A DNA stretch of 64,000 nucleotides, from assembly GCF_010669145.1 (NCBI RefSeq), contig NZ_CP048632.1:992001-1056000 (forward strand), written 5' to 3'. Source of the stretch: Rhizobium oryzihabitans (GTDB taxonomy: Bacteria; Pseudomonadota; Alphaproteobacteria; Rhizobiales; Rhizobiaceae). The position numbers and the translations under genes were made by a program. Of the stretch, positions 1-64,000 are shown in pieces. Every line of letters begins with the position of its first letter. Within the stretch, counting starts at the first letter, position 1. The notes under the pieces were generated by a model. The model had not been told where the DNA came from. It worked only from the letters and a program-made list of their open reading frames with translations, and did no database searches.

Positions 1-1
1 G

Positions 2-460
2 AAGGAACGCGGCGAAAAGCCGGTAACGACGGAATATTTCCTGCAGCAGGTGATTTTCGTCATCCCGGAATCAAAGCGCAACTCCATTACCGGCAAGCGC
101 AAGGCCGAGGCTGAAGCTTCCCGCAAGCGTTATCCCGGCTGCGACCAGGCCATGACCTTCGCCGCGACCATGCGCGATGTGGCGATCAAGGATCTCGGAC
201 GCATTCTCGCACCCGAGCTGCCGGAAGACTGGAAGGCGCTGGTGGAAAAAACCAAGGAAGGCGGCACCACCGGCACGCGCGTCACCGAAAAGGGCGTCGA
301 ATATCTGGCGATCTGCAAGCAGCGTCAGGTTTCAGACGATTATGCCGCCGAAATGGTGTTCAAGTCCGAAGACCTGATGAAGGCCAAGGAAGGCGAAAAC
401 CCGAACGAAAAGAAATACATGGATGAGTTGCGCAAGAAAGCGCAGATCGTCAACACCTGA
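2..460 (+). CDS. SurA-like periplasmic peptidyl-prolyl isomerase/chaperone, C-terminal part
   Basis: The frame is open from the first bases of the window, so only the last 152 codons are seen and the start lies outside. The fragment is charged and rich in Lys and Glu and ends in a hydrophilic tail. I see no diagnostic PPIase motif in it, so the call rests mainly on context: in Rhizobiaceae a SurA-type chaperone, which escorts outer-membrane proteins through the periplasm, precedes pdxA and ksgA, and both follow here at once. The stop codon is 19 bases before the likely GTG start of pdxA, suggesting one operon. Confidence 0.6.
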
Positions 461-479
461 TACGAGAGCCGGCCTTTCC

Positions 480-1501
480 GTGACACATGCATCCCTGCCG
501 CTTGCCCTGACACAGGGAGACCCAGCCGGTATCGGCCCTGATATTGCCATTGCCGCCTGGGCCAGGCGCCGGGAAAACGGCGTGGCGCCCTTCGTCTTCA
601 TAGGCGATCCGGATGTGGTGGCGAGCCGTGCGGCCCTGATTGGCATTCCGGTCAATATCGAGACGTGCGATGTGGCCGATGCCGTCGACCTTTTCGATCG
701 CGCCTTTCCGGTCCTTCCCCTTCCCGTCGGTTTCGAGGTACAGGCAGGCCAGCCGCATGTCGGCGCGGCCCATGCGACGATCAAGGCGATCGAGACCGCC
801 GTTTCCCTGACCGTCGAGGGCAAGACTGCCGCCGTCGTTACCAATCCCATTGCGAAATCCGTGCTCTACGAAGCCGGCTTCGGTTTTCCCGGTCATACGG
901 AATTTCTTGCCGATCTCGCCTTGCGCCTCACCGGCGAGCAGGTGACACCGGTGATGATGATTGCCGGACCCAAGGTTCGCGTCGTCCCGGTAACGATCCA
1001 TATCCCGATAAAGGACGTGCCGGCGGTGCTGACGGAAGAGCTGATCGTCACGACCTGCCGCATCATCGATGCCGATCTCCGGCAGAAATTCGGTATCGAA
1101 GCGCCGCGTCTGGCAGTCGCCGGTCTCAACCCGCATGCGGGCGAAGACGGCGCACTTGGCACCGAGGACCGCGATGTGGTTCATCCGGCAACCATTCGGT
1201 TGCGGAAGGACGGGATCGATGCTTTCGGCCCCTGCCCGCCGACACGATGTTCCACGATGCCGCCCGCAGGCGCTACGACGTTGCGGTTTGTATGTACCAC
1301 GATCAGGCGCTCATTCCGGCCAAGGCGCTCGGCTTCGACGATTCCGTCAATGTCACGCTAGGACTGCCCTTCATCCGCACCTCGCCCGACCATGGCACCG
1401 CCTTCGGCATAGCCGGTCAGGGTATTGCCAATGAGGCGAGCCTGGTCGCGGCGCTGAAGATGGCGGCGGAGATTTCCGCCCGCAGCCGGGTCAGCGCATA
1501 A
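480..1501 (+). CDS. pdxA: 4-hydroxythreonine-4-phosphate dehydrogenase PdxA (frame broken at a C run)
   Basis: PdxA oxidises 4-phosphohydroxy-threonine in vitamin B6 synthesis. The N-terminal [15 protein letters not shown] signature, the metal-ligand histidine in FPGHTEFL and the later [10 protein letters not shown] motif are all visible, but the last lies one frame away from the first two. The switch falls at a CCCC run at 1229-1232; restoring one C gives a continuous protein of about 340 residues, the usual length. I chose GTG at 480 because an ATG at 423 would overlap the upstream gene by 38 bases. The stop TAA overlaps the ATG of ksgA by one base, so the two are translationally coupled. 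The break is probably a sequencing error. Confidence 0.9.
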
Positions 1502-2331
1502 TGGCCGCGATAGACGGACTGCCGCCGCTGCGCGATGTCATCCAGCGGCATGGGCTCGACGCAAAGAAATCGCTTGGGCAGAACTTCCTGTTCGATCTCA
1601 ACCTCACCCAGAAAATCGCCAGAACGGCAGGGCCGCTCGACGGCGTGACGGTGATCGAGGTCGGCCCCGGTCCCGGTGGCCTCACCCGCGCCATTCTCTC
1701 GCTTGGCGCCAAAAAAGTCATCGCGGTTGAGCGCGACAGCCGCTGCCTGCCGGCGCTGGCGGAAATCGAAGCGCATTATCCGGGACGTCTCGAGGTCATC
1801 GAGGGCGATGCTCTCAAGACCGATTTCGAGGCACTGATTCCTCCCGGCGAACCTGTCAGGATCATCGCCAACCTGCCTTACAATGTCGGCACGCAATTGC
1901 TGGTCAACTGGCTTCTGCCGAAACAATGGCCGCCCTTCTGGCTCTCGATGACGCTGATGTTCCAGAAGGAAGTCGGCCAGCGCATCGTGGCGGAAGAAGG
2001 CGACAATCATTATGGTCGCCTAGGTGTTCTCACCGGCTGGCGCACGGTCTCGGAAATGGCCTTCGACGTTCCGCCGCAGGCCTTCAGCCCGCCACCAAAG
2101 GTGACCTCCACCGTCGTGCACCTGCTGCCGAAGGAAAAGCCGCTGCCCTGCGATGTCGCCAAGCTTGAGAAGGTAACGGAGGCCGCCTTCGGCCAGCGCC
2201 GCAAGATGCTGCGCCAGAGCCTGAAAAGCCTCGGTGGCGAGACACTGCTGGAAAAGGCGGGTATCGATGCGACCCGGCGAGCGGAAACGCTGTCTGTTGA
2301 GGAATTCGTGACATTGGCGAATAGCCTGTGA
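1501..2331 (+). CDS. ksgA: 16S rRNA (adenine1518/1519-N6)-dimethyltransferase RsmA/KsgA
   Basis: This 276-residue protein has the family's order of motifs: the N-terminal KKSLGQNFL signature (about residues 22-30), the SAM-binding [10 protein letters not shown] loop (about 52-61) and the catalytic NLPYN motif (about 123-127). It dimethylates two adjacent adenines near the 3' end of 16S rRNA during 30S maturation. The ATG overlaps the last base of the pdxA stop codon (TAATG), the arrangement also found in other proteobacteria. Length and start are normal and the frame is intact. Confidence 0.96.
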
Positions 2332-2413
2332 GTAGCGCGGAGCTTCGGCAACGCCATTCATGGGCGCACGCCAAACCGATTCGTCGATAGAGGTCGAATA
2401 AGGAGACCAGTGC

Positions 2414-3037
2414 GTGGAGAATGCCGGTTTTCACTACGAACTCCACACCCCTGCCGGATCGCCTGATTGCGTGGTCGTTTTGCTGCACGGGTCTGGGCGA
2501 ACGGAAGATGACCTCGTTTCCTTTGGCCGCACGGTCTTTCCCGATGGAGTTTTGTTTGCGCTCAGAGGGGCAGTCCCCTGGGAAGACGGCTTTGCGTTTT
2601 TTCGCAGAAAGCCCGACCGGCAACTGGATGTCGATGATCTGAAACATCATGCCGAAAGCCTTTGCCGGTTCTTCGACTTCGTCTTTCAGGAAACGGGACA
2701 ACGCCCCTTCCTCGTGGGATATTCGAACGGGGCGATCATAGCCGCTGAAACGATCTGCCAGAACAATCGCCTGTCGAGAGGCGCCATTCTGCTACGGCCG
2801 CTATCGCCTCGAGAAGGCGAGCATTTTCCGGCCCTCACCGGATATCCCGCACTTCTGCTTGCGGGCGCCCATGATGAGCGGCGGCAGCCTGCCGATGCGC
2901 CTTATCTGGCGGATCAACTTGCAAGAGCCGGAGCAGATGTTGCGCTGGAGACAATTCCCACAGGACATGGCTGGGCGGAAGATGCTGCGGATGAGCGCTT
3001 CTCTCACCAATGGCTGCTTAATCACTGGACAAAGTAG
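2414..3037 (+). CDS. Alpha/beta hydrolase, phospholipase/carboxylesterase (MhqD-like) family
   Basis: A 207-residue protein with a GTG start. It has the oxyanion-loop region VVLLHGSGRTEDD (about 21-33), the nucleophile elbow GYSNGA (about 102-107), a late Asp in AGAHDERR and the catalytic His in TGHGW. It has no signal peptide, so it is probably a cytoplasmic esterase. The same fold and the same HGSG and SNGA motifs recur in the C-terminal half of the fusion protein at 55862-57415, so the two look like paralogues. It stands alone and converges on gmk, 24 bases away. Substrate is not predictable. Confidence 0.8.
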   Translation: MENAGFHYELHTPAGSPDCVVVLLHGSGRTEDDLVSFGRTVFPDGVLFALRGAVPWEDGFAFFRRKPDRQLDVDDLKHHAESLCRFFDFVFQETGQRPFLVGYSNGAIIAAETICQNNRLSRGAILLRPLSPREGEHFPALTGYPALLLAGAHDERRQPADAPYLADQLARAGADVALETIPTGHGWAEDAADERFSHQWLLNHWTK

Positions 3038-3061
3038 ATATCGCGGTCTTCACCGCAACAA

Positions 3062-3724
3062 TCAGAGCTTCGGCTCTTCCTCAAGCAGCGCCCGCACGAA
3101 ATCGAACATGCCGTGGCGGCGGTCGCGGCGCACGCGTTCGGCCTTCACGATCGCCTCTACGGCCTCGAAGGCGGCCTGCAGGTCGTCGTTGAGGATGACA
3201 TAGTCATAATCGCGCCAGTGCTCGATCTCGGCGCGGGAATTGAGAAGCCGGGTCTTGATCACTTCCTCGGTGTCTTCGGCGCGGCGGTGCAGGCGCGATT
3301 GCAGCTCTGTCATCGTCGGCGGCAGGATGAAGATCGACACGACATCTGCCTTCATCTTGTCCTGAAGCTGTTCGGCGCCTTGCCAGTCGATATCGAACAG
3401 CATGTCGCGCCCGGCGGCCATTGCCACTTCAACAGGTTCGCGCGGCGTTCCGTAAAAATTGCCGTGAACCTCCGCCCATTCCAGAAGCGCGTCGCCATCA
3501 CGCAGGCGCTCGAATTCGCGCGGCGAAATGAAGTGATAGTGGATGCCTTCAATCTCGCTGTGACGGCGCGGGCGGGTCGTCACGCTGACGGACAGGCTGA
3601 TATTCTTGTCCTTGTCGAGCAGATTACGGGCAATCGTGGACTTGCCTGCACCCGATGGCGACGAAATCACCAGCATCAGCCCTCGACGGGCAATCGTGAC
3701 GGGGGAATCGTTCATCGGGACCAT
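3062..3724 (-). CDS. gmk: Guanylate kinase
   Basis: Gmk phosphorylates GMP to GDP using ATP. The P-loop [10 protein letters not shown] lies at about residues 21-30 and is followed by the GMP-binding stretch VTTRPRR and the YGTPREPVE segment typical of the family. The protein is 220 residues long, normal for a bacterial Gmk. It is the last gene of the minus-strand cluster fabF-mltG-yicC-gmk and begins only 4 bases after the yicC stop. A start at Met4 is equally possible. Confidence 0.96.
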
Positions 3725-3728
3725 GGGT

Positions 3729-4616
3729 CTACTCCAGATTTTGGACCTGCTCGCGGAACTGGTCGATAACCACTTTCAGCTCTATGCCTGCTGCGGTTAC
3801 CGCACTGGCGTTCGATTTGGAACAGATTGTATTCGACTCGCGGTTAAATTCCTGTGCAAGAAAATCGAGCTTGCGGCCGACAGGCCCGCCATTTTGCAAA
3901 AGCTCGCGCGACGCCTCCACATGGGCGTGCAGCCGGTCGATCTCTTCGCGCAGATCGGCCTTGGTGGCGATCAGCGCCGCCTCGGCGTGAAGACGGTCGC
4001 GATCAAGCCCGTGCATGCCCTCGCCGATCAGGGCGATCTGCTGGGCAAGCCTTGCCGCGATCTGCTCCGGCTGGCGGGACGGGTCGCTTTCAATGATGCC
4101 CACAAGCTGCTCGATCCTGTCGATATGGCCGGAGAGGATTGCAAACAGGGAAGCCCCTTCCCGCTCGCGCATGTCCTTCAGCTTCAAGACGGCGGCGGCA
4201 AAGCCGCCCAGCACATCGCTGTTGCGCGCAGCCTGCGCCTGCGCATCGTCTTCCGCCTCGCGAAAATCGACCAGCCCGCGCAGCGTCAGCAGCGTATCAA
4301 AGCTCAGCGGCTTGTCATCGACGACATCGCCCAGCTCCTTCTTCAGAGCGAGGACTGCCGCAAGCGCATCGCGGTTGATCACCGCTTCCAGCCGGTTCTC
4401 CGCAATAGACAGCGTCAATCCCGCCTGGATATTGCCGCGCGAAAGATGCTCACCGGCAATCTCCCGCAGGTTCGTTTCCAGCGCTTCCAGACCGGTTGGC
4501 AGGCGAAGGCGCACATCCAGCCCCTTGCCGTTCACGGAGCGCAATTCCCACGCCCAGCGGTAACGGCCGGATGTTCCCTCGCTGCGCGCAAAGCCGGTCA
4601 TCGATTGCAATGTCAT
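3729..4616 (-). CDS. yicC: YicC family protein (putative endoribonuclease)
   Basis: The N-terminus [10 protein letters not shown] is the family signature and fixes the start at 4616, although the frame is open much further upstream. At 295 residues it has the usual length. The C-terminal region ends with the [10 protein letters not shown] motif and the conserved segment following it. YicC proteins are stress-related and have been reported as endoribonucleases in E. coli; their role in alphaproteobacteria is less clear. It sits between mltG and gmk, a neighbourhood repeated in many proteobacteria. A strong hairpin lies in the gap before it. Confidence 0.92.
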
Positions 4617-4647
4617 ATTCTGAAAGCCCCCCATCATGCCTTGCAAA

Positions 4648-4675
4648 ACCGGGCCTTGCGATGACAAGGCCCGGT
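4648..4675 (-). terminator. Strong hairpin between mltG and yicC
   Basis: A perfect 11-base inverted repeat, ACCGGGCCTTG and its complement, encloses a 6-base loop. On the minus strand it is followed by TTTG. It lies between the mltG stop and the yicC start, so it could terminate or attenuate transcription between them or stabilise the upstream mRNA end. The short T run makes full termination uncertain. Confidence 0.55.
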
Positions 4676-4683
4676 CAGGATTA

Positions 4684-5904
4684 TCAGTTGTTGGCGGGTT
4701 TTTCCGCCTCGGCGCCGCCGGGCTGTCCATCCACGGCAACATCGGGATTAGCGCCGGCAGCCGCCTTTTCCGCCTCGATCTTGCGCCAGCGGCGCACATT
4801 GGCGTTATGCTCGTCCAGCGTCTTTGCAAAGACATGGCCGCCCGTGCCATCGGCAACAAAATAAAGGTCGTCGGTGCGCCACGGATTGGCAACCGCCTCC
4901 AGCGCCGCCCGACCGGGATTGGCGATGGGAGACGGCGGCAGGCCCTTGATGACATAGGTATTGAACGGCGTCTGCTTCTGCAGGTCCGACTGGTAAATGG
5001 GCCTGTCGGACGGCTTGCCGTCGCCGCCAAACAGACCATAGATGATCGTCGGATCGGACTGCAGGCGCATGCCCTTCTTCAGGCGATTGTAGAAGACGGA
5101 AGCGACATGGGCGCGCTCGTCATCCTTGCCGGTTTCCTTTTCGACGATCGAGGCGAGCGTCACGAATTCCTCGACCGTCTTGATCGGCAGGTCGGGGTCG
5201 CGCCGTTCCCAGATCATGTCGATCAGCTTGTCCTGCGCCGCGCTCATCTGGTTGATGATTTCCTCACGCTTGGTGCCGCGCGTAAAGCGATAGGTATCAG
5301 GACGCAGGCTGCCTTCCGGCGGCAGGGCCGAGGGAAGTTCACCGTCCAGAACCTCATCAGCGCCAAGGCGCGCAAACATCTGCTTGACGGTCAGGCCTTC
5401 GGGAAGCGACACGGAATAGAGAATAGACTTGCCCGATTCCAGGAGCATCATGATGTCCTTCATCGATGCCCCGGCCTTGATCTCGTATTCGCCTGCCTTC
5501 AGCGTCTGGTCTTTTTGCAGGTAGCTGCCCGTCATCAGGCGGAATACACGGGCGTTCGAGACGACGTCGTTGCGCTCGAGATTATTGGCGATCTCGATGA
5601 TGCCGGCGCCGTTGCGCACCGTGAAATGCGTATTCGTCTGGAGCGGACCAGGCTCCTGGAACGCGTTGATCATGTAATAGAAGGCGGCGATGGCAAGCAC
5701 ACACACTGCAACGGCAAGCGTCATCAGAAAATTCAGGAAGATCACCAGCTGGCCGTGAGCCTTGCGGGAGCGCTTCGGCGGCGCCGGCACCTTTTCCGGC
5801 CGCAGCGCCTCGGTCGGCGATTTCGGAATGATCGGGCCGCGATTGCCCTCGCCCGCGCCGTTCTGTCCGTATGATCCCTGGCTGTTCTGGTTCGTGTCGC
5901 TCAC
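4684..5904 (-). CDS. mltG: Endolytic peptidoglycan transglycosylase MltG (YceG-like)
   Basis: This 406-residue protein has a cytoplasmic, Pro-rich N-terminus of about 50 residues, one membrane segment (about 52-80) and a long periplasmic domain. The diagnostic motif is ASIVEKETG (about 253-261), carrying the catalytic glutamate, followed by VFYNRLKKGMRLQSDPT. MltG cuts nascent glycan strands near the membrane and so sets their length. The last 40 residues are Ala/Glu/Gly rich and look disordered. It lies 363 bases after fabF on the same strand. Confidence 0.94.
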   Translation of the reverse strand: MSDTNQNSQGSYGQNGAGEGNRGPIIPKSPTEALRPEKVPAPPKRSRKAHGQLVIFLNFLMTLAVAVCVLAIAAFYYMINAFQEPGPLQTNTHFTVRNGAGIIEIANNLERNDVVSNARVFRLMTGSYLQKDQTLKAGEYEIKAGASMKDIMMLLESGKSILYSVSLPEGLTVKQMFARLGADEVLDGELPSALPPEGSLRPDTYRFTRGTKREEIINQMSAAQDKLIDMIWERRDPDLPIKTVEEFVTLASIVEKETGKDDERAHVASVFYNRLKKGMRLQSDPTIIYGLFGGDGKPSDRPIYQSDLQKQTPFNTYVIKGLPPSPIANPGRAALEAVANPWRTDDLYFVADGTGGHVFAKTLDEHNANVRRWRKIEAEKAAAGANPDVAVDGQPGGAEAEKPANN

Positions 5905-6267
5905 CGTCGGTCCTTTTCAGTTCGGCGTTGTCAGCGCTTTTTGCGCAGGTAATGCGGCAAAAACAGGTTCGGAATGTCTTCCTGCACCACATAGAGACAT
6001 CGTGAAGGCCTGTTGTTCGGCTTCACGACCATCGTTTCGGACAAAGCCGATGGAGGAGGCCGTCTGCGGCCGGAAATCACCCGAACGCACAAACGTCTTC
6101 CATAAACGACTACAATATCGGCGCGAAAACCGGAATGGCTTTCGCAAGCCGCAATGCGTTCTTCAAGCGAAAGAACACCCTTTTCAGCGCCCGGCAGGAG
6201 AGCACCGCACCGCCGGAGGCGGTTTGCGGCGCGGGCGCAACCGCGACGGCAAAACCGCCGCCGCAAT
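5905..6267. other. 363-base intergenic region between fabF and mltG
   Basis: I see no supported gene here. A frame of 126 codons is open on the minus strand but has no family signature and a composition unlike the neighbouring genes. A small hairpin (ACCGCC, GGA, GGCGGT at 6209-6223, extended by flanking CCGCA/TGCGG) may mark the end of the fabF transcript; it lacks a T run. The rest probably holds the mltG promoter and leader. Confidence 0.4.
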
Positions 6268-7530
6268 TTATGCTTCGTAACGACGCAGCACGAGGGAGGC
6301 GTTGGTGCCACCGAAGCCGAAGGAATTCGACAGGGCGACGTTGACCTGCCGTTTGCGCGCCTTGTGCGGCACCAGATCGATCTTCGTCTCCACGTCGGGA
6401 TTGTCGAGGTTCAGCGTCGGCGGAACGATGTTGTCGCGGATCGCAAGCGTGGCGAAAATCGCCTCGATCGCGCCGGCTGCACCGAGAAGATGGCCGGTGG
6501 CCGACTTGGTCGACGACATCGAGATTTTCGAGGCCGACTCGCCAACAAGCCGCTCGACGGCACCAAGCTCGATCGTGTCAGCCATGGTGGAAGTACCGTG
6601 GGCGTTGATATAGTCGATATCATCAGGCGTCAGGCCGGCGCGCTTCAGCGCCATAGCCATGCAGCGATACGCGCCCTCGCCGTCTTCGGACGGAGCCGTG
6701 ATGTGATAGGCGTCACCGGAAAGGCCGTAACCGACGACTTCGGCATAAATCTTCGCGCCGCGCGCCTTGGCATGTTCCAGTTCTTCCAGAACGACGATGC
6801 CGGCGCCTTCGCCCATGACGAAACCGTCACGGTCGCGGTCATAGGGGCGAGATGCCTTCTGCGGATCGTCATTGTGCTGGGTGGAGAGCGCCTTGCAGGC
6901 AGCGAAACCGGCAAGCGCAATGCGGCAGACCGGCGATTCGGCGCCACCCGCGACCATGACGTCGGCGTCACCGAACGCGATGAGCCGTGCGGCATCGCCA
7001 ATGGCGTGCGCGCCGGTCGAGCAGGCCGTCACAACGGCATGGTTCGGTCCGCGCAGCTTGTGGCGGATGGAAACCTGGCCGGACACGAGGTTGATCAGAC
7101 GGCCGGGAATGAAAAATGGAGAGATGCGGCGCGGGCCCTTGTCGCGCAGCGTATAACCCGCCTCGACAATGCCTTCCAGACCGCCGATGCCGGAACCGAT
7201 CAGAACGCCGGTTGCGATCTGGTCCTCGTCCGTTTCGGGATGCCAGCCAGCGTCGGCAAGCGCCATGTCGGCTGCCGCCACACCATAAAGGATGAACGGA
7301 TCGATCTTGCGCTGCTCTTTGACTTCCATCCAGTCGTCGGCATTAAAGGTGCCGTTGGACCCATCGCCGACGGGAATGCGGCAGGCGATCTTGGCGGGCA
7401 AGTCTTCGACTTCGAATTCAGTCACGAGACGGGCGCCGTTCTGGCCGGCCAGCAGCCGCTCCCAGGTCACTTCCGTTCCGCATCCAAGAGGAGATACCAT
7501 GCCGGTACCGGTGATAACGACACGCCTCAT
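6268..7530 (-). CDS. fabF: 3-oxoacyl-ACP synthase II FabF
   Basis: The start at 7530 gives MRRVVITGTGMVSPLG, the standard FabF N-terminus, and 420 residues. The condensing-enzyme triad is visible: the nucleophile Cys in TACSTGAHA (about 163-171), and histidines in HGTSTMADT and KSATGHLLGAAG. FabF condenses malonyl-ACP with growing acyl-ACP in fatty-acid elongation. It follows acpP on the same strand after a 242-base gap that holds two hairpins, so acpP is probably expressed partly on its own and fabF less strongly. Confidence 0.96.
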   Translation of the reverse strand: MRRVVITGTGMVSPLGCGTEVTWERLLAGQNGARLVTEFEVEDLPAKIACRIPVGDGSNGTFNADDWMEVKEQRKIDPFILYGVAAADMALADAGWHPETDEDQIATGVLIGSGIGGLEGIVEAGYTLRDKGPRRISPFFIPGRLINLVSGQVSIRHKLRGPNHAVVTACSTGAHAIGDAARLIAFGDADVMVAGGAESPVCRIALAGFAACKALSTQHNDDPQKASRPYDRDRDGFVMGEGAGIVVLEELEHAKARGAKIYAEVVGYGLSGDAYHITAPSEDGEGAYRCMAMALKRAGLTPDDIDYINAHGTSTMADTIELGAVERLVGESASKISMSSTKSATGHLLGAAGAIEAIFATLAIRDNIVPPTLNLDNPDVETKIDLVPHKARKRQVNVALSNSFGFGGTNASLVLRRYEA

Positions 7531-7715
7531 CGCCAACGCTCCGCCCTTATCCAAATCATCGGTCTTCTTTGCAACGTCAAACGTCTTGGAAGAGACGCTG
7601 CAACATTTTCTGTTTCCGCATAACGCCAACCACAGACCTGTTCCGGTCAAGAGGGTCAGGCGTCAGCCCGGACTATGCACCATCTCGGGCGCGATCCGTC
7701 TCACGATAAAATATT

Positions 7716-7734
7716 GGCCCGGACAAGCCGGGCC
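7716..7734 (-). terminator. Hairpin downstream of acpP
   Basis: GGCCCGG and CCGGGCC enclose a 5-base loop; on the minus strand the stem is followed by AATATTTTA. It lies 39 bases after the acpP stop. This fits a partial terminator that would let the small, abundant acyl carrier protein mRNA exceed that of fabF. A second hairpin, GGGAGG/CCTCCC, lies just before it at 7741-7760. Confidence 0.5.
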
Positions 7735-7772
7735 AAGACGGGAGGGTATTTCACCTCCCCTGCGAAGGTCGA

Positions 7773-8009
7773 TCAGGCCTGGGCCTTCTCGATGAACTTG
7801 ACGGCGTCGCCGACAGTCAGGATCGAGTCAGCTGCGTCGTCGGGAATTTCGACGCCGAATTCTTCTTCGAAAGCCATGACCAGTTCAACGGTATCGAGCG
7901 AATCAGCGCCCAGATCGTCAATGAAGCTAGCGCCTTCAACAACCTTGTCGGCGTCAACGCCAAGATGATCAATTACAATTTTCTTTACGCGTTCTGCGAT
8001 ATCGCTCAT
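7773..8009 (-). CDS. acpP: Acyl carrier protein AcpP
   Basis: A 78-residue acidic protein with the 4'-phosphopantetheine site DSL (Ser37) inside [18 protein letters not shown]. It carries acyl chains between the Fab enzymes. The start at 8009 gives [11 protein letters not shown], the usual N-terminus, and is preceded by a GAGGAA ribosome-binding site; an in-frame ATG 45 bases upstream is open but unlikely. It lies in the order fabG-acpP-fabF, shared by most proteobacteria, with a 350-base leader region upstream. Confidence 0.97.
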
Positions 8010-8359
8010 GTCGGTTTCCTCGACCTTTATTTTGAAGGGAATGCCTCGCGGCACCCTGCCCTGTTAGAAGCCCTCATGCGCCGTTCAAATCCGGCACTGC
8101 GGGCAAACCCGTTCAACCCGGTCCAAGCTAGACATCGTCGCGCAAAACCGCAACGGCTTCCTGTCTCTCCGGGACGACTGTTCACAGTCTTGGCCCGCTT
8201 AACATGGTTTCAATCGGTCGAAAAGCCTGAAAACGCGCTAAGCACAGCGTATGACAGGCAATTTCGCCGGAAACCCGTCGGCGGAGCCTTGCGGCGCCAG
8301 CTACCCAAGAAGGTGCTTAAACAGCGCCGCAATCCTTTTCAAGACGGCCTTGAGCGCCG
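8010..8359 (-). promoter_or_regulatory. acpP upstream region with candidate promoter
   Basis: No gene is supported in these 350 bases between fabG and acpP. Reading the minus strand, TTGCGG (8148-8153), a 17-base spacer and TAGCTT (8125-8130) form a candidate sigma-70 type promoter that would give a leader of roughly 110 bases before acpP. The match to consensus is moderate, so this is a suggestion only. Confidence 0.35.
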
Positions 8360-9097
8360 TCAGATCATCGCCATGCCGCCATTAACGTGCAGAGTTTGAC
8401 CCGTCATGTAGCCCGCCTCATTGGAAGCCAGATAAAGAACGGCGGACGCGACTTCCGCGCCGGTTCCCATGCGCTTCATGGGAATGGCGCCCATGATGGC
8501 ATCCTTCTGCTTGTCGTTCAGCTTGCCGGTCATGGCGCTTTCGATGAAGCCGGGCGCCACGCAGTTGACGGTGACGTTGCGGGTGGCGATTTCCTGCGCC
8601 AGCGACTTCGAAAAACCGATCATGCCTGCCTTGGAGGCGCAATAGTTGGCCTGACCGGGATTGCCGGTGACGCCGACGATGGAAGTGATGTTGATGATGC
8701 GGCCGAAACGGCGGCGCATCATCGGATGTGTCAGTTCGCGCGTCAGGCGGAACATCGCCGTCAGGTTCACTTCGATGACATTGTCCCAGTCCTCGTCGCT
8801 CATGCGTACGAAGAGGCCGTCCTTGGTGATGCCGGCATTGTTGACGAGAATATCGACGCCTTCCAGCTCGGCTTCGGCCTTTTCGCCGAGTGCCTTGACC
8901 TCGGCGCGATCGGCAAGGTTGGCCGGGAAAATCTTGACGCGTTCGCCAAGGTCCGCCGCCAGCGCTTCGAGCTTTTCGACGCGCGTGCCGTGAAGGCCGA
9001 CGGTTGCGCCCTGGCTGTGCAGAAGGCGGGCGATTTCTTCGCCGATGCCGCCGGTCGCGCCGGTTACGAGAGCCTTGCGGCCTGTCAGATCAAACAT
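8360..9097 (-). CDS. fabG: 3-oxoacyl-ACP reductase FabG
   Basis: A 245-residue short-chain dehydrogenase with the NADP-binding TGATGGIGEEIA loop (about 13-24), the structural NNAG motif (about 86-89) and the catalytic YCASKAG (Tyr and Lys). It reduces 3-oxoacyl-ACP to 3-hydroxyacyl-ACP. It lies between fabD and acpP on the same strand, which separates it from the many other SDR genes such as the one at 27199. Confidence 0.96.
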   Translation of the reverse strand: MFDLTGRKALVTGATGGIGEEIARLLHSQGATVGLHGTRVEKLEALAADLGERVKIFPANLADRAEVKALGEKAEAELEGVDILVNNAGITKDGLFVRMSDEDWDNVIEVNLTAMFRLTRELTHPMMRRRFGRIINITSIVGVTGNPGQANYCASKAGMIGFSKSLAQEIATRNVTVNCVAPGFIESAMTGKLNDKQKDAIMGAIPMKRMGTGAEVASAVLYLASNEAGYMTGQTLHVNGGMAMI

Positions 9098-9116
9098 GTT
9101 CCGTTCCTTCTTTAGA

Positions 9117-9148
9117 GCAATTCCGCAAAAGCCTTTTAGCGGAATTGC
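9117..9148. repeat. Inverted repeat in the fabD-fabG gap
   Basis: GCAATTCCGC and its exact complement GCGGAATTGC flank a 12-base spacer. It lies between fabD and fabG on the minus strand and may form an mRNA hairpin that tunes expression inside the operon. There is no T run after it, so termination is doubtful. Confidence 0.5.
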
Positions 9149-9196
9149 GTCGGGAATTACCGTAAAACAAAAGGCCGTTACGGGGCGAGGCCCGTC

Positions 9197-10141
9197 TCAG
9201 CCGATAAGGGTGGCGAGAAGCTGGTCAATATCGGCAGCGCCGTTGACGGCAACGCCGTTCACCGTCTTGTCGATGCGGCGGGCAAGGCCCGTCAGCACCT
9301 TGCCGGAGCCGATCTCGTAAAGCTGCGTCACATTGTTGGCGGCGAACCATTCAACCGTTTCGCGCCAGCGCACCTGGCCCGTCACCTGCTCAACCAGCAA
9401 GGCGGCGATCTCATTGGCGTCGGAAACGGGAGCGGCGCGCACATTGGCGATAACCGGAACGACCGGGTTGTTCTTTTCGACGGTCGCCAGCGCCTCGCGC
9501 ATCGCTTCTGCGGCAGGCGCCATCAGCGCCGAGTGGAAGGGTGCGGAAACCGGCAGCATGATGGCGCGCTTGGCGCCCTTTTCTGAAGCGATGGCCGCAG
9601 CCTTTTCAACCGCAGCCTTGGATCCGGAAATGACCAGCTGGCCGCCGCCATTGTCATTGGCGATCTGGCAGATGCCAAGAATGGCGGCCTCCCCGCAGAT
9701 CGCCGAAACCGCATCATGCTCCAGCCCGATGATCGCCGCCATGGCGCCCTCGCCAACCGGCACGGCGGCCTGCATTGCATTGCCGCGGATGCGAAGAAGA
9801 CGGGCGGTGTCGGCAATCGAGAAGGTGCCGGCGGCACAGAGCGCCGAATATTCACCGAGCGAATGGCCCGCAACATAAGAGACGGCGTCGGAGAGCTTCA
9901 GGCCGCGTGCCTCCAGAACCCGCATGACCGCCATGGACACCGCCATGAGGGCCGGCTGGGCGTTCGCCGTCAGCGTCAGCGTTTCTTCCGGGCCGTTCCA
10001 CATGATGTCGGAAAGCTTCTGGCCAAGCGCCTCATCGACTTCCTCGAAGACGGCGCGCGCCTCGACATAGGTGTCGGCGAGTTCCTTGCCCATGCCGACG
10101 GCCTGGCTTCCCTGACCGGGAAATGTGAATGCAATACCCAT
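9197..10141 (-). CDS. fabD: Malonyl-CoA:ACP transacylase FabD
   Basis: A start at 10141 gives MGIAFTFPGQGSQAVGMG, the standard FabD N-terminus, and 314 residues. The active-site Ser is in GHSLGEYSA (about 94-102) and the catalytic His in PFHSALM. FabD loads malonyl groups onto ACP to feed FabF. It is the first gene of the minus-strand fab cluster and is transcribed away from the aldo/keto reductase gene, with 224 bases between the two starts. Confidence 0.96.
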   Translation of the reverse strand: MGIAFTFPGQGSQAVGMGKELADTYVEARAVFEEVDEALGQKLSDIMWNGPEETLTLTANAQPALMAVSMAVMRVLEARGLKLSDAVSYVAGHSLGEYSALCAAGTFSIADTARLLRIRGNAMQAAVPVGEGAMAAIIGLEHDAVSAICGEAAILGICQIANDNGGGQLVISGSKAAVEKAAAIASEKGAKRAIMLPVSAPFHSALMAPAAEAMREALATVEKNNPVVPVIANVRAAPVSDANEIAALLVEQVTGQVRWRETVEWFAANNVTQLYEIGSGKVLTGLARRIDKTVNGVAVNGAADIDQLLATLIG

Positions 10142-10365
10142 GGGATGTCGTCCTTCTTGTCTGGCCTTGCCTTTATTCTTTCGGACTTCCATTCACATTC
10201 CGGCCCGCGAAGTCAAGGCTTCAAGCCCTCAGACAGCCCCACCCAAGGGGTTTTGCCGACCTATTTTCCGCATTCTTTTCATCATATTTTTTCTTGCACT
10301 GCGGCAATTCCCCATTACTTTCATGCCACCTTTCAAAACATCTCGCCAAGTACCGGGACATTTCC

Positions 10366-11408
10366 ATGAAACAGAGACTATTGGGCCGCACGGGTATTTC
10401 CGTGTCCGAAATTTGCCTTGGCACGATGACGTGGGGCACACAGAACACCGAAGCCGAAGCACATGCGCAGATGGATTATGCCATCGAAAACGGTGTTAAC
10501 TTCTTCGATACCGCCGAACTTTACCCCACCACCCCCGTTTCCGCCGAAACCCAGGGCGGACGGAAGAGTTTATCGGCTCCTGGTTCGAAAAGACCGGCAA
10601 GCGTGACCAGATCGTGCTCGCCACCAAGGTCGCCGGTTCCGGTCGCGACTATATTCGCGGCGGACGCGATATCGATGCCGCCGCCATTCGCGAGGCGGTG
10701 GACACCAGCCTCAATCGCCTGAAGACGGATTACATCGATCTCTATCAGGTCCACTGGCCGAACCGCGGCACCTATCATTTCCGCGGCGCCTGGAGCTTCG
10801 ACGCTTCGGGTCAGGAAAAGCAGCGCACGCTCGCCGAAATCACCGAGAAGCTCGAGACGCTCGGCGAACTGGTGAAAGCCGGCAAGATCCGCGCAATCGG
10901 CCTTTCCAACGAGAGCGCCTGGGGCACCCAGAAATATATCGACATCGCCGAGGCCCACGGCCTGCCGCGCGTCGCCACCATCCAGAACGAATATAACCTG
11001 CTCTATCGCAGCTTCGATCTCGACATGGCGGAAGTCGCCCATCACGAAGATGTCGGCCTGCTGGCCTACTCGCCGCTCGCGGCGGGGCTGCTTACCGGCA
11101 AGTATCAGGACGGCGCGCGCCCGGCCGGTTCGCGCGCCACCATCAACAAGGACCTCGGCGGCCGCCTGCAGCCGCTTCAGGAAGCGCCGGTCAAGGCCTA
11201 TCTGGAGCTTGCCGCGCAACATGGTGTGGATCCGGCAAAGCTCGCCATCGCATTTTGCCTCACGCGTCCCTTCATGGCCTCCGTCATCATCGGTGCAACC
11301 ACGATCGAACAGCTGAAGACCGATATTGCGGCCGCCGATGTGGCACTGTCGGAAGAGGTGCTGAAGGGCATCGCCGCGATCCATCGGCAATATCCGATGC
11401 CGATCTGA
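10366..11408 (+). CDS. Tas-like NADP(H)-dependent aldo/keto reductase (frame broken)
   Basis: The N-terminal part starts MKQRLLGRTGISVSEICLG and carries the catalytic Asp and Tyr in FFDTAELYP. The frame then changes at GGGC (10554-10557). Restoring one base yields TQGRTEEFIGSW and a continuous protein of about 347 residues, matching E. coli Tas in length and in its ETQG loop. Later motifs include DYIDLYQVHWP and IQNEYNLLYR. Enzymes of this group reduce carbonyl substrates with NADPH; the natural substrate cannot be told. The interruption is probably a sequencing error. Confidence 0.85.
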
Positions 11409-11441
11409 CACGATCACGGCGCGCTTTTTCGCCCCTTGCCC

Positions 11442-11469
11442 TTGCATTCCGGGCAAAATTGCGTATAAG
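11442..11469 (+). promoter_or_regulatory. rpsF: Candidate promoter of the rpsF operon
   Basis: TTGCAT (11442-11447), a 16-base spacer and TATAAG (11464-11469) resemble a sigma-70 type promoter. Transcription would begin near 11476, leaving a leader of about 225 bases before rpsF. Such a long leader fits feedback control by S6-S18, known for rpsF leaders of many bacteria, but I could not identify the consensus bulged stem with confidence. Confidence 0.45.
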
Positions 11470-11700
11470 CGCGCTGTTCACAACACCCGGTCCAATTGGC
11501 TGGTGGCTGAACGGAGGGCTGGTTTCGGTAACGAAACAGCAGGAACCATAAGGTTTTTCCGGCCTCCCGTGTCTCCGCTCTCGACCGTCTCGAACAACGC
11601 TTTTCTTGCTTTAAGGCTTTACCGCCTCACCCAAGAGCAGTCGTTGAGGCTTAGCGCCGTTGCCGGGTGAAGGACGAAACGCAAGAAAGGCAAAGCTTAA

Positions 11701-12162
11701 ATGGCTCTTTACGAACACATCTTCCTTGCCCGGCAGGATATTTCTGCCCAGCAGGTCGACGCACTTGTCGAGCAGTACAAGGGCGTTATCGAATCGTTCG
11801 GCGGTAAAGTCGGACGCGTCGAGAACTGGGGTCTGAAGTCCCTCACCTACCGCATCAAGAAGAACCGCAAGGCTCACTACGCTCTCATGGACATCGACGC
11901 TCCGGCGGCTGCAGTTCATGAAGTCGAGCGCCAGATGCGCATCAATGAAGACGTTCTTCGCTACATGACCATCGCCGTCGAAGCCCACGAAGAAGGCCCG
12001 TCCGCGATGATGCAGAAGCGCGACCGTGACGACCGTCCGCGCCGCGACGGCGACCGTCCGGACCGTGGCCCGCGTGAAGATCGTGGTCCCCGCGCACCGC
12101 GCGAAGGTGGCTTTGGCGACCGCGAAGACCGTCCGCGCCGTCCGCGCGAAGACCGTGCATAA
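11701..12162 (+). CDS. rpsF: 30S ribosomal protein S6
   Basis: The start [15 protein letters not shown] and the following beta-alpha-beta fold with the [20 protein letters not shown] segment are typical of S6, which binds 16S rRNA together with S18. The protein has 153 residues because of a long basic/acidic tail (from about residue 103) of repeated DRPRRD-like units, a feature common in alphaproteobacteria. It heads the rpsF-rpsR-DUF2232-rplI operon, with rpsR 13 bases downstream. Confidence 0.96.
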
Positions 12163-12175
12163 GGAGAATTGACCA

Positions 12176-12423
12176 ATGGCTGATACATCCTCTTCCCAGG
12201 CACGCCGCCCGTTCCACCGCCGTCGCAAGACGTGCCCTTCTCCGGCGCAAACGCTCCGAAGATCGACTACAAGGACGTTCGTCTCCTGCAGCGCTACATT
12301 TCCGAGCGCGGCAAGATCGTTCCTTCCCGCATCACGGCCGTTTCCCAGAAGAAGCAGCGCGAACTCGCCCAGGCGATCAAGCGCGCCCGTTTCCTCGGCC
12401 TGCTGCCTTACGTCGTAGCGTAA
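12176..12423 (+). CDS. rpsR: 30S ribosomal protein S18 (frame broken at a C run)
   Basis: The start [21 protein letters not shown] has an AAGGAG ribosome-binding site. The frame then changes at CCC (12235-12237). Restoring one C gives [14 protein letters not shown] and ends LLPYVVA, 82 residues in total, as expected for S18. Because S18 is essential and no second copy is seen here, the lost base must almost certainly be a sequencing error. It lies between rpsF and a DUF2232 gene. Confidence 0.93.
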
Positions 12424-12432
12424 TGAATTGAA

Positions 12433-12465
12433 GCGAGGCTGCGTTTCGGCGCGGCCTCGTTTTCT
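12433..12465 (+). terminator. Hairpin after rpsR
   Basis: The stem CGAGGC-T-GCG pairs with CGC-G-GCCTCG around a short TTTCGG loop and is followed by TTTTCT. It begins about 10 bases after the rpsR stop. It looks like a rho-independent terminator or attenuator separating rpsF-rpsR from the downstream DUF2232-rplI part. Confidence 0.55.
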
Positions 12466-12467
12466 CT

Positions 12468-12511
12468 AAAGCAACTGACTTTTAATCAGTAGGTTGCGAG
12501 TTTATATCCTT
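12468..12511 (+). other. tRNA-Lys(UUU)-like fragment
   Basis: The stretch GCAACTGACTTTTAATCAG followed by TAGG reads like the anticodon arm of tRNA-Lys: stem CTGAC/..CAG, loop with a central TTT anticodon, and the start of the variable loop. The T arm that should follow is degenerate, and there is no D arm or acceptor stem before it. It is therefore a remnant rather than a functional gene, possibly a trace of an old integration site or a partial duplication. Confidence 0.45.
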
Positions 12512-12607
12512 TCGCGTTGGGCGCGGATCGATACCATAAAACCCATGTTGGGGATGAGGCTCTCAGGAGCGATCCTCTAACTGCTTTAGTTTCAGCAGGA
12601 CAGCGAA

Positions 12608-13582
12608 GTGCAAAAGTTGAACCAGACAGTGCTGATCACCGGCGTTCTCGCCGGCATATGCGCCGCGTTTCTAACGCTTGGCGCAACGGCACAGTCGTCC
12701 TTTTCTTTCCTGCTCTATGCCGGTTCGGCCATGCCCATCTTCATCGCCGGCATGGGCTGGGGCAACCGCGCCGCCATTGTTGCAATCATCACCACCGCCA
12801 TCATCGGCGCGCTTGTCATCTCGCCGCTTTTCGCGCTGACCATCGCGATCTTCACGCTGATCCCGGCGGGCTGGCTTTCGCATCTCGCCAACCTCGCGCG
12901 CCCGGCCTCCGAACTTGGCGGCCCGGATGATCTGCTTGCCTGGTATCCGCTCTCCGGCATCATCCTGCATCTTTGCCTTCTGGTTGCGGTTGCCGTCGTC
13001 ATTCTCGGCTGGATGATCGGTTATGGTCCCGATCTCGTCGCGCGCATGGTCGACCTGATGATGACCTCGGTGCAGAACCGCGAGCCGCTGTTCGAACCCA
13101 ATGCCGAGGCGCTCGCCCAGACAAAATCGCTGCTGGTGCTGATGCTGCCGATCGTTCAGGGCGGCCTGTGGGTCATCCTTCTGTTCGCGGCCTATTATTT
13201 TGCAACCCGGCTCGTCGGTTCCTTCGGCAAGGGCCTTCGCCCGCGTGAGGACATTGCTTCCGCGCTGCGCATGCACCGCAACGCGATCTTCATTTTTCTT
13301 GGCGGTATCGTCGCCATGTTCTTCGGGGGCGTCGCCGCCATGGTTGGCGCAGTCGTCTGCGGCACCTTTGGCGCGGGCTTCCTGATGGCTGGTTATGCCT
13401 CGCTGCATAAACGCGCGCGTGGAAAAGACTGGCGTCTGCCGGTTCTCATCCTCGCCTATCTTTCAGCGGTCTTTGTCTTTCCGCTGTTCATCATTCTCGT
13501 GCTCGGCTTGAGCGACGTGCGCAGCACGATCTCGCTGACGCCTGCACGGAAAACCGACAATACGAACGAAACCAACACATAG
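12608..13582 (+). CDS. DUF2232 integral membrane protein
   Basis: A 324-residue protein with about eight hydrophobic segments spread along its length and a short polar C-terminal tail. It begins with GTG after an AGGA ribosome-binding site. DUF2232 proteins of unknown function lie between rpsR and rplI in many Rhizobiales, and this position matches exactly, with rplI starting 14 bases after its stop. It may be a transporter-like protein; no catalytic motif is visible. Confidence 0.85.
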
Positions 13583-13596
13583 AAAGGATCAAGAAG

Positions 13597-14172
13597 ATGG
13601 ACGTTATTCTTCTCGAACGCATCAACAAGCTCGGCCAGATGGGCGAAACCGTAAAGGTTCGCGACGGTTACGCACGTAACTTCCTGCTGCCGCAGGGCAA
13701 GGCGCTGCGCGCCAACGCCGCCAACAAGACCCGTTTCGAAACCGAGCGCGCAACGCTTGAAGCCCGTAACCTCGAGCGCAAGTCGGAAGCCCAGAAGGTT
13801 GCCGAAGCACTCGAAGGCAAGTCCTTCATCGTCGTCCGTTCGGCTGGCGAAACCGGTCAGCTGTACGGTTCTGTTGCTGCCCGCGACGTCGTCGAAATCC
13901 TCGGCGCAGAAGGCTTCAACATCGGCCGCAACCAGGTTGAACTGAACACGCCGATCAAGACCATCGGCCTGCACAACGTCACCCTGCACCTGCACGCCGA
14001 AGTCGAGCTTCAGGTCGAGCTGAACGTTGCCCGTTCCGCCGAAGAAGCCGAGCGTCAGTCCAAGGGCGAAAGCCTCACCTCCGCCGACGCCATCTACGGC
14101 GTTGACGAAGACGCCCTGCGCCCGGAAGACTTCTTCGATCCGGAAGCCGACGGCAACGAGGACGACGAATAA
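13597..14172 (+). CDS. rplI: 50S ribosomal protein L9
   Basis: The N-terminal domain [17 protein letters not shown] with [16 protein letters not shown] (about 24-39) is diagnostic for L9, which binds 23S rRNA. The protein has 191 residues because of an acidic C-terminal extension (about 150-191), usual in alphaproteobacteria. It has an AAAGGA ribosome-binding site and is the last gene of the operon, followed by a strong terminator. Confidence 0.97.
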
Positions 14173-14193
14173 GATTTGGCCTAACGGCCGAAG

Positions 14194-14227
14194 AAAAACC
14201 CCGGATGGAGACATCCGGGGTTTTTTT
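14194..14227 (+). terminator. Rho-independent terminator of the rpsF-rplI operon
   Basis: AAAAACCCCGGATG and CATCCGGGGTTTTTTT form a long perfect stem around a GAGA tetraloop and finish in seven T residues. It begins about 20 bases after the rplI stop codon and is the clearest terminator of the window. Confidence 0.92.
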
Positions 14228-14253
14228 GTTGGGTTGTGTTCGCGGGAAGGTTT

Positions 14254-14407
14254 ACCCCCCTCTGCCCTGCCGGGCATCTCCCCCACAAGGGGGAGATCGG
14301 CAAGAGGCGCTGTCACCACTTCATTCGCAACTGTTGAGATGGGCGAGACCCAACCGCATATCGATCTCCCCCTTGTGGGGGAGATGTCCGGCAGGACAGA
14401 GGGGGGT
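14254..14407. repeat. Intergenic mosaic repeat, family A, copy 1
   Basis: Two arms of about 46 bases (14254-14299 and 14362-14407) are near-perfect inverted copies containing CTGCCGGGCATCTCCCCCAC-like sequence. Each arm also contains its own small palindrome (CTCCCCC/GGGGGAG). About 60 bases of unrelated spacer separate them. A second copy with the same arms lies at 30238-30391. It resembles the RIME-type miniature elements of rhizobia and is placed between two convergent operons. Confidence 0.8.
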
Positions 14408-14433
14408 CCCTCTCCGCACACTCCCAAGCAAGA

Positions 14434-15552
14434 CTACCTCGCCGCCGTCTCCGCCGCCTCCGGCGCGATGCTCTTGTCCAGGTGCACGACCACCGACATG
14501 CCCGGTGACAGATCCGCCACCAGCGGCTGATCGGGATCGATCGAGATGCGCACGCCGACACGCTGGGCGATCTTCACGAAATTGCCTGTCGCATTGTCGG
14601 GTTTGATGACGGCGAATTCCGATCCCGTGGCGGGCGAGAACCGCTCGACGCGGCCGTTGAGCTTGCGGCGATGCAGCGCATCCACCGAGATCGTCACCGG
14701 CTGGCCGACCTGCATGCCGGAAAGCTGGGTTTCCTTGAAATTGGCGATGACCCAGACATCATGCGGCACGACCGCCATCAATTGCGTCCCTGCCGTGACA
14801 TATTGACCGGTGCGCACGCTGACTTCGCCGAGCCTGCCGTCGACCGGCGCATGAATCTCGGTATTGTCGAGATCGATCTTCGCGAGTTCGACGGCGGCCT
14901 CAGCATTGGCGACTGCCGCCTGCAGGGAGCTGCGGTTGACGATGATCGTCTGCAGATCCTGCCGCGAGACCTCGAGGGCCGCTTTCGCCTGCGACAGGGA
15001 TGCGCGCGCCTTTTCAAGAGCGGCATGCGCCTCTTCCTGAAGGCTTGAGGTGCCGACGCCGCTCTTGATGAGATTATCCTGCCGGTCGGATGCAAGCTGC
15101 GCCTGCTTCAGAGAGGCCTCAGCGGCATCGACTGCCGCCTGGCTGGAAAGGATATTGGCATTGGCGGCGTTTTCCTGCTGACGGGAATTATCGAGCGCCG
15201 CCTTCTGCGTATCGAGCGTGGCTTCCGCCTGCGCCTGTTTCTGGCGGTAGATGCGGTCATCGATCTTTGCCAGCAAGGTGCCCTTCTTGACCTCCTGATA
15301 GTCCTTGACCGGCACGTCGACGACATAACCGCTGACCTGCGGGCTCATGGTGGTGACGTAACCGCGCACGAAGGCGTTGTCAGTCATTTCGACCGTGGAG
15401 AGGAACGGCGGCAGCCGCCAAGCGTAAAGCACCAGTGCGACGCCGGCGAGGCCGCCGAGCAGCACGAGAATGGAAACGGGGGTAAAAAACTTCTTCAGCA
15501 TTTTATCACTCTTGGAAGGTTCAAGACTGTTGTGCCGGTGCGGCATCGACAT
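14434..15552 (-). CDS. emrA: EmrA-like membrane fusion protein of a multidrug efflux pump
   Basis: A 372-residue HlyD-family adaptor with one N-terminal membrane segment (about 22-45), a barrel-sandwich half-motif (about 70-110), an Ala/Gln-rich coiled coil (about 110-220) and the second half-motif with HAPVDGRLGEVSVRTGQYV. It would link the inner-membrane MFS pump EmrB to an outer-membrane channel. The upstream emrB gene overlaps the start by about 30 bases; starts at Met3 or Met18 are also possible, the latter leaving no overlap. A repeat element lies downstream. Confidence 0.88.
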   Translation of the reverse strand: MSMPHRHNSLEPSKSDKMLKKFFTPVSILVLLGGLAGVALVLYAWRLPPFLSTVEMTDNAFVRGYVTTMSPQVSGYVVDVPVKDYQEVKKGTLLAKIDDRIYRQKQAQAEATLDTQKAALDNSRQQENAANANILSSQAAVDAAEASLKQAQLASDRQDNLIKSGVGTSSLQEEAHAALEKARASLSQAKAALEVSRQDLQTIIVNRSSLQAAVANAEAAVELAKIDLDNTEIHAPVDGRLGEVSVRTGQYVTAGTQLMAVVPHDVWVIANFKETQLSGMQVGQPVTISVDALHRRKLNGRVERFSPATGSEFAVIKPDNATGNFVKIAQRVGVRISIDPDQPLVADLSPGMSVVVHLDKSIAPEAAETAAR

Positions 15553-17272
15553 CGTTCCTCAGGAGGAACGGGCGGATGCGCAGCCATGCAAGGTGGATCA
15601 AAAGCGCGACGAGCGCCAGCGCCGAAACAACGGAGATCAGCAGGAACGTATCATTATAGGCAAGCACATAGGCCTCCTTGCTGACCTGCTGACCGAGAAG
15701 GGAAAGCCCCTCGGCCTTCAGCAGCGCCGGGTCGGTGATGACATGGCTGTAGGCGCCGGAAAGCTGGGATACGCGCTGGGCGACCACGGGATTGGTGAGC
15801 AGGACATTTTCCACCAGTATATTGGAATGGAATTTTTCGCGCAGCGTCACGAAACTGCCGAGCAGTCCGGTCATCAGCATCGAACCCGTGATCTGGGTGA
15901 ACAGGAAGATGGTGATGAAATTCACCAGATAGGGTGCGCCTCTGGCAAGGGCCGCGGCAAAACCCTTGGACATGACGGGCGGCAGGAACATGGCCGCGCC
16001 GAAGGCAATCATCATCTGGCTGAGATACATTTCGCCCGGCCGCGTCAGATTGGTGGACTGGCTGTCCATGAACGAGCCGGCGGCGATCAGCGCCAGCGCA
16101 ATCACATGCGCCGTATCCACGTATTTCGTCAGCATCAGCCAGGCGCAGGCCGCACCGCCAAGCACCGTCGCCAGCAACACCAGCGCATAAAGCGTCGTCG
16201 TCTGGTCGTTCAGCAGGCCAAGCTGCTGGTAGAAGCTGACCGCCGTTGAGGATTGCTCGGAAGAAACAGCGCGATAAACGAGCAGCACCGCGATAATATG
16301 CAGGTTGGTTTTCGAAAAAATCCAGCGCAGGTCGAGCAGCGGGTTTTTGCGCGGCAATTCGATGAAGGCCATGAGGGTCAGGAGCGCGATCGAGGTTGCC
16401 AGAAGCACGCCCAGCCACCATGTTTCGAACCACCAGTAGAACCGGCCAAGGGTGAGCATGACGGCAAGACAGCCGAGACCGCCCGCAAACAGCAGATAGC
16501 TCAGAATATCCATGCGCTCGATGACTTTCGCACGCGGCGGCGGCGTGACTTTCAGCACGTAGATCATTGCGAAGGAGATCAGCGCAAACCCCACCTCCAT
16601 GGAATAGAGCGCGTTCCAGCCATCGATTTCCAAAAGAGAGGGCGAAACGATGCGGGCGATGGGTGCCGACAGCAAGGTGCCGGTCAGCGCGATGCTGAAA
16701 CCGAGCGAGAATTTCCGCGCGGGCGGAAAGGCTTCCAGAATGTAGAGAAAGCCGAGCGACGAAATCGGCGCGGCCGCCATGCCGCTGACGAAGCGGATGA
16801 CGATGGCCGAATGCAGGTCCGTCACGAAGAGGTTGAGGCAGGAAGCGACCACAAAAGCGATGATCGAGAGTTCGGCAAAAGGCCGCAGGCCATATTGCGC
16901 CCTGATCTTGAAGAGAGCGATGGAAAACGTGGCATAGGGCGCCATATAGGCGGCGGAGAGCCATGCCACTTCCGCCACCGTTGCGGAAAACTCGCCCTGA
17001 AGCTGGTAGATATTGGCCATGACGAGGTTCATGCCCAGACCCTGGGTAATGAAGAACGACAGGCCCGCGAAGATGAAGCACAGCCGCAGCCACACCGGCC
17101 GCTCCACCGGTTGCGGCGCGGCGGGAACGGCAGCTTCCGGCGCGGTCTCGCCTGTGCCTGCATCGCTCAGCGACGTGCTGGCCTGCTCTTCCGGAATGTC
17201 GTCCGGCTTGACGGTCGCTTCTGTATTTGCGGGCGCGGCCTCATCCGTTGTCTGCGGCAACACGGTGCTCAC
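15521..17272 (-). CDS. emrB: EmrB-like MFS drug efflux transporter (DHA2, 14-TM family)
   Basis: A 583-residue protein with an unusually long Ala/Pro/Thr-rich cytoplasmic N-terminus (about 1-60), followed by about fourteen hydrophobic segments. Adjacency to an EmrA-type adaptor and a MarR regulator supports the DHA2 drug-proton antiporter call. Translation begins at GTG, and the sequence GTGA overlaps the stop of the regulator gene by four bases, so the three genes form one regulated operon marR-emrB-emrA. Substrates cannot be predicted. Confidence 0.88.
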   Translation of the reverse strand: MSTVLPQTTDEAAPANTEATVKPDDIPEEQASTSLSDAGTGETAPEAAVPAAPQPVERPVWLRLCFIFAGLSFFITQGLGMNLVMANIYQLQGEFSATVAEVAWLSAAYMAPYATFSIALFKIRAQYGLRPFAELSIIAFVVASCLNLFVTDLHSAIVIRFVSGMAAAPISSLGFLYILEAFPPARKFSLGFSIALTGTLLSAPIARIVSPSLLEIDGWNALYSMEVGFALISFAMIYVLKVTPPPRAKVIERMDILSYLLFAGGLGCLAVMLTLGRFYWWFETWWLGVLLATSIALLTLMAFIELPRKNPLLDLRWIFSKTNLHIIAVLLVYRAVSSEQSSTAVSFYQQLGLLNDQTTTLYALVLLATVLGGAACAWLMLTKYVDTAHVIALALIAAGSFMDSQSTNLTRPGEMYLSQMMIAFGAAMFLPPVMSKGFAAALARGAPYLVNFITIFLFTQITGSMLMTGLLGSFVTLREKFHSNILVENVLLTNPVVAQRVSQLSGAYSHVITDPALLKAEGLSLLGQQVSKEAYVLAYNDTFLLISVVSALALVALLIHLAWLRIRPFLLRNDVDAAPAQQS

Positions 17273-17724
17273 GATTGCACCCTCCCGGCCGCCAGATTTT
17301 GCAGATTGGCTGAAAGCCGGCGCATGACATCAAGCGCCATTGCGAGTTCCTGCGAGGAAATATCGGCAGCGATTTCCGAGCGCAGCGATTTCGCCACCGC
17401 CTGCACCGTCTGCGAGGTCTTCTCTCCTTCCGCCGTCATGTGAATGCGTTTGGCGCGGCGGTCGTTTTCGTCGGACCGGCGTTCGATGAGGTTCTGTTTC
17501 TCCATGCCATCCAGCACGCGCACCAGCGTGGGCGTTTCGATTTCCATTTCCTCGGCAAGTTCAGTCTGGGTCAAAGGCCCGCGCCGCGACAGGGCAAAAA
17601 GCGCACGCGCACGCGCCAGCGTCAGGCCGCTTTCCCCTACCCTCGCGTCGAAAAACGCGCGCAGTTTGCGGGTGAAAGCGGAAACCTCGTCCAGAAGCTG
17701 TTCCTTGTCTGTCTCGCGGGACAT
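17269..17724 (-). CDS. MarR family transcriptional regulator of the emrAB operon
   Basis: The protein starts MSRETDKEQLLDEV and has the winged helix with LTQTELAEEMEIETPTLVRV (recognition helix region) and the DENDRRAKRIHMT wing. An in-frame ATG at 17748 exists but lies inside the palindrome that I take as the operator, so 17724 (151 residues) is preferred. MarR proteins usually repress their own operon and release DNA when they bind a drug or phenolic ligand. It is translationally coupled to emrB. Confidence 0.88.
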   Translation of the reverse strand: MSRETDKEQLLDEVSAFTRKLRAFFDARVGESGLTLARARALFALSRRGPLTQTELAEEMEIETPTLVRVLDGMEKQNLIERRSDENDRRAKRIHMTAEGEKTSQTVQAVAKSLRSEIAADISSQELAMALDVMRRLSANLQNLAAGRVQS

Positions 17725-17737
17725 GTCAGCAAGCCTT

Positions 17738-17757
17738 ATAATTAGCACACTACTTAT
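17738..17757. promoter_or_regulatory. Palindromic MarR-type operator
   Basis: ATAATTAG and CTACTTAT form an imperfect palindrome (ATAAnTAGnnnnCTAnTTAT) 13 bases upstream of the regulator start. Size, AT content and the TAG/CTA half sites match MarR-family operators. A direct repeat of its right half, CTACTTATT, recurs at 17765-17773, followed by CGTAAG, and may be a second, weaker site. Confidence 0.65.
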
Positions 17758-18034
17758 TTACTGCCTACTTATTCGTAAGCCTGATGATTTTCAAGTTTCT
17801 TTCATGCCGGGTCTGCCATGCGGTAAACTCATGGCAGCGAATCACGTTGCCGGGAAATTCCGGCACCTCGTTCCCACCCGCCTGTGGATTGCTGGGGACA
17901 ACTGAAGATGTGATCCAGCTTTTCAGAACGGACGTCAGCCTGCCGTATAGTGTTGCAACAATATCATTGACTGCCATGCCCCAGGAAGCCAAACCCGAGG
18001 TTTAAGGACAAGGCAAAGGGAGATCGCGCAAACC

Positions 18035-19530
18035 ATGAACGACGCTGTGAGAAAGATCACCCCGCGCAGCCGGCGGAACCGCATTACCGCGAAGCGCCGA
18101 ACAACATCGAGGCCGAACAGGCGCTGCTCGGCGCCATCCTCGTCAATAACGACGCCTATTACCGCGTGTCGGACTTCCTGAAGCCCGTGCATCTTTACGA
18201 ACCCTTGCATCGCAAGATTTTCGAGGTGGCGGGCGATATCATCCGCATGGGCAAGACCGCCAATCCGGTGACGATCAAGACCTTCCTGCCCGCCGACGAC
18301 AAGATCGGCGACCTGACGGTGGCGCAATATCTGGCGCGTCTGGCGGCGGAAGCCGTTTCGATCATCAATGCAGAAGATTACGGCCGCGCGATTTACGATC
18401 TGGCGCTGCGTCGCGCGCTGATCCAGATCGGCGAGGATGTCGTCAACATCGCCTATGACGCGCCGCTCGACATGCCACCGCAGGCGCAGATCGAGGACAC
18501 CGAGCGCCGACTGTTCGAACTGGCGGAAACCGGCCGTTACGATGGCGGCTTCCAGTCGTTCAACGACGCAGTGGCGCTGGCGATCGACATGGCGGGGGCT
18601 GCCTTCGAGCGCGACGGCAATCTCTCCGGCATCTCCACCGGCATTCACTCGCTCGACGCCCGCATGGGCGGTTTGCAGCGGTCCGACCTTATCGTGCTTG
18701 CCGGTCGTCCGGGTATGGGCAAGACCTCGCTTGCCACCAACATCGCCTATAACATCGCGGCGTCCTACGATCAGGAAGTCCAGCCCGATGGTTCGTTCAA
18801 GGCGAAAAACGGCGGCGTCGTCGGCTTTTATTCGCTCGAAATGTCGTCCGAACAGCTGGCAACCCGTATCATTTCCGAGCAGACGGAAGTCTCGTCCTCG
18901 AAAATCCGTCGCGGTGACATTACCGAGGCCGATTTCGAAAAGCTCGTCGCCTGCTCCCAGATGATGCAGAAAGTGCCGCTTTATATCGACCAGACCGGTG
19001 GTATCTCCATCGCCCAGCTTTCCGCCCGCGCCCGCCGCCTGAAGCGCCAGCGCGGCCTCGATGTTCTTGTCGTGGACTATATTCAGCTGATGACCGGCGG
19101 TGGCAAGGGCGGCGAAAACCGCGTGCAGGAAATCACCCAGATCACCACGGGCCTGAAGGCGCTGGGCAAGGAACTCAATGTTCCCATCATCGCGCTGTCA
19201 CAGCTCTCCCGTGCGGTGGAAAGCCGCGAGGACAAGCGCCCGCAGCTCTCCGACCTGCGTGAATCGGGCTCCATCGAGCAGGACGCCGACGTGGTGCTGT
19301 TCGTGTTCCGTGAAGAATATTATGTGAAAAACATGGAGCCGCGTGACCCCGGCGATGTGAAATATGCCGAATGGGAAGCACATTTCGACCGGGTGAAGGG
19401 CACGGCTGATGTCATCATCGCCAAGCAGCGCCACGGACCGACCGGCACGGTAAAGCTCGCCTTCCAGTCCGAATTCACCCGCTTTGCGGATCTGGCCGAC
19501 CCGAGCTTCAGCCAATACGAAGAGCATTGA
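18035..19530 (+). CDS. dnaB: Replicative DNA helicase DnaB (frame broken at a C run)
   Basis: The start MNDAVRKIT lies in one frame and the rest, from EAPNNIEAEQALLGAIL, in another. The switch is at CCCC (18060-18063); restoring one C gives a continuous 498-residue protein, normal for DnaB. The N-terminal domain is followed by Walker A GRPGMGKTS (about 227-235), Walker B VLVVDYIQLM and the RESGSIEQDADVV arginine-finger region. DnaB unwinds DNA at the replication fork. As an essential gene its interruption must be a sequencing error. Confidence 0.94.
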
Positions 19531-19631
19531 TCCCATATGGATATTTGAGGGCGAATGGTTTCGCCCTCAACCTATGCCTCAGGTTTGGAATGGAACGAAC
19601 GGAGTCTTTTCAGGACCTTGGCCGTATTGTT

Positions 19632-19934
19632 TCACAATCCGATTCCGCGCAGCAGCGCCACGCACGCCACGCCGAGTGTTGCGGCCGGCAGCAGGCTGAG
19701 GCGGAGTGCCGCGACTGCCGTCACCGCGCAGGCGATGGTTTCGGCCAGTCCGCTCGCAAGCGCCGTCGGCGTGACGACGGCCATCAGAACGGCGGGCGGA
19801 ACCACCCCAAGCGCCTTCTTCAGGCGCGGCGTCAGGGTGAAATGATTGACCAGCAGCAGACCGCCGAGCCGTGTGGCGACGGTTGCCGCCATCATGGCGA
19901 GGATCGCCAGCAGCGTATTTTGATCGAGCGTCAT
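19632..19934 (-). CDS. AzlD family branched-chain amino acid export subunit
   Basis: A 100-residue protein with three to four membrane segments and the family's PAVLMAVVTPTAL region. AzlD is the small partner of AzlC in exporters for branched-chain amino acids and their analogues. Its ATG overlaps the azlC stop (ATGA), a strong sign of joint expression and stoichiometric assembly. Confidence 0.85.
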   Translation of the reverse strand: MTLDQNTLLAILAMMAATVATRLGGLLLVNHFTLTPRLKKALGVVPPAVLMAVVTPTALASGLAETIACAVTAVAALRLSLLPAATLGVACVALLRGIGL

Positions 19935-20631
19935 GCCGGCTGCTCCGCCTGATCTTCATGACCGAAGGCCGCAGCGGCAAGCCCTGCCAGCGCGCCGGCG
20001 GCAATATACCAGGCGCCCGGAACCAGCGCGTGGGTGAGATAAGCAGCAGAAGCACTCGCCAGAAGCACGAAGCCGGTTTCCCTGCCCTTCCAGAATCCCA
20101 TCAGCAACACGATGAAGACGGGAAGGCGAAATCCAGACCGATGACCGACATGTCTCCCATGACGGAGCCGAGCAGTGCGCCTGCCAGAGTGGCGAGGTTC
20201 CAGACGAGGTAGATCGACAGTGCAGCACCCGCGAAGAAAGCCGCCGTCAGCCTGCCAGCGATGACCCGGAACTCCGACAGCGCCCAGGATTCATCGGTCA
20301 AAACCAGCATCGCCGCATATTTTCGCCATCCGGTAAAATCATCCAGCTTGCCGGCAATGGAGGCGCTCATCAGTACATGGCGCAGATTGACCAGCAGGGC
20401 TGCGAAACCGAGCGCGCTCCAGCTTGCCGGATGCATCCACAAATCCATGGCCACGAATTGCGAGCCGCCGGCAAAGACCAGCAGCGACATCAACGAGGCT
20501 TCCAGCGGTGACAGGCCCTTGCCGACAGCGACTGCGCCGAACACCACGCCGATGGGCACCATGGCGACCAGCAGCGGGGCGGCAGCCCTCAACCCCGCGC
20601 CGAATTCCGCGCGCTTTTCCAATACGGACAT
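19931..20631 (-). CDS. AzlC family branched-chain amino acid exporter (frame broken)
   Basis: The N-terminal 170 residues include PIGVVFGAVAVGKGLSP and FAGGSQFVA, typical of AzlC. The frame changes at a run read GGG on the plus strand (20120-20122). Restoring one base continues into a hydrophobic tail, AFPVFIVLLMGFWKG, and gives 233 residues, the usual length. It precedes azlD with a four-base overlap and follows the AraC-type gene, so the regulator probably once controlled it. Confidence 0.85.
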
Positions 20632-20711
20632 CGCATTCTCCCTTGCAGAACAGTGCGATTACGCCCGACAAGCCTCCCGGTCTTGAATGAAAGTGACATT
20701 GTGCTGAAAAA

Positions 20712-21408
20712 TCACGCCGCACGGAATTGCCCGGGCGTAACGCCGGTGCGCGCCTTGAAATGCCGGGTAAAATGCGCCTGATCGGCAAAACCGCACAAGG
20801 CCGCCACTTCGGCCGGCGTCTCACCCGCACGCAGAAGGCGGCGAGCCTGCCGGATGCGCACATCCGTCAGATAGGCGTGCGGGGTGATGTGAAACTCCTT
20901 CCGGAAGGCGCGTATGAGGTGGGCGCGGCTGAGACCGGCTGTCGATGCCAGTTCCTCAAGGCCGATATCGGTCTCGTAATTGTCCGAGAGATAGTCCCGG
21001 GCGGCATAGACCGCCGTTTTCTCGCGGGTTTCGACCGGCAGAATGATGGCGCTGCCGTGCCTGCCGAACAGGGCCGCAAGAACCGAGAACATGCCCTCAT
21101 CCGCCTCCAGAGCGCCGGACTTCGCCTCCAGCCGCCGATGCGCCATCGTGAATCTCATCCGGGTTGATAAGGTAAAGATGCCCCGGCCCTGTCTGCTCGG
21201 TGGTGCCCTGAATGGTGGAAATCTGAGAGCCGCTTTCAATCGCACCGATGGAGAAAGTGTCATGCGCATGCGGGGAATATTCATGCGTCAGGAACGTCGC
21301 GCTCAGACATTCCATGCCGCCAAAACGCCCGTCGCGCCAGAAACGGGTCGTTTCCGTCGCGGCAATGGGCATGACGTCTATGGCCTGTTCCTGCGAAACA
21401 TTGTGCAT
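20712..21408 (-). pseudogene. AraC family regulator with internal deletion
   Basis: The N-terminal AraC-binding domain (cupin-like, ending LINPDEIHDG) and the C-terminal helix-turn-helix domain (LEELASTAGLSRAHLIRAF and CGFADQAHFTRHFK) lie in different frames. Unlike other breaks in this window, adding one base does not repair it: roughly 50 residues normally linking the two domains are missing near 21120-21150. The remaining sequence contains CACGATG exactly at the junction, so deletion between short repeats is plausible. It lies just upstream of azlCD on the same strand. Confidence 0.65.
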
Positions 21409-21494
21409 AGAAGGAGTTTAAAGCATTCGGTCATTACCGTCTTGAACAAAAGTGCTAGGGTCCGAACCGGTTCCAAATCAACCGGACGCATGGC

Positions 21495-22670
21495 ATGACA
21501 GACGACTTCGAAGACAGCTTTCCCGAAAACGAAACCGACGCTTTCGAGCACGCGCCGCTGAGGCTTACCGTCGATCTCGGCGCGCTCGCCGACAATTGGC
21601 GCGACATGAAGAAGCGCTCCGGCAAGGCGCGGACGGCGGCCGTCGTGAAAGCGGATGCCTACGGGCTTGGTATCGAGGATTGCGGCGCGACGCTTTACCA
21701 TGCCGGCGCACGCGACTTCTTCGTGGCGACGGTGTCCGAGGGTGCGACTCTCCGTTCCTATGCACCGGAGGCGCGCATTTTCGTGCTATCAGGCATCTGG
21801 CAGGGCCAGGAGCGTCAGGTCTTCGACAATGATCTGGTTCCGGTTCTGGCCTCAGAGGAGCAGCTTTCCTTCTGGATGGCGACGGTTGCCGAGCGCGGCG
21901 GCCACCCCTGCGCGCTGCATGTGGATACCGGCTTCAACCGGCTCGGACTGCCGCTCGACGACGCGCTGTTTCTGGCCGACGACGTGACACGGCCGGCAAG
22001 TTTCGACCCGGTTCTGGTACTGTCGCATCTCGCCTGCGCCGACACGCCGTCTTCGCCGATGAACAGGGTCCAGCTCGAATCATTCCGCAGGGTTAGCGCT
22101 GCTTTCGAAGGTATCGAATCAAGCCTTTCGGCTTCGGCAGGCATATTTCTGGGCAACGAATATCATTTCGACCTCACCCGCCCCGGCATCGCGCTTTATG
22201 GCGGCGAAGCGGTCAATGACGTGACAAACCCGATGCGGCCCGTCGCCAAGGCCGAAGCGCGGATCATCCAGCTTCGCGAGGCTGGTGAAGGCCAGACCGT
22301 GAGTTATGGCGGCACCTATTTGCTGAAACGGGCGAGCCGCCTTGCCATCGCTTCCGTCGGTTATGCGGACGGATACCAGCGGTCGCTTTCCGGCTCCGGC
22401 ATTCCCCTGCGCGAAATGGGCCACGGCGGCGCCTATGGCATCGTCAACGGCCACAGGGTGCCGGTCGCCGGCCGCGTCACCATGGACCTCACCATTTTCG
22501 ACGTCACGGATATTCCGGCCAATGCCATCCGCGCCGGCGACTATATCGAGCTTTTCGGTCCCAATGTGCCGGTCGACGAGACCGCACGGGCGGCCGGTAC
22601 CATCGGGTATGAAATGCTGACGGGGCTTGGCCTGCGTTACGAGCGGCAATATCTGATGGCCGATGACTAA
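21495..22670 (+). CDS. alr: Alanine racemase
   Basis: A 391-residue PLP enzyme with the lysine that binds PLP in VVKADAYGLG (about 51-60) and the second catalytic base Tyr near SVGYADGYQRS (about 286-296). It supplies D-alanine for peptidoglycan. The first 20 residues are acidic and not conserved in shorter family members, so translation may start a little later. It stands before a toxin-antitoxin pair and radA on the same strand. Confidence 0.94.
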   Translation: MTDDFEDSFPENETDAFEHAPLRLTVDLGALADNWRDMKKRSGKARTAAVVKADAYGLGIEDCGATLYHAGARDFFVATVSEGATLRSYAPEARIFVLSGIWQGQERQVFDNDLVPVLASEEQLSFWMATVAERGGHPCALHVDTGFNRLGLPLDDALFLADDVTRPASFDPVLVLSHLACADTPSSPMNRVQLESFRRVSAAFEGIESSLSASAGIFLGNEYHFDLTRPGIALYGGEAVNDVTNPMRPVAKAEARIIQLREAGEGQTVSYGGTYLLKRASRLAIASVGYADGYQRSLSGSGIPLREMGHGGAYGIVNGHRVPVAGRVTMDLTIFDVTDIPANAIRAGDYIELFGPNVPVDETARAAGTIGYEMLTGLGLRYERQYLMADD

Positions 22671-22735
22671 GCCTCGCCTTTAGCCCTTGGAAAGCTGACG
22701 TCACCTGTGCTAAAAGAGAACAAAAGGAGATCGAA

Positions 22736-23005
22736 ATGCCCGAAATCCATTTGAGCGAGCAGGACGAGAAGTTCATCGAAGAACAGGTGGCGGCGGGCAT
22801 CTACAGCGATGCGGACGCGGTTATTCATGCGAGCCTGCAATTGTTGAGCAGTGATGAAGGCAAGAGAGCCGCCCTTAAATTGCTGATACAGGAGGGCATT
22901 GATGATGCGGAAGCCGGACGGGTTCACCGTTATGCCTCCCAGGACGACTTTCTGAGCGATATCAAACGCATTGCTGCGCAACAAAAAACGGGGATCGATC
23001 ATTAA
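22736..23005 (+). CDS. ParD-like antitoxin
   Basis: An 89-residue acidic protein with the ribbon-helix-helix type N-terminus MPEIHLSEQDEKFIEEQVAAG and YSDADAVIHASLQLL, close to ParD/CC2985 antitoxins. It has an AAAAGGAG ribosome-binding site. It would bind and neutralise the downstream toxin and repress their shared promoter. The pair is less GC-rich by eye than alr and radA, which suggests later insertion between them. Confidence 0.8.
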   Translation: MPEIHLSEQDEKFIEEQVAAGIYSDADAVIHASLQLLSSDEGKRAALKLLIQEGIDDAEAGRVHRYASQDDFLSDIKRIAAQQKTGIDH

Positions 23006-23312
23006 GATTCGAATCCCTGTATGGACCACCAGGGCGAGGCGCGATCTCGTTGACGATCATGCCTATATCGAGACTGAAAATCCCCTTGCTGCGGATCGCC
23101 TCGTTCTTGATATCTACAATAAAATCGAATCGACGGCGGCACTTGGTTTGACCGGCGTTTCAAGAAGCGGATACGGCGTTGGGATTCGCAGTATTGCGCA
23201 CCGGGAGCGCGTGATTTTCTTTCGTGTCAGCGATAGCGAGCTTACCGTCATGCGCGTGCTTCACGGCCACCAAGAAATCTCCGCCGACCATTTCAAACAA
23301 GAAGAAAACTGA
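22971..23312 (+). CDS. ParE-like toxin of the RelE/ParE superfamily
   Basis: A basic protein with the family pattern: TTRARRDLVDDHAYIE helices, ADRLVLDIYNKIE, then the strands SIAHRERVIFFRV and LTVMRVLHGHQE. ParE toxins poison gyrase. The only ATG, at 22971, overlaps the antitoxin gene by 35 bases and adds about 10 unconserved residues. The family start would lie near 23001, where only ATT is present, so the true start is uncertain or hidden by a sequence error. Confidence 0.78.
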   Translation: MLRNKKRGSIIKIRIPVWTTRARRDLVDDHAYIETENPLAADRLVLDIYNKIESTAALGLTGVSRSGYGVGIRSIAHRERVIFFRVSDSELTVMRVLHGHQEISADHFKQEEN

Positions 23313-23318
23313 CACAAG

Positions 23319-24725
23319 ATGGCCAAAGCCAAGACCCAATTTGTGTGCCAGAACTGCGGCACGGTTCACACCCGCTGGGCGGGAAAATGCGAAGGCTGCG
23401 GCGAGTGGAATACCATCGTCGAGGAAGACCCGATGGGCGGCATCGGCTCCGGGCCGGGCAAGACACCCAAGAAGGGTCGGCCTGTCACCCTCACCTCGCT
23501 TTCCGGCGAGATCGAGGAAGCGCCGCGCATTCCGACCGGCATCAGCGAACTCGACCGGGCGACCGGCGGCGGCTTCGTGCGCGGATCGGCGGTCTTGATC
23601 GGCGGCGATCCGGGTATCGGCAAATCCACCCTGCTTATGCAGGCGGCCGCTGCCCTTTCGAGGCGCGGACACCGCATCATCTATGTTTCGGGTGAAGAGG
23701 CGGTGGCGCAGGTGCGCCTGCGCGCCCAGCGCCTTGGTGCAGCCGAGACCGATGTGCTGCTGGCCGCCGAAACCAATGTCGAGGATATCCTCGCAACGGT
23801 TTCCGAGGGCAAGCGGCCCGATCTCGTCATCATCGATTCCATCCAGACGCTGTGGAGCGACACGGCCGATTCCGCCCCCGGCACCGTGACGCAGGTGCGC
23901 ACCGGCGTGCAGGCGATGATCCGGTTCGCCAAGCAGACCGGCGCGACCATGGTGCTTGTGGGCCACGTGACCAAGGAAGGCCAGATCGCCGGCCCGCGCG
24001 TGGTCGAGCACATGGTCGATGCCGTGCTGTATTTCGAAGGCGATCGCGGTCACCACTACCGCATTCTCCGTACCGTCAAGAACCGCTTCGGACCGACGGA
24101 CGAGATAGGGGTGTTCGAAATGTCGGACAAGGGATTGCGTGAGGTTTCCAACCCTTCCGAACTGTTTCTGGGCGAGCGCAACGAAAAATCGCCGGGCGCC
24201 GCCGTTTTTGCCGGCATGGAAGGCACGCGCCCGATTCTGGTTGAGGTGCAGGCGCTGGTCGCCGCCACCTCGCTCGGCACGCCGCGCCGCGCCGTGGTCG
24301 GCTGGGACAGTTCGCGGCTTGCGATGATCCTTGCCGTGCTGGAGGCCCATTGCGGGGTGAAGCTCGGTCAGCACGATGTTTACCTGAATGTCGCCGGTGG
24401 TTATAGAATTTCCGAGCCGGCTGCGGATATGGCGATCGCGTCTGCGCTGGTTTCCTCGCTTGCCGGTCTTGCCCTGCCCGCCGATTGCGTCTATTTCGGC
24501 GAAGTCAGCCTGTCGGGCGCGGTGCGGCCGGTCTCGCACACGGGCCAGCGATTGAAAGAAGCTGAGAAACTCGGCTTTTCCGCCGCACTTCTGCCTTCTG
24601 CTTCGGCTGAATTGCCGAAGGGCGGCAAGGGGCGCTGGACGGAAGTTGAAAGCCTGCCAGACCTCGTGGCGCGCATCGCCGGCTCCGGCAACCGGTTCAA
24701 ACAGGTTGAGGACGACGAATATTGA
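23319..24725 (+). CDS. radA: DNA repair protein RadA
   Basis: A 468-residue protein with the N-terminal zinc finger CQNCG...CEGCG (about 6-27), Walker A GGDPGIGKST (about 96-105), the RadA-specific KNRFG motif (about 258-262) and a C-terminal Lon-protease-like domain. RadA promotes branch migration in recombinational repair. It begins 6 bases after the toxin stop and leads towards cvpA. Confidence 0.96.
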   Translation: MAKAKTQFVCQNCGTVHTRWAGKCEGCGEWNTIVEEDPMGGIGSGPGKTPKKGRPVTLTSLSGEIEEAPRIPTGISELDRATGGGFVRGSAVLIGGDPGIGKSTLLMQAAAALSRRGHRIIYVSGEEAVAQVRLRAQRLGAAETDVLLAAETNVEDILATVSEGKRPDLVIIDSIQTLWSDTADSAPGTVTQVRTGVQAMIRFAKQTGATMVLVGHVTKEGQIAGPRVVEHMVDAVLYFEGDRGHHYRILRTVKNRFGPTDEIGVFEMSDKGLREVSNPSELFLGERNEKSPGAAVFAGMEGTRPILVEVQALVAATSLGTPRRAVVGWDSSRLAMILAVLEAHCGVKLGQHDVYLNVAGGYRISEPAADMAIASALVSSLAGLALPADCVYFGEVSLSGAVRPVSHTGQRLKEAEKLGFSAALLPSASAELPKGGKGRWTEVESLPDLVARIAGSGNRFKQVEDDEY

Positions 24726-24814
24726 TCCTTTCGCCAAGGGAAACAGTGGTGTAAGAGGATCGCAAAATTGGCAAGGCAGCGTCTGACAAGGCGTCGCACC
24801 TCCGGAGTTGGTAT

Positions 24815-25402
24815 ATGCCCATTACAATTTTCGACGGCATCGTCATCGCCGTTGTTCTTTTCTCCGCCATTCTCGCGATGGTACGCGGCTTTTCCCGCGA
24901 GATTCTGTCGATCGCGAGCTGGGCCGGTTCGGTCGCCGCCGCCTATTATCTTTATCCGGTCCTGCTGCCCTATGCGCGCAACTATACCGATGACGACAAG
25001 ATCGCCATTGCCGGCTCGGCGGGCGTGGTCTTCCTCGTCTCGCTGATCGTCATCTCTTTCATCACCTCGCGCATTGCCGATTTCATCATCGACAGCCGCA
25101 TCGGCGCGCTGGATCGCACGCTTGGTTTCCTGTTCGGCGCGGCGCGCGGCATTCTGCTGCTTGTTGTCGCGGTCGCCTTCTGGAACTGGCTGGTGGATGT
25201 GAAGACGCAGCCGGAATGGGTAACGCAGGCGAAGTCCAAGCCTTTCCTGGATGGTTTGGTGGGCAAGCTGGAGGCGGTGCTGCCTGACGATATCGAACCG
25301 CAGATTCGCGCCCGCATTCTCGGAAAGCCACAGGAACCGACAGCTGCGCAGGCGCCAGCGGAAGATGCACCGGCGACAAATCCGCCGGCAACGAATAATT
25401 GA
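24815..25402 (+). CDS. cvpA: CvpA family membrane protein
   Basis: A 195-residue protein with four hydrophobic segments in the first 140 residues, the family's MVRGFSREILSIASWAG segment (about 24-40) and LDRTLGFLFGAARGILL, then an Ala/Pro-rich tail. CvpA is named from colicin V production in E. coli, where it is also next to purF. Its direct function is not settled; it contributes to envelope homeostasis. The next gene here is purF, after a hairpin. Confidence 0.88.
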   Translation: MPITIFDGIVIAVVLFSAILAMVRGFSREILSIASWAGSVAAAYYLYPVLLPYARNYTDDDKIAIAGSAGVVFLVSLIVISFITSRIADFIIDSRIGALDRTLGFLFGAARGILLLVVAVAFWNWLVDVKTQPEWVTQAKSKPFLDGLVGKLEAVLPDDIEPQIRARILGKPQEPTAAQAPAEDAPATNPPATNN

Positions 25403-25411
25403 CACGAGGGT

Positions 25412-25436
25412 GCGCCTTGCAATGCATGCAAGGCGC
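25412..25436 (+). terminator. Hairpin between cvpA and purF
   Basis: GCGCCTTGCA and its exact complement enclose a 5-base loop directly after the cvpA stop. The stem is followed by GCTATTTG, so the T run is weak. It may terminate cvpA transcription partly or mark the start of a purF leader. Confidence 0.5.
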
Positions 25437-25540
25437 GCTATTTGTGCTAAATATCAAGCACGACACAGACAGGCCGACCGGGAGACAAGCTCACCGGAGA
25501 GGTCTTTCGTTTTTCTCGGTAGAGAGCAAGGGCAAGCCGG

Positions 25541-27049
25541 ATGATTGAGCCGCTTTCGCATTCCAAGTTCCATGGGGCCACTTTCAAGGAAGAGATCGAC
25601 GGCGACACGTTGCACGAAGAGTGCGGCGTTTTCGGCATTCTCGGTCATGCCGACGCCTCGGCGCTGACCGCTCTCGGCCTGCATGCGCTGCAGCATCGCG
25701 GTCAGGAAGCGGCGGGCATCGTCTCTTTCGATGGCAAACGCTTCCACCAGGAACGCCATATGGGCCTCGTCGGCGATCATTATACCGATCCGGCAACGCT
25801 TGCCCGCCTGCCCGGCTCCATCGCGATTGGCCACACCCGTTATTCCACGACCGGCGAAGTGGCGATGCGCAACGTGCAGCCGCTGTTTGCCGAACTGGAA
25901 GAAGGCGGCATTTCCATTGCCCATAACGGCAATTTCACCAATGGCCTGACACTTCGCCGCCAGATCATCGCCACCGGCGCCATCTGTCAGTCGACCTCCG
26001 ATACCGAAGTCGTGCTGCACCTCATCGCCCGCTCGCGCCACTCTTCCACCGCCGATCGCTTCATCGACGCCATCCGGCAGATGGAAGGCGGCTATTCGAT
26101 GCTGGCCATGACCCGCACCAAGCTGATTGCCGCGCGCGACCCGATCGGCATCCGCCCGCTGGTGATGGGCGAACTAGACGGCAAGCCGATCTTCTGCTCG
26201 GAGACCTGCGCTCTCGATATCATCGGCGCGAAATTCGTGCGTGATGTTGAAAACGGTGAAGTCATCATCTGCGAGATCCAGCCTGATGGTTCGATCACCA
26301 TCGATGCGCGCAAGCCCTCCAAGCCGCAGCCGGAGCGTCTCTGCCTGTTCGAATATGTCTATTTCGCCCGCCCCGATTCCGTCGTCGGCGGCCGCAACGT
26401 CTATACGACGCGCAAGAACATGGGCATGAACCTTGCCAAGGAAGCGCCGCTGGAAGCCGATGTCGTGGTTCCGGTTCCCGATGGCGGCACGCCGGCAGCC
26501 CTCGGTTTTGCGCAGGAAAGCGGTATTCCCTTCGAATATGGCATCATCCGCAACCATTATGTCGGCCGCACCTTCATCGAACCGACCCAGCAGATCCGCG
26601 CTTTCGGCGTCAAGCTCAAGCATTCCGCCAACCGGGCGATGATTGAAGGCAAACGCGTGGTGCTGGTGGATGATTCCATCGTGCGCGGCACGACCTCGGT
26701 GAAGATCGTGCAGATGATCCGCGAAGCCGGCGCCAAGGAAGTTCATATCCGCGTCGCCAGCCCGATGATCTTCCATCCGGATTTCTACGGCATCGACACG
26801 CCGGATGCCGACAAGCTGCTCGCCAACCAATATGCCGATGTGGACGCCATGGCAAAATTCATCGGCGCCGATTCGCTGGCCTTCCTGTCGATCGACGGGC
26901 TTTACCGCGCCGTCGGCGGCGAAAACCGCAACCATGCGCGGCCGCAATTCACGGACCATTATTTCACCGGCGACTACCCGACCCGCCTTCTCGATCAAAA
27001 CGGCGAGTCGATGGGCAGCAAGATTTCCATGCTGGCCAGCAACGGCTGA
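25541..27049 (+). CDS. purF: Amidophosphoribosyltransferase PurF
   Basis: A 502-residue class II glutamine amidotransferase. A short propeptide precedes the catalytic Cys in ECGVFGILGH (about residue 29), which becomes the mature N-terminus. The PRPP loop is VVLVDDSIVRGTTS (about 370-383). It catalyses the first committed step of purine synthesis, PRPP plus glutamine to phosphoribosylamine. It follows cvpA as in E. coli and ends before a strong terminator. No PurR-like site was recognised in the 138 bases upstream. Confidence 0.96.
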   Translation: MIEPLSHSKFHGATFKEEIDGDTLHEECGVFGILGHADASALTALGLHALQHRGQEAAGIVSFDGKRFHQERHMGLVGDHYTDPATLARLPGSIAIGHTRYSTTGEVAMRNVQPLFAELEEGGISIAHNGNFTNGLTLRRQIIATGAICQSTSDTEVVLHLIARSRHSSTADRFIDAIRQMEGGYSMLAMTRTKLIAARDPIGIRPLVMGELDGKPIFCSETCALDIIGAKFVRDVENGEVIICEIQPDGSITIDARKPSKPQPERLCLFEYVYFARPDSVVGGRNVYTTRKNMGMNLAKEAPLEADVVVPVPDGGTPAALGFAQESGIPFEYGIIRNHYVGRTFIEPTQQIRAFGVKLKHSANRAMIEGKRVVLVDDSIVRGTTSVKIVQMIREAGAKEVHIRVASPMIFHPDFYGIDTPDADKLLANQYADVDAMAKFIGADSLAFLSIDGLYRAVGGENRNHARPQFTDHYFTGDYPTRLLDQNGESMGSKISMLASNG

Positions 27050-27064
27050 TAGTCCGGACGAACA

Positions 27065-27096
27065 AGCGGCCACCGGCCTCCGGTGGCCGCTTTTTT
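27065..27096 (+). terminator. Rho-independent terminator of purF
   Basis: AGCGGCCACCGG and CCGGTGGCCGCT pair around a CCT loop and are followed by a run of six T residues. It starts 16 bases after the purF stop codon. Confidence 0.92.
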
Positions 27097-27198
27097 CTTG
27101 CCTGCGATTGAAACTGTGCCCACTGCGGCATTTTGATTGCTTGCGGTTGGCGCCAGTCGTTTCATAAAAGAAGCGGAATCAATTTCGGAGGGGGCAAC

Positions 27199-27939
27199 AT
27201 GACCATCAATCTCAAGGGCAGGATCGCGCTCGTCACCGGTGCTTCGCGGGGCATCGGTTATTTCACGGCGCTGGAACTCGCCAAGGCCGGTGCGCATGTC
27301 ATCGCCTGCGCGCGCACGGTCGGCGGTCTGGAAGAACTGGACGACGCCATCAAGGCTGTCGGCGGCACCGCCACCCTCGTCCCTTTCGATCTCTCCGACA
27401 TGAACGCCATCGATGCACTGGGCGCCAATATTTTCGAACGCTGGGGCAAGCTCGATATTCTGGTCGCCAATGCCGGCGTGCTCGGCGTCATCTCGCCGGT
27501 CGGCCATATCGAGGCGAAAGTCTTTGAACGGGTCATGACCATCAATGTCACCGCCACATGGCGGCTGATCCGCTCTGTCGAGCCGCTGCTGATGAAATCT
27601 GATGCGGGCCGTGCGCTGATCCTGTCGTCAGGGGCCGCCCATAGCTGTCGTCCCTTCTGGGGCGTCTACTCCACCTCCAAGGCCGCCGTCGAAGCGCTTG
27701 CCCGCACCTGGGCTGCGGAAACCCAGAAGAGCGCGCTTCGCGTCAACAGCATCAATCCCGGCGCGACACGCACGGCCATGCGCGCCCAGGCCATGCCCGG
27801 CGAAGACCCGGCGACCGTGCCGCATCCATCAGAGGTCGCCGCGGCCATTCTTCCGCTCGCCTCGCCCGATCTGACCGAAACCGGCAAGCTCTTCGTGGTG
27901 CGCGACAGGAAATTCGTGGAGTACCGCCAGCCCGAATAA
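27199..27939 (+). CDS. Short-chain dehydrogenase/reductase
   Basis: A 246-residue SDR with the nucleotide-binding TGASRGIG loop (about 14-21), NAG (about 92-94), the catalytic Ser in SSGAAH and YSTSKAAVEAL (Tyr and Lys). It starts at the ATG preceded by GGAGGGGG; an upstream ATG at 27133 lacks a binding site. Its substrate is unknown. It is not part of the fab cluster and has no obvious operon partner, lying after the purF terminator and before an intergenic hairpin. Confidence 0.88.
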   Translation: MTINLKGRIALVTGASRGIGYFTALELAKAGAHVIACARTVGGLEELDDAIKAVGGTATLVPFDLSDMNAIDALGANIFERWGKLDILVANAGVLGVISPVGHIEAKVFERVMTINVTATWRLIRSVEPLLMKSDAGRALILSSGAAHSCRPFWGVYSTSKAAVEALARTWAAETQKSALRVNSINPGATRTAMRAQAMPGEDPATVPHPSEVAAAILPLASPDLTETGKLFVVRDRKFVEYRQPE

Positions 27940-28257
27940 GCGGGATCGGTGATATGCGGGATTTCCGGCGGTAAGGCCGGCAATCCCGCCTTGCCTGGTG
28001 AGCGAAGGGGCCTCGTCGCTCGCGTAGCGCGTTGATGCAAAAGCGTCGTATAGTTCTGCTAGGAAGCCTCCGGATCGTTTTTCGCCGAAGGCGAGTTCAG
28101 CCGCACCATTTTCCAGACAGAACACAATTATTTCAGACAAATATTTCGAGCTACAGGCTCAAGATTCCTGATTGTACTGCCGCATTTCCGAAGTTTTATC
28201 TCCAAGGCGTTGCGGAGCTGCACCGTTTGCAGGTCTCTTTTCAATGGGAATATCCGG
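27940..28257. other. 318-base intergenic region with hairpin
   Basis: No gene is supported here. Right after the SDR stop, GCGGGATT (27956-27963) and AATCCCGC (27982-27989) enclose an inner CCGGC/GCCGG pair, forming a long hairpin that probably ends the SDR transcript. The remainder becomes AT-richer towards 28150 and should hold the promoter of the small membrane protein gene at 28258. Confidence 0.5.
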
Positions 28258-28638
28258 ATGAAAAATGTTGCTTTCTATTTCTTTGTCGCCGCCGTGCTCA
28301 GTGCGACGGCCGGAATGATCTGGGGCGTCCAAATGTCGATCTCCAGGGATCATTCGTTGTCCATGGCCCATGCCCATCTCAACCTCGTCGGCTGGACGAC
28401 GCTTGGGCTGTTCGGCCTTTATTACACCGTGACGCCGGCCGCCGAGGGCACGATGCTTTCGAAGATGCATCTCGCCTTCGCCCTTGTCGGCGTTCTCTGT
28501 CTCGTGCCGGGCATTGCCATCGTCCTGACCGGCGGCGCGCCGATTCTCGTGGCGGTCGGTTCGATCCTTACCGTCATTTCCATGCTGATCTTTCTCGTGA
28601 CCGTGGCGAGAAACGGCATCGGCCGCAAGCCTGTCTGA
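28258..28638 (+). CDS. Small integral membrane protein, heme-copper oxidase subunit I-like
   Basis: The 126-residue protein has about four membrane segments. The second contains AHAHLNLVGWTTLGLFGLYY, reminiscent of histidine-bearing helices in cytochrome oxidase subunit I and NnrS-like proteins, with paired His residues that could bind heme or metal. I start it at MKNVAFYFF; an open frame continues 16 codons upstream without similarity. No oxidase subunits are nearby, so the role is open. I am sure of the membrane topology but not of the function. Confidence 0.65.
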   Translation: MKNVAFYFFVAAVLSATAGMIWGVQMSISRDHSLSMAHAHLNLVGWTTLGLFGLYYTVTPAAEGTMLSKMHLAFALVGVLCLVPGIAIVLTGGAPILVAVGSILTVISMLIFLVTVARNGIGRKPV

Positions 28639-28648
28639 TCCAGACTGG

Positions 28649-28675
28649 CAGGGCCTTGACCAAAGGCCCTGCCCG
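28649..28675 (+). terminator. Hairpin overlapping the cysS leader promoter
   Basis: GGCAGGGCCTT and AAGGCCCTGCC form an eleven-base stem around a GACCA loop, just after the stop of the small membrane protein gene. There is no T run. The loop contains part of the TTGACC box of the candidate cysS leader promoter, so the same DNA may both end one transcript and begin the next. Confidence 0.5.
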
Positions 28676-28684
28676 CGCCATAAG
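28656..28684 (+). promoter_or_regulatory. cysS: Candidate promoter of the cysS leader
   Basis: TTGACC (28656-28661), exactly 17 bases, and CATAAG (28679-28684) form a good sigma-70 type promoter for an alphaproteobacterium. The expected transcription start, six to eight bases after the second box, falls at 28690-28692, on or next to the ATG of the Cys-rich leader peptide. Confidence 0.6.
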
Positions 28685-28691
28685 GCAAGGC

Positions 28692-28721
28692 ATGAAAACA
28701 ACGATCTGCACCTGCTGCTGA
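28692..28721 (+). CDS. Cys-rich leader peptide upstream of cysS
   Basis: A nine-codon ORF encodes MKTTICTCC and stops at TGA; three of its last four codons are TGC for cysteine. It lies 107 bases before cysS and appears to begin at or within two bases of the transcription start of a well-spaced promoter, as in leaderless trpL transcripts of rhizobia. Runs of codons for the cognate amino acid before a tRNA-synthetase gene are the hallmark of ribosome-mediated attenuation. ACCTG inside the ORF can pair with CAGGT downstream, but a classical terminator with a T run was not found. Confidence 0.6.
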   Translation: MKTTICTCC

Positions 28722-28828
28722 ATAAATTTTGCTGGTTCGCCACAGGCCAGGTCGTTTTCGTCTTCCCGCAAGGTCCAACAGACAAACGGTCCGGTCAGGA
28801 CAATTGACTGCCTTTAGGGAACACCCGC

Positions 28829-30214
<1,386 letters not shown>

Positions 30215-30237
30215 TTTGCTGCTGCGGCTTGCGGTTT

Positions 30238-30391
30238 ACCCCCCTCTGCCCTGCCGGGCATCTCCCCCACAGGTGGGGAGATCGGCTAGAAGCACACTCC
30301 CCGCTCCATCCGCAGCGTCAGAGTTGGGCGAGCGGTCACCGCGATTGACCTCCCCACCTGTGGGGGAGATGCCCGGCAGGGCAGAGGGGGG
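30238..30391. repeat. Intergenic mosaic repeat, family A, copy 2
   Basis: Arms at 30238-30284 and 30346-30391 are inverted copies of each other and nearly identical to the arms of the element at 14254-14407, including CTGCCGGGCATCTCCCCCAC. The spacer of about 60 bases differs. It fills most of the gap between cysS and the DUF559 gene. Confidence 0.8.
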
Positions 30392-30471
30392 CCGACGGTC
30401 ACCACAATCCGCTTGCGGTTTTGAGTTACCTCAACCAATCTAAGTTGAGGCACTAAACAGCGAGCCAAATC

Positions 30472-30840
30472 ATGCCGCATGCAGACGTCGATCCGATGCA
30501 TCGCCATTATGCGAAGCAGATGCGTAAAGTCATGACGGATGCCGAGCTGAAGCTCTGGAATGCCATTCGCGCTCATCGCCTTGAACGACTAAGTTTTCGC
30601 AGACAAATGCCGATTGCCGGCTTTATCGTTGATTTCGCCTGTTCGGATCATCGTCTGATTGTCGAGGTCGACGGTTCTCAACACACATCTGAAGCGGCAC
30701 TGCGCTACGATCAGACAAGAACTGCGCGGCTTCAGGAAGACGGCTGGACAGTCCTCCGTTTCTGGAACGAGGATATCCTCAGAGACATCGACAATGTCTG
30801 TCTCCACATTATCCGAACGGTGAAGGAGGACCGACCATGA
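30472..30840 (+). CDS. DUF559 domain endonuclease-like protein
   Basis: A 122-residue protein with the DUF559 order: TDAELKLWNAIR (about 24-35), FRRQMPIAGFIVDFAC (about 43-58), LIVEVDGSQH (about 63-72, with the acidic and ExD catalytic residues of a PD-(D/E)XK-like nuclease) and VLRFWNEDI. DUF559 proteins resemble very-short-patch repair endonucleases, but their targets are unknown. It opens an operon of five genes, each overlapping the next by ATGA. Confidence 0.85.
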   Translation: MPHADVDPMHRHYAKQMRKVMTDAELKLWNAIRAHRLERLSFRRQMPIAGFIVDFACSDHRLIVEVDGSQHTSEAALRYDQTRTARLQEDGWTVLRFWNEDILRDIDNVCLHIIRTVKEDRP

Positions 30841-31310
30841 CGACATATACCGGCGGGTGCCAGTGCGGCGCGATCCGTTTCCGTGCAACCGGCGACCTGA
30901 AAGACAGTTCCATCTGTCACTGCCGCATGTGCCAGAAGGCTTTCGGGGCCTATTACGCGCCGCTGGTCTCCGTACGCGACGTTGAATTCGAATGGACGCG
31001 CGGTGAGCCGAAACGCTTCCAGTCTTCCAGTGTCGTCAAGCGCGGTTTCTGCCCCGAATGCGGCACTCCGCTGACCTATGAAGCGCCTGACGGTGTGGCG
31101 GTGGCGGCCGGGGCTTTTGACGATCCCGCCGCGCTGCCCCCAACCATTCAGTGGGGCGTGGAACGCAAGATCGATTTCGTCGACACGCTTCACACGCTGC
31201 CTGCCGTTGCCACCGAAGACGACCTGACGCAGGTTGATTACCTCGCCGATCTCGTTTCCTACCAGCATCCCGACCACGACACTGAAAACTGGCCACCGGA
31301 GAACAGATGA
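30837..31310 (+). CDS. GFA family zinc protein, copy 1 (Mss4-like fold)
   Basis: A 157-residue protein with the zinc-ligand pattern GGCQCGAIRF (about 6-15), CHCRMCQK (about 28-35) and FCPECGTPL (about 69-77). The family is named after glutathione-dependent formaldehyde-activating enzyme, but most members, like this one, have no proven reaction. Its ATG overlaps the DUF559 stop. It ends with SYQHPDHDTENWPPE, a tail shared with the next two proteins. Confidence 0.87.
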   Translation: MTTYTGGCQCGAIRFRATGDLKDSSICHCRMCQKAFGAYYAPLVSVRDVEFEWTRGEPKRFQSSSVVKRGFCPECGTPLTYEAPDGVAVAAGAFDDPAALPPTIQWGVERKIDFVDTLHTLPAVATEDDLTQVDYLADLVSYQHPDHDTENWPPENR

Positions 31311-31770
31311 TGAGCGAAACGGGATTTTCCGGCGGTTGCCAGTGCGGCGCCGTGCGTTTCCATGCGGGCACGCTCGGCCGGGCCTCCATCTGCCATTGCC
31401 GCATGTGCCAGAAACATTTCGGCAATTTCTTCGGCGCGCTGGTCAGCGCCGATCAGGCGCATCTGACCTGGACACGCGGCCAGCCGGCCCTCTTCCGCTC
31501 CTCGGGAAAAATCCATCGCGGTTTCTGCAACAAATGCGGCACGCCGCTGACCTATCATTATCCCGGCGGCGTGGAGATCGCCATCGGCGCCTTCGATGAG
31601 CCCGAGCGGATTGAGCCGCAGGTGCAGGTCAATTTCCACAGGCGCATGCCGTGGATCGAGCAGCTGTTCGGCAAACCGGCCTTGGAACAGGGCGTGGACG
31701 AGGCCGAAATCACCTCCTATCAGCACCCGGATCACGACACCCAGGTCTGGCCGCCGGAAGACGAGCGCGC

Positions 31771-31774
<4 letters not shown>
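31307..31774 (+). CDS. GFA family zinc protein, copy 2
   Basis: A 155-residue paralogue of the preceding protein: GGCQCGAVRF, CHCRMCQKHFG, FCNKCGTPLTY and the tail SYQHPDHDTQVWPPE are all present. Two consecutive ATG codons (31307 and 31310) could start it. It overlaps both neighbours by four bases. The three copies differ throughout their middle parts, so the duplications are not recent. Confidence 0.87.
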
Positions 31775-33209
<1,435 letters not shown>

Positions 33210-33425
33210 TCAGCTCTTTCAGTGGCTTGAAGCGGCCGGATGAGACAATGATTCATATGAATTGTCGGGTGTGGGTCATCCGGCCGGTCACGACGCCGCC
33301 TGTTTCAACGGCAAAGCGCCTTTTATTCATGCAGTTTTTCTCATGAACCCTTCACGGAAATGAATTGGCTCCCGCCACACCGATCCGCTATGAAAGGACC
33401 ATCCGAACAATTTGGCGGTACTCCC

Positions 33426-34332
33426 ATGGCACTCGACAAAACGCTCCCGGCCCAAGAGGGCGGCGACAGCGCGCGCGGTTTTGCTTTCGCGCTTTCCGCA
33501 TATCTGCTGTGGGGTTTCTTCCCTCTACATGAAAGCGGTCGCGCATATCTCGCCGATCGAGGTCATCGTTCACCGCGTCATTTGGTCGGTGCCGATCGCA
33601 GCGGCGGTGCTGATTGCACTCGGGCGGACAACGGAAATCAGGGCGGCGCTGAAGAACCCGAAAATGCTGGCCATGGCGAGCCTCACGGCCGCTCTCATCA
33701 GTATCAATTGGGGCGTCTATATCTGGTCGATTGGCGCCGGCCGCGCGCTTGATGCCGCCCTTGGTTATTTCATCAATCCGCTGTTCAGCATCTTCCTCGG
33801 CGCAGTGCTTCTGAAGGAAAAACTTTATCCGGCGCAGATCGCCGCCATCGTTCTGGTGGCGCTTGCGGTCGCGATCCTCACCTGGCATGCGGGTAGCCTG
33901 CCATGGGTTTCCATTGTGCTGACCGTCTCCTGGGGTTTTTACGCCTTCTTCCGCAAGACATTGCCGATTGGTGCGACACAGGGCTTTCTGCTGGAAGTCA
34001 TGCTGCTGTCCATCCCGGCCGTCCTGGTCATGGCATGGCTGGGCTTCAGTGGACAGGCGCATTTCATGGCTGGTAATGCGACGGACACCTGGCTTCTGGT
34101 CGCCAGCGGCCTCATCACCGCCGTTCCGCTCATTCTTTACGGCAATGGCGCGAAACTCCTGCGGCTGTCGACCATTGGCATCATGCAATACATCGCCCCG
34201 ACGATGATCTTCCTGATCGCCATTTTCATCTTCAAGGAGCCTTTCGACATGGTGCGGATGGCGGCCTTTGCGATGATATGGATGGCGCTGGCGATCTATA
34301 CCGGTTCGAGCCTGCTACGGCTCAAGCGGTAA
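33426..34332 (+). CDS. rarD: RarD-like EamA family transporter (frame broken at a C run)
   Basis: The N-terminus MALDKTLPAQEGG with the first membrane segment FALSAYLLWGFFP is in one frame; the remaining nine or so segments, from LYMKAVAHISPIEVIVHRVIWS, are in another. The switch lies at CCC (33521-33523). Here two bases are missing, as if five C were read as three; alternatively one base is extra, but this would lose a conserved Pro. The repaired protein has about 302 residues, usual for RarD, a drug/metabolite-superfamily permease of unknown substrate. Confidence 0.85.
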
Positions 34333-34350
34333 GGAAGTACGTCGAAGTTT

Positions 34351-34474
34351 CCCTCCCTCATTCCTGTGCTTGTCACAGGAATCCAGCCGATGCGCGTCTG
34401 CGCAGCGGATAGAGTCCTTTCACCCAAAGACTTGGGCTGGCTAGATTCCTGTGACAGGCACAGGAATGAGGGAA
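34351..34474. repeat. Intergenic mosaic repeat, family C, copy 1
   Basis: The ends are inverted copies containing CCTCATTCCTGTG and CACAGGAATGAGG, each arm itself palindromic (TCCTGTG...CACAGGA). The centre carries ATGCGCGTCTGCGC and GACTTGGGCTGGCT. The same ends and core recur at 62009-62131, and the core alone, reversed, at 48567-48680. It fills the gap between convergent rarD and the penicillin-binding protein gene. Confidence 0.8.
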
Positions 34475-34481
34475 GTGGAAG

Positions 34482-36241
34482 TCAATAATCCATCAGCAAT
34501 TCCGGTGCAGCTTCATAACCGAAACGCGGCTTGACGCCGAGAAGTGCCGCCGTCTGGGTGACGATTTCGCGGATCATCGGTGCTGCCGTCGAGGCTGCCG
34601 TACGGCCGCCGTTCTCACCCGTCTTCGGCGCATCGATCATCGACAGGACCACATATCTCGGCTTGTGCATCGGAAAGGCGGCAACGAAGCTGTTGAAGTT
34701 GATGTCCTTGGCATAACGGCCGTTGATGACCTTGTCGGCGGTGCCGGTCTTGCCGCCGACGTGAAACCCATCGACCTGCGCACGCCTGCCCGAGCCCTTG
34801 ATGCCGTTCCAGTTGAAAAGATAACGCATGTCGGCACTGGTTTTGCCATTGATGACGGCCCGGGAAATCATGACGGCCTCCTCCCTGGAGCGCGACAGGA
34901 AGGTCGGCGAAATCAGGTTTCCGCCATTGATGAGCGCTGCGGCGGCAACCGCCGTCTGCAGCGGCGTGGTGGCGATGCCGTGCCCGAAGGAAATAGTGAC
35001 GGAATTGATCTTCTTCCACGCCCTCGGCTGGGTGGGCATGGCGACGCCGGGCATCTCCGTCTCCATCCGTGAAAGAAGCCCGAGTTTCGTCAGGAACTGC
35101 TGGTGGCCTTCGACGCCGACCATGTCGGCGACCGCCGCCGTGCCGATATTCGACGAGTACTGAAACACTTCCGGAATTGAAAGCGGGCGGTTCCTGCCCA
35201 GAAATCCTTGATGGTGAAACCGCCAATGCGGATCGGCCGCGTCGCATCGACCACCGAATTGAGCGTGATCGCGCCTGCATCCAGACCCATGGCCAGCGTG
35301 AAGCTCTTGAAGGTGGAACCCATCTCGAAGGTGGCGTTGCTCATCCGGTTGAACCAGCCTTTTTCATACTCCCTGTCGATGCTGCCATCGGCAAGGGTAC
35401 GGGACGGTTCGTTCGGATCGTAGTCCGGCACCGATGCCATGGCCAGCACTTCGCCCGTTTCCACATCTACGATCACCGCACCCGCCGCTTCCGCCTGATA
35501 GTCGGTTTTCGCCTTTACGACGATCTCCCGGACGATGTTCTGCACCCGCAGATCGATCGACAGTTTCACCGGCTCCAGCGCCACGCCGCTCGCCAGACCC
35601 GTCGCGCGCAGATCAGCCAGCCCCTGCTGGTCGAGATAACGCTCCATGCCGGCAAGGCCCTGATTATCGACATTGACGTGGCCGATGATATGCGAGGCCG
35701 TGGGGCCGCCCGGATAAAAACGCCGCTTTTCCGGCCTGAAGCCGATGCCCGGTATGCCGAGGTTCAAGATATCCGCCTGCTGCCGGGGCGTGAGCTGGCG
35801 TCGCAGCCATTGGAAGCCGCTGTCCATACGCAATCTGCGATGTGTCTCGCGCCAGTCGAGATTGGGAATGACGGTTGCGAGCTTTTCGACGACTTCATCG
35901 GCGTCCACGACCCTGCGCGGATCCGCATAGAGCGACACCATGTTGAGATCGGTCGCCAGCAACCGGCCATTGCGGTCCACAATATCGGGGCGGGATGCGA
36001 CTGCGGTCGCGCCGCTATTGATCCAGGCGGTCGTGACAGGTTCGGCAAAACCATATTGAACAAGGCGCGCGGCAACCACACCATAAAGGACCGCGAAGAC
36101 CGCGATGAGCAGCCCGAGCCGCATTTTCGCATCGACCCTGTGGCGGGCGGCGGAGCCGAGGATGGCCTCCCTGCTGCGCAGCGGACTTCTTTGAATAATG
36201 AAATGCGCCCGGCTTTTTAGCCGCACCACAAAAGCAATCAT
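34482..36241 (-). CDS. FtsI/PBP3-type peptidoglycan transpeptidase (frame broken)
   Basis: An N-terminal membrane segment (MRLGLLIAVFAVLYGVVAARL, in two halves around residue 45) is followed by a PBP dimerisation domain and the transpeptidase motifs: GSTFKSF (active Ser), SSN in QYSSNIG and KTGTA. The first motif and the last two lie in different frames; restoring one G (CCC on the plus strand, 35197-35199) gives FWGRNRPLSIPEV and about 586 residues. No division-cluster genes surround it, so it is probably the second PBP3 paralogue known in Agrobacterium. The start at 36241 is chosen by similarity; an ATG at 36325 is also open. Confidence 0.85.
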
Positions 36242-36483
36242 TTCCGATAACACCCACGCTCTTGGCGGCGAAACAAATTTCGCGGTCAACCAACGCCTTG
36301 TTGACGCTGGCACAGGATCGGTCACGGGGCCATGAAAAGAGCGGGCGGGGCAATGCCGCAGTTAAAACTGTATTAATATACACTTAAAATTATAACGAAC
36401 CGCGTGGCGGCTCGTTAACGCTCTTTTGCTGAGTGATGGAGATCGTTACCCCGAAACCGCTGCCCCCGCTGGGGCCGCATGGA

Positions 36484-37104
36484 TCATAGGCGGGATATGA
36501 CCGAAGGATCGCCTTCAGGGTTCTGCTGCGCCAGCGCCCGGTCGATGATGGCGGGCACGATGTCCTTCACCTCGTCGATGACCAGCGGGTTCAGAAGATG
36601 GGCGCGGTGAATGAAGCCCTGGTCGCGCATGTGCTGCACCAGTTCCAGCATCGGGTTCCAGAAGCCGTTGATATTGGCGAAGACCATCGGCTTGGCGTGA
36701 CGGCCGAGCTGCGCCCAGGTCATGATCTCGACGATCTCTTCCAGCGTGCCGACACCGCCCGGCAGCGTCACGAAGGCATCCGAGCGCTCGAACATCATAT
36801 GTTTGCGCTCATGCATGTCCTTGGTGACGACAAGCTCGTTCAATTGTCCGAGAGAATGGCGAGTCGCCTCCATATCGACCAGAAACTCCGGTATGATGCC
36901 GGTTACTTCGCCGCCATTGGAAAGAACGCCGCTGGCAACCGCACCCATGATGCCCTTGGTGCCGCCGCCATAAACGAGGCGAATGCCGTTTTCGGCAATG
37001 GATTTCCCAAGCGCGCGGCCGGCCTCCATGTGAGCCGGATCACGTCCGGGCTGGGAACCGCAATAAACGCAGATGGATCGAATCGCTGTATTTTTGTCCG
37101 TCAT
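36484..37104 (-). CDS. LOG family protein (TIGR00730; nucleotide-binding Rossmann fold)
   Basis: A 206-residue protein with VCVYCGSQPG-like start (IRSICVYCGS), VYGGGTKGIMG, MHERKHMMF and the signature PGGVGTLEE (about 116-124). Members cleave cytokinin riboside monophosphates or other nucleotide monophosphates to the free base; many bacterial ones were once called lysine decarboxylases by mistake. The start at 37104 (MTDKNTAIRS) is chosen over 37119. It is transcribed divergently from the LysM protein gene. Confidence 0.87.
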   Translation of the reverse strand: MTDKNTAIRSICVYCGSQPGRDPAHMEAGRALGKSIAENGIRLVYGGGTKGIMGAVASGVLSNGGEVTGIIPEFLVDMEATRHSLGQLNELVVTKDMHERKHMMFERSDAFVTLPGGVGTLEEIVEIMTWAQLGRHAKPMVFANINGFWNPMLELVQHMRDQGFIHRAHLLNPLVIDEVKDIVPAIIDRALAQQNPEGDPSVISRL

Positions 37105-37260
37105 GAGGGGAAGGAACAATGCAGGATGCGGCGCGTCAAGAAAATTTGGGAAATCCCTTGCAAATGTGGCCTTTTGCCCACACGCCGCTTGTCTGGGGCA
37201 AGGTAAGACGCTAGCAATCTCAACTTGTGTGAAACGCTTGAAATACCCGGAGATTCCAGG

Positions 37261-39264
37261 ATGAAAAACAATAAAGCCGGTTTGCTGGCGCTGATCGTGT
37301 TGGGGATTGCGTCCCTGCTCATGATCTTTTTCGTCCTGCCGAGGATTTCCAATGACGGCAAACCGATCGGCGACGCCATCAACGAGGCGGGCAATGCCGT
37401 GAAGAACAGCGTCGAAATGGGCAGCGACAAGGCCGGAGACATTCTGTCCGACGCCGCCCAGGAGACCGCCAATATTGCCGACAAGGTCGGGCGTCTCGCC
37501 GCTTCCGCGACCCAGTCGATCAAGGATCTGACCACGCTTTTCGCCGATAGCAAGGTTCCTTCCGACGCCGATTTCGCGACAGCGCGCAAGAAGGTCGAGG
37601 CATCGCTCAAAGAACTGACCAACATCGAAATTCCTGAAACGCTGGATGAAACCACGTCGCGGCTGATCACCACGGCCCGTTCGGCGGCCGAACGCACCAC
37701 GGCCTTCCTGCGCGGCCTGCCCGACAGTGCGGCGGCGGCGGCAGCACAGGTCCGTCGCCTGGCAGGCGTTTTTGCCGGCACCGATGATGGCGCAGCCCAG
37801 CCGGCACAGCCCGCAGGGGCCCCCGCACCCGGCGATGCCGCCCAGGCCACGCCCGGCGCGCCGACTTTCGACGTGCTGCGCGTCGAGCCGGATGGCTCAG
37901 CCGTTGTCGCGGGCAAGGCACAGCCCGGCGCGAAGCTCGAAATTCTCAGCAACGGCAAGGTAATCGCGCAGACGACGATCGACGGCACCGGTGATTTCGC
38001 CGCCGTCTTCGACAATCCGCTGCCACCGGGCGACCATGAGCTGGTGCTGCGCTCGACCGACGCGAGCGGCAAGGCGACGCAATCGGAAGAAGTCGCAACC
38101 GTTTCCGTGCCCGAGAACAAGGCGGGCGAGCTTCTGGCCATGGTTTCCAAGCCCGGCAAGGCAAGCCGCGTGCTCGCAATGCCTGAGGCCGCACCTCCAG
38201 CCCTTCAGCCCCAGCAAGCCGCGCAATCGCAGCAGCCTGCGGCAACCTCCGAAACAGGCGCCAGCAACACGCCCGCCCCTGCTGCCGGCGTCATGGCTCC
38301 GGCCGCTGCCCCGCTGACGTCAACCGTTCAGGTCAGCGCCGTTGAATTCGAAGGGTCGAAGATTTTCGTTGCCGGTTCAGCACCTGCTGCCTCGACGGTG
38401 CGTGCGCTGGTCGACGACAGGGAAATCGGCAAGACCACCGCGGAAGCCTCCGGCCATTTCGTCATCGAGGGCGATGTCGATCTGACTGTTGGCAGCCATA
38501 TCATCACCGTCGAAGAGCTGAATGCCGACGGCACGGTTAAGGTGCGCGTGCGCGTTCCTTTCGAGCGTCCGCAGACTGATCAGGCAACCGTCGCCATGCA
38601 GGCACCTCCCGCCGCCACTGCAACGGCTGCGCCGTCTGAGAACCAGAGCACAGCCAGCGACCGCGCCGCTTTCGAAAAACTGCGCACGGATATCGCCAAG
38701 GCCTTCGGCATTCTTTCCAATCTCTACAAGGATCAGGCCACACCTGCGCTCGACCAGGCGATTGCCGGCCGCTCCGCTGTGGTGATCGGCCTGAAGTCGC
38801 TCTCCGAATTCCGCACCGCTGCCGCGACCGAACCGGCCTTCACCGCCTTTGCAGGCGACATTGCCGCCAAGGCACGTCAGCTGCTGACAACGGTCGAGGC
38901 ATGGCCGAACGACGTGGCGGCAATCGGCAAGGGCATCGCTTCGCTCGCAAGCCGCCTTGCCGAACTCCACATCACCGCGCCGCCCGCTCCCGCGCCGCAG
39001 GCGCCGGCCGGTCCGCAGACCTTCGAGCAGGCGCCGCTCGCCGAAAGCCAGAACAGCGTCATCATCCGCCGTGGCGATACGCTCTGGCAGATTTCGCGCC
39101 GCGTTTATGGTCAGGGCGTGCGGTACACCACGATCTACCTCGCCAATGAGGACCAGATCAAAAACCCTGACCTGATCGAGCCCGGCCAGATTTTCGGCGT
39201 GCCGAAGGAGGCGCTGCCAAATGCTGAAGAACTTCACCGCAAGCGGCTGAAGGGCGGCTCCTGA
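37261..39264 (+). CDS. Membrane-anchored protein with C-terminal LysM domain
   Basis: A 667-residue protein with an N-terminal membrane anchor (about 6-30), an Ala-rich helical segment (30-170), two Ig-like beta repeats (each opening like VLRVEPDGSAVVAGKAQPG or VSAVEFEGSKIFVAGSAPA), Pro/Ala-rich linkers and a C-terminal LysM domain (about 605-660: RRGDTLWQISRRVYGQG to EPGQIFGVP). LysM binds peptidoglycan, so it probably spans the periplasm to the wall. Its function is not known. It lies 107 bases before the ABC exporter on the same strand. Confidence 0.8.
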   Translation: MKNNKAGLLALIVLGIASLLMIFFVLPRISNDGKPIGDAINEAGNAVKNSVEMGSDKAGDILSDAAQETANIADKVGRLAASATQSIKDLTTLFADSKVPSDADFATARKKVEASLKELTNIEIPETLDETTSRLITTARSAAERTTAFLRGLPDSAAAAAAQVRRLAGVFAGTDDGAAQPAQPAGAPAPGDAAQATPGAPTFDVLRVEPDGSAVVAGKAQPGAKLEILSNGKVIAQTTIDGTGDFAAVFDNPLPPGDHELVLRSTDASGKATQSEEVATVSVPENKAGELLAMVSKPGKASRVLAMPEAAPPALQPQQAAQSQQPAATSETGASNTPAPAAGVMAPAAAPLTSTVQVSAVEFEGSKIFVAGSAPAASTVRALVDDREIGKTTAEASGHFVIEGDVDLTVGSHIITVEELNADGTVKVRVRVPFERPQTDQATVAMQAPPAATATAAPSENQSTASDRAAFEKLRTDIAKAFGILSNLYKDQATPALDQAIAGRSAVVIGLKSLSEFRTAAATEPAFTAFAGDIAAKARQLLTTVEAWPNDVAAIGKGIASLASRLAELHITAPPAPAPQAPAGPQTFEQAPLAESQNSVIIRRGDTLWQISRRVYGQGVRYTTIYLANEDQIKNPDLIEPGQIFGVPKEALPNAEELHRKRLKGGS

Positions 39265-39371
39265 GCATTTGAAGCGTTGCGGTGAACCCGCGGCGACCCT
39301 ATCTGTGACACGCGCGGCGGCTTGAGCAAAGCCGCCGTCCTGCTGTCGGCTTCCGGCAGTGACCGGAGAGA

Positions 39372-41261
39372 ATGATGGCCACGAAGAAAAAAACCATTTC
39401 GGCGGATTCCAGCAATCCGACCCAGACGCTGATCAATCTCTGGCCCTATATGTGGCCGGAGGGCCGCTGGGACCTGAAGATGCGGGTGGTGTGGGCGACG
39501 ATATTCCTTGTTGTCGCCAAGCTGGTGCTGATTGCCGTTCCCTATTTCTTCAAATGGGCGACGGATGCGCTGAATGGCAAGCTCGACATGGCAGGACTGG
39601 TCCCGGCCTTCCTGCTCGGCGCGGTCGCGCTGGTCATCGCCTATAATCTGACGCGGCTGATCCAGGTCGGCCTCAACCAGCTGCGCGATTCACTGTTTGC
39701 AAGCGTCGGCCAGCATGCGGTGCGCCAGCTCGCCTACAGAACCTTCGTGCACATGCACCGGCTTTCCCTGCGCTTCCATCTGGAGCGCAAGACCGGCGGG
39801 CTTTCGCGGGTTATCGAACGTGGCACCAAGGGCATCGAAACCATTGTCCGCTTCACCATTCTCAACACCGCGCCAACCTTCATTGAATTCCTGCTGACGG
39901 CGATCATCTTCTGGGCGTCCTACGGCTTTTCCTATGTGCTGGTCACGGTCATCACCGTCTGGGCCTATATCTGGTTCACCGTCCGGGCCAGCAACTGGCG
40001 TATCGGCATTCGCCGCGCCATGAACGACAGCGATACCGACGCCAATACCAAGGCGATCGACTCGCTCCTGAATTTCGAGACCGTCAAATATTTCGGCAAT
40101 GAAGAGATGGAGGCGAAACGCTTCGATGTCGCCATGGAGCGTTACGAAAAATCGGCGATCTCGATCTGGACCTCGCTCGGCTGGCTGAACTTCGGCCAGG
40201 GCGTGATCTTCGGTATCGGCTCCACGATAATGATGGTGATGTCGGCGCTGGCCGTGCAGCGCGGTGAACAGACCATCGGCGATTTCGTCTTCGTCAATGC
40301 GCTTCTGCTGCAGCTTTCGGTGCCGCTGAACTTCATCGGATTCGTTTATCGCGAAATCCGCCAGGGCCTGACCGACATCGAACAGATGTTCGAGCTTCTG
40401 GAGGTCGAGGCCGAGGTTACCGACAGGCCGGATGCAAAACCGCTCGCCAGCGGACCCGGCGCCATCTCCTTCCGCGATGTGCATTTTGCCTATGATCCTG
40501 AAAGGCCGATTTTGAAGGGTGTCTCCTTCGATGTGCCGGCAGGCAAGACGGTGGCGATCGTCGGGCCTTCGGGTGCGGGAAAATCGACGATCTCGCGTCT
40601 GCTTTACCGTTTTTACGATATTCAGGAAGGTGCCGTCACCATTGACGGGCAGGACATTCGCGACGTGACGCAAAAGAGCCTTCGCTCGGTGATCGGCATG
40701 GTGCCGCAGGATACGGTGCTGTTCAACGATACGCTCGCCTACAACATCCGTTACGGCCGCCCTTCGGCGACGAATGAGGAGGTCACCGCGGCAGCGGATG
40801 CGGCGCAGATCAGCGCCTTCATCGGCAAGCTGCCGGAAGGTTACGCCACCATGGTGGGTGAGCGCGGCCTGAAGCTTTCCGGCGGCGAAAAGCAGCGCGT
40901 GGCGATAGCCAGAACCATTCTCAAGGCGCCGCCGATCCTCATCCTCGATGAGGCGACCTCGGCGCTGGATACCCATACCGAGCAGGAAATCCAGAGCGCG
41001 CTCGATATCGTCTCGAAAAACCGCACGACGCTGGTTATCGCCCACCGCCTCTCCACTGTTATCGGCGCTGACGAAATCATCGTTTTGAAAGAAGGGCTGA
41101 TCGCCGAGCGCGGAACACATGCCTCGCTGATGGCGCAGAACGGGCTTTATGCCTCGATGTGGAGCCGCCAGCGCGAGGCGATCCGGGCGGAGGAGAGGCT
41201 GCGCCATGTTCGCGAAACCGACGACCTTGGCGTGGTGGACCGCGGCGAACCCGCGCATTAA
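39372..41261 (+). CDS. Atm1-type ABC exporter (fused permease and ATPase)
   Basis: A 629-residue half transporter: six membrane segments (about 35-330) followed by an ATPase with Walker [10 protein letters not shown] (about 398-406), signature LSGGEKQR, Walker B ILILDEATSALD and the H-loop VIAHRLST. The segment LLNFETVKYFGNEE is characteristic of the Atm1/HMT1 group, which exports glutathione-linked compounds or metals. Two ATG codons overlap at the start (39372/39375). It is followed by psd after 166 bases. Confidence 0.92.
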   Translation: MMATKKKTISADSSNPTQTLINLWPYMWPEGRWDLKMRVVWATIFLVVAKLVLIAVPYFFKWATDALNGKLDMAGLVPAFLLGAVALVIAYNLTRLIQVGLNQLRDSLFASVGQHAVRQLAYRTFVHMHRLSLRFHLERKTGGLSRVIERGTKGIETIVRFTILNTAPTFIEFLLTAIIFWASYGFSYVLVTVITVWAYIWFTVRASNWRIGIRRAMNDSDTDANTKAIDSLLNFETVKYFGNEEMEAKRFDVAMERYEKSAISIWTSLGWLNFGQGVIFGIGSTIMMVMSALAVQRGEQTIGDFVFVNALLLQLSVPLNFIGFVYREIRQGLTDIEQMFELLEVEAEVTDRPDAKPLASGPGAISFRDVHFAYDPERPILKGVSFDVPAGKTVAIVGPSGAGKSTISRLLYRFYDIQEGAVTIDGQDIRDVTQKSLRSVIGMVPQDTVLFNDTLAYNIRYGRPSATNEEVTAAADAAQISAFIGKLPEGYATMVGERGLKLSGGEKQRVAIARTILKAPPILILDEATSALDTHTEQEIQSALDIVSKNRTTLVIAHRLSTVIGADEIIVLKEGLIAERGTHASLMAQNGLYASMWSRQREAIRAEERLRHVRETDDLGVVDRGEPAH

Positions 41262-41427
41262 CCGGCAGAAACCCCGGGGAACTTGGGGCGGCACAGCAAC
41301 CGGGCCATTGCCGGGCGGGGCGTTTGGCTGTAACCAGCTAGGCAAAATTTGTCGCATTGCCGTATGGATCGTGTCGTATCACGACTACATATAGACGCGG
41401 CAGACGAAAACCGGAGCAAGGAATCTC

Positions 41428-42126
41428 ATGAATCTGTTCGACACCATTCGCAACACCATCGTACCGATCCACAAGGAAGGTTATGTCTTCGTCGCCGCCT
41501 TCTTCGTCGCATCGCTGGTGCTCGGCTGGATATCCGAACCCCTGTTCTGGGTCGGCCTCGTACTGACGGCCTGGTGCGCATACTTCTTCCGCGATCCCGA
41601 ACGCGTGACGCCGCAGGATGACGACCTGATCATCAGCCCTGCCGATGGCAAGGTCTCCGCCATCCAGACCGTCGTTCCGCCGCTGGAGCTGGAACTCGGC
41701 AAGGAGCCGATGGTGCGCGTCTCGGTCTTCATGAATGTTTTCAACTGCCACGTGAACCGCGCGCCGGTGCGCGGCCGCATCGTCAATGTCGCCTACCGCC
41801 CGGGCCTCTTCCTCAATGCGGAAGTGGACAAGGCGTCCGAAGACAATGAACGCAACGGCCTCGTCATCGAGACCGCACATGGCAAGGTCGGCGTGGTGCA
41901 GATTGCCGGCATGGTCGCCCGCCGCATCGTCTGCTGGGTCAAGCCGAATGAACCGGTTGATGCCGGCGAGCGTTTCGGTCTTATCCGTTTCGGATCGCGT
42001 CTCGATATCTTCCTTCCGGAAGGTTTTCAGCCCCGCGTTTCGGTCGGCCAGACGGCGATTGCGGGTGAAACCGTGCTCGCCGAATTCGGCTCCGCCAAGG
42101 GCCCGGTCGTCAGCCGCCGCGGCTGA
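41428..42126 (+). CDS. psd: Phosphatidylserine decarboxylase proenzyme
   Basis: A 232-residue short-type Psd with an N-terminal hydrophobic region (about 20-50), the FFRDPER motif, SPADGKVS, and [12 protein letters not shown] near the C-terminus. Self-cleavage between Gly and Ser in FGSR makes the pyruvoyl group of the small subunit. It converts phosphatidylserine to phosphatidylethanolamine at the inner membrane. It is followed after 23 bases by pssA, which makes its substrate. Confidence 0.96.
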
Positions 42127-42149
42127 CGAAAACAGGAAGGGCATGCGCC

Positions 42150-43019
42150 ATGGAAACGCCGATCTCGGAGCCACAACAGAACGGAAAAGCTGAGGGCCGC
42201 AACGATAGCGGCCGTGGGCCTCGCCTGAGGGAAATTCCCTTTCGCCTCGTGATACCCAATCTCATCACCGTTCTGGCCATCTGTGCGGGCCTGAGCGGCG
42301 TGCGCCTCGCCATCGAGGGCCGCTTCGAGCTGGCCGTCGGCATGGTGCTGCTCGCCGCCTTCCTCGACGGTATTGACGGGCGCATCGCCCGCATGATGAA
42401 AGCGACCTCCAAATTCGGCGAACAGATGGACAGTCTGGCCGACATCGTCAATTTCGGCGTCGCCCCTGCCCTCGTGGTCTATGCCTATCTGCTCGATCAG
42501 GCGCGTTCGCTCGGCTGGATCGCCGCCCTCATCTATGTCATTGCCGCCGGCCTGCGGCTGGCGCGCTTCAACGTCATGATCGAGCGGCCGGTGAAGGCAC
42601 CGTGGCAGAATGAATTCTTCGTCGGCGTGCCTGCGCCGATGGGCGCGATGCTGGTGCTTCTGCCCGTTTATCTCGGTTTCCTCGGTGTCGAGCCGGACAA
42701 GCCCTTCGCTTATGTCGCCGCCGCCTATACCGTGCTGATCGGTTATCTTCTCATCAGCCGCCTGCCGGTCTGGTCGGGAAAATCCGGCACAAGCCGCATT
42801 CGCCGCGATCTGGTGCTGCCGATGATCCTCGTCGTCGTGCTTTACGTGGCAATGCTGATGAGCTTCACCTGGGAGGTGCTGGTTCTGACGGTGGCCGCCT
42901 ATCTCGTCTTCATTCCCATCAGCGCCCGCCTGTGGCACCGCCGTTACGGCACGCTGACGATTGAGGAAGACGCGCATGACGACGCCAATGGCGGCAACGG
43001 CCTCGATCGCGGTATTTGA
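42150..43019 (+). CDS. pssA: CDP-diacylglycerol-serine O-phosphatidyltransferase
   Basis: A 289-residue membrane protein with the CDP-alcohol phosphatidyltransferase motif DGIDGRIARMMKATSKFGEQ continuing to MDSLAD (about 71-95), with its metal-binding Asp residues, and about eight membrane segments. It makes phosphatidylserine from CDP-diacylglycerol and serine, feeding Psd. The coupled psd-pssA order is common in alphaproteobacteria. The last 20 residues are polar. Confidence 0.95.
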   Translation: METPISEPQQNGKAEGRNDSGRGPRLREIPFRLVIPNLITVLAICAGLSGVRLAIEGRFELAVGMVLLAAFLDGIDGRIARMMKATSKFGEQMDSLADIVNFGVAPALVVYAYLLDQARSLGWIAALIYVIAAGLRLARFNVMIERPVKAPWQNEFFVGVPAPMGAMLVLLPVYLGFLGVEPDKPFAYVAAAYTVLIGYLLISRLPVWSGKSGTSRIRRDLVLPMILVVVLYVAMLMSFTWEVLVLTVAAYLVFIPISARLWHRRYGTLTIEEDAHDDANGGNGLDRGI

Positions 43020-43191
43020 AACCGCAGGTATTATTTTTCTCCCGCGAACCAGCGTTTGACGTGACGCAAAATGTCGCAGCCCGAAAAGCGGGCTTCGTCT
43101 TCTTTCGCCTCGAATCCGTCAAGATTACCCACGAAAGAAGTGGCTCACACGTATCGAAACGGCGATTGACGTGAATTGTGGAGAAAGAGAA

Positions 43192-43323
43192 ATGACGAAC
43201 GAGACGAAGGCACAGCCGCAGGCGAAGCCCGACCTCAAGAGCCACTACCGACCGCTCGGACTGAAGGCCGTTGCGGCCGCAGCCCTGATGCTGAAGCGCA
43301 AACCCGCCGCCAAAACCGCCTGA
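43192..43323 (+). CDS. Small basic protein of 43 residues
   Basis: The ORF begins after a good ribosome-binding site (GGAGAAAGAGAA) and encodes a 43-residue protein with a polar start MTNETKAQPQAKPD, a PLGLKAVAAAALMLKRKP helix that could lie on a membrane, and a basic tail. I know no family for it. Coding use is like the neighbours (GCC, AAG, CTG), which supports a real gene. It lies alone between pssA and the GGDEF regulator. Confidence 0.55.
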   Translation: MTNETKAQPQAKPDLKSHYRPLGLKAVAAAALMLKRKPAAKTA

Positions 43324-43726
43324 AAACATTCGCTTTTCTTAAAAGCACACCATCCAGGGCCTGGCAGGACTTGCGATGGCAACGGTCAATCCGAAAAACA
43401 TCCGGATAAATGTGCGGCGCTAATATTAGCGCCGTCTCCATTTGTGCGGCCCCCATCGAGAACCGCATGAAACCGGCCTGTTTCATAAAATTTCCCAATC
43501 CGTAACGAAGCTGCAACGAAAACGAAGTAAAGTATTCGACTTCCACGGGACGACTGTACGGATAGTCTCGCATCGATTACTGAGCATCAAAAAATTTTCT
43601 ACTTTAGCGATTCTTCCTGCTACAGCGAACAAGGCCGATTTTCGATGCCGTTGACAGGCGGTATCGGACCAATTCGGATGTTGCGGGAAAAACAACGAAG
43701 ACGGGCCATGGGGGGCTTCATACGGC
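43324..43726. other. 403-base intergenic region before the GGDEF regulator
   Basis: No gene is supported here. An 18-base perfect palindrome lies at 43416-43433. The stretch 43540-43640 is clearly AT-richer than the coding regions, with ATCAAAAAATTTTCTACTTTAG, and probably holds the promoter of the regulator gene. The leader just before 43727 contains a run of G residues. Confidence 0.45.
43416..43433. repeat. Perfect 18-base palindrome GGCGCTAATATTAGCGCC
   Basis: The sequence is its own complement over all 18 bases, with an AT centre and GC ends. It stands about 90 bases after the 43-residue protein gene and 290 bases before the next. It could be an operator for a dimeric regulator or the hairpin end of the small gene's transcript; no T run follows. 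Confidence 0.55.
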
Positions 43727-45019
43727 ATGCAGGATAAAATCCTTCTGATTGAAGATTCCGTTGCTCTTTCCATGCTGCTGAAGTCGCGGCTTTCGGAGGA
43801 AACGGCAGCCGAAGTGATCCATTGTGACAGCATGGCGCAGGCCGATATCCTGCTGCGCGCCCATGATTTCACGCTGGCACTGACCGGTCTCAATCTGCCC
43901 GATGCGCCGAAGGGTGAAATTCTCGCACTTCTTGCCGACCACAAGGTGCCGGCGATCGTCTTCACCGCAACGGTGGATGAAGAGGCGCGCAAGCGCTACG
44001 CCGAAAAGAAGATCATCGACTACATCGTCAAGGATGGCCATCGCACCGTTGATGCCGTGGTGAAAACGGTCGACCGGATTTTGACCAACAGGCTGTTTTC
44101 CGTGCTGGTGGTGGATGATGCGCGCACCGCGCGCTCCGGCCTCGTGGAAATTCTCGAGCGGCAGAATTTCAGGGTCAGCGAGGCTCATTCGGGTAAGCGA
44201 GCGCTGGAAATCCTGTCGCAGGATCCATCGATCCAGCTTGTCATCACCGACTACCATATGCCTGACATGGACGGCTATGAATTGACGCGCCGCATCCGCG
44301 ACAGCAGTTCTTCGGAAGACCTGCGGGTCATCGGCATCTCGTCCTCCACGGACCGGCTGCTTTCGGCAAGCTTTCTCAAGGCCGGGGCGTCGGATTTCGT
44401 CTACCGCCCCTTCGTGCCGGAAGAATTGCAGTGCCGTATCGACAACAATATCGAAACGCTGAAACAGCTCAAACGCCTGCGCGAACTGGCCGAGCGGGAC
44501 CATCTGACCGGTCTGCCGAACCGTCGCTCCTTCTTCGAGCGTACGCGGGCGCTGATGGACGTCATCAACGACAATGACGAGAACGGCGCGGTCGCCATTC
44601 TCGACATCGACCATTTCAAGAAGATCAACGACACGCTGGGGCATGATGCCGGCGACAGGGCGCTGAAGAAGCTTGCCGAACTGCTGCACGACATGTGCCA
44701 TGAGCAACGCCACATTCCCGCGCGCCTTGGCGGCGAGGAATTCGCCGTGTTCCTGCGCGGGCTCAACGCGCGGGCGGCCTATCAGTTCTGCGAGGAGCTG
44801 CGCGGCGCCGTCGAAAAGAACGGCCGCCAGCTGAGCGGCAGCAGCCTGGCGCTGACGATTTCGCTCGGCGTCGTGGAAATCGAAAAGGGCGAACCCTTCG
44901 ACAATCAGCTCAATGCCGCAGACCAGCTGCTCTATCTCGCCAAGGCGAACGGCCGCAACCGCGTCTATTCCGACATCATGATCCAGGAAGGCCTGCAGAA
45001 AATCGGGCGGAACGGCTGA
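43727..45019 (+). CDS. Response regulator with REC-REC-GGDEF domains (diguanylate cyclase)
   Basis: A 430-residue PleD-like protein. The first receiver domain (about 1-120) has LLIEDS but Gly in place of the phosphorylated Asp (LALTGLNLPD), so it is probably inactive. The second (about 125-245) keeps LVVDDA, the acceptor Asp in ITDYHMPDMDG and the Lys-like switch region. The GGDEF domain (about 260-430) has HLTGLPNRR and the active GGEEF, so it should make c-di-GMP. It stands alone; its histidine kinase is not nearby. Confidence 0.92.
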   Translation: MQDKILLIEDSVALSMLLKSRLSEETAAEVIHCDSMAQADILLRAHDFTLALTGLNLPDAPKGEILALLADHKVPAIVFTATVDEEARKRYAEKKIIDYIVKDGHRTVDAVVKTVDRILTNRLFSVLVVDDARTARSGLVEILERQNFRVSEAHSGKRALEILSQDPSIQLVITDYHMPDMDGYELTRRIRDSSSSEDLRVIGISSSTDRLLSASFLKAGASDFVYRPFVPEELQCRIDNNIETLKQLKRLRELAERDHLTGLPNRRSFFERTRALMDVINDNDENGAVAILDIDHFKKINDTLGHDAGDRALKKLAELLHDMCHEQRHIPARLGGEEFAVFLRGLNARAAYQFCEELRGAVEKNGRQLSGSSLALTISLGVVEIEKGEPFDNQLNAADQLLYLAKANGRNRVYSDIMIQEGLQKIGRNG

Positions 45020-45032
45020 GGCCCTCCACTCG

Positions 45033-45794
45033 TCAGAACAGCGACATCTGCCCCTCATCCTTCGCCGGCTTGATCTTTACCAGCGGCACGCTTTCCGGCA
45101 CCGGTTCAATGAGGTCAGCGCCGATATTGGCGACCTTGTTGACCTTGTCCGACACCGGGATCATCTCGAAAAAATCATCCTGAACCGGGCGCATCAGATC
45201 GGCCACCTCGCGGGGCTCCTGCGTCTTGCAATCCAGCCAGCGGCTGAAATCCTCGGGCGCAATCACCACCGGCATCCGGTCGTGGATGCGGCCGATCGCG
45301 GCATTAGCGGCGGTGGTGAGGATCGCGCCGGTGTCGACCTCTGATCCGTCAGCGGAAGACCAGGTCTCCATGAGGCCGGCGAAAGCGACGATGCCGCCGC
45401 TTTTCGGGCGGATGAAATAGGGCTGGGGCCTGCCGCCCTCCTCCTTGGGTGGGCGTCGCCATTCGTAAAAGCCGGTTGCGGGCACAAGCACGCGGCGATG
45501 GCGCATGGCGGCGCGGAAGGATGCCTTGCCGATGGCCGTTTCCGAGCGCGCATTGATGAGCAGCGGAAAATCCTTAGGGTCCTTGACCCAACCGGGCATA
45601 AAACCCCAGCGCACCAGCATGGCCCGTCGGTTGGGCAGGTTGCTGCCGCGCTCCTGCCGCTCGCCCTCCAGCACGATCAGGATGGGCTGGGTGGGCGCGA
45701 TATTGAAGCGGGCGGGAAAATCTTCAAGGCCGATCAGGTCGAGATAATCGGCGATCTCCTCTGGCGTCGCTTTCAGAACGAAACGTCCGCACAT
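45033..45794 (-). CDS. SRAP (HMCES/YedK) family protein
   Basis: The start at 45794 gives MCGRFVLKA, which fixes the catalytic Cys2, and 253 residues. The other family motifs are NARSETA, GFYEWRRP and IHDRMPVVI (with the catalytic Asn, Glu and His). SRAP proteins covalently cap abasic sites in single-stranded DNA and protect them. It is transcribed towards the GGDEF gene and has ynfA just upstream on the same strand, with 10 bases between them. Confidence 0.93.
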   Translation of the reverse strand: MCGRFVLKATPEEIADYLDLIGLEDFPARFNIAPTQPILIVLEGERQERGSNLPNRRAMLVRWGFMPGWVKDPKDFPLLINARSETAIGKASFRAAMRHRRVLVPATGFYEWRRPPKEEGGRPQPYFIRPKSGGIVAFAGLMETWSSADGSEVDTGAILTTAANAAIGRIHDRMPVVIAPEDFSRWLDCKTQEPREVADLMRPVQDDFFEMIPVSDKVNKVANIGADLIEPVPESVPLVKIKPAKDEGQMSLF

Positions 45795-45804
45795 GCTTGT
45801 CTCC

Positions 45805-46128
45805 TCAGGCGCGCGGGCCGAATAGAATGATGGCAGTGCCGGCAAGGCAGACGACCCCGCCGGCGATATCCCACTTGTCCGGCGCATGCCCTTCCACGCC
45901 CCAGAGCCAGAAAAGCGACGCGGCGATATAGATCCCGCCATAAGCGGCATAGGCCCGGCCCGCCGCCTCGGTCGGCACCAGTGTCAGAAGCCAGGCAAAA
46001 GCGGCCAGCGCGAGCATGCCCGGCAGCAATATCCATCCCGTCTTGCCGAGTTTCAGCCAGGCCCAGAAGGAAAAGCAGCCGACGATTTCCGCAAGCGCCG
46101 CCAGGGCATAAATAAGATAGACCTTCAT
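45805..46128 (-). CDS. YnfA family (UPF0060) membrane protein
   Basis: A 107-residue protein with four membrane segments and the family motifs [28 protein letters not shown] and [16 protein letters not shown]. Relatives are small multidrug-resistance-like exporters or permeases of uncertain role. I start it at MKVYLIYAL; seven residues upstream are open but not conserved. It probably shares a transcript with the SRAP gene. Confidence 0.9.
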
Positions 46129-46281
46129 TCCACCGTCTTCTGCGTGCACAATCCAACCGATTCCGGACTATAACATCGGCGCAGAAAGCGGAATCGATTT
46201 TTGTGCGGCGCAACTTCGGCTCCCCGGGTTCATGCGCCCAATAGAGACTGGCCCAGAGGGCTGAAACAGGCGACCCATTCA

Positions 46282-46698
46282 ATGACCCTTCGTATCAAGC
46301 CCCGCCCCGCTTCTTCCGCCATCGTCAGGAACGGAGACCGGCTGCTTCTCGTGCGCCGCATTAATCCGCCTTCCAAGGACATGTTCGCCTTTCCGGGCGG
46401 GCGCGGCGAAGAGGGGGAAACGCCGGCCGAGACGGCGCTTCGCGAACTTCACGAGGAAACCGGTATCCTCGCGCGCAAGCCGCAACTGTTCGCGACCTAT
46501 GATCTGCCGTCCCACGATGCGGAAGGGGTGCTGACAAGCCATTATTTCCTCTCCGTCTTCACTGTGGAAACGGATGAAGACCCGGAGGTGACGGCAGCCG
46601 ACGATGCGGCGGATGCGGGCTGGTACACATTGGCGGAAATCCGCCGGTTGCCGGCGCCGGAAAGCGTCGTCGAATGCGCCGAGCGTCTGCTTGCATGA
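46282..46698 (+). CDS. Nudix hydrolase
   Basis: A 138-residue protein with the complete Nudix box, GGRGEEGETPAETALRELHE continuing into ETGI (about 38-61), which binds Mg and cleaves nucleoside diphosphates linked to another group. The start at MTLRIKPRPA is preceded by no strong binding site; an upstream frame of 27 codons lacks similarity. The substrate is unknown; it could be an ADP-ribose-like or oxidised nucleotide. Confidence 0.87.
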   Translation: MTLRIKPRPASSAIVRNGDRLLLVRRINPPSKDMFAFPGGRGEEGETPAETALRELHEETGILARKPQLFATYDLPSHDAEGVLTSHYFLSVFTVETDEDPEVTAADDAADAGWYTLAEIRRLPAPESVVECAERLLA

Positions 46699-46784
46699 TT
46701 GCCAGGCGGCCAGAATCGCGATTATTTAGGAATAATCCGCCCGCCGGGTGTTCACGAGTATGTGTGGGGCAGAATAGAATTTTG

Positions 46785-47221
46785 ATGCGGCAAACCATTT
46801 TCCTGTCTCTTTTACTGACCATGCTGGCCGTGGCCGGGCTGGAAGGCGTCGCTTACGCGCAGCCTTCGAATGCCGTTTCCAAGGAGGCACGCCCCCGGAA
46901 GCGCAGCCCCCCAAACCCGCCCCCTATGACGACAGGCTGGCCCGGTTGTCCGAGATACTGGGCGCGGTGCAATACTTGAGAACCCTGTGCCCCTCCTCCG
47001 GTCCAGAGGACTGGCGCAGATCCATGAGCGATCTTCTGGCTGCGGATACAGCCAACGAGCCTGAGCGGCGTCGGCGCATGACGGCTGCATTCAACCGTGG
47101 ATACCGCTCCTTTGCGGCTATCCACACCAGTTGCACACGCGCCGCCGTCATGGCAGAAGAGAGCTACCGTAACGAAGGGGCAACACTTGCTCAGGAAATC
47201 GCGTCCAGGTTCGGAAATTAG
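46785..47221 (+). CDS. TIGR02301 family secreted protein (frame broken at a C run)
   Basis: A signal peptide (MRQTIFLSLLLTMLAVAGLE, cleavage near VAYAQ) starts the protein; the rest lies in another frame after CCCCC (46892-46896). Restoring one C gives RPPEAQPPKPAPYDDRLARL and then LSEILGAVQYLRTLC, FNRGYRSFAAIHTSC and SYRNEGATLAQEIASRF, the conserved part of this Rhizobiales family. The total is about 145 residues. Two Cys, in LRTLC and HTSC, could form a disulphide. Function unknown. Confidence 0.8.
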
Positions 47222-47326
47222 CGGATTATTAACCTCTTTTCGCCGCAGGCCGTGCCGTTTTGATAAAAGACTGATAGTGTTGTTAACAGGGTGGTAAGGA
47301 CTTGCCCGCCCTGCCGAGGATGAAAA

Positions 47327-47584
47327 ATGCAGACGAGCCGTAACGAAATCGACGACATGATCGTGCATGAAAAGATGCAGGTCGCTCTGGAACACCAGAA
47401 CGAGGCATGGGCTGACGGCATGGCCGACGGCATCGAGCCTGAGATCATCGCCGATGCCGCAATCGCTCTGGCCATGCGCGAAACCATTCGCATGCATGGC
47501 GAGGCCGGCGCTGAAGCAATGCTGGAATCGCTGCGCCAGCGCATGCTTGAAGGCGAATTTTCTCCGCAGCGGGTGATACAGTAA
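47327..47584 (+). CDS. Hypothetical protein of 85 residues
   Basis: A short acidic, helical protein, rich in Met, Glu and Ala, with no signal peptide or membrane segment and no recognised family. It has a GAGG ribosome-binding site. The segment DGIEPEIIADAAIALAMRETIRMHG looks like one long helix and its partner. It lies 14 bases before the next gene, so they probably share an operon. Conservation across Rhizobiaceae would be expected from the context. Confidence 0.65.
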   Translation: MQTSRNEIDDMIVHEKMQVALEHQNEAWADGMADGIEPEIIADAAIALAMRETIRMHGEAGAEAMLESLRQRMLEGEFSPQRVIQ

Positions 47585-47598
47585 AGCAGGGGTCTATC

Positions 47599-48366
47599 AT
47601 GTCTTGCCTGAGCAAGGGGCTTTTGCGCTCTTCCGCCATGCTGTCCATCCTGCTTGCCATGACCGCCGGGTCTGTTGGCTTGCCAAGTCGTGCCTTTGCT
47701 CTTTCCGAGCTGAAACCGGCACAAAACACCGAAAGTGAGCCAAAGGCTGAAAACGGCGCAGAGCCGCAGCAGCCCCAGCCGCCGGAACCGGATGAGATCG
47801 AAGGCGATTCGGATGGCATTCCCCTGCCCGACCCGTTGATCGACCGTTCCGCCGGTCAGGCGAACCAGAAGCCCGCCGCCACGGACAACGCCCCTGAAAT
47901 GTCCGTCGTGATCGAGCATGATATCTCCAAGGCGCCGGAAGCCGTGCGCAAGCTCCGCCAGGAGATCATCGACGCGGCCGCATCGGGCGATATCGAGAAA
48001 TTGCGGCCCTTCATCGCGGCCGGCCAGAAAGAATTCCGCATAGACGGCAATGACGGCGAAGACCCGATCGCGGCGCTGAAAAGCTATTCCGGCGATCCCG
48101 ACGGGCTTGAAGTGCTGGCCATCATCATCGACCTGCTGTCGACCGGTTATGCCCATGTCGACGCCGGCACGCCGGATGAAGCCTATGTTTTCCCCTATTT
48201 CGCCGGAAAGCCGCTCAATACGCTGACCGCGCCTGAAAAAGTGGAGCTGCTGCGCATCATCACGGCGGGCGATCTGGCGGACATGCAGGAATACGGCAAT
48301 TACAGCTTTTACCGCATCGGCATCTCGCCTGACGGCAAGTGGAAGTTCTTCACCGCCGGCGATTGA
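47599..48366 (+). CDS. Secreted hypothetical protein
   Basis: A 255-residue protein with a signal peptide (about 1-34, cleavage near SRAFA), a Pro/Glu/Gln-rich linker (40-95) and a C-terminal domain (about 110-255) with EIIDAAASGDIEKLRPFIAAG, resembling one ankyrin-like helix pair, then FPYFAGKPLNTLTAPEKVEL and a beta-like end. I recognise the pattern as a periplasmic protein of Rhizobiales but know no function. It has an AGGGG ribosome-binding site. Confidence 0.7.
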   Translation: MSCLSKGLLRSSAMLSILLAMTAGSVGLPSRAFALSELKPAQNTESEPKAENGAEPQQPQPPEPDEIEGDSDGIPLPDPLIDRSAGQANQKPAATDNAPEMSVVIEHDISKAPEAVRKLRQEIIDAAASGDIEKLRPFIAAGQKEFRIDGNDGEDPIAALKSYSGDPDGLEVLAIIIDLLSTGYAHVDAGTPDEAYVFPYFAGKPLNTLTAPEKVELLRIITAGDLADMQEYGNYSFYRIGISPDGKWKFFTAGD

Positions 48367-48566
48367 TCGCATCGCGGCGCTTGCCGTTCTTTTGTAAAAA
48401 TCCTAACTGTGCGGGAGCATTCTGGCAAAAGCGCGGTCGCGTTGTTGCCGTGATGTGTGAAGCAATCGAGGGAGCATTTCTAAGATTCGTTTTCAAAGTG
48501 AACGACACGAGGATTGAGATTGACGCGGCCAGCTCTGGTTTGCTGCGGTTCTTAAGTTTCCTTCTC

Positions 48567-48680
48567 CCGTCATCCGGACTTGAGCCGGAATCCAGCCAGC
48601 CCAGGTCCTTGGGCTGAAAGGAGCCCTCCCGCCGCGCCGACGCGCGTGGACTGGATTCCGGCCCCAGGCCGGGATGACGG
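48567..48680. repeat. Intergenic mosaic repeat with the family C core reversed
   Basis: The ends, CCGTCATCCGGACTTGAG and the complementary GGGATGACGG region, differ from those of the elements at 34351 and 62009. The core, CCAGCCAGCCCAGGTCCTTG onwards, is nearly the reverse complement of theirs. The combination shows that cores and ends move as separate modules. It lies before ygfZ, overlapping its leader region. Confidence 0.75.
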
Positions 48681-48799
48681 AGACAGCGAGCCTTTTCGAC
48701 GGCCGTAAGCCCTGCGCTTGCCGGACCAATCTTGGACTTTGCGCCATACACTGTAAAAGGTTTCGACCAGATGCGCTCGATGAACCGAATGGTGACGCC

Positions 48800-49645
48800 A
48801 TGCCTTCCGCCTTTCTTGCCGACCGCCGCCTGATCAGAGTTTCCGGCACGGGTGCCGAGGAGTTTCTGAACAATCTCATTACGGCCGATGTTGAAAATCT
48901 GCCGCAGGGAGAAGCCCGCGCCTCGGCACTTCTGACGCCGCAGGGCAAGATCCTGTTCGATTTCTTGATCGCGCGCGATGGGTCGGACTATCTGATCGAA
49001 ACGGGTGCGGCTGAACTGGATGCGCTGCTGCGCCGCCTTACCATGTACAAGCTGCGCGCACCCGTCGATCTCAAGGCCGAACCTGTCGAAGGCGTGAGCC
49101 TGTTCTGGAATGAGAGCGCGCCTGAAGCGGGCGTGAAGGACGGCCGTTTTGCCAAGGCCGGTATCAATCTTTTCCGTCTGCCGGGCGCGTCGGCCTCCGG
49201 CGATGTCGCTGCCTACGATGCGCTTCGCATCGAACACGGAATTGCCGAATCCGGCCGGGATTACGCGCTGCAGGATGCCTTTCCCCATGATGTGCTGATG
49301 GATGTGAATGACGGCGTCTCCTTCAAAAAGGGCTGCTTCGTCGGTCAGGAGGTCGTCTCGCGCATGAAACATCGTGGCACGGCAAGACGGCGCGTTGTCA
49401 CCGTCGCGGGTGAACGCGAACTTCCCGCTACCGGGACGGACATCACCGCCAACGGAAAACCGGTGGGCACGCTCGGAACCGTTTGTGGCACCAAAGCGCT
49501 TGCCATCGTGCGGATCGACCGTATTGCCGATGCGCTGGCATCCGGCACACCGCTGCTTGCGGACAATATCACTGTCTCCGTGACCCTGCCGGTCTGGAGC
49601 GGCATTTCCTTCCCGACAGTCGATCCGGCGCAGGCGGAGGAATAA
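48800..49645 (+). CDS. ygfZ: Folate-binding YgfZ/GcvT-like protein
   Basis: A 281-residue protein with the signature KGCFVGQEVVSR (about 178-189), including the conserved Cys, plus the N-terminal GTGAEEFLNNLITAD region of the aminomethyltransferase fold. YgfZ/IBA57 proteins use tetrahydrofolate to help repair or build iron-sulfur clusters. I start at 48800 (MPSAFLADR); the frame is open upstream into the repeat, which is not conserved. The HD gene begins 2 bases after its stop. Confidence 0.92.
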   Translation: MPSAFLADRRLIRVSGTGAEEFLNNLITADVENLPQGEARASALLTPQGKILFDFLIARDGSDYLIETGAAELDALLRRLTMYKLRAPVDLKAEPVEGVSLFWNESAPEAGVKDGRFAKAGINLFRLPGASASGDVAAYDALRIEHGIAESGRDYALQDAFPHDVLMDVNDGVSFKKGCFVGQEVVSRMKHRGTARRRVVTVAGERELPATGTDITANGKPVGTLGTVCGTKALAIVRIDRIADALASGTPLLADNITVSVTLPVWSGISFPTVDPAQAEE

Positions 49646-49647
49646 GC

Positions 49648-50271
49648 GTGGCGCCCGCAAAAAGTCCGCGCGCCTGGCAGCGCATGCTTTCCGGGCGGCG
49701 TCTCGACCTGCTCGACCCTTCGCCGCTTGACGTGGAAATCGCCGATATCGCCCATGGCCTTGCCCGCGTCGCCCGCTGGAACGGCCAGACCCGCGGCGAT
49801 CACGCCTTTTCCGTCGCACAGCACTGCCTCATCGTCGAAACGATCTTCTGCCGGATGTGCGCGGGTGCCACGCCCGATGACATGCAGATGGCGCTTCTGC
49901 ATGACGCGCCGGAATATGTCATCGGCGACATGATCTCGCCGTTCAAATCGGTCGTCGGCGGCGGTTACAAGACCGTGGAGAAGAGACTGGAGGCCGCCGT
50001 GCATCTGCGCTTCGGCCTGCCGCCGCATGCCTCGCGCGAATTGAAGGACCGCATCAAGAAGGCAGATACGGTTGCCGCCTTTTTCGAGGCGACGGAGCTT
50101 GCCGGCTTTTCCATCGCCGAGGCGCAGAAATTCTTCGGCCTGCCGCGCGGCATCACCCGCGACATGTTCGATATTACCCCCCTTCCCTCGACGGAGGCGC
50201 AGTCGCTGTTCGTCAAACGTTTCGAGGCGATCGAAGCGCTGCGGGCCGGGAAGACGGGCGACGTGACATGA
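49648..50271 (+). CDS. HD-domain hydrolase, YfbR-like
   Basis: A 207-residue protein with GTG start. The metal site is seen as the His in DHAFSVAQH (about 51-59), the HD pair in LLHDAPEYVIGD (about 85-96) and the later Asp in KKADTVAAFFEA. The pattern, an N-terminal RWNGQTRGDHAFSVA stretch and HDAPE, is close to the 5'-nucleotidase YfbR. It sits between ygfZ and a phosphatase with a four-base ATGA overlap to the latter. Confidence 0.85.
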   Translation: MAPAKSPRAWQRMLSGRRLDLLDPSPLDVEIADIAHGLARVARWNGQTRGDHAFSVAQHCLIVETIFCRMCAGATPDDMQMALLHDAPEYVIGDMISPFKSVVGGGYKTVEKRLEAAVHLRFGLPPHASRELKDRIKKADTVAAFFEATELAGFSIAEAQKFFGLPRGITRDMFDITPLPSTEAQSLFVKRFEAIEALRAGKTGDVT

Positions 50272-50786
50272 CGGCCATCGTCGTATCGCCGCTATCGCGG
50301 ATCGCCGAAATGGCCGTGAAGCACAAGGCCCGCGAAATGGTGACGCTGATCGCCAAGGAGCAGACCTTTCACCGCCCGGCCGTGATTGCCGCAGAGCGGC
50401 ACCTCACACTCGCCATGAACGACATCGCCTTCAAGGGCACGGGCGATCTTATCGCGCCCGATGATGCGCATGTGCTGCGACTGATCGATTTCGCACGCGA
50501 ATGGGATCAATCCGCACCGCTTCTCATCCATTGCTGGATGGGCGTGTCGCGCTCGCCCGCCGCCGCCGTCATTGCGGCGCTCAGCCTCTATCCGGATCAG
50601 GACGAGATGGCGCTTGCACTCAGCCTTCGCGCCGCCTCGCCCTATGCGACGCCCAATGCCCGTATCATCGCCATTGGCGACCGGCTGCTCGGGCGGGACG
50701 GCAGGCTGGTCAAGGCAATCAAGTCAATCGGCAGAGGCGCGGATACGGATGGCAACATGCCGTTCGTATTGCCGCTCGGTGCCTGA
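50268..50786 (+). CDS. Protein tyrosine phosphatase-like protein
   Basis: A 172-residue protein with the P-loop HCWMGVSRSPAA (C-X5-R pattern, about 89-100), the catalytic signature of cysteine-based phosphatases. A candidate general acid Asp lies in DIAF. The ATG overlaps the HD gene stop, so both are co-translated. Homologues in Rhizobiales are called tyrosine phosphatases without a known substrate; a role in nucleotide or phosphoinositide dephosphorylation is possible. Confidence 0.82.
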   Translation: MTAIVVSPLSRIAEMAVKHKAREMVTLIAKEQTFHRPAVIAAERHLTLAMNDIAFKGTGDLIAPDDAHVLRLIDFAREWDQSAPLLIHCWMGVSRSPAAAVIAALSLYPDQDEMALALSLRAASPYATPNARIIAIGDRLLGRDGRLVKAIKSIGRGADTDGNMPFVLPLGA

Positions 50787-50864
50787 AAGCATCCATTTTG
50801 CGGAACCCGGGCGGCGTCCGTTCGTTAGCAACCCTGAACAGCAATGAAAATCACGGGATAATTC

Positions 50865-51686
50865 ATGGAACAACAGGCAACCGATATCATCGTCGCATCG
50901 CAGGCGGCGGTTCGACAGGCGAGCGCGCTTGCGGTGCAATATTCCTTCTCGATCGTCGGCGCGCTTCTGCTGCTCATCGTCGGCTGGCTGGCCGCCACCT
51001 TCCTGCAGCGCTGGGCTTTTCAGGGCCTGTCGCGCATCCGTGGTTTCGATGCGACGCTTGCCGGTTTCTTCGCAGGCGCCATTCGTTACGTGGTGCTCAT
51101 TCTGGTGCTGGTCATGGTACTTGGCCAGTTCGGGGTGCAGACGGCCTCCATTCTTGCCGCACTCGGCGCCGCCGGTCTCGCCATCGGCCTTGCGTTGCAG
51201 GGCACGCTGCAGAACATTGCCGCCGGCATCATGCTTCTGGTGCTGCGCCCCTTCCGGGTCGGCGAATATATCGAGACCAGTTCGGTCAGCGGTACGGTTG
51301 TGGAAATCGGGCTGTTTGCGACCGAGCTTAAAACCAGCGACGGGCTGTATCGCCTCGCGCCCAATTCCACGCTGTGGAACGTGCCGATCACCAACTACAG
51401 CCGCTTCCCCTCACGCCGCCACGAACTGAGCCTGACGGTCAAGAATGACGAGGATCTGTCCGCCGCCCAGGACATGCTGATGCGCGTGGTGCGTTCGGAA
51501 AGCCGTGTGCTGCTCGACCCCGCGCCCGTGACGTTCGTGGATTCGGTCACCACGGACAGCGCCACAGTCAAATTGCGCTACTGGGTGCGCAGCGACAATT
51601 ACTTCGCGACAACGCGTGAGGTGACAAAGGCGATGAAGCTCGCTTTCGACGAGCGCAAAGCGGAAGTGAACGCGCAACCCGCTTGA
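50865..51686 (+). CDS. Small-conductance mechanosensitive channel MscS
   Basis: A 273-residue protein with three N-terminal membrane segments; the pore helix is AALGAAGLAIGLALQGTLQN (about 99-118), rich in Gly and Ala as in E. coli MscS, followed by the beta domain starting RPFRVGEYIE. It opens on membrane tension to release solutes after osmotic downshock. Its length matches the short MscS group. A terminator follows. Confidence 0.93.
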   Translation: MEQQATDIIVASQAAVRQASALAVQYSFSIVGALLLLIVGWLAATFLQRWAFQGLSRIRGFDATLAGFFAGAIRYVVLILVLVMVLGQFGVQTASILAALGAAGLAIGLALQGTLQNIAAGIMLLVLRPFRVGEYIETSSVSGTVVEIGLFATELKTSDGLYRLAPNSTLWNVPITNYSRFPSRRHELSLTVKNDEDLSAAQDMLMRVVRSESRVLLDPAPVTFVDSVTTDSATVKLRYWVRSDNYFATTREVTKAMKLAFDERKAEVNAQPA

Positions 51687-51730
51687 GGACCGCGCTCCCT
51701 GACTTGGTGTTAGACGCTTCTCCAAACATG

Positions 51731-51756
51731 AAGGCCGGCGCTCAGCCGGCTTTTTG
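51731..51756 (+). terminator. Terminator downstream of mscS
   Basis: GCCGGC and GCCGGC pair around a short loop and are followed by TTTTTGCG. The stem is short but GC-rich, and the position, about 45 bases after the mscS stop, fits a rho-independent terminator. Confidence 0.7.
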
Positions 51757-51812
51757 CGTTTTCAGATACCGCCCTTGCGTCTGCAGGCGGACGTGTTTAT
51801 ACGATGAATCGT

Positions 51813-51831
51813 AATGTTATTACATAACTTA
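51813..51831. promoter_or_regulatory. Zur box upstream of zinT
   Basis: The core GTTAT-TAC-ATAAC (51816-51828) is a perfect palindrome matching the GTTATnnnATAAC core of proteobacterial Zur operators, with AT-rich flanks. It lies 38 bases before the zinT start, where it would overlap the promoter. Zur with zinc would repress zinT and release it on zinc starvation. Confidence 0.8.
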
Positions 51832-51865
51832 TTTTTCGCTTTACAGACACACAAGGGCCAGAAGA

Positions 51866-52543
51866 ATGCAAAAAACGATCACCCGCGTCACCGGCGCGCT
51901 TGCAATCGGTTCCATGCTGCTGATGACAGCCCCGGCACTGGCGGCCGGCAAAGACAAGGCTTCCTCCGCTCATAGCCACGACCACAGCCATGGCCAGACC
52001 GAAGCCGAGAAGCAGATTTACAAGGGTTATTTCGAGGATGCCCAGGTGAAGCCACGCACGCTTTCCGACTGGGAAGGCGACTGGCAGTCGGTCTACCCCT
52101 ATCTGCTGAACGGCTCCCTCGATCCGATCATGGCGGAAAAGGCGGCGCATGGAGACATGAGCGCCGAGGAATATCGCGCCTATTACGAGATCGGCTACAA
52201 GACCGACGTCAATCGCATCGTCATCAAGGGTAACAGCTTCTCCTTCTATCGCGGAGCCAAGCCCGTTGAGGCTACCTATGCCGCCGACGGCTACGAAATC
52301 CTGACCTATAAGAAGGGCAATCGCGGTGTCAGGTACATTTTCAAGAAGACCATTGGAGATGCCGCAGCTCCGCAATTCGTCCAGTTCAGCGACCACACCA
52401 TCGCGCCTGCCAAGGCCGGCCATTACCACCTTTATTGGGGCAATGACCGCAAGGCGCTACTCGACGAGGTGACCAATTGGCCGACCTATTATCCGTTTAT
52501 GATGGACGGCCCGGAGATTGTGAAGGAAATGGCAGCGCATTGA
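51866..52543 (+). CDS. zinT: Periplasmic zinc-binding protein ZinT
   Basis: A 225-residue protein with a signal peptide (about 1-27, cleavage after ALAAG), then a His-rich segment AHSHDHSHGQ (about 36-45) and the ZinT domain with TLSDWEGDWQSVYPYLLNG and the zinc ligands HTIAP, HYHLYWG. ZinT captures zinc in the periplasm and hands it to ZnuA during zinc shortage. The Zur box upstream and the extra His stretch support this role. It stands alone here; no znu genes are in the window. Confidence 0.93.
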   Translation: MQKTITRVTGALAIGSMLLMTAPALAAGKDKASSAHSHDHSHGQTEAEKQIYKGYFEDAQVKPRTLSDWEGDWQSVYPYLLNGSLDPIMAEKAAHGDMSAEEYRAYYEIGYKTDVNRIVIKGNSFSFYRGAKPVEATYAADGYEILTYKKGNRGVRYIFKKTIGDAAAPQFVQFSDHTIAPAKAGHYHLYWGNDRKALLDEVTNWPTYYPFMMDGPEIVKEMAAH

Positions 52544-52606
52544 GAGCGCAGGCTCGCAACCTTCCGCAGCATGCGTGAATGACGCGAGTGGTTGAGGCTT
52601 TTCGCC

Positions 52607-52723
52607 TTCTCCCCGAGGGGGAGAAGGTCGCGGCAGCGGGATGAGGGGGCAAGGGTCGAGATATTCGGCAACGTTGCCCCCTCATCCGACCCTTCGGGCC
52701 ACCTTCTCCCCCTCGGGGAGAAG
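52607..52723. repeat. Intergenic mosaic repeat, family B, copy 1
   Basis: Inverted ends contain TTCTCCCC...GGGGAGAA palindromes; inside lie GCGGCAGCGGGATGAGGGGG and, on the other side, CCCCCTCATCCGACCCTTCG. The copy at 57445-57569 carries the same parts in opposite order. It separates convergent zinT and the ABC permease gene. Confidence 0.8.
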
Positions 52724-52740
52724 AAACGAGCGGCCACCGA

Positions 52741-53559
52741 TCACTGTCCCATGGTCGAGCGATGCGCCCAGCCGGTCATGCGCTTTTCGAGCCAGGCCAT
52801 GATCGCGTACATGACGATGCCCTCCACGGCGAGCATGAGCAGGCCGGCGAAGACCAGCGGCACGTTGAACTGGCTCTGTGCCGAACTCATCATATTGCCA
52901 AGGCCATAGTTGGAGGCGACGGTTTCCGATACGACCGAGCCGACGAAGGCAAGCGTGATGGCGATTTTCAGCGAGCCGAAGAAGTAAGGCATGGAGCGCG
53001 GAATGCCGACCTTCAGCATGATATCCATTTTCTTTGCACCGAGTGCGCGCAGCACATCCTCCGTTTCCGGCTCGATGGTGGCAAGGCCGGTCGCGACGTT
53101 GACGACAATCGGGAAGAAGGAGATCAGGAAGGCGGTGAGAACCGCAGGCACGGTGCCAATGCCAAACCAGATGACGAGGATCGGCACCAGCGCCACTTTC
53201 GGAATGGCGTTAAAACCGATCATCAGTGGATAAAGCCCGGCATAGATGGTTTTCGACCAGCCGATAAAAAGGCCGATGGCGAGACCGGCGGCGACCGCAA
53301 TGGCAAAGCCCAGCGTCGTGGTATACAGCGTCTGAAGCGAGTTCTTCCAGATCGGCGACCAATATTGCACGATGGCCTGCCCTACTCTGACAGGCGACGG
53401 CAGAATGGTCGGCGGCATTTTCAGCGCGTAAACCAGGAGTTCCCACAGCACGAACAGCGCCAGCGTATAAAGCCAGGGGGCGGCTTTCACCCAGTTGACC
53501 CGGTCGATCAGGGGCTTGCGCGGCGCGGCCGCCACGGTGCTTTCAGCAATCGCGCTCAT
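52741..53559 (-). CDS. ABC transporter permease (SsuC/TauC type)
   Basis: A 272-residue inner-membrane protein with about six membrane segments and the EAA loop region ALGAKKMDIMLKVGIPRSMPY that contacts the ATPase. It belongs with the two genes upstream on the same strand to an importer of the nitrate/sulfonate/taurine family. Its ATG overlaps the stop of the ATPase gene by four bases. The transported compound is unknown. Confidence 0.9.
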   Translation of the reverse strand: MSAIAESTVAAAPRKPLIDRVNWVKAAPWLYTLALFVLWELLVYALKMPPTILPSPVRVGQAIVQYWSPIWKNSLQTLYTTTLGFAIAVAAGLAIGLFIGWSKTIYAGLYPLMIGFNAIPKVALVPILVIWFGIGTVPAVLTAFLISFFPIVVNVATGLATIEPETEDVLRALGAKKMDIMLKVGIPRSMPYFFGSLKIAITLAFVGSVVSETVASNYGLGNMMSSAQSQFNVPLVFAGLLMLAVEGIVMYAIMAWLEKRMTGWAHRSTMGQ

Positions 53560-54344
53560 GCCGCCACCCTCGCCTGCGCTATCTCGCCATGCAGTTCCTG
53601 CACCATGTCGTTAAAACCCTTGTCATACATGATATCCAGCTGGCGGGGGCGTGCGAAAGGCACGCGGTGTTCAGCCAGCACGCGGCCAGGCCTTGCGCTC
53701 ATCACGAAAATCTTGTCGGCGAGAAAGGTCGCTTCGCGCAGATCGTGCGTCACCAGAATGATGGTAACCCGCTGCGCGGCATGCAGATCGCGGATGACGC
53801 ACCACAATTCCTCGCGGGTAAAAGCATCGAGCGCGCCGAAGGGTTCATCCAGCATCAGGAGATCCGGCTCGTGGATCAAAGCGCGACACAGATTGGCGCG
53901 CTGCTGCATGCCGCCGGAAAGCTGCCAGGGATATTTGGAGCCGAAGCCTTTCAGACCGACAATCTCCAGCAGCCGCTCGGCTTTTGCGACATATTCCGCC
54001 TTGTGGGCGCGCAGGCGCCGGCGATGTTTCTCGACGATCTCCAGCGGTAGCAGGATGTTTTCAAGCGTGGTGCGCCAGGGCAGCATTGTCGGGTTCTGAA
54101 ACGCCATGCCGACGATGGAAACCGGCTCCGTGACCTGCCGCCCGGCAACGATGACATTGCCCTTCTGCGGAATATGCAGCCCCGTCACCAGCTTCATGAG
54201 CGTCGACTTGCCACAGCCCGAGGGGCCGACGACGGCCGCGAACTCACCCTTGTCGACCGTCAGATTAAGGCCGGATACGGCCAGCGTGCCGGCCGACCCG
54301 CCGTAGCGCATGTCGACATTGTCTATTTCCACGAGATGTGACAT
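53556..54344 (-). CDS. ABC transporter ATP-binding protein (SsuB/TauB type)
   Basis: A 262-residue ATPase with Walker A GPSGCGKST (about 39-47), Q-loop MAFQNPTMLPW, signature LSGGMQQR, Walker B LLMLDEPFGALD and the H-loop VTHDLREA. It powers the permease encoded next to it. It is separated from the substrate-binding protein gene by a 184-base gap that contains a repeat element. Confidence 0.92.
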   Translation of the reverse strand: MSHLVEIDNVDMRYGGSAGTLAVSGLNLTVDKGEFAAVVGPSGCGKSTLMKLVTGLHIPQKGNVIVAGRQVTEPVSIVGMAFQNPTMLPWRTTLENILLPLEIVEKHRRRLRAHKAEYVAKAERLLEIVGLKGFGSKYPWQLSGGMQQRANLCRALIHEPDLLMLDEPFGALDAFTREELWCVIRDLHAAQRVTIILVTHDLREATFLADKIFVMSARPGRVLAEHRVPFARPRQLDIMYDKGFNDMVQELHGEIAQARVAA

Positions 54345-54403
54345 CGCAGTCCCCAGTTTTTCGGCGCGCGCAACCTCACCACAGTCAACGCCACACCTCT
54401 ATT

Positions 54404-54480
54404 TCGTCATCCTCGGGTTTGACCCGAGGATCCACTATTCCAGCCGGCGATGGATCCTCGCCTCAAGGGCGAGGATGACG
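54404..54480. repeat. Short intergenic mosaic repeat, family D
   Basis: CGTCATCCTCGGGTTTGACC and, in reverse, the GGCGAGGATGACG region bound a 77-base element with inner palindromes CCTCGGGTTTGACCCGAGG and CCTCGCCTCAAGGGCGAGG. The CGTCATCC ends are like those at 48567-48680. It lies inside the ABC operon between the binding-protein and ATPase genes, so it will be part of the mRNA. Confidence 0.7.
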
Positions 54481-54528
54481 TGGAGAAACTCCACCACTCC
54501 AGGCGCCAAACAGGCCCCACAAATCCCC

Positions 54529-55572
54529 TCAGGGAAGCATGCGCTCTTCCTTGGCCGGGAGGTAGGTCGCGTCAAAGACCTGATCCGCCTTGACGTTACC
54601 CTTGAGGCCAAGCGAGACTTTCAGCGTCTCGACGGAAGCGGCGAGCCTGGCCGGATCGACGCCGCCCATGCCATTTTCCACCACATAGGGCGTCTTGATG
54701 TTCATGCTGTTGGCCATGTTGAGGCGTTCGAGCTCGATGGCGCTGTCGAGCGTTTCGTTGCGCTTGAGCACGGCCGCCACACCCTCTTCCGGGGTCTTGA
54801 CGGAATCGGCGAAGCCCTTGGCCAGCGCCTTCAGGAAACCCTTGACGGCATCGGGGTTTTTCTCAGCGAAATCAGTGTTTACCAGCACCGCATTGCCATA
54901 AAGATTCAAGCCGTGCTCGGCCATTAGAATGGTCGAGATATCGTCATCGGCAATGCCCTGCTTCTTCAAGTTGAGGATCACCGAAAAGGCAAAACCGAAA
55001 ACGGCATCGACATCGCCCTTGGCCAGCATCGGCTCACGCACCGGGAAGCCGATCGATTCGATCTTGATCTTGCTGTCATCAAGCCCGGCGACCTGTTTAA
55101 AGGCAGGCCATTGCGCAAAGGCGCCATCCGGCGGCGGCGCGCCGAGCTTCTTGCCTTCCAGCGACTTCGGATCGCCGGTGACGCCGAGCGACTTGCGGCC
55201 GACAACGGCAAATGTCGGGCGTTCATAGACCATGTAGACAGCCTTGATCTTCTGGCTCGGATCCTCGTCGAGGAACTTCATCACCGAATTGATGTCGCCG
55301 AAACCCATCTGGTAAGCGCCGGTCGCCACGCGCGGAATGGCCTCCACCGAGCCGTTGCCGCTGTCGATCGTCACGTCGAGGCCTTCAGCCTTGAAGTATC
55401 CCTTGTCGAGCGCCAGCAGGAAGCCGGCGGCGGGACCTTCGAACTTCCAGTCGAGCGTGAATTTCACCGGCGTTTCGGCATGAGCACCCGTTACGGGCAA
55501 CGTAAATCCGGCAGCGGCGGAGACAGCGGCAATGGCCAGAGCCCTGGACAACAACCTGCGCGTTAACATCAT
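54529..55572 (-). CDS. ABC transporter substrate-binding protein (NMT1/THI5-like)
   Basis: A 347-residue periplasmic protein with a signal peptide (about 1-32, cleavage near GAHAE), then KFTLDWKFEGPAAGFLLALD, GYFKAEGLDVTI and GYQMGFGDINS-like segments of the SsuA/THI5 family. Members bind sulfonates, nitrate, thiamine precursors or other small heterocycles, and the sequence does not tell which. It heads the importer operon; a perfect 29-base palindrome lies 71 bases upstream. Confidence 0.88.
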   Translation of the reverse strand: MMLTRRLLSRALAIAAVSAAAGFTLPVTGAHAETPVKFTLDWKFEGPAAGFLLALDKGYFKAEGLDVTIDSGNGSVEAIPRVATGAYQMGFGDINSVMKFLDEDPSQKIKAVYMVYERPTFAVVGRKSLGVTGDPKSLEGKKLGAPPPDGAFAQWPAFKQVAGLDDSKIKIESIGFPVREPMLAKGDVDAVFGFAFSVILNLKKQGIADDDISTILMAEHGLNLYGNAVLVNTDFAEKNPDAVKGFLKALAKGFADSVKTPEEGVAAVLKRNETLDSAIELERLNMANSMNIKTPYVVENGMGGVDPARLAASVETLKVSLGLKGNVKADQVFDATYLPAKEERMLP

Positions 55573-55643
55573 CTATTCCCCTGATGGTTTTGTTGGATTG
55601 GTTGCATAAGACCCAATTCCAGCCCTCAAGGCAAGATAAAATT

Positions 55644-55685
55644 GCATACAAAATAGCCGTTATTTTGTATGCTTATTTTATATGC
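55644..55685. promoter_or_regulatory. Palindromic operator with extra half site between divergent genes
   Basis: GCATACAAAATA (55644-55655), five bases, and TATTTTGTATGC (55661-55672) are perfect inverted copies. The right half recurs almost exactly as TTATTTTATATGC (55673-55685), giving three half sites in a row. It lies between the divergent ABC importer and dioxygenase-fusion genes and looks like a binding site for a dimeric regulator of GntR or similar type; no regulator gene is adjacent. Confidence 0.7.
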
Positions 55686-55861
55686 ATCATTGATTGATAT
55701 GGAGGCAAAAAGCCCTATCTCTGCCCATCTCGCATGCAACGAAGCCAGGGCAATTCCGTTCATGCAGAGAACACAGCGTTCTCATTTGCCGGGGTTGCGG
55801 ATCAGGTGCAGGGTAAGACAAATAGAGCCACGAATGGCAGGCAAAACGACGGGACGGCACG

Positions 55862-57415
55862 ATGAATTCTGCACTGGGCATACACCACATCACCATGATC
55901 ACCCGGAAGGTGCAGGCGAATGTCGATTTTTACGCCGGCTTCCTCGGCTTAAGGCTGGCCAAGCGCACGGCGGGCTTCGAAGACGCGATGCAGCTTCATC
56001 TGCTCTATGGCGACGATATCGCCTCACCCGGTTCCCTGCTGACCTTTCTGGTCTGGGAAGATGGTGGCCAGGGCCGTGTGGGTTATGGCCAGACGCTGGA
56101 GGTCTCACTGGCGATCGATCCCGCCAGCATCGGTTTCTGGCTGACGCGGGCGCTGAAATTCGGCATCCGCGCCGAGGGACCATCCGACGAATTCAGCACC
56201 CCGGTCATCCGGTTGAAAGACCCTGATGGCCTCATCGTCAAGCTGGTCGGCACCCACGCCTTCCCCGATGCCACGCCGCATGTAACCAACGACATTCCGG
56301 CAGAAGACGCCATTCGCCGCATCTATGGCGCAACCGTGCTGAGCGAGGTGCCGGAAGAAACGGTGGCTTTCCTCACAAAATATTTCGGTTACCAGCAGGA
56401 AAGCCAGACGGGCGCTATCCGCCGGCTCGTTTCGAAAAGCGATGACATCATCGACGTGCGTGACGCCACCGGCTTCTGGTCCAGCGCACCGGGCACCGGC
56501 ACCGTCGATCATATCGCTTTCCGCGCACAGGATCTGGACGAGCTGAACGCCGTGCTGGGTGAGCTGAAATCGTTGAATTCCAGCACCACCAATGCCCATG
56601 ACCGGAAATATTTCCACTCGCTTTATGTCCGCGAACCGGGTGGAGTGCTGATCGAAATGGCGACCGACGCGCCCGGCATGACCGTTGACGAACCCCTGGA
56701 AGCGCTTGGCGAAAAGCTGTTCATTCCGCCGCTTTTCATGAAGGATGAGGCGGATGTGCGCGTCGCGCTGCCGCAATTCTCGATGCCCGGCGAAGAGCGT
56801 ATCGTCTATCGCGACCTGCCTTTCGTGCACCGCTTCTACACGCCCGAAAAACCTGACGGTAGCACCCTCATCCTGCTGCACGGTTCCGGCGGCAGCGAGA
56901 CGAGCCTGATGCCGCTGGCGCACCGGGCGGCGCCGGGTGCCACGCTTCTCGGCGTTCGCGGCCGCAGCACGGAAGAGGACATCGCCCGCTGGTTCCGCCG
57001 CTATCCCGATTTCAGCTTCGACCAGAAGGATATCGTCACGGAGGCGGAAGCCTTTGCCGCCTTTGTGGATGGCGCGATCCGGTCCTATGGCCTTGATCGT
57101 TCGAGGCTTCGTTTTGTCGGCCATTCCAATGGCGCGAATTTCTATACCGCCTTTGCAGCGCTTTATCCGGAGCTTGCCGGAGACGCGCTGCTCTATCGGC
57201 CGATGCCGGTTCTAGAGACCTGGCCGGAAACCGATCTTTCCGGGCGGAACTTCCTGCTTGTGGCCGGCGAACGCGATAAATATCGCGACAAGGCGACGGA
57301 GCTGCGAGACAGGATTTCCTGCAGCGGCGCGCAGGCCGGGGTGGAAATGGTGGATGACGGACACGAGCTTGGGCTTGCAGATATCGAGGCGGCGCGGCGC
57401 TGGCTTGCGGCGTGA
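55862..57415 (+). CDS. Ring-cleaving dioxygenase fused to an alpha/beta hydrolase (MhqO-MhqD like)
   Basis: A 517-residue fusion. Residues 1-310 are a two-module extradiol (glyoxalase-fold) dioxygenase: HHITMITRKVQANVDFYAGF at the start, a second module from about 155 with HIAFRAQDL and REPGGVLIEMATDAPG (His and Glu metal ligands). Residues 320-517 are a hydrolase with LHGSGGSE, the nucleophile GHSNGAN and a late DGHEL. MhqO and MhqD are separate proteins for quinone resistance in Bacillus; here they are one chain. It stands alone, divergent from the ABC importer. Confidence 0.88.
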   Translation: MNSALGIHHITMITRKVQANVDFYAGFLGLRLAKRTAGFEDAMQLHLLYGDDIASPGSLLTFLVWEDGGQGRVGYGQTLEVSLAIDPASIGFWLTRALKFGIRAEGPSDEFSTPVIRLKDPDGLIVKLVGTHAFPDATPHVTNDIPAEDAIRRIYGATVLSEVPEETVAFLTKYFGYQQESQTGAIRRLVSKSDDIIDVRDATGFWSSAPGTGTVDHIAFRAQDLDELNAVLGELKSLNSSTTNAHDRKYFHSLYVREPGGVLIEMATDAPGMTVDEPLEALGEKLFIPPLFMKDEADVRVALPQFSMPGEERIVYRDLPFVHRFYTPEKPDGSTLILLHGSGGSETSLMPLAHRAAPGATLLGVRGRSTEEDIARWFRRYPDFSFDQKDIVTEAEAFAAFVDGAIRSYGLDRSRLRFVGHSNGANFYTAFAALYPELAGDALLYRPMPVLETWPETDLSGRNFLLVAGERDKYRDKATELRDRISCSGAQAGVEMVDDGHELGLADIEAARRWLAA

Positions 57416-57444
57416 CCATCTGAAGATACAGCGTCGCCTCTTGG

Positions 57445-57569
57445 TTTCTTCTCCCCGCCGGGGAGAAGGTGGCCCGAAGGGTCGGATGAGGGGGCGACGT
57501 TTCCGAATATCTCTACCGTCACCCCCTCATCCCGCTGCCGCGGACTTCTCCCCGGCGGGGAGAAGAAAC
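57445..57569. repeat. Intergenic mosaic repeat, family B, copy 2
   Basis: The ends are TTTCTTCTCCCC and GGGGAGAAGAAAC, and the interior has GGCCCGAAGGGTCGGATGAG and CCCCCTCATCCCGCTGCCGC. This is the element at 52607-52723 in the opposite direction with changed end loops. It lies directly after the fusion gene and may help end its transcript. Confidence 0.8.
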
Positions 57570-57675
57570 AAGCGGCACACGCTTACTCCCCGGCGGCCCA
57601 GCCATTCATCAACCGGGCCTTGCATAAATTCGCCAAAAGGGCTTTAAAAACAGCTTCGTAATTGGAGAGTTCTGT

Positions 57676-60447
57676 TTGGAAATCCCGCTGCTTATCCTCG
57701 CCGTCATCGCGGCCTTCATCTACACGCTGGTCGCAAGCATCCGCAATTCAAGCCGAATCAAGTCTCTCGAACGCGAGGTTGTCAGCCTCAAGCGGCTGAT
57801 GGCGGCCGGGGTGGCCGCCCCTGTGGCAGCGCAGGCGGAGACGGCCGATTCGGCGGAGAGAGCGGATTTCGACGCGGAAGAGGAAAGCGTGGCCTCTGAG
57901 GAAGACGCAGCCTTCCAGGCCGAACACCCGTCCGAAGCGGAAGTGGCCGCCGCCATGGCGGAGGCGGAAGACCTTGCCAGCAAGGAAGAAGAGCGCGTGC
58001 TTGCGCGTGAGGCTGCATCCACACCGGAAACGAAGGAAAGCTTCGAAAGCCTGCTCGGCGCACGCTGGGCCGTCTGGGCTGGCGGTCTGGCGCTGGCGCT
58101 CGGCGGCATTTTCCTTGTCAAATATTCCATCGAAGCGGGGCTCCTGAGCCCGGCCGTTCGGCTTTCGCTCGCCGCCATTTTCGGTCTCGTTCTTGGCCTT
58201 GCCGGTGAGGCGATCCGCCGCAAGGCTGTGCCGGGCATCGCCACCACTTACGCCAACGCCATGATACCGGGCGTGCTGACGGCCGCCGGTGCCTTGACGC
58301 TGTTCGGCGTGGTTTATGCGGCCTATGGCATTTATGACTATATCGGCTCCGGCACCGCCTTCATTCTACTTGGGCTCGTCGCCTTCGCCACCATCGGCCT
58401 GTCGCTTCTGCACGGACAGGCGCTCGCGGGTCTCGGCCTGTTGGGGTCGATGCTGACGCCGGCGCTGATTTCCAGCGAAACACCGAATATCTGGGCGCTG
58501 TTTGTTTTCCTGACGATCTCGTGGCTCGCCACCGCGGCGGCCGCGCGCAGGCAGGGCTGGACCGTGGTTCCCTCGCTTGCCAATGCGGGTCTCGGCCTTT
58601 GGGTGCTCGGCTATATCGCTTTTTCCGAAACGATCGAGGCCGATCCGCCGACACTGTCCCTGCTCGTCATGCTGGCCGGCACCCTCTTCCTCTGGCCGGG
58701 ACGGCACTTCGACACGCCGCCCGCCGAGGAAAACGAGGCCGCCACGCCTGAGCGGCGCGCCATTCGCGCCATGCGGCTTTTGTTGCGCCCGTCGCTTGCC
58801 ATCAGCCTCACTGTCTCGATGGCCGTGATCCTGCCGGCAATCGGCTTCCTCTTCACCGATGGCAGCATCGACACCCATCCGGCCCTCGTCGTTTCCGCAC
58901 TCATCGCAACGCTTGCCGCCCTTGGCGCTGCGCGACACAATGCGGTGTGGCCGGCCATTATCGCCGCACTCGGCGCACAGGCTGCGGTCTCCCTGATGTC
59001 GCGGCAGGGTATCGATTTCATCGGCCTGATAAATGATACCGCCGTCACGCTTCCTCCCGTCGGAACGGGCTACACCGCAGCCATCGCCATGGCGCTCGGC
59101 CTTGGCGCCATCCTTCTCCTCTGCGCTTTCTCGTTCCTGAAACGCAAGGGCGCGGATGATCCGGATTTCGCCCAGCTCTGGGCGGGGATTGCAGCGCTTT
59201 TCCCGGTCTGGCTCGGCACGGCAAGCTTCGTCGAATATGGCAATCTCGGCCGTGACTGGCTGCATGCGGCCTATGGTCTTGGCCTCGGCCTCGTGCTGAT
59301 CGCCGGCGCGGAATGGCTGCATCGGCAGAACAATGAGGCCTATCGCAAACCGCTCAACATCCTCGTGCTCGGCTCGTTTGCCGCCTTCGCGCTTTGCCTG
59401 CACACGCTGACGGAGGGGCTCGCCACAACCGTGCTGCTCTCCGTCATCGGCTTCGGTTATGTGCTGGCGACCCGCCATCGCAACTGGGATATTCTGCCCT
59501 GGGTGATGGCGGTGGCAAGTGTTGCCGTTCTTGGCCGCATCGCCTGGGAACCCACCATTGTCGGACCGCAAAATCTTGGGCCCACACCGGTCTTCAACGC
59601 GCTGCTGCCGGGTTATGGCATTCCGGCCCTGCTCGCCATCGTCTCCGCCTGGATGCTGCGCGACTGGCCGAACGTCCGGGCAAAGAACTTCCTGCAGGCC
59701 ATCGCCAGCGTCATGGGTCTGCTGGCGGTCGCCATCCTCATCCGCCATGCGATGAATGGCGGCACTCTCAATGACAGCGTGCCGACGCTCGGCGAACAGT
59801 CGATCTATACGCTGCTGACCATCGGTTTCTCAGGCGTGCTGATGACGCTGGATCTCAAGAGCCCCAGCCCCGTCTTCCGTTACGGCTCGATGATTGCCGG
59901 CGTGATCGCCGTCATCAACGTGCTGACGATGCATTTCTTCACGCTCAATCCCTATTTCACCGGCGAAAATACCGGCCGCATCCCATTCCTCAATCTGTTG
60001 CTGATCGGCTATCTGTTGCCGGCGCTCGCCTATGGCGGTCTTGCCTGGTATGCGCGCGGCAAACGGCCCGCCGCTTATGTCAGCCTGCTGGCGGTGGCGG
60101 GTGCGGCACTCGGTTTCGCCTGGGCCACACTTTCGGTCCGCCGCTTCTGGCAGGGCGAAAATATTGCTGACTGGAAGGGCTTCCTGCAGGGTGAAACGTA
60201 TAGCTATTCGGTGGTGTGGCTGCTGATCGGCGTGCTGCTGCTCATCGTCGGCTCGCGCTTCAATGCCCGCAGCCTGCGTCTGGCCTCCGCCGCATTCGTG
60301 TTGATCTCCGTCGCCAAGGCCTTCCTGATCGACATGAGCAATCTTGAAGGCGTGCTGCGGGCGCTGTCCTTCATCGGGCTTGGCGCGGTGCTGATCGGCA
60401 TCGGCCTGTTCTACCAGAAAATCCTCACCCGGAAGCCGCAGGCATGA
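57676..60447 (+). CDS. DUF2339 large membrane protein
   Basis: A 923-residue protein that begins with TTG behind a GGAG site. One N-terminal membrane segment (about 1-20), a coiled and acidic segment (25-125, rich in Ala and Glu) and more than twenty further hydrophobic segments follow. FESLLGARWAVWAGGLALALGG (about 122-143) is the family's signature region. DUF2339 proteins (COG5373) are common in Rhizobiales and of unknown function. Its stop overlaps the HD gene. Confidence 0.87.
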   Translation: MEIPLLILAVIAAFIYTLVASIRNSSRIKSLEREVVSLKRLMAAGVAAPVAAQAETADSAERADFDAEEESVASEEDAAFQAEHPSEAEVAAAMAEAEDLASKEEERVLAREAASTPETKESFESLLGARWAVWAGGLALALGGIFLVKYSIEAGLLSPAVRLSLAAIFGLVLGLAGEAIRRKAVPGIATTYANAMIPGVLTAAGALTLFGVVYAAYGIYDYIGSGTAFILLGLVAFATIGLSLLHGQALAGLGLLGSMLTPALISSETPNIWALFVFLTISWLATAAAARRQGWTVVPSLANAGLGLWVLGYIAFSETIEADPPTLSLLVMLAGTLFLWPGRHFDTPPAEENEAATPERRAIRAMRLLLRPSLAISLTVSMAVILPAIGFLFTDGSIDTHPALVVSALIATLAALGAARHNAVWPAIIAALGAQAAVSLMSRQGIDFIGLINDTAVTLPPVGTGYTAAIAMALGLGAILLLCAFSFLKRKGADDPDFAQLWAGIAALFPVWLGTASFVEYGNLGRDWLHAAYGLGLGLVLIAGAEWLHRQNNEAYRKPLNILVLGSFAAFALCLHTLTEGLATTVLLSVIGFGYVLATRHRNWDILPWVMAVASVAVLGRIAWEPTIVGPQNLGPTPVFNALLPGYGIPALLAIVSAWMLRDWPNVRAKNFLQAIASVMGLLAVAILIRHAMNGGTLNDSVPTLGEQSIYTLLTIGFSGVLMTLDLKSPSPVFRYGSMIAGVIAVINVLTMHFFTLNPYFTGENTGRIPFLNLLLIGYLLPALAYGGLAWYARGKRPAAYVSLLAVAGAALGFAWATLSVRRFWQGENIADWKGFLQGETYSYSVVWLLIGVLLLIVGSRFNARSLRLASAAFVLISVAKAFLIDMSNLEGVLRALSFIGLGAVLIGIGLFYQKILTRKPQA

Positions 60448-61088
60448 TCGCGGCCGAGGCTTTCGCGCCTTTTGAGGCGCTTGCGCAGGAACTGATACCG
60501 CACGCCGCCGATGCGGGCGATGGCTCGCATGATCTTGCCCATATTCACCGGGTCTTCCGCAACGCCATGCGCATCCATGCGGGCGAAGGTGGCGATGGCA
60601 CGGTGCTGGCTGCCAGCGTGCTTTTGCATGATTGCGTGGCGGTGGAGAAGAACTCGCCGCTTCGCGCGCAGGCATCGCGGCTGGCGGCGGAGAAAGCTGC
60701 CGGCATTCTGGCCGGGCTTGGCTGGCGGCAGGTCGACATTGACGCCGCCGCGCATGCCATCACCACCCATAGTTTTTCCGCCAATATCGAACCGCAGACG
60801 CTGGAAGCAAAAATCCTGCAGGATGCCGACCGGCTGGACGCCATTGGCATGGTGGGGGCAGCCCGGTGCTTTTATATCGCCGGGCGCATGGGGTCGGCGC
60901 TTTATGATCCGGCCGATCCGCTGGCCAAGGACCGCCCGCTTGACGACCGCGCCTTTGCCATCGACCATTTCGAAACGAAGCTGTTCAAGCTTGTGGACGG
61001 TTTCCGCACCGAAACGGGGCGAGAACTGGCAAAGGCCCGCCATGAACGCCTGCAACAGGTGCTGGACCTGTTTCTCGACGAAATCTGA
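60444..61088 (+). CDS. HD-domain phosphohydrolase (YedJ-like)
   Basis: A 214-residue protein with the metal-site order DLAHIHRVFRNA (His), LLHDCVAVE (His-Asp, about 61-69) and ILQDADRLDAIG (Asp, about 123-134). YedJ-type HD proteins are predicted nucleotide or phosphate-ester hydrolases. The ATG overlaps the DUF2339 stop by four bases and the MOSC gene starts 11 bases after, so the three form an operon. Confidence 0.86.
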   Translation: MIAAEAFAPFEALAQELIPHAADAGDGSHDLAHIHRVFRNAMRIHAGEGGDGTVLAASVLLHDCVAVEKNSPLRAQASRLAAEKAAGILAGLGWRQVDIDAAAHAITTHSFSANIEPQTLEAKILQDADRLDAIGMVGAARCFYIAGRMGSALYDPADPLAKDRPLDDRAFAIDHFETKLFKLVDGFRTETGRELAKARHERLQQVLDLFLDEI

Positions 61089-61099
61089 GGAGACGCGAC

Positions 61100-61942
61100 A
61101 TGCGTGTGACCGAACTCAACATCTACCCGCTGAAGAGCGGGCGCGGCATCGTCCTCTCGCAAAGCGATGTCTCGGCGGAAGGCCTGCCCGGCGACCGCCG
61201 CGCCATGCTGACCGATCCTTCCGGCCACTTCATCACCCAGCGCGAATTGCCTGATATCGCCACTATTCTGGCACGCCATGAGAATGGCGGCATGGCGCTT
61301 TCGAGAGAAGCGGGCAGCGAGATTTTCGCGCAACCTTCCGGAGAGCGCATGGATGTGGCGGTGTGGAAATCGATCGTCAGCGCCAATATTGCCGATGACG
61401 AAACCAACGACACGCTTTCGACCTGGCTGGGGCGCGAGGTGAAGCTGGTGTTCTTCGACGACGCCTCCAGACGCATTGCAAGCCTCGAATGGACCGGTAA
61501 CGAAACGCCCGTCACTTTCGCCGACGGTTATCAGATCCTCGTCACCACCACCGCCTCGCTTGCAGCCCTTAACGACAATATGCGCGACAATGGCGAGGAC
61601 GCCGTCGGGATGGAGCGGTTCCGGCCCAATATCGTGCTGGAAACGGACGAGCCGTGGGCGGAGGATCGCTGGGCGGCCATCGAGATCGGTGGCATCCGTT
61701 TCGACCTCGTCAAACCCTGCGCCCGCTGCATCATGACCACGCAGGACCAGACAACCGGTTCCCGCGATGTGCCCTCTCCCATGAAGGCCATGGGCCGCAT
61801 CCGCATGTCCGGTGACCGGCGTGTACCTGGCCCGCTCTTCGGCTGGAATGTCACGCCGCGCGGCGAAGGCAGGCTAGCTGTTGGCGATGTGGCAAAGGTG
61901 GTCGAGGAACGGCCGGACGGCTGGGCGATCAAGCGGCGGTAA
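61100..61942 (+). CDS. MOSC domain protein (YcbX/mARC-like)
   Basis: A 280-residue protein with the N-terminal beta-barrel ELNIYPLKSGRGI (about 4-16) followed by a MOSC domain; FDLVKPCARCIMTT (about 209-222) holds the Cys that would bind the molybdenum cofactor, and GRIRMSGDRRVPGPLFGWN ends it. Relatives reduce N-hydroxylated bases such as 6-hydroxylaminopurine. An ATG with GAGGAG upstream fits well. It closes the DUF2339-HD-MOSC operon. Confidence 0.9.
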   Translation: MRVTELNIYPLKSGRGIVLSQSDVSAEGLPGDRRAMLTDPSGHFITQRELPDIATILARHENGGMALSREAGSEIFAQPSGERMDVAVWKSIVSANIADDETNDTLSTWLGREVKLVFFDDASRRIASLEWTGNETPVTFADGYQILVTTTASLAALNDNMRDNGEDAVGMERFRPNIVLETDEPWAEDRWAAIEIGGIRFDLVKPCARCIMTTQDQTTGSRDVPSPMKAMGRIRMSGDRRVPGPLFGWNVTPRGEGRLAVGDVAKVVEERPDGWAIKRR

Positions 61943-62008
61943 GTCGGTCCGGTTCAAACGGAATCCACAGCAAACGGCGCGGTGTTCTCATACGCCGGCA
62001 CACCCTCG

Positions 62009-62131
62009 CTCCCTCATTCCTGTGCTCGTCACAGGAATCCAGCCGACGCGCGTCTGCGCGGCGAGAGGACTCTTTTCAGCCCAAGGACTTGGGCTGGCTG
62101 GATCTCTGTGACAAGCACAGAGATGAGGAGA
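62009..62131. repeat. Intergenic mosaic repeat, family C, copy 2
   Basis: Ends with CTCCCTCATTCCTGTGCTCG and, in reverse, CACAGAGATGAGGAG match the element at 34351-34474; the core GACGCGCGTCTGCGCGGCGA to GACTTGGGCTGGCTGG is also shared. The right end differs in a few bases (ATCTCTGTG), so its arms have diverged together. It lies between the convergent MOSC and methyltransferase genes. Confidence 0.8.
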
Positions 62132-62222
62132 GGACGGGAGCACTATGGACAACGGCAAGCTTCGAGCCTGACGCGCCGATCTCAATCTTCGTGCAAGCCG
62201 GCGGTACAACGCACCAGCTATG

Positions 62223-62957
62223 TCACGCTTTACGTGCACCGACGATCAGGAAAATCGGGCGGCGGTCTTCATGTTTCATGTCCGGGCGCTCCGCCAGCAG
62301 AGCGGGATCGGGCCTTGGTTCCGCCAGCCGCGTGATCGTAAAGCCAGCCGCCAGCAGGGCGTTGAGAATGCCTGACACCGTGCGGTGATATTTGACGACA
62401 TCATCCGCCATCCAGTTGGAATGGCGTACGCCTTCGTTCTGATAATTATCGAGCGGCCAATGCAGGATTTCGCCGTCCTCGCCGTAGAACCAGTCCTGTT
62501 TGTCCAGCGCCGTGAATACGGGATGCTCGATGGAAAAGACGAAGTCGCCGCCGGATTTCAGGACGGTGAAAACCTTCGCGAAGGCCGCGTCGAGATCGCG
62601 GACGTAATGCAAGGCGAGCGAACTCAGCACCAGATCAAAACTATCAGGCGCAAAGTCGATATCCTCGATCGCGGCGCGGCGATATTCGATACCGGGTCCG
62701 CCGTTTATCTCGGCTGCACGGCGCAGCATGTTCTCCGAAAGATCGACACCGACGACATGCGCCGCGCCCTCTTCCGCCGCATAACGGCAATGCCAGCCGA
62801 AACCGCAACCGAGATCGAGAACGGTCCTGTCTTTCAGCGTGGGCAACATGGCGCGCAGCTCATGCCATTCGCCCGCCTGCCTCAGCCCTTCAAGCGAGCG
62901 TGGCATGGCGCTGTAGCGCTCGAAAAACTGCGGGTCGTCATAAATATTCTGCTTCAT
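62223..62957 (-). CDS. Class I SAM-dependent methyltransferase
   Basis: A 244-residue protein with motif I VLDLGCGFGWHC (about 46-57), the acidic end of the next strand VVGVDLSENML (about 67-77) and motif VLSSLALHYVRD typical of the Methyltransf_11 group. It methylates an unknown small molecule or protein. It stands alone on the minus strand; the gene on the other side is divergent. Confidence 0.85.
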   Translation of the reverse strand: MKQNIYDDPQFFERYSAMPRSLEGLRQAGEWHELRAMLPTLKDRTVLDLGCGFGWHCRYAAEEGAAHVVGVDLSENMLRRAAEINGGPGIEYRRAAIEDIDFAPDSFDLVLSSLALHYVRDLDAAFAKVFTVLKSGGDFVFSIEHPVFTALDKQDWFYGEDGEILHWPLDNYQNEGVRHSNWMADDVVKYHRTVSGILNALLAAGFTITRLAEPRPDPALLAERPDMKHEDRRPIFLIVGARKA

Positions 62958-63136
62958 CGCTTCCTCATATTACCCGATGGCATTCAACCCTGAGCGTCTC
63001 ATCAATCGCACGAATAATGCCGTCAAGAAAAGTCGCTAGTGGGGCGGCCTGACAAAAGATAATATTCCTCTCATCAACGGGGAATCTGCAGCAAGCCTTG
63101 CGCCAATCCGCAAGGTGCTTCAGCGGGAGAGTTTTC

Positions 63137-64000
63137 ATGTCGCAAGCCACACGCCAGACGATGCCCTGGCTGATTATCGTCGCCGGGTCGCTGATTGCGG
63201 TCATGACCTTCGGGCCACGGTCAGCCATGGGCTTTTTCCAGCTGCCCATGCTCGCCGATACCGGCTGGGACCGCTCCACCTTCGGTCTGGCCATGGCGTT
63301 GCAGAACCTCTTCTGGGGTCTCGGCCAGCCGTTCTTCGGCGCCATCGCCGACAAGTTCGGCACCGGCCGCGTGCTCGTGCTTTCCGGCTTCCTCTATGCG
63401 GCCGGCCTCATCTGCATGTCCTTCGGCACCTCGCCCTTCTGGCTGCATTTCGGCGGCGGCGTTCTTGTGGGGCTTGGCATCGCCGCCGGTTCCTTCAGCG
63501 TCATCCTGTCTGCCTTCGCACGCCACGTCACGCCGCAGCAGCGCTCACTCGCCTTCGGCATCGGCACGGCGGCGGGCTCGGCCGGCATGTTCCTGTTTGC
63601 GCCCATCAGCCAGGGCCTGATTTCCACCTATGGCTGGTCTGATAGCCTCGTCTGGCTTGCCGTGATGATGATGCTCGTGCCGCTGCTCGCCTATCCGATG
63701 CGCGGCAACTCCTCTTCCGGCAGCCAGTCACAGACGCAATTCCAGCAGACGGCGGGCGAAGCGCTGAGGGAAGCGCTCGGCCACAAGAGCTATCTGCTTT
63801 TGACCACCGGCTTCTTCGTCTGCGGTTTCCAGGTGGCCTTCATCACCGCGCATTTCCCGGCCTATCTCGGCGATATCGGCATCGAGCCGCGTTATGCGGT
63901 GATAGCCATGGCGCTGATCGGTTTCTTCAACATCATCGGCTCGCTGGCGGCAGGCGTCATCGCCCAGCGTTATTCGAAGCCCTATATGCTGGCCTATATC
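63137..64000 (+). CDS. MFS transporter, N-terminal part (cut by the window end)
   Basis: The frame starts at MSQATRQTMPWLII and is still open at the last base, giving 288 residues. Eight or so hydrophobic segments are visible, with the loop ADKFGTGRVLVLSG (about 74-87) carrying the MFS motif after segment 2 and RSAMGFFQLPML (about 27-38) as in oxalate/formate and monocarboxylate transporters. Substrate unknown. It begins 179 bases from the divergent methyltransferase start. Confidence 0.88.
   Translation, partial: MSQATRQTMPWLIIVAGSLIAVMTFGPRSAMGFFQLPMLADTGWDRSTFGLAMALQNLFWGLGQPFFGAIADKFGTGRVLVLSGFLYAAGLICMSFGTSPFWLHFGGGVLVGLGIAAGSFSVILSAFARHVTPQQRSLAFGIGTAAGSAGMFLFAPISQGLISTYGWSDSLVWLAVMMMLVPLLAYPMRGNSSSGSQSQTQFQQTAGEALREALGHKSYLLLTTGFFVCGFQVAFITAHFPAYLGDIGIEPRYAVIAMALIGFFNIIGSLAAGVIAQRYSKPYMLAYI

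Follow-up and report, generated by a model that had tools for sequence, protein, structure and literature searches.

The window, by which we mean the whole 64,000-nucleotide stretch of Rhizobium oryzihabitans DNA analysed here, includes cysS, whose product is a clear class-I cysteinyl-tRNA synthetase (PF01406). Upstream of this gene lie a sigma70-type promoter and a nine-codon open reading frame (ORF), MKTTICTCC, codons 6, 8 and 9 of which are all TGC (Table 1). An earlier note on this DNA had described both, and both were found where it placed them: 17 bases separate TTGACC from CATAAG, the short ORF has three TGC codons, and it precedes cysS by 107 bases. The -35 box begins 36 nt before the A of the leader ATG. 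This is the customary distance between a -35 box and position +1, which makes a leaderless start plausible, and to judge from the sequence the leader ORF is probably leaderless. The likely Shine–Dalgarno sequence of cysS is AGGGA, downstream of the segment that we call E.

Between cysS and the place that cimA occupies in Rhizobium leguminosarum, the window holds a DUF559 gene, three tandem GFA-domain genes and an alpha/beta hydrolase gene (30472–33209). The GFA genes and the hydrolase gene are also found in L047, L048 and L056, the three relatives compared. No Rfam family was matched in a scan of the window. A scan of ten related loci gave PYLIS_3 as its sole match, away from the leader and slightly over the gathering score (L073:1867–1964, reverse strand, in an alphaproteobacterium); it is probably due to chance.

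Table 1. Features of the cysS region, in window coordinates
Feature	Position	Strand	Basis and remarks
Sigma70-type promoter, TTGACC-N17-CATAAG	28656..28684	+	Read directly; TTGACC 28656–28661, CATAAG 28679–28684
Leader ORF, MKTTICTCC and stop	28692..28721	+	ATG 28692–28694; putative sensor Cys codons 6, 8 and 9
Segment A, start codon to codon 6, predicted to pair with D	28692..28708	+	Fold and swap test
B:C hairpin past the stop codon, weakly terminator-like	28732..28750	+	Tail GTCGTTTTCG; 1 found, 0.6 expected from shuffles
Segment D, CAGGTCGTTTTCGT, predicted partner of A or E	28748..28761	+	Pyrimidine-rich tail after D
Segment E, AGACAAACGGTCCGGTCAGG, predicted alternative partner of C/D, before AGGGA	28780..28799	+	Swap test, C/D with E
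cysS, cysteinyl-tRNA synthetase, putative controlled gene	28829..30214	+	PF01406, E 6.7e-113
cimA site of R. leguminosarum, empty here	33210..33432	+	Synteny with L047; between alpha/beta-hydrolase and EamA-family genes (Pfam)

The leader among relatives

We compared the regions upstream of cysS in 25 genomes of the same genus, one of them the window's own, and in five further genomes of the order. In 24 of the 25, TTGACC, CATAA and the ATG are present at identical distances, TTGACC preceding the ATG by 36 nt; in the remaining one (L019) the region upstream of cysS is unrelated and has no leader. The 24 leaders have the consensus M(K/R)xxIC(T/C/R/L)CC. Cys 6, 8 and 9 are retained in every one of them, with silent exchange of TGC and TGT, and codons 2, 3, 4 and 7 are variable. 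Conservation of the ATG and the Cys codons, and silent substitution within the ORF, were among the checks that the earlier note had proposed, and both turned out as it had anticipated.

Leaders were sought more widely with a rule in two parts: TTGAC, with at most one mismatch, 34–40 nt before an ATG, and an ORF of 8–26 codons whose last 10 codons include at least three for Cys or Ile, at least one of them Cys. Since the rule scores Cys and Ile it is not blind to them, and its false-positive rate serves as the control: it scored a leader in 13 of 3010 dinucleotide-shuffled sequences and on 3 of 301 reverse strands. The count covers 301 of 312 loci, of which a few named ones may duplicate other genomes in it; genome repeats (L026–L030, L226, L240, L242, L249 and L251) were dropped, and so was L058, whose upstream stretch is too short.

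By this rule, a leader is present at 167 of the 208 loci that have cimA, the gene for citramalate synthase in isoleucine synthesis, downstream of cysS (mostly Hyphomicrobiales, some Rhodobacterales), and at 41 of them none was found. In the window's own order the figure for cimA-adjacent loci is 140 of 161, and for those titled Rhodobacterales it is 12 of 15. Loci with no cimA have a leader in 33 of 82 cases, 24 of the 33 being the window genus; 'no cimA' means here, for named and order loci, absence from the downstream stretch examined (4–6 kb or more), for the genus and L033–L034, no score over the curated TIGR00977 cut-off, and for L253–L280, no whole-genome match at E 1e-120. The single locus with cimA elsewhere has a leader, as does one of the ten whose cimA status is undetermined. 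Two entries need comment: L255 (genome G290, discussed below) was counted with the wrong peptide, the rule having chosen another ORF, and the hit at L254 is probably a chance one. The -35 box lies 36 nt before the ATG in 109 of 202 leaders, the peak, and 35–37 nt before it in 178 of 202, within the 34–40 nt that alone were admitted by the rule.

The leader of R. leguminosarum and Ensifer adhaerens is MKTVICIICRKIIR, that of Mesorhizobium is MKTSFAICGICIIG, and that of Devosia is MKTKCTIIACIITC; several Rhodobacterales carry leaders too, such as MNGTCIIICCITI. A further 100 loci of the order and 87 of the family give much the same picture.

Isoleucine codons and cimA

Leaders adjacent to cimA are rich in Cys and Ile, and in 157 of 167 at least three of the last ten codons are for Ile. 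The 24 leaders of the window genus have one or two Ile among the last ten codons and no run of Ile after the Cys codons. It was the longer, Cys- and Ile-rich peptides of relatives in the order that suggested an isoleucine gene in the cluster. A profile search with TIGR00977 (CimA) gave scores above the curated cut-off in 13 of 41 genomes, and in 11 of these 13 cimA shares its contig and strand with cysS and lies about 3 kb or less downstream; none of the 25 same-genus genomes, the window's own included, has a match above that cut-off. The order in R. leguminosarum (L047) is cysS, a DUF559 gene, three GFA genes, an alpha/beta hydrolase gene, cimA (548.9 bits to TIGR00977, for a cut-off of 450) and an EamA-family gene, and the order in the window is identical minus cimA.

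One other member of the family, G290, which has no cimA match at E 1e-120, bears the leader MNTSLANCCRC, with no Ile and with an exact TTGAC 36 nt upstream. In a cysS tree G290 stands outside the well-supported groups that unite the window genus with cimA-bearing relatives, and the window genus is not separated from cimA-bearing L229 and L231. Apparently cimA and the Ile codons were lost in the window genus and again, separately, in G290. At the Hyphomonas locus (L097), where no cimA lies within 6 kb, there is a Cys-only candidate leader that ends in ACCCCR and has a poorer promoter match.

The correspondence has exceptions. Of 28 genomes of the family with no cimA match, 22 have no convincing leader (the hit at L254 being set aside as a chance one). 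G290 is another, and the other five (L260, L266, L270, L272 and L280) have leaders with 2–4 Ile in the last ten codons, which argues against a strict rule tying Ile to cimA. It is possible that cimA was overlooked in these five, since their assemblies are fragmented (four into 150–770 contigs, one into 90). At L164 there is no cimA in the 4.5 kb examined and the leader still has three Ile; in G348 (L281) cimA and cysS are on different contigs and the leader has four. Largely, and with some such exceptions, the amino acids encoded by the leader (Cys and Ile, or Cys alone) appear to follow the gene content downstream. The window's leader looks like a reduced, Cys-only form of the Cys and Ile leader of the cysS–cimA operons of Hyphomicrobiales and Rhodobacterales.

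Leaders and synthetase genes use different Ile codons. At 118 cimA-adjacent loci, the ratio ATT/(ATT+ATC) has a mean of 0.69 in leaders versus 0.15 in cysS, and the ATT share is higher in the leader than in its own cysS at 115 of the 118. For Cys, leaders and cysS alike mostly use TGC (191 of 227 and 486 of 525 codons, respectively). Perhaps ATT is chosen in leaders as the slower codon, or for the sake of RNA structure. The leader ATT excess was seen among the L026–L225 loci (for example at L047:5834–5878).

Two observations at related loci may be recorded here. In five loci titled Pelagibacteraceae (L106, L111, L114, L124 and L125) cimA begins 15 nt past cysS, and an ORF end reading M(E/D)PIPVCKIP(N/K/S), which may belong to a longer upstream gene, occurs about 90 nt before cysS. 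In G386, a genome of the family, a further cysS-like sequence, a distant match at 54% identity, lies within a long open frame (C1:3331971–3333323).

Alternative pairings and their possible consequences

Three pairing segments, A, D and E, and a hairpin, B:C, can be discerned in the leader region (Table 1), the consensus having been read from an alignment of 69 of 106 reference leaders. In Rhizobium and others the 5' arm of the hairpin includes the stop codon (GCTAGCG...CGCTGGC). Pairing was assessed with a swap test, in which leaders are paired with their own regions or with those of other genomes; the 104 leaders used, non-redundant among 151, came from L001–L225 only and were picked by a slightly wider rule. 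Segment A, taken as the first 18 nt, paired with its own D at -14.73 kcal/mol versus -11.66 kcal/mol with swapped ones (z -11.7, n = 104), and the controls gave z of 0.0 for the promoter, -1.3 for the E region and +3.1 for the end of the ORF; relatedness partly remains in the test, but should inflate the controls equally. For C/D with the region before cysS (E), z was -6.4, and for the controls -1.3 (promoter) and -0.1 (end of the ORF with E). The first paired base of A falls within the AUG in 80 of the 104 leaders. In the window itself, the A:D fold (28692–28764) has a z of -1.87, with 10 of 200 shuffles as good, and in the D:E fold (28729–28800) D does pair with E, yet stability does not exceed that of shuffles (z 0.51). 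Two mutually exclusive pairings, A:D and D:E, are supported by the comparison among genomes, and together they would form the architecture of an attenuator. A different pairing, between ACCTG in the ORF and CAGGT downstream, had been suggested earlier. It was rejected as the conserved one: ACC occurs in 13 of the 24 genus leaders, the fold uses another partner, and the conserved partner of D is the start of the ORF (A).

The interval is most likely a ribosome-mediated attenuator upstream of cysS. RNA polymerase would initiate at or beside the leader AUG, and a ribosome would read the nine codons. When Cys-tRNA(Cys) is ample, the ribosome would complete the leader and depart, A would pair with D round the stop-codon hairpin, and cysS would be reduced. 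When it is scarce, the ribosome would stall at codons 6–9 and mask A, D would pair instead with E, before the cysS ribosome-binding site, and cysS would be on. Many relatives have the same element before cysS and cimA, with Ile codons as well as Cys codons, and in the lineage of the window, where cimA is missing, the putative sensor retains Cys alone. Comparison supports the ORF, its codons, the fixed promoter distance, both of the alternative pairings and the link with cimA. We infer the leaderless start, the stalling, the direction of the ON and OFF states, the co-transcription of cysS with cimA, and the output step.

For the operons that have both genes, we lean towards a leader with two inputs: a single leaderless peptide, mostly of 13–20 codons, would read Cys for cysS and Ile for cimA, its codons being re-edited as the cluster changes. 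The leader's own start codon would be part of the switch helix, so that translation of the leader would keep the switch open. A ribosome stalled late, at the Ile codons, may then admit a second ribosome at the AUG, which would cover A.

How pairing would be converted into an effect on cysS is a separate matter. The earlier note had seen no classical terminator. It is so that no canonical one is conserved, although the B:C hairpin of the window is weakly terminator-like. Terminator-like sites are enriched weakly, occurring in 18 of 156 leaders and in 4–11 of 156 in five shuffle sets; a search of L093 found none. A U-rich tail follows D in 10 of 13 leaders of the Rhodobacterales set, in 53 of 150 other loci of the order and in 5 of 15 other named loci, counts that have no shuffle control and in which the Rhodobacterales set was assigned by title (L092 is titled Alphaproteobacteria only). 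None of the 24 leaders of the window genus reaches five T in the eight positions after D. A pyrimidine tract (at least 11 in 12) follows D in 53% of 156 leaders, as against 18% of shuffles. In leaders of Rhodobacterales (for example L073, L093, L094 and L108), a similar stretch, GTTGCTA or TTGCTA, occurs shortly before CCCGC in the segment preceding cysS, partly beyond the pairing arms. Predicted accessibility of the cysS start is 0.409 with the leader free and 0.406 with it blocked (n = 131; higher at 27 loci, lower at 32), the starts having been set by extending tblastn matches, so that they may err by a few codons. Sequestration of the Shine–Dalgarno sequence through the alternative pairing was rejected on this unchanged mean. 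Given unchanged accessibility and no canonical terminator, neither output route is directly supported. We somewhat favour termination of transcription, whether intrinsic or dependent on Rho, close to the pyrimidine tract that follows D.

Control of cysS translation is less favoured. According to this explanation, for which we hold out a limited chance, the alternative pairing would gate the cysS ribosome-binding site and not the termination of transcription. In many of the relatives listed E is, by eye, directly before a Shine–Dalgarno-like stretch, and the want of a conserved canonical terminator also counts in its favour. The equal accessibility of the start in the two states speaks against it, and so do the U-rich tails of the Rhodobacterales and the published model of the Rhodobacterales element uORFC-8-2, which ends in a U run (PMC8632094).

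Dependence on Rho in particular, a sub-case of termination, seems to us unlikely. The pyrimidine stretch after D would serve as a loading site for Rho, exposed or hidden according to whether the leader is translated. The excess of such tracts over shuffles agrees with this, and Rho was considered, as a weak prediction, for the terminator-less Cys leaders of mycobacteria as well (PMC1262725); the tract is short, though, and lies partly within the A:D and D:E helices.

It is improbable that the leader acts in trans, as a peptide or an attenuated short RNA with targets of its own, in the manner of rhizobial trpL. The leaderless trpL of Sinorhizobium meliloti does yield a 14-amino-acid peptide for which a function is reported, and a dual-function sRNA (PMC10117765), but beyond the pairing segments and the codons for Cys and Ile, the peptides considered here differ greatly from genus to genus in both sequence and length (9–26 codons). 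That a real promoter and ATG are followed by a meaningless peptide, short ORFs being common and the window alone not decisive, is scarcely credible in the face of the conservation of the ORF, its codon content, the shuffles and the co-varying pairing.

Comparison with known systems

Each of the best-known attenuators responds to the product of the pathway that it controls. Leaders of the ilvGMEDA type have a single peptide that reads several amino acids, all of them products of one pathway. A cysS–cimA leader would differ in joining the Cys of a synthetase with the Ile of a biosynthetic route, and the two would be joined in one leader because cysS and cimA share a cluster. One leader appears to couple two unrelated amino acids through a shared gene cluster, and gene loss in separate lineages provides a natural test of the idea that the codons of the leader follow the genes of the cluster. 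If true, this would account for the regulation, in many Hyphomicrobiales and Rhodobacterales, of cysS and of isoleucine synthesis by way of citramalate. It would also provide a large comparative set for leaderless, terminator-poor attenuation.

The closest published element is uORFC-8-2 (PMC8632094, 2021), of which 145 examples are reported, exclusively before cysS and in Rhodobacterales; it has two stems, a U run and, at positions 14–15, tandem Cys codons. It was presented as a cysteine sensor, and ribosome-mediated attenuation was proposed for it. Isoleucine, rhizobi, cimA, citramalate and leaderless are terms absent from the main text of that paper. As described there, uORFC-8-2 resembles the window's element in being a cysS upstream ORF with tandem Cys codons (codons 8–9 in the window), and differs from it in its U run, of which the window-genus leaders have no instance in 24; for this reason we do not file the window's element as a member. 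The published tandem positions, 14–15, also differ from the 7–10 of the Rhodobacterales leaders found here (L074 has no tandem), about half of which have no in-frame start codon upstream; the start codons assumed in the two studies therefore differ, in part. Together with the cimA exceptions, this mismatch of position weighs against the tidiest version of the attenuator.

The leader had been put forward as a new cysteine-sensing member at cysS. As a conserved Cys-codon leader it stands; as an isolated novelty it does not, since PMC8632094 is a precedent from the Rhodobacterales. What is new is the range in Hyphomicrobiales, the Cys and Ile content that, some exceptions apart, tracks cimA, and the mutually exclusive pairings; the cysS upstream ORF of Rhodobacterales was already published. 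The Cys and Ile content and the link with cimA were not found in print in the main text of the open-licence papers searched. More narrowly, cysS is absent from the main text of PMC10117765 and PMC3616915, and cysteinyl and leader peptide from that of PMC4842269 and PMC3616915.

Cys-codon leaders without terminators are described for actinobacteria in PMC1262725, and the polycysteine leaderless ORFs of mycobacteria are described as a cysteine-responsive attenuator (Canestrari et al. 2020, as cited in PMC9031893 and PMC13236596). These last resemble the window's leader, which is probably leaderless too, in their Cys codons, and differ in phylum and in the operons concerned; the passages on them in PMC9031893 and PMC13236596 make no mention of Ile codons. 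Rhizobial trpL, from the same order as the window, is leaderless and a ribosome-mediated attenuator, as the window's leader probably is, and differs in having Trp codons, in preceding trpE and in giving rise to a characterised attenuator sRNA (PMC10117765; PMC7298713).
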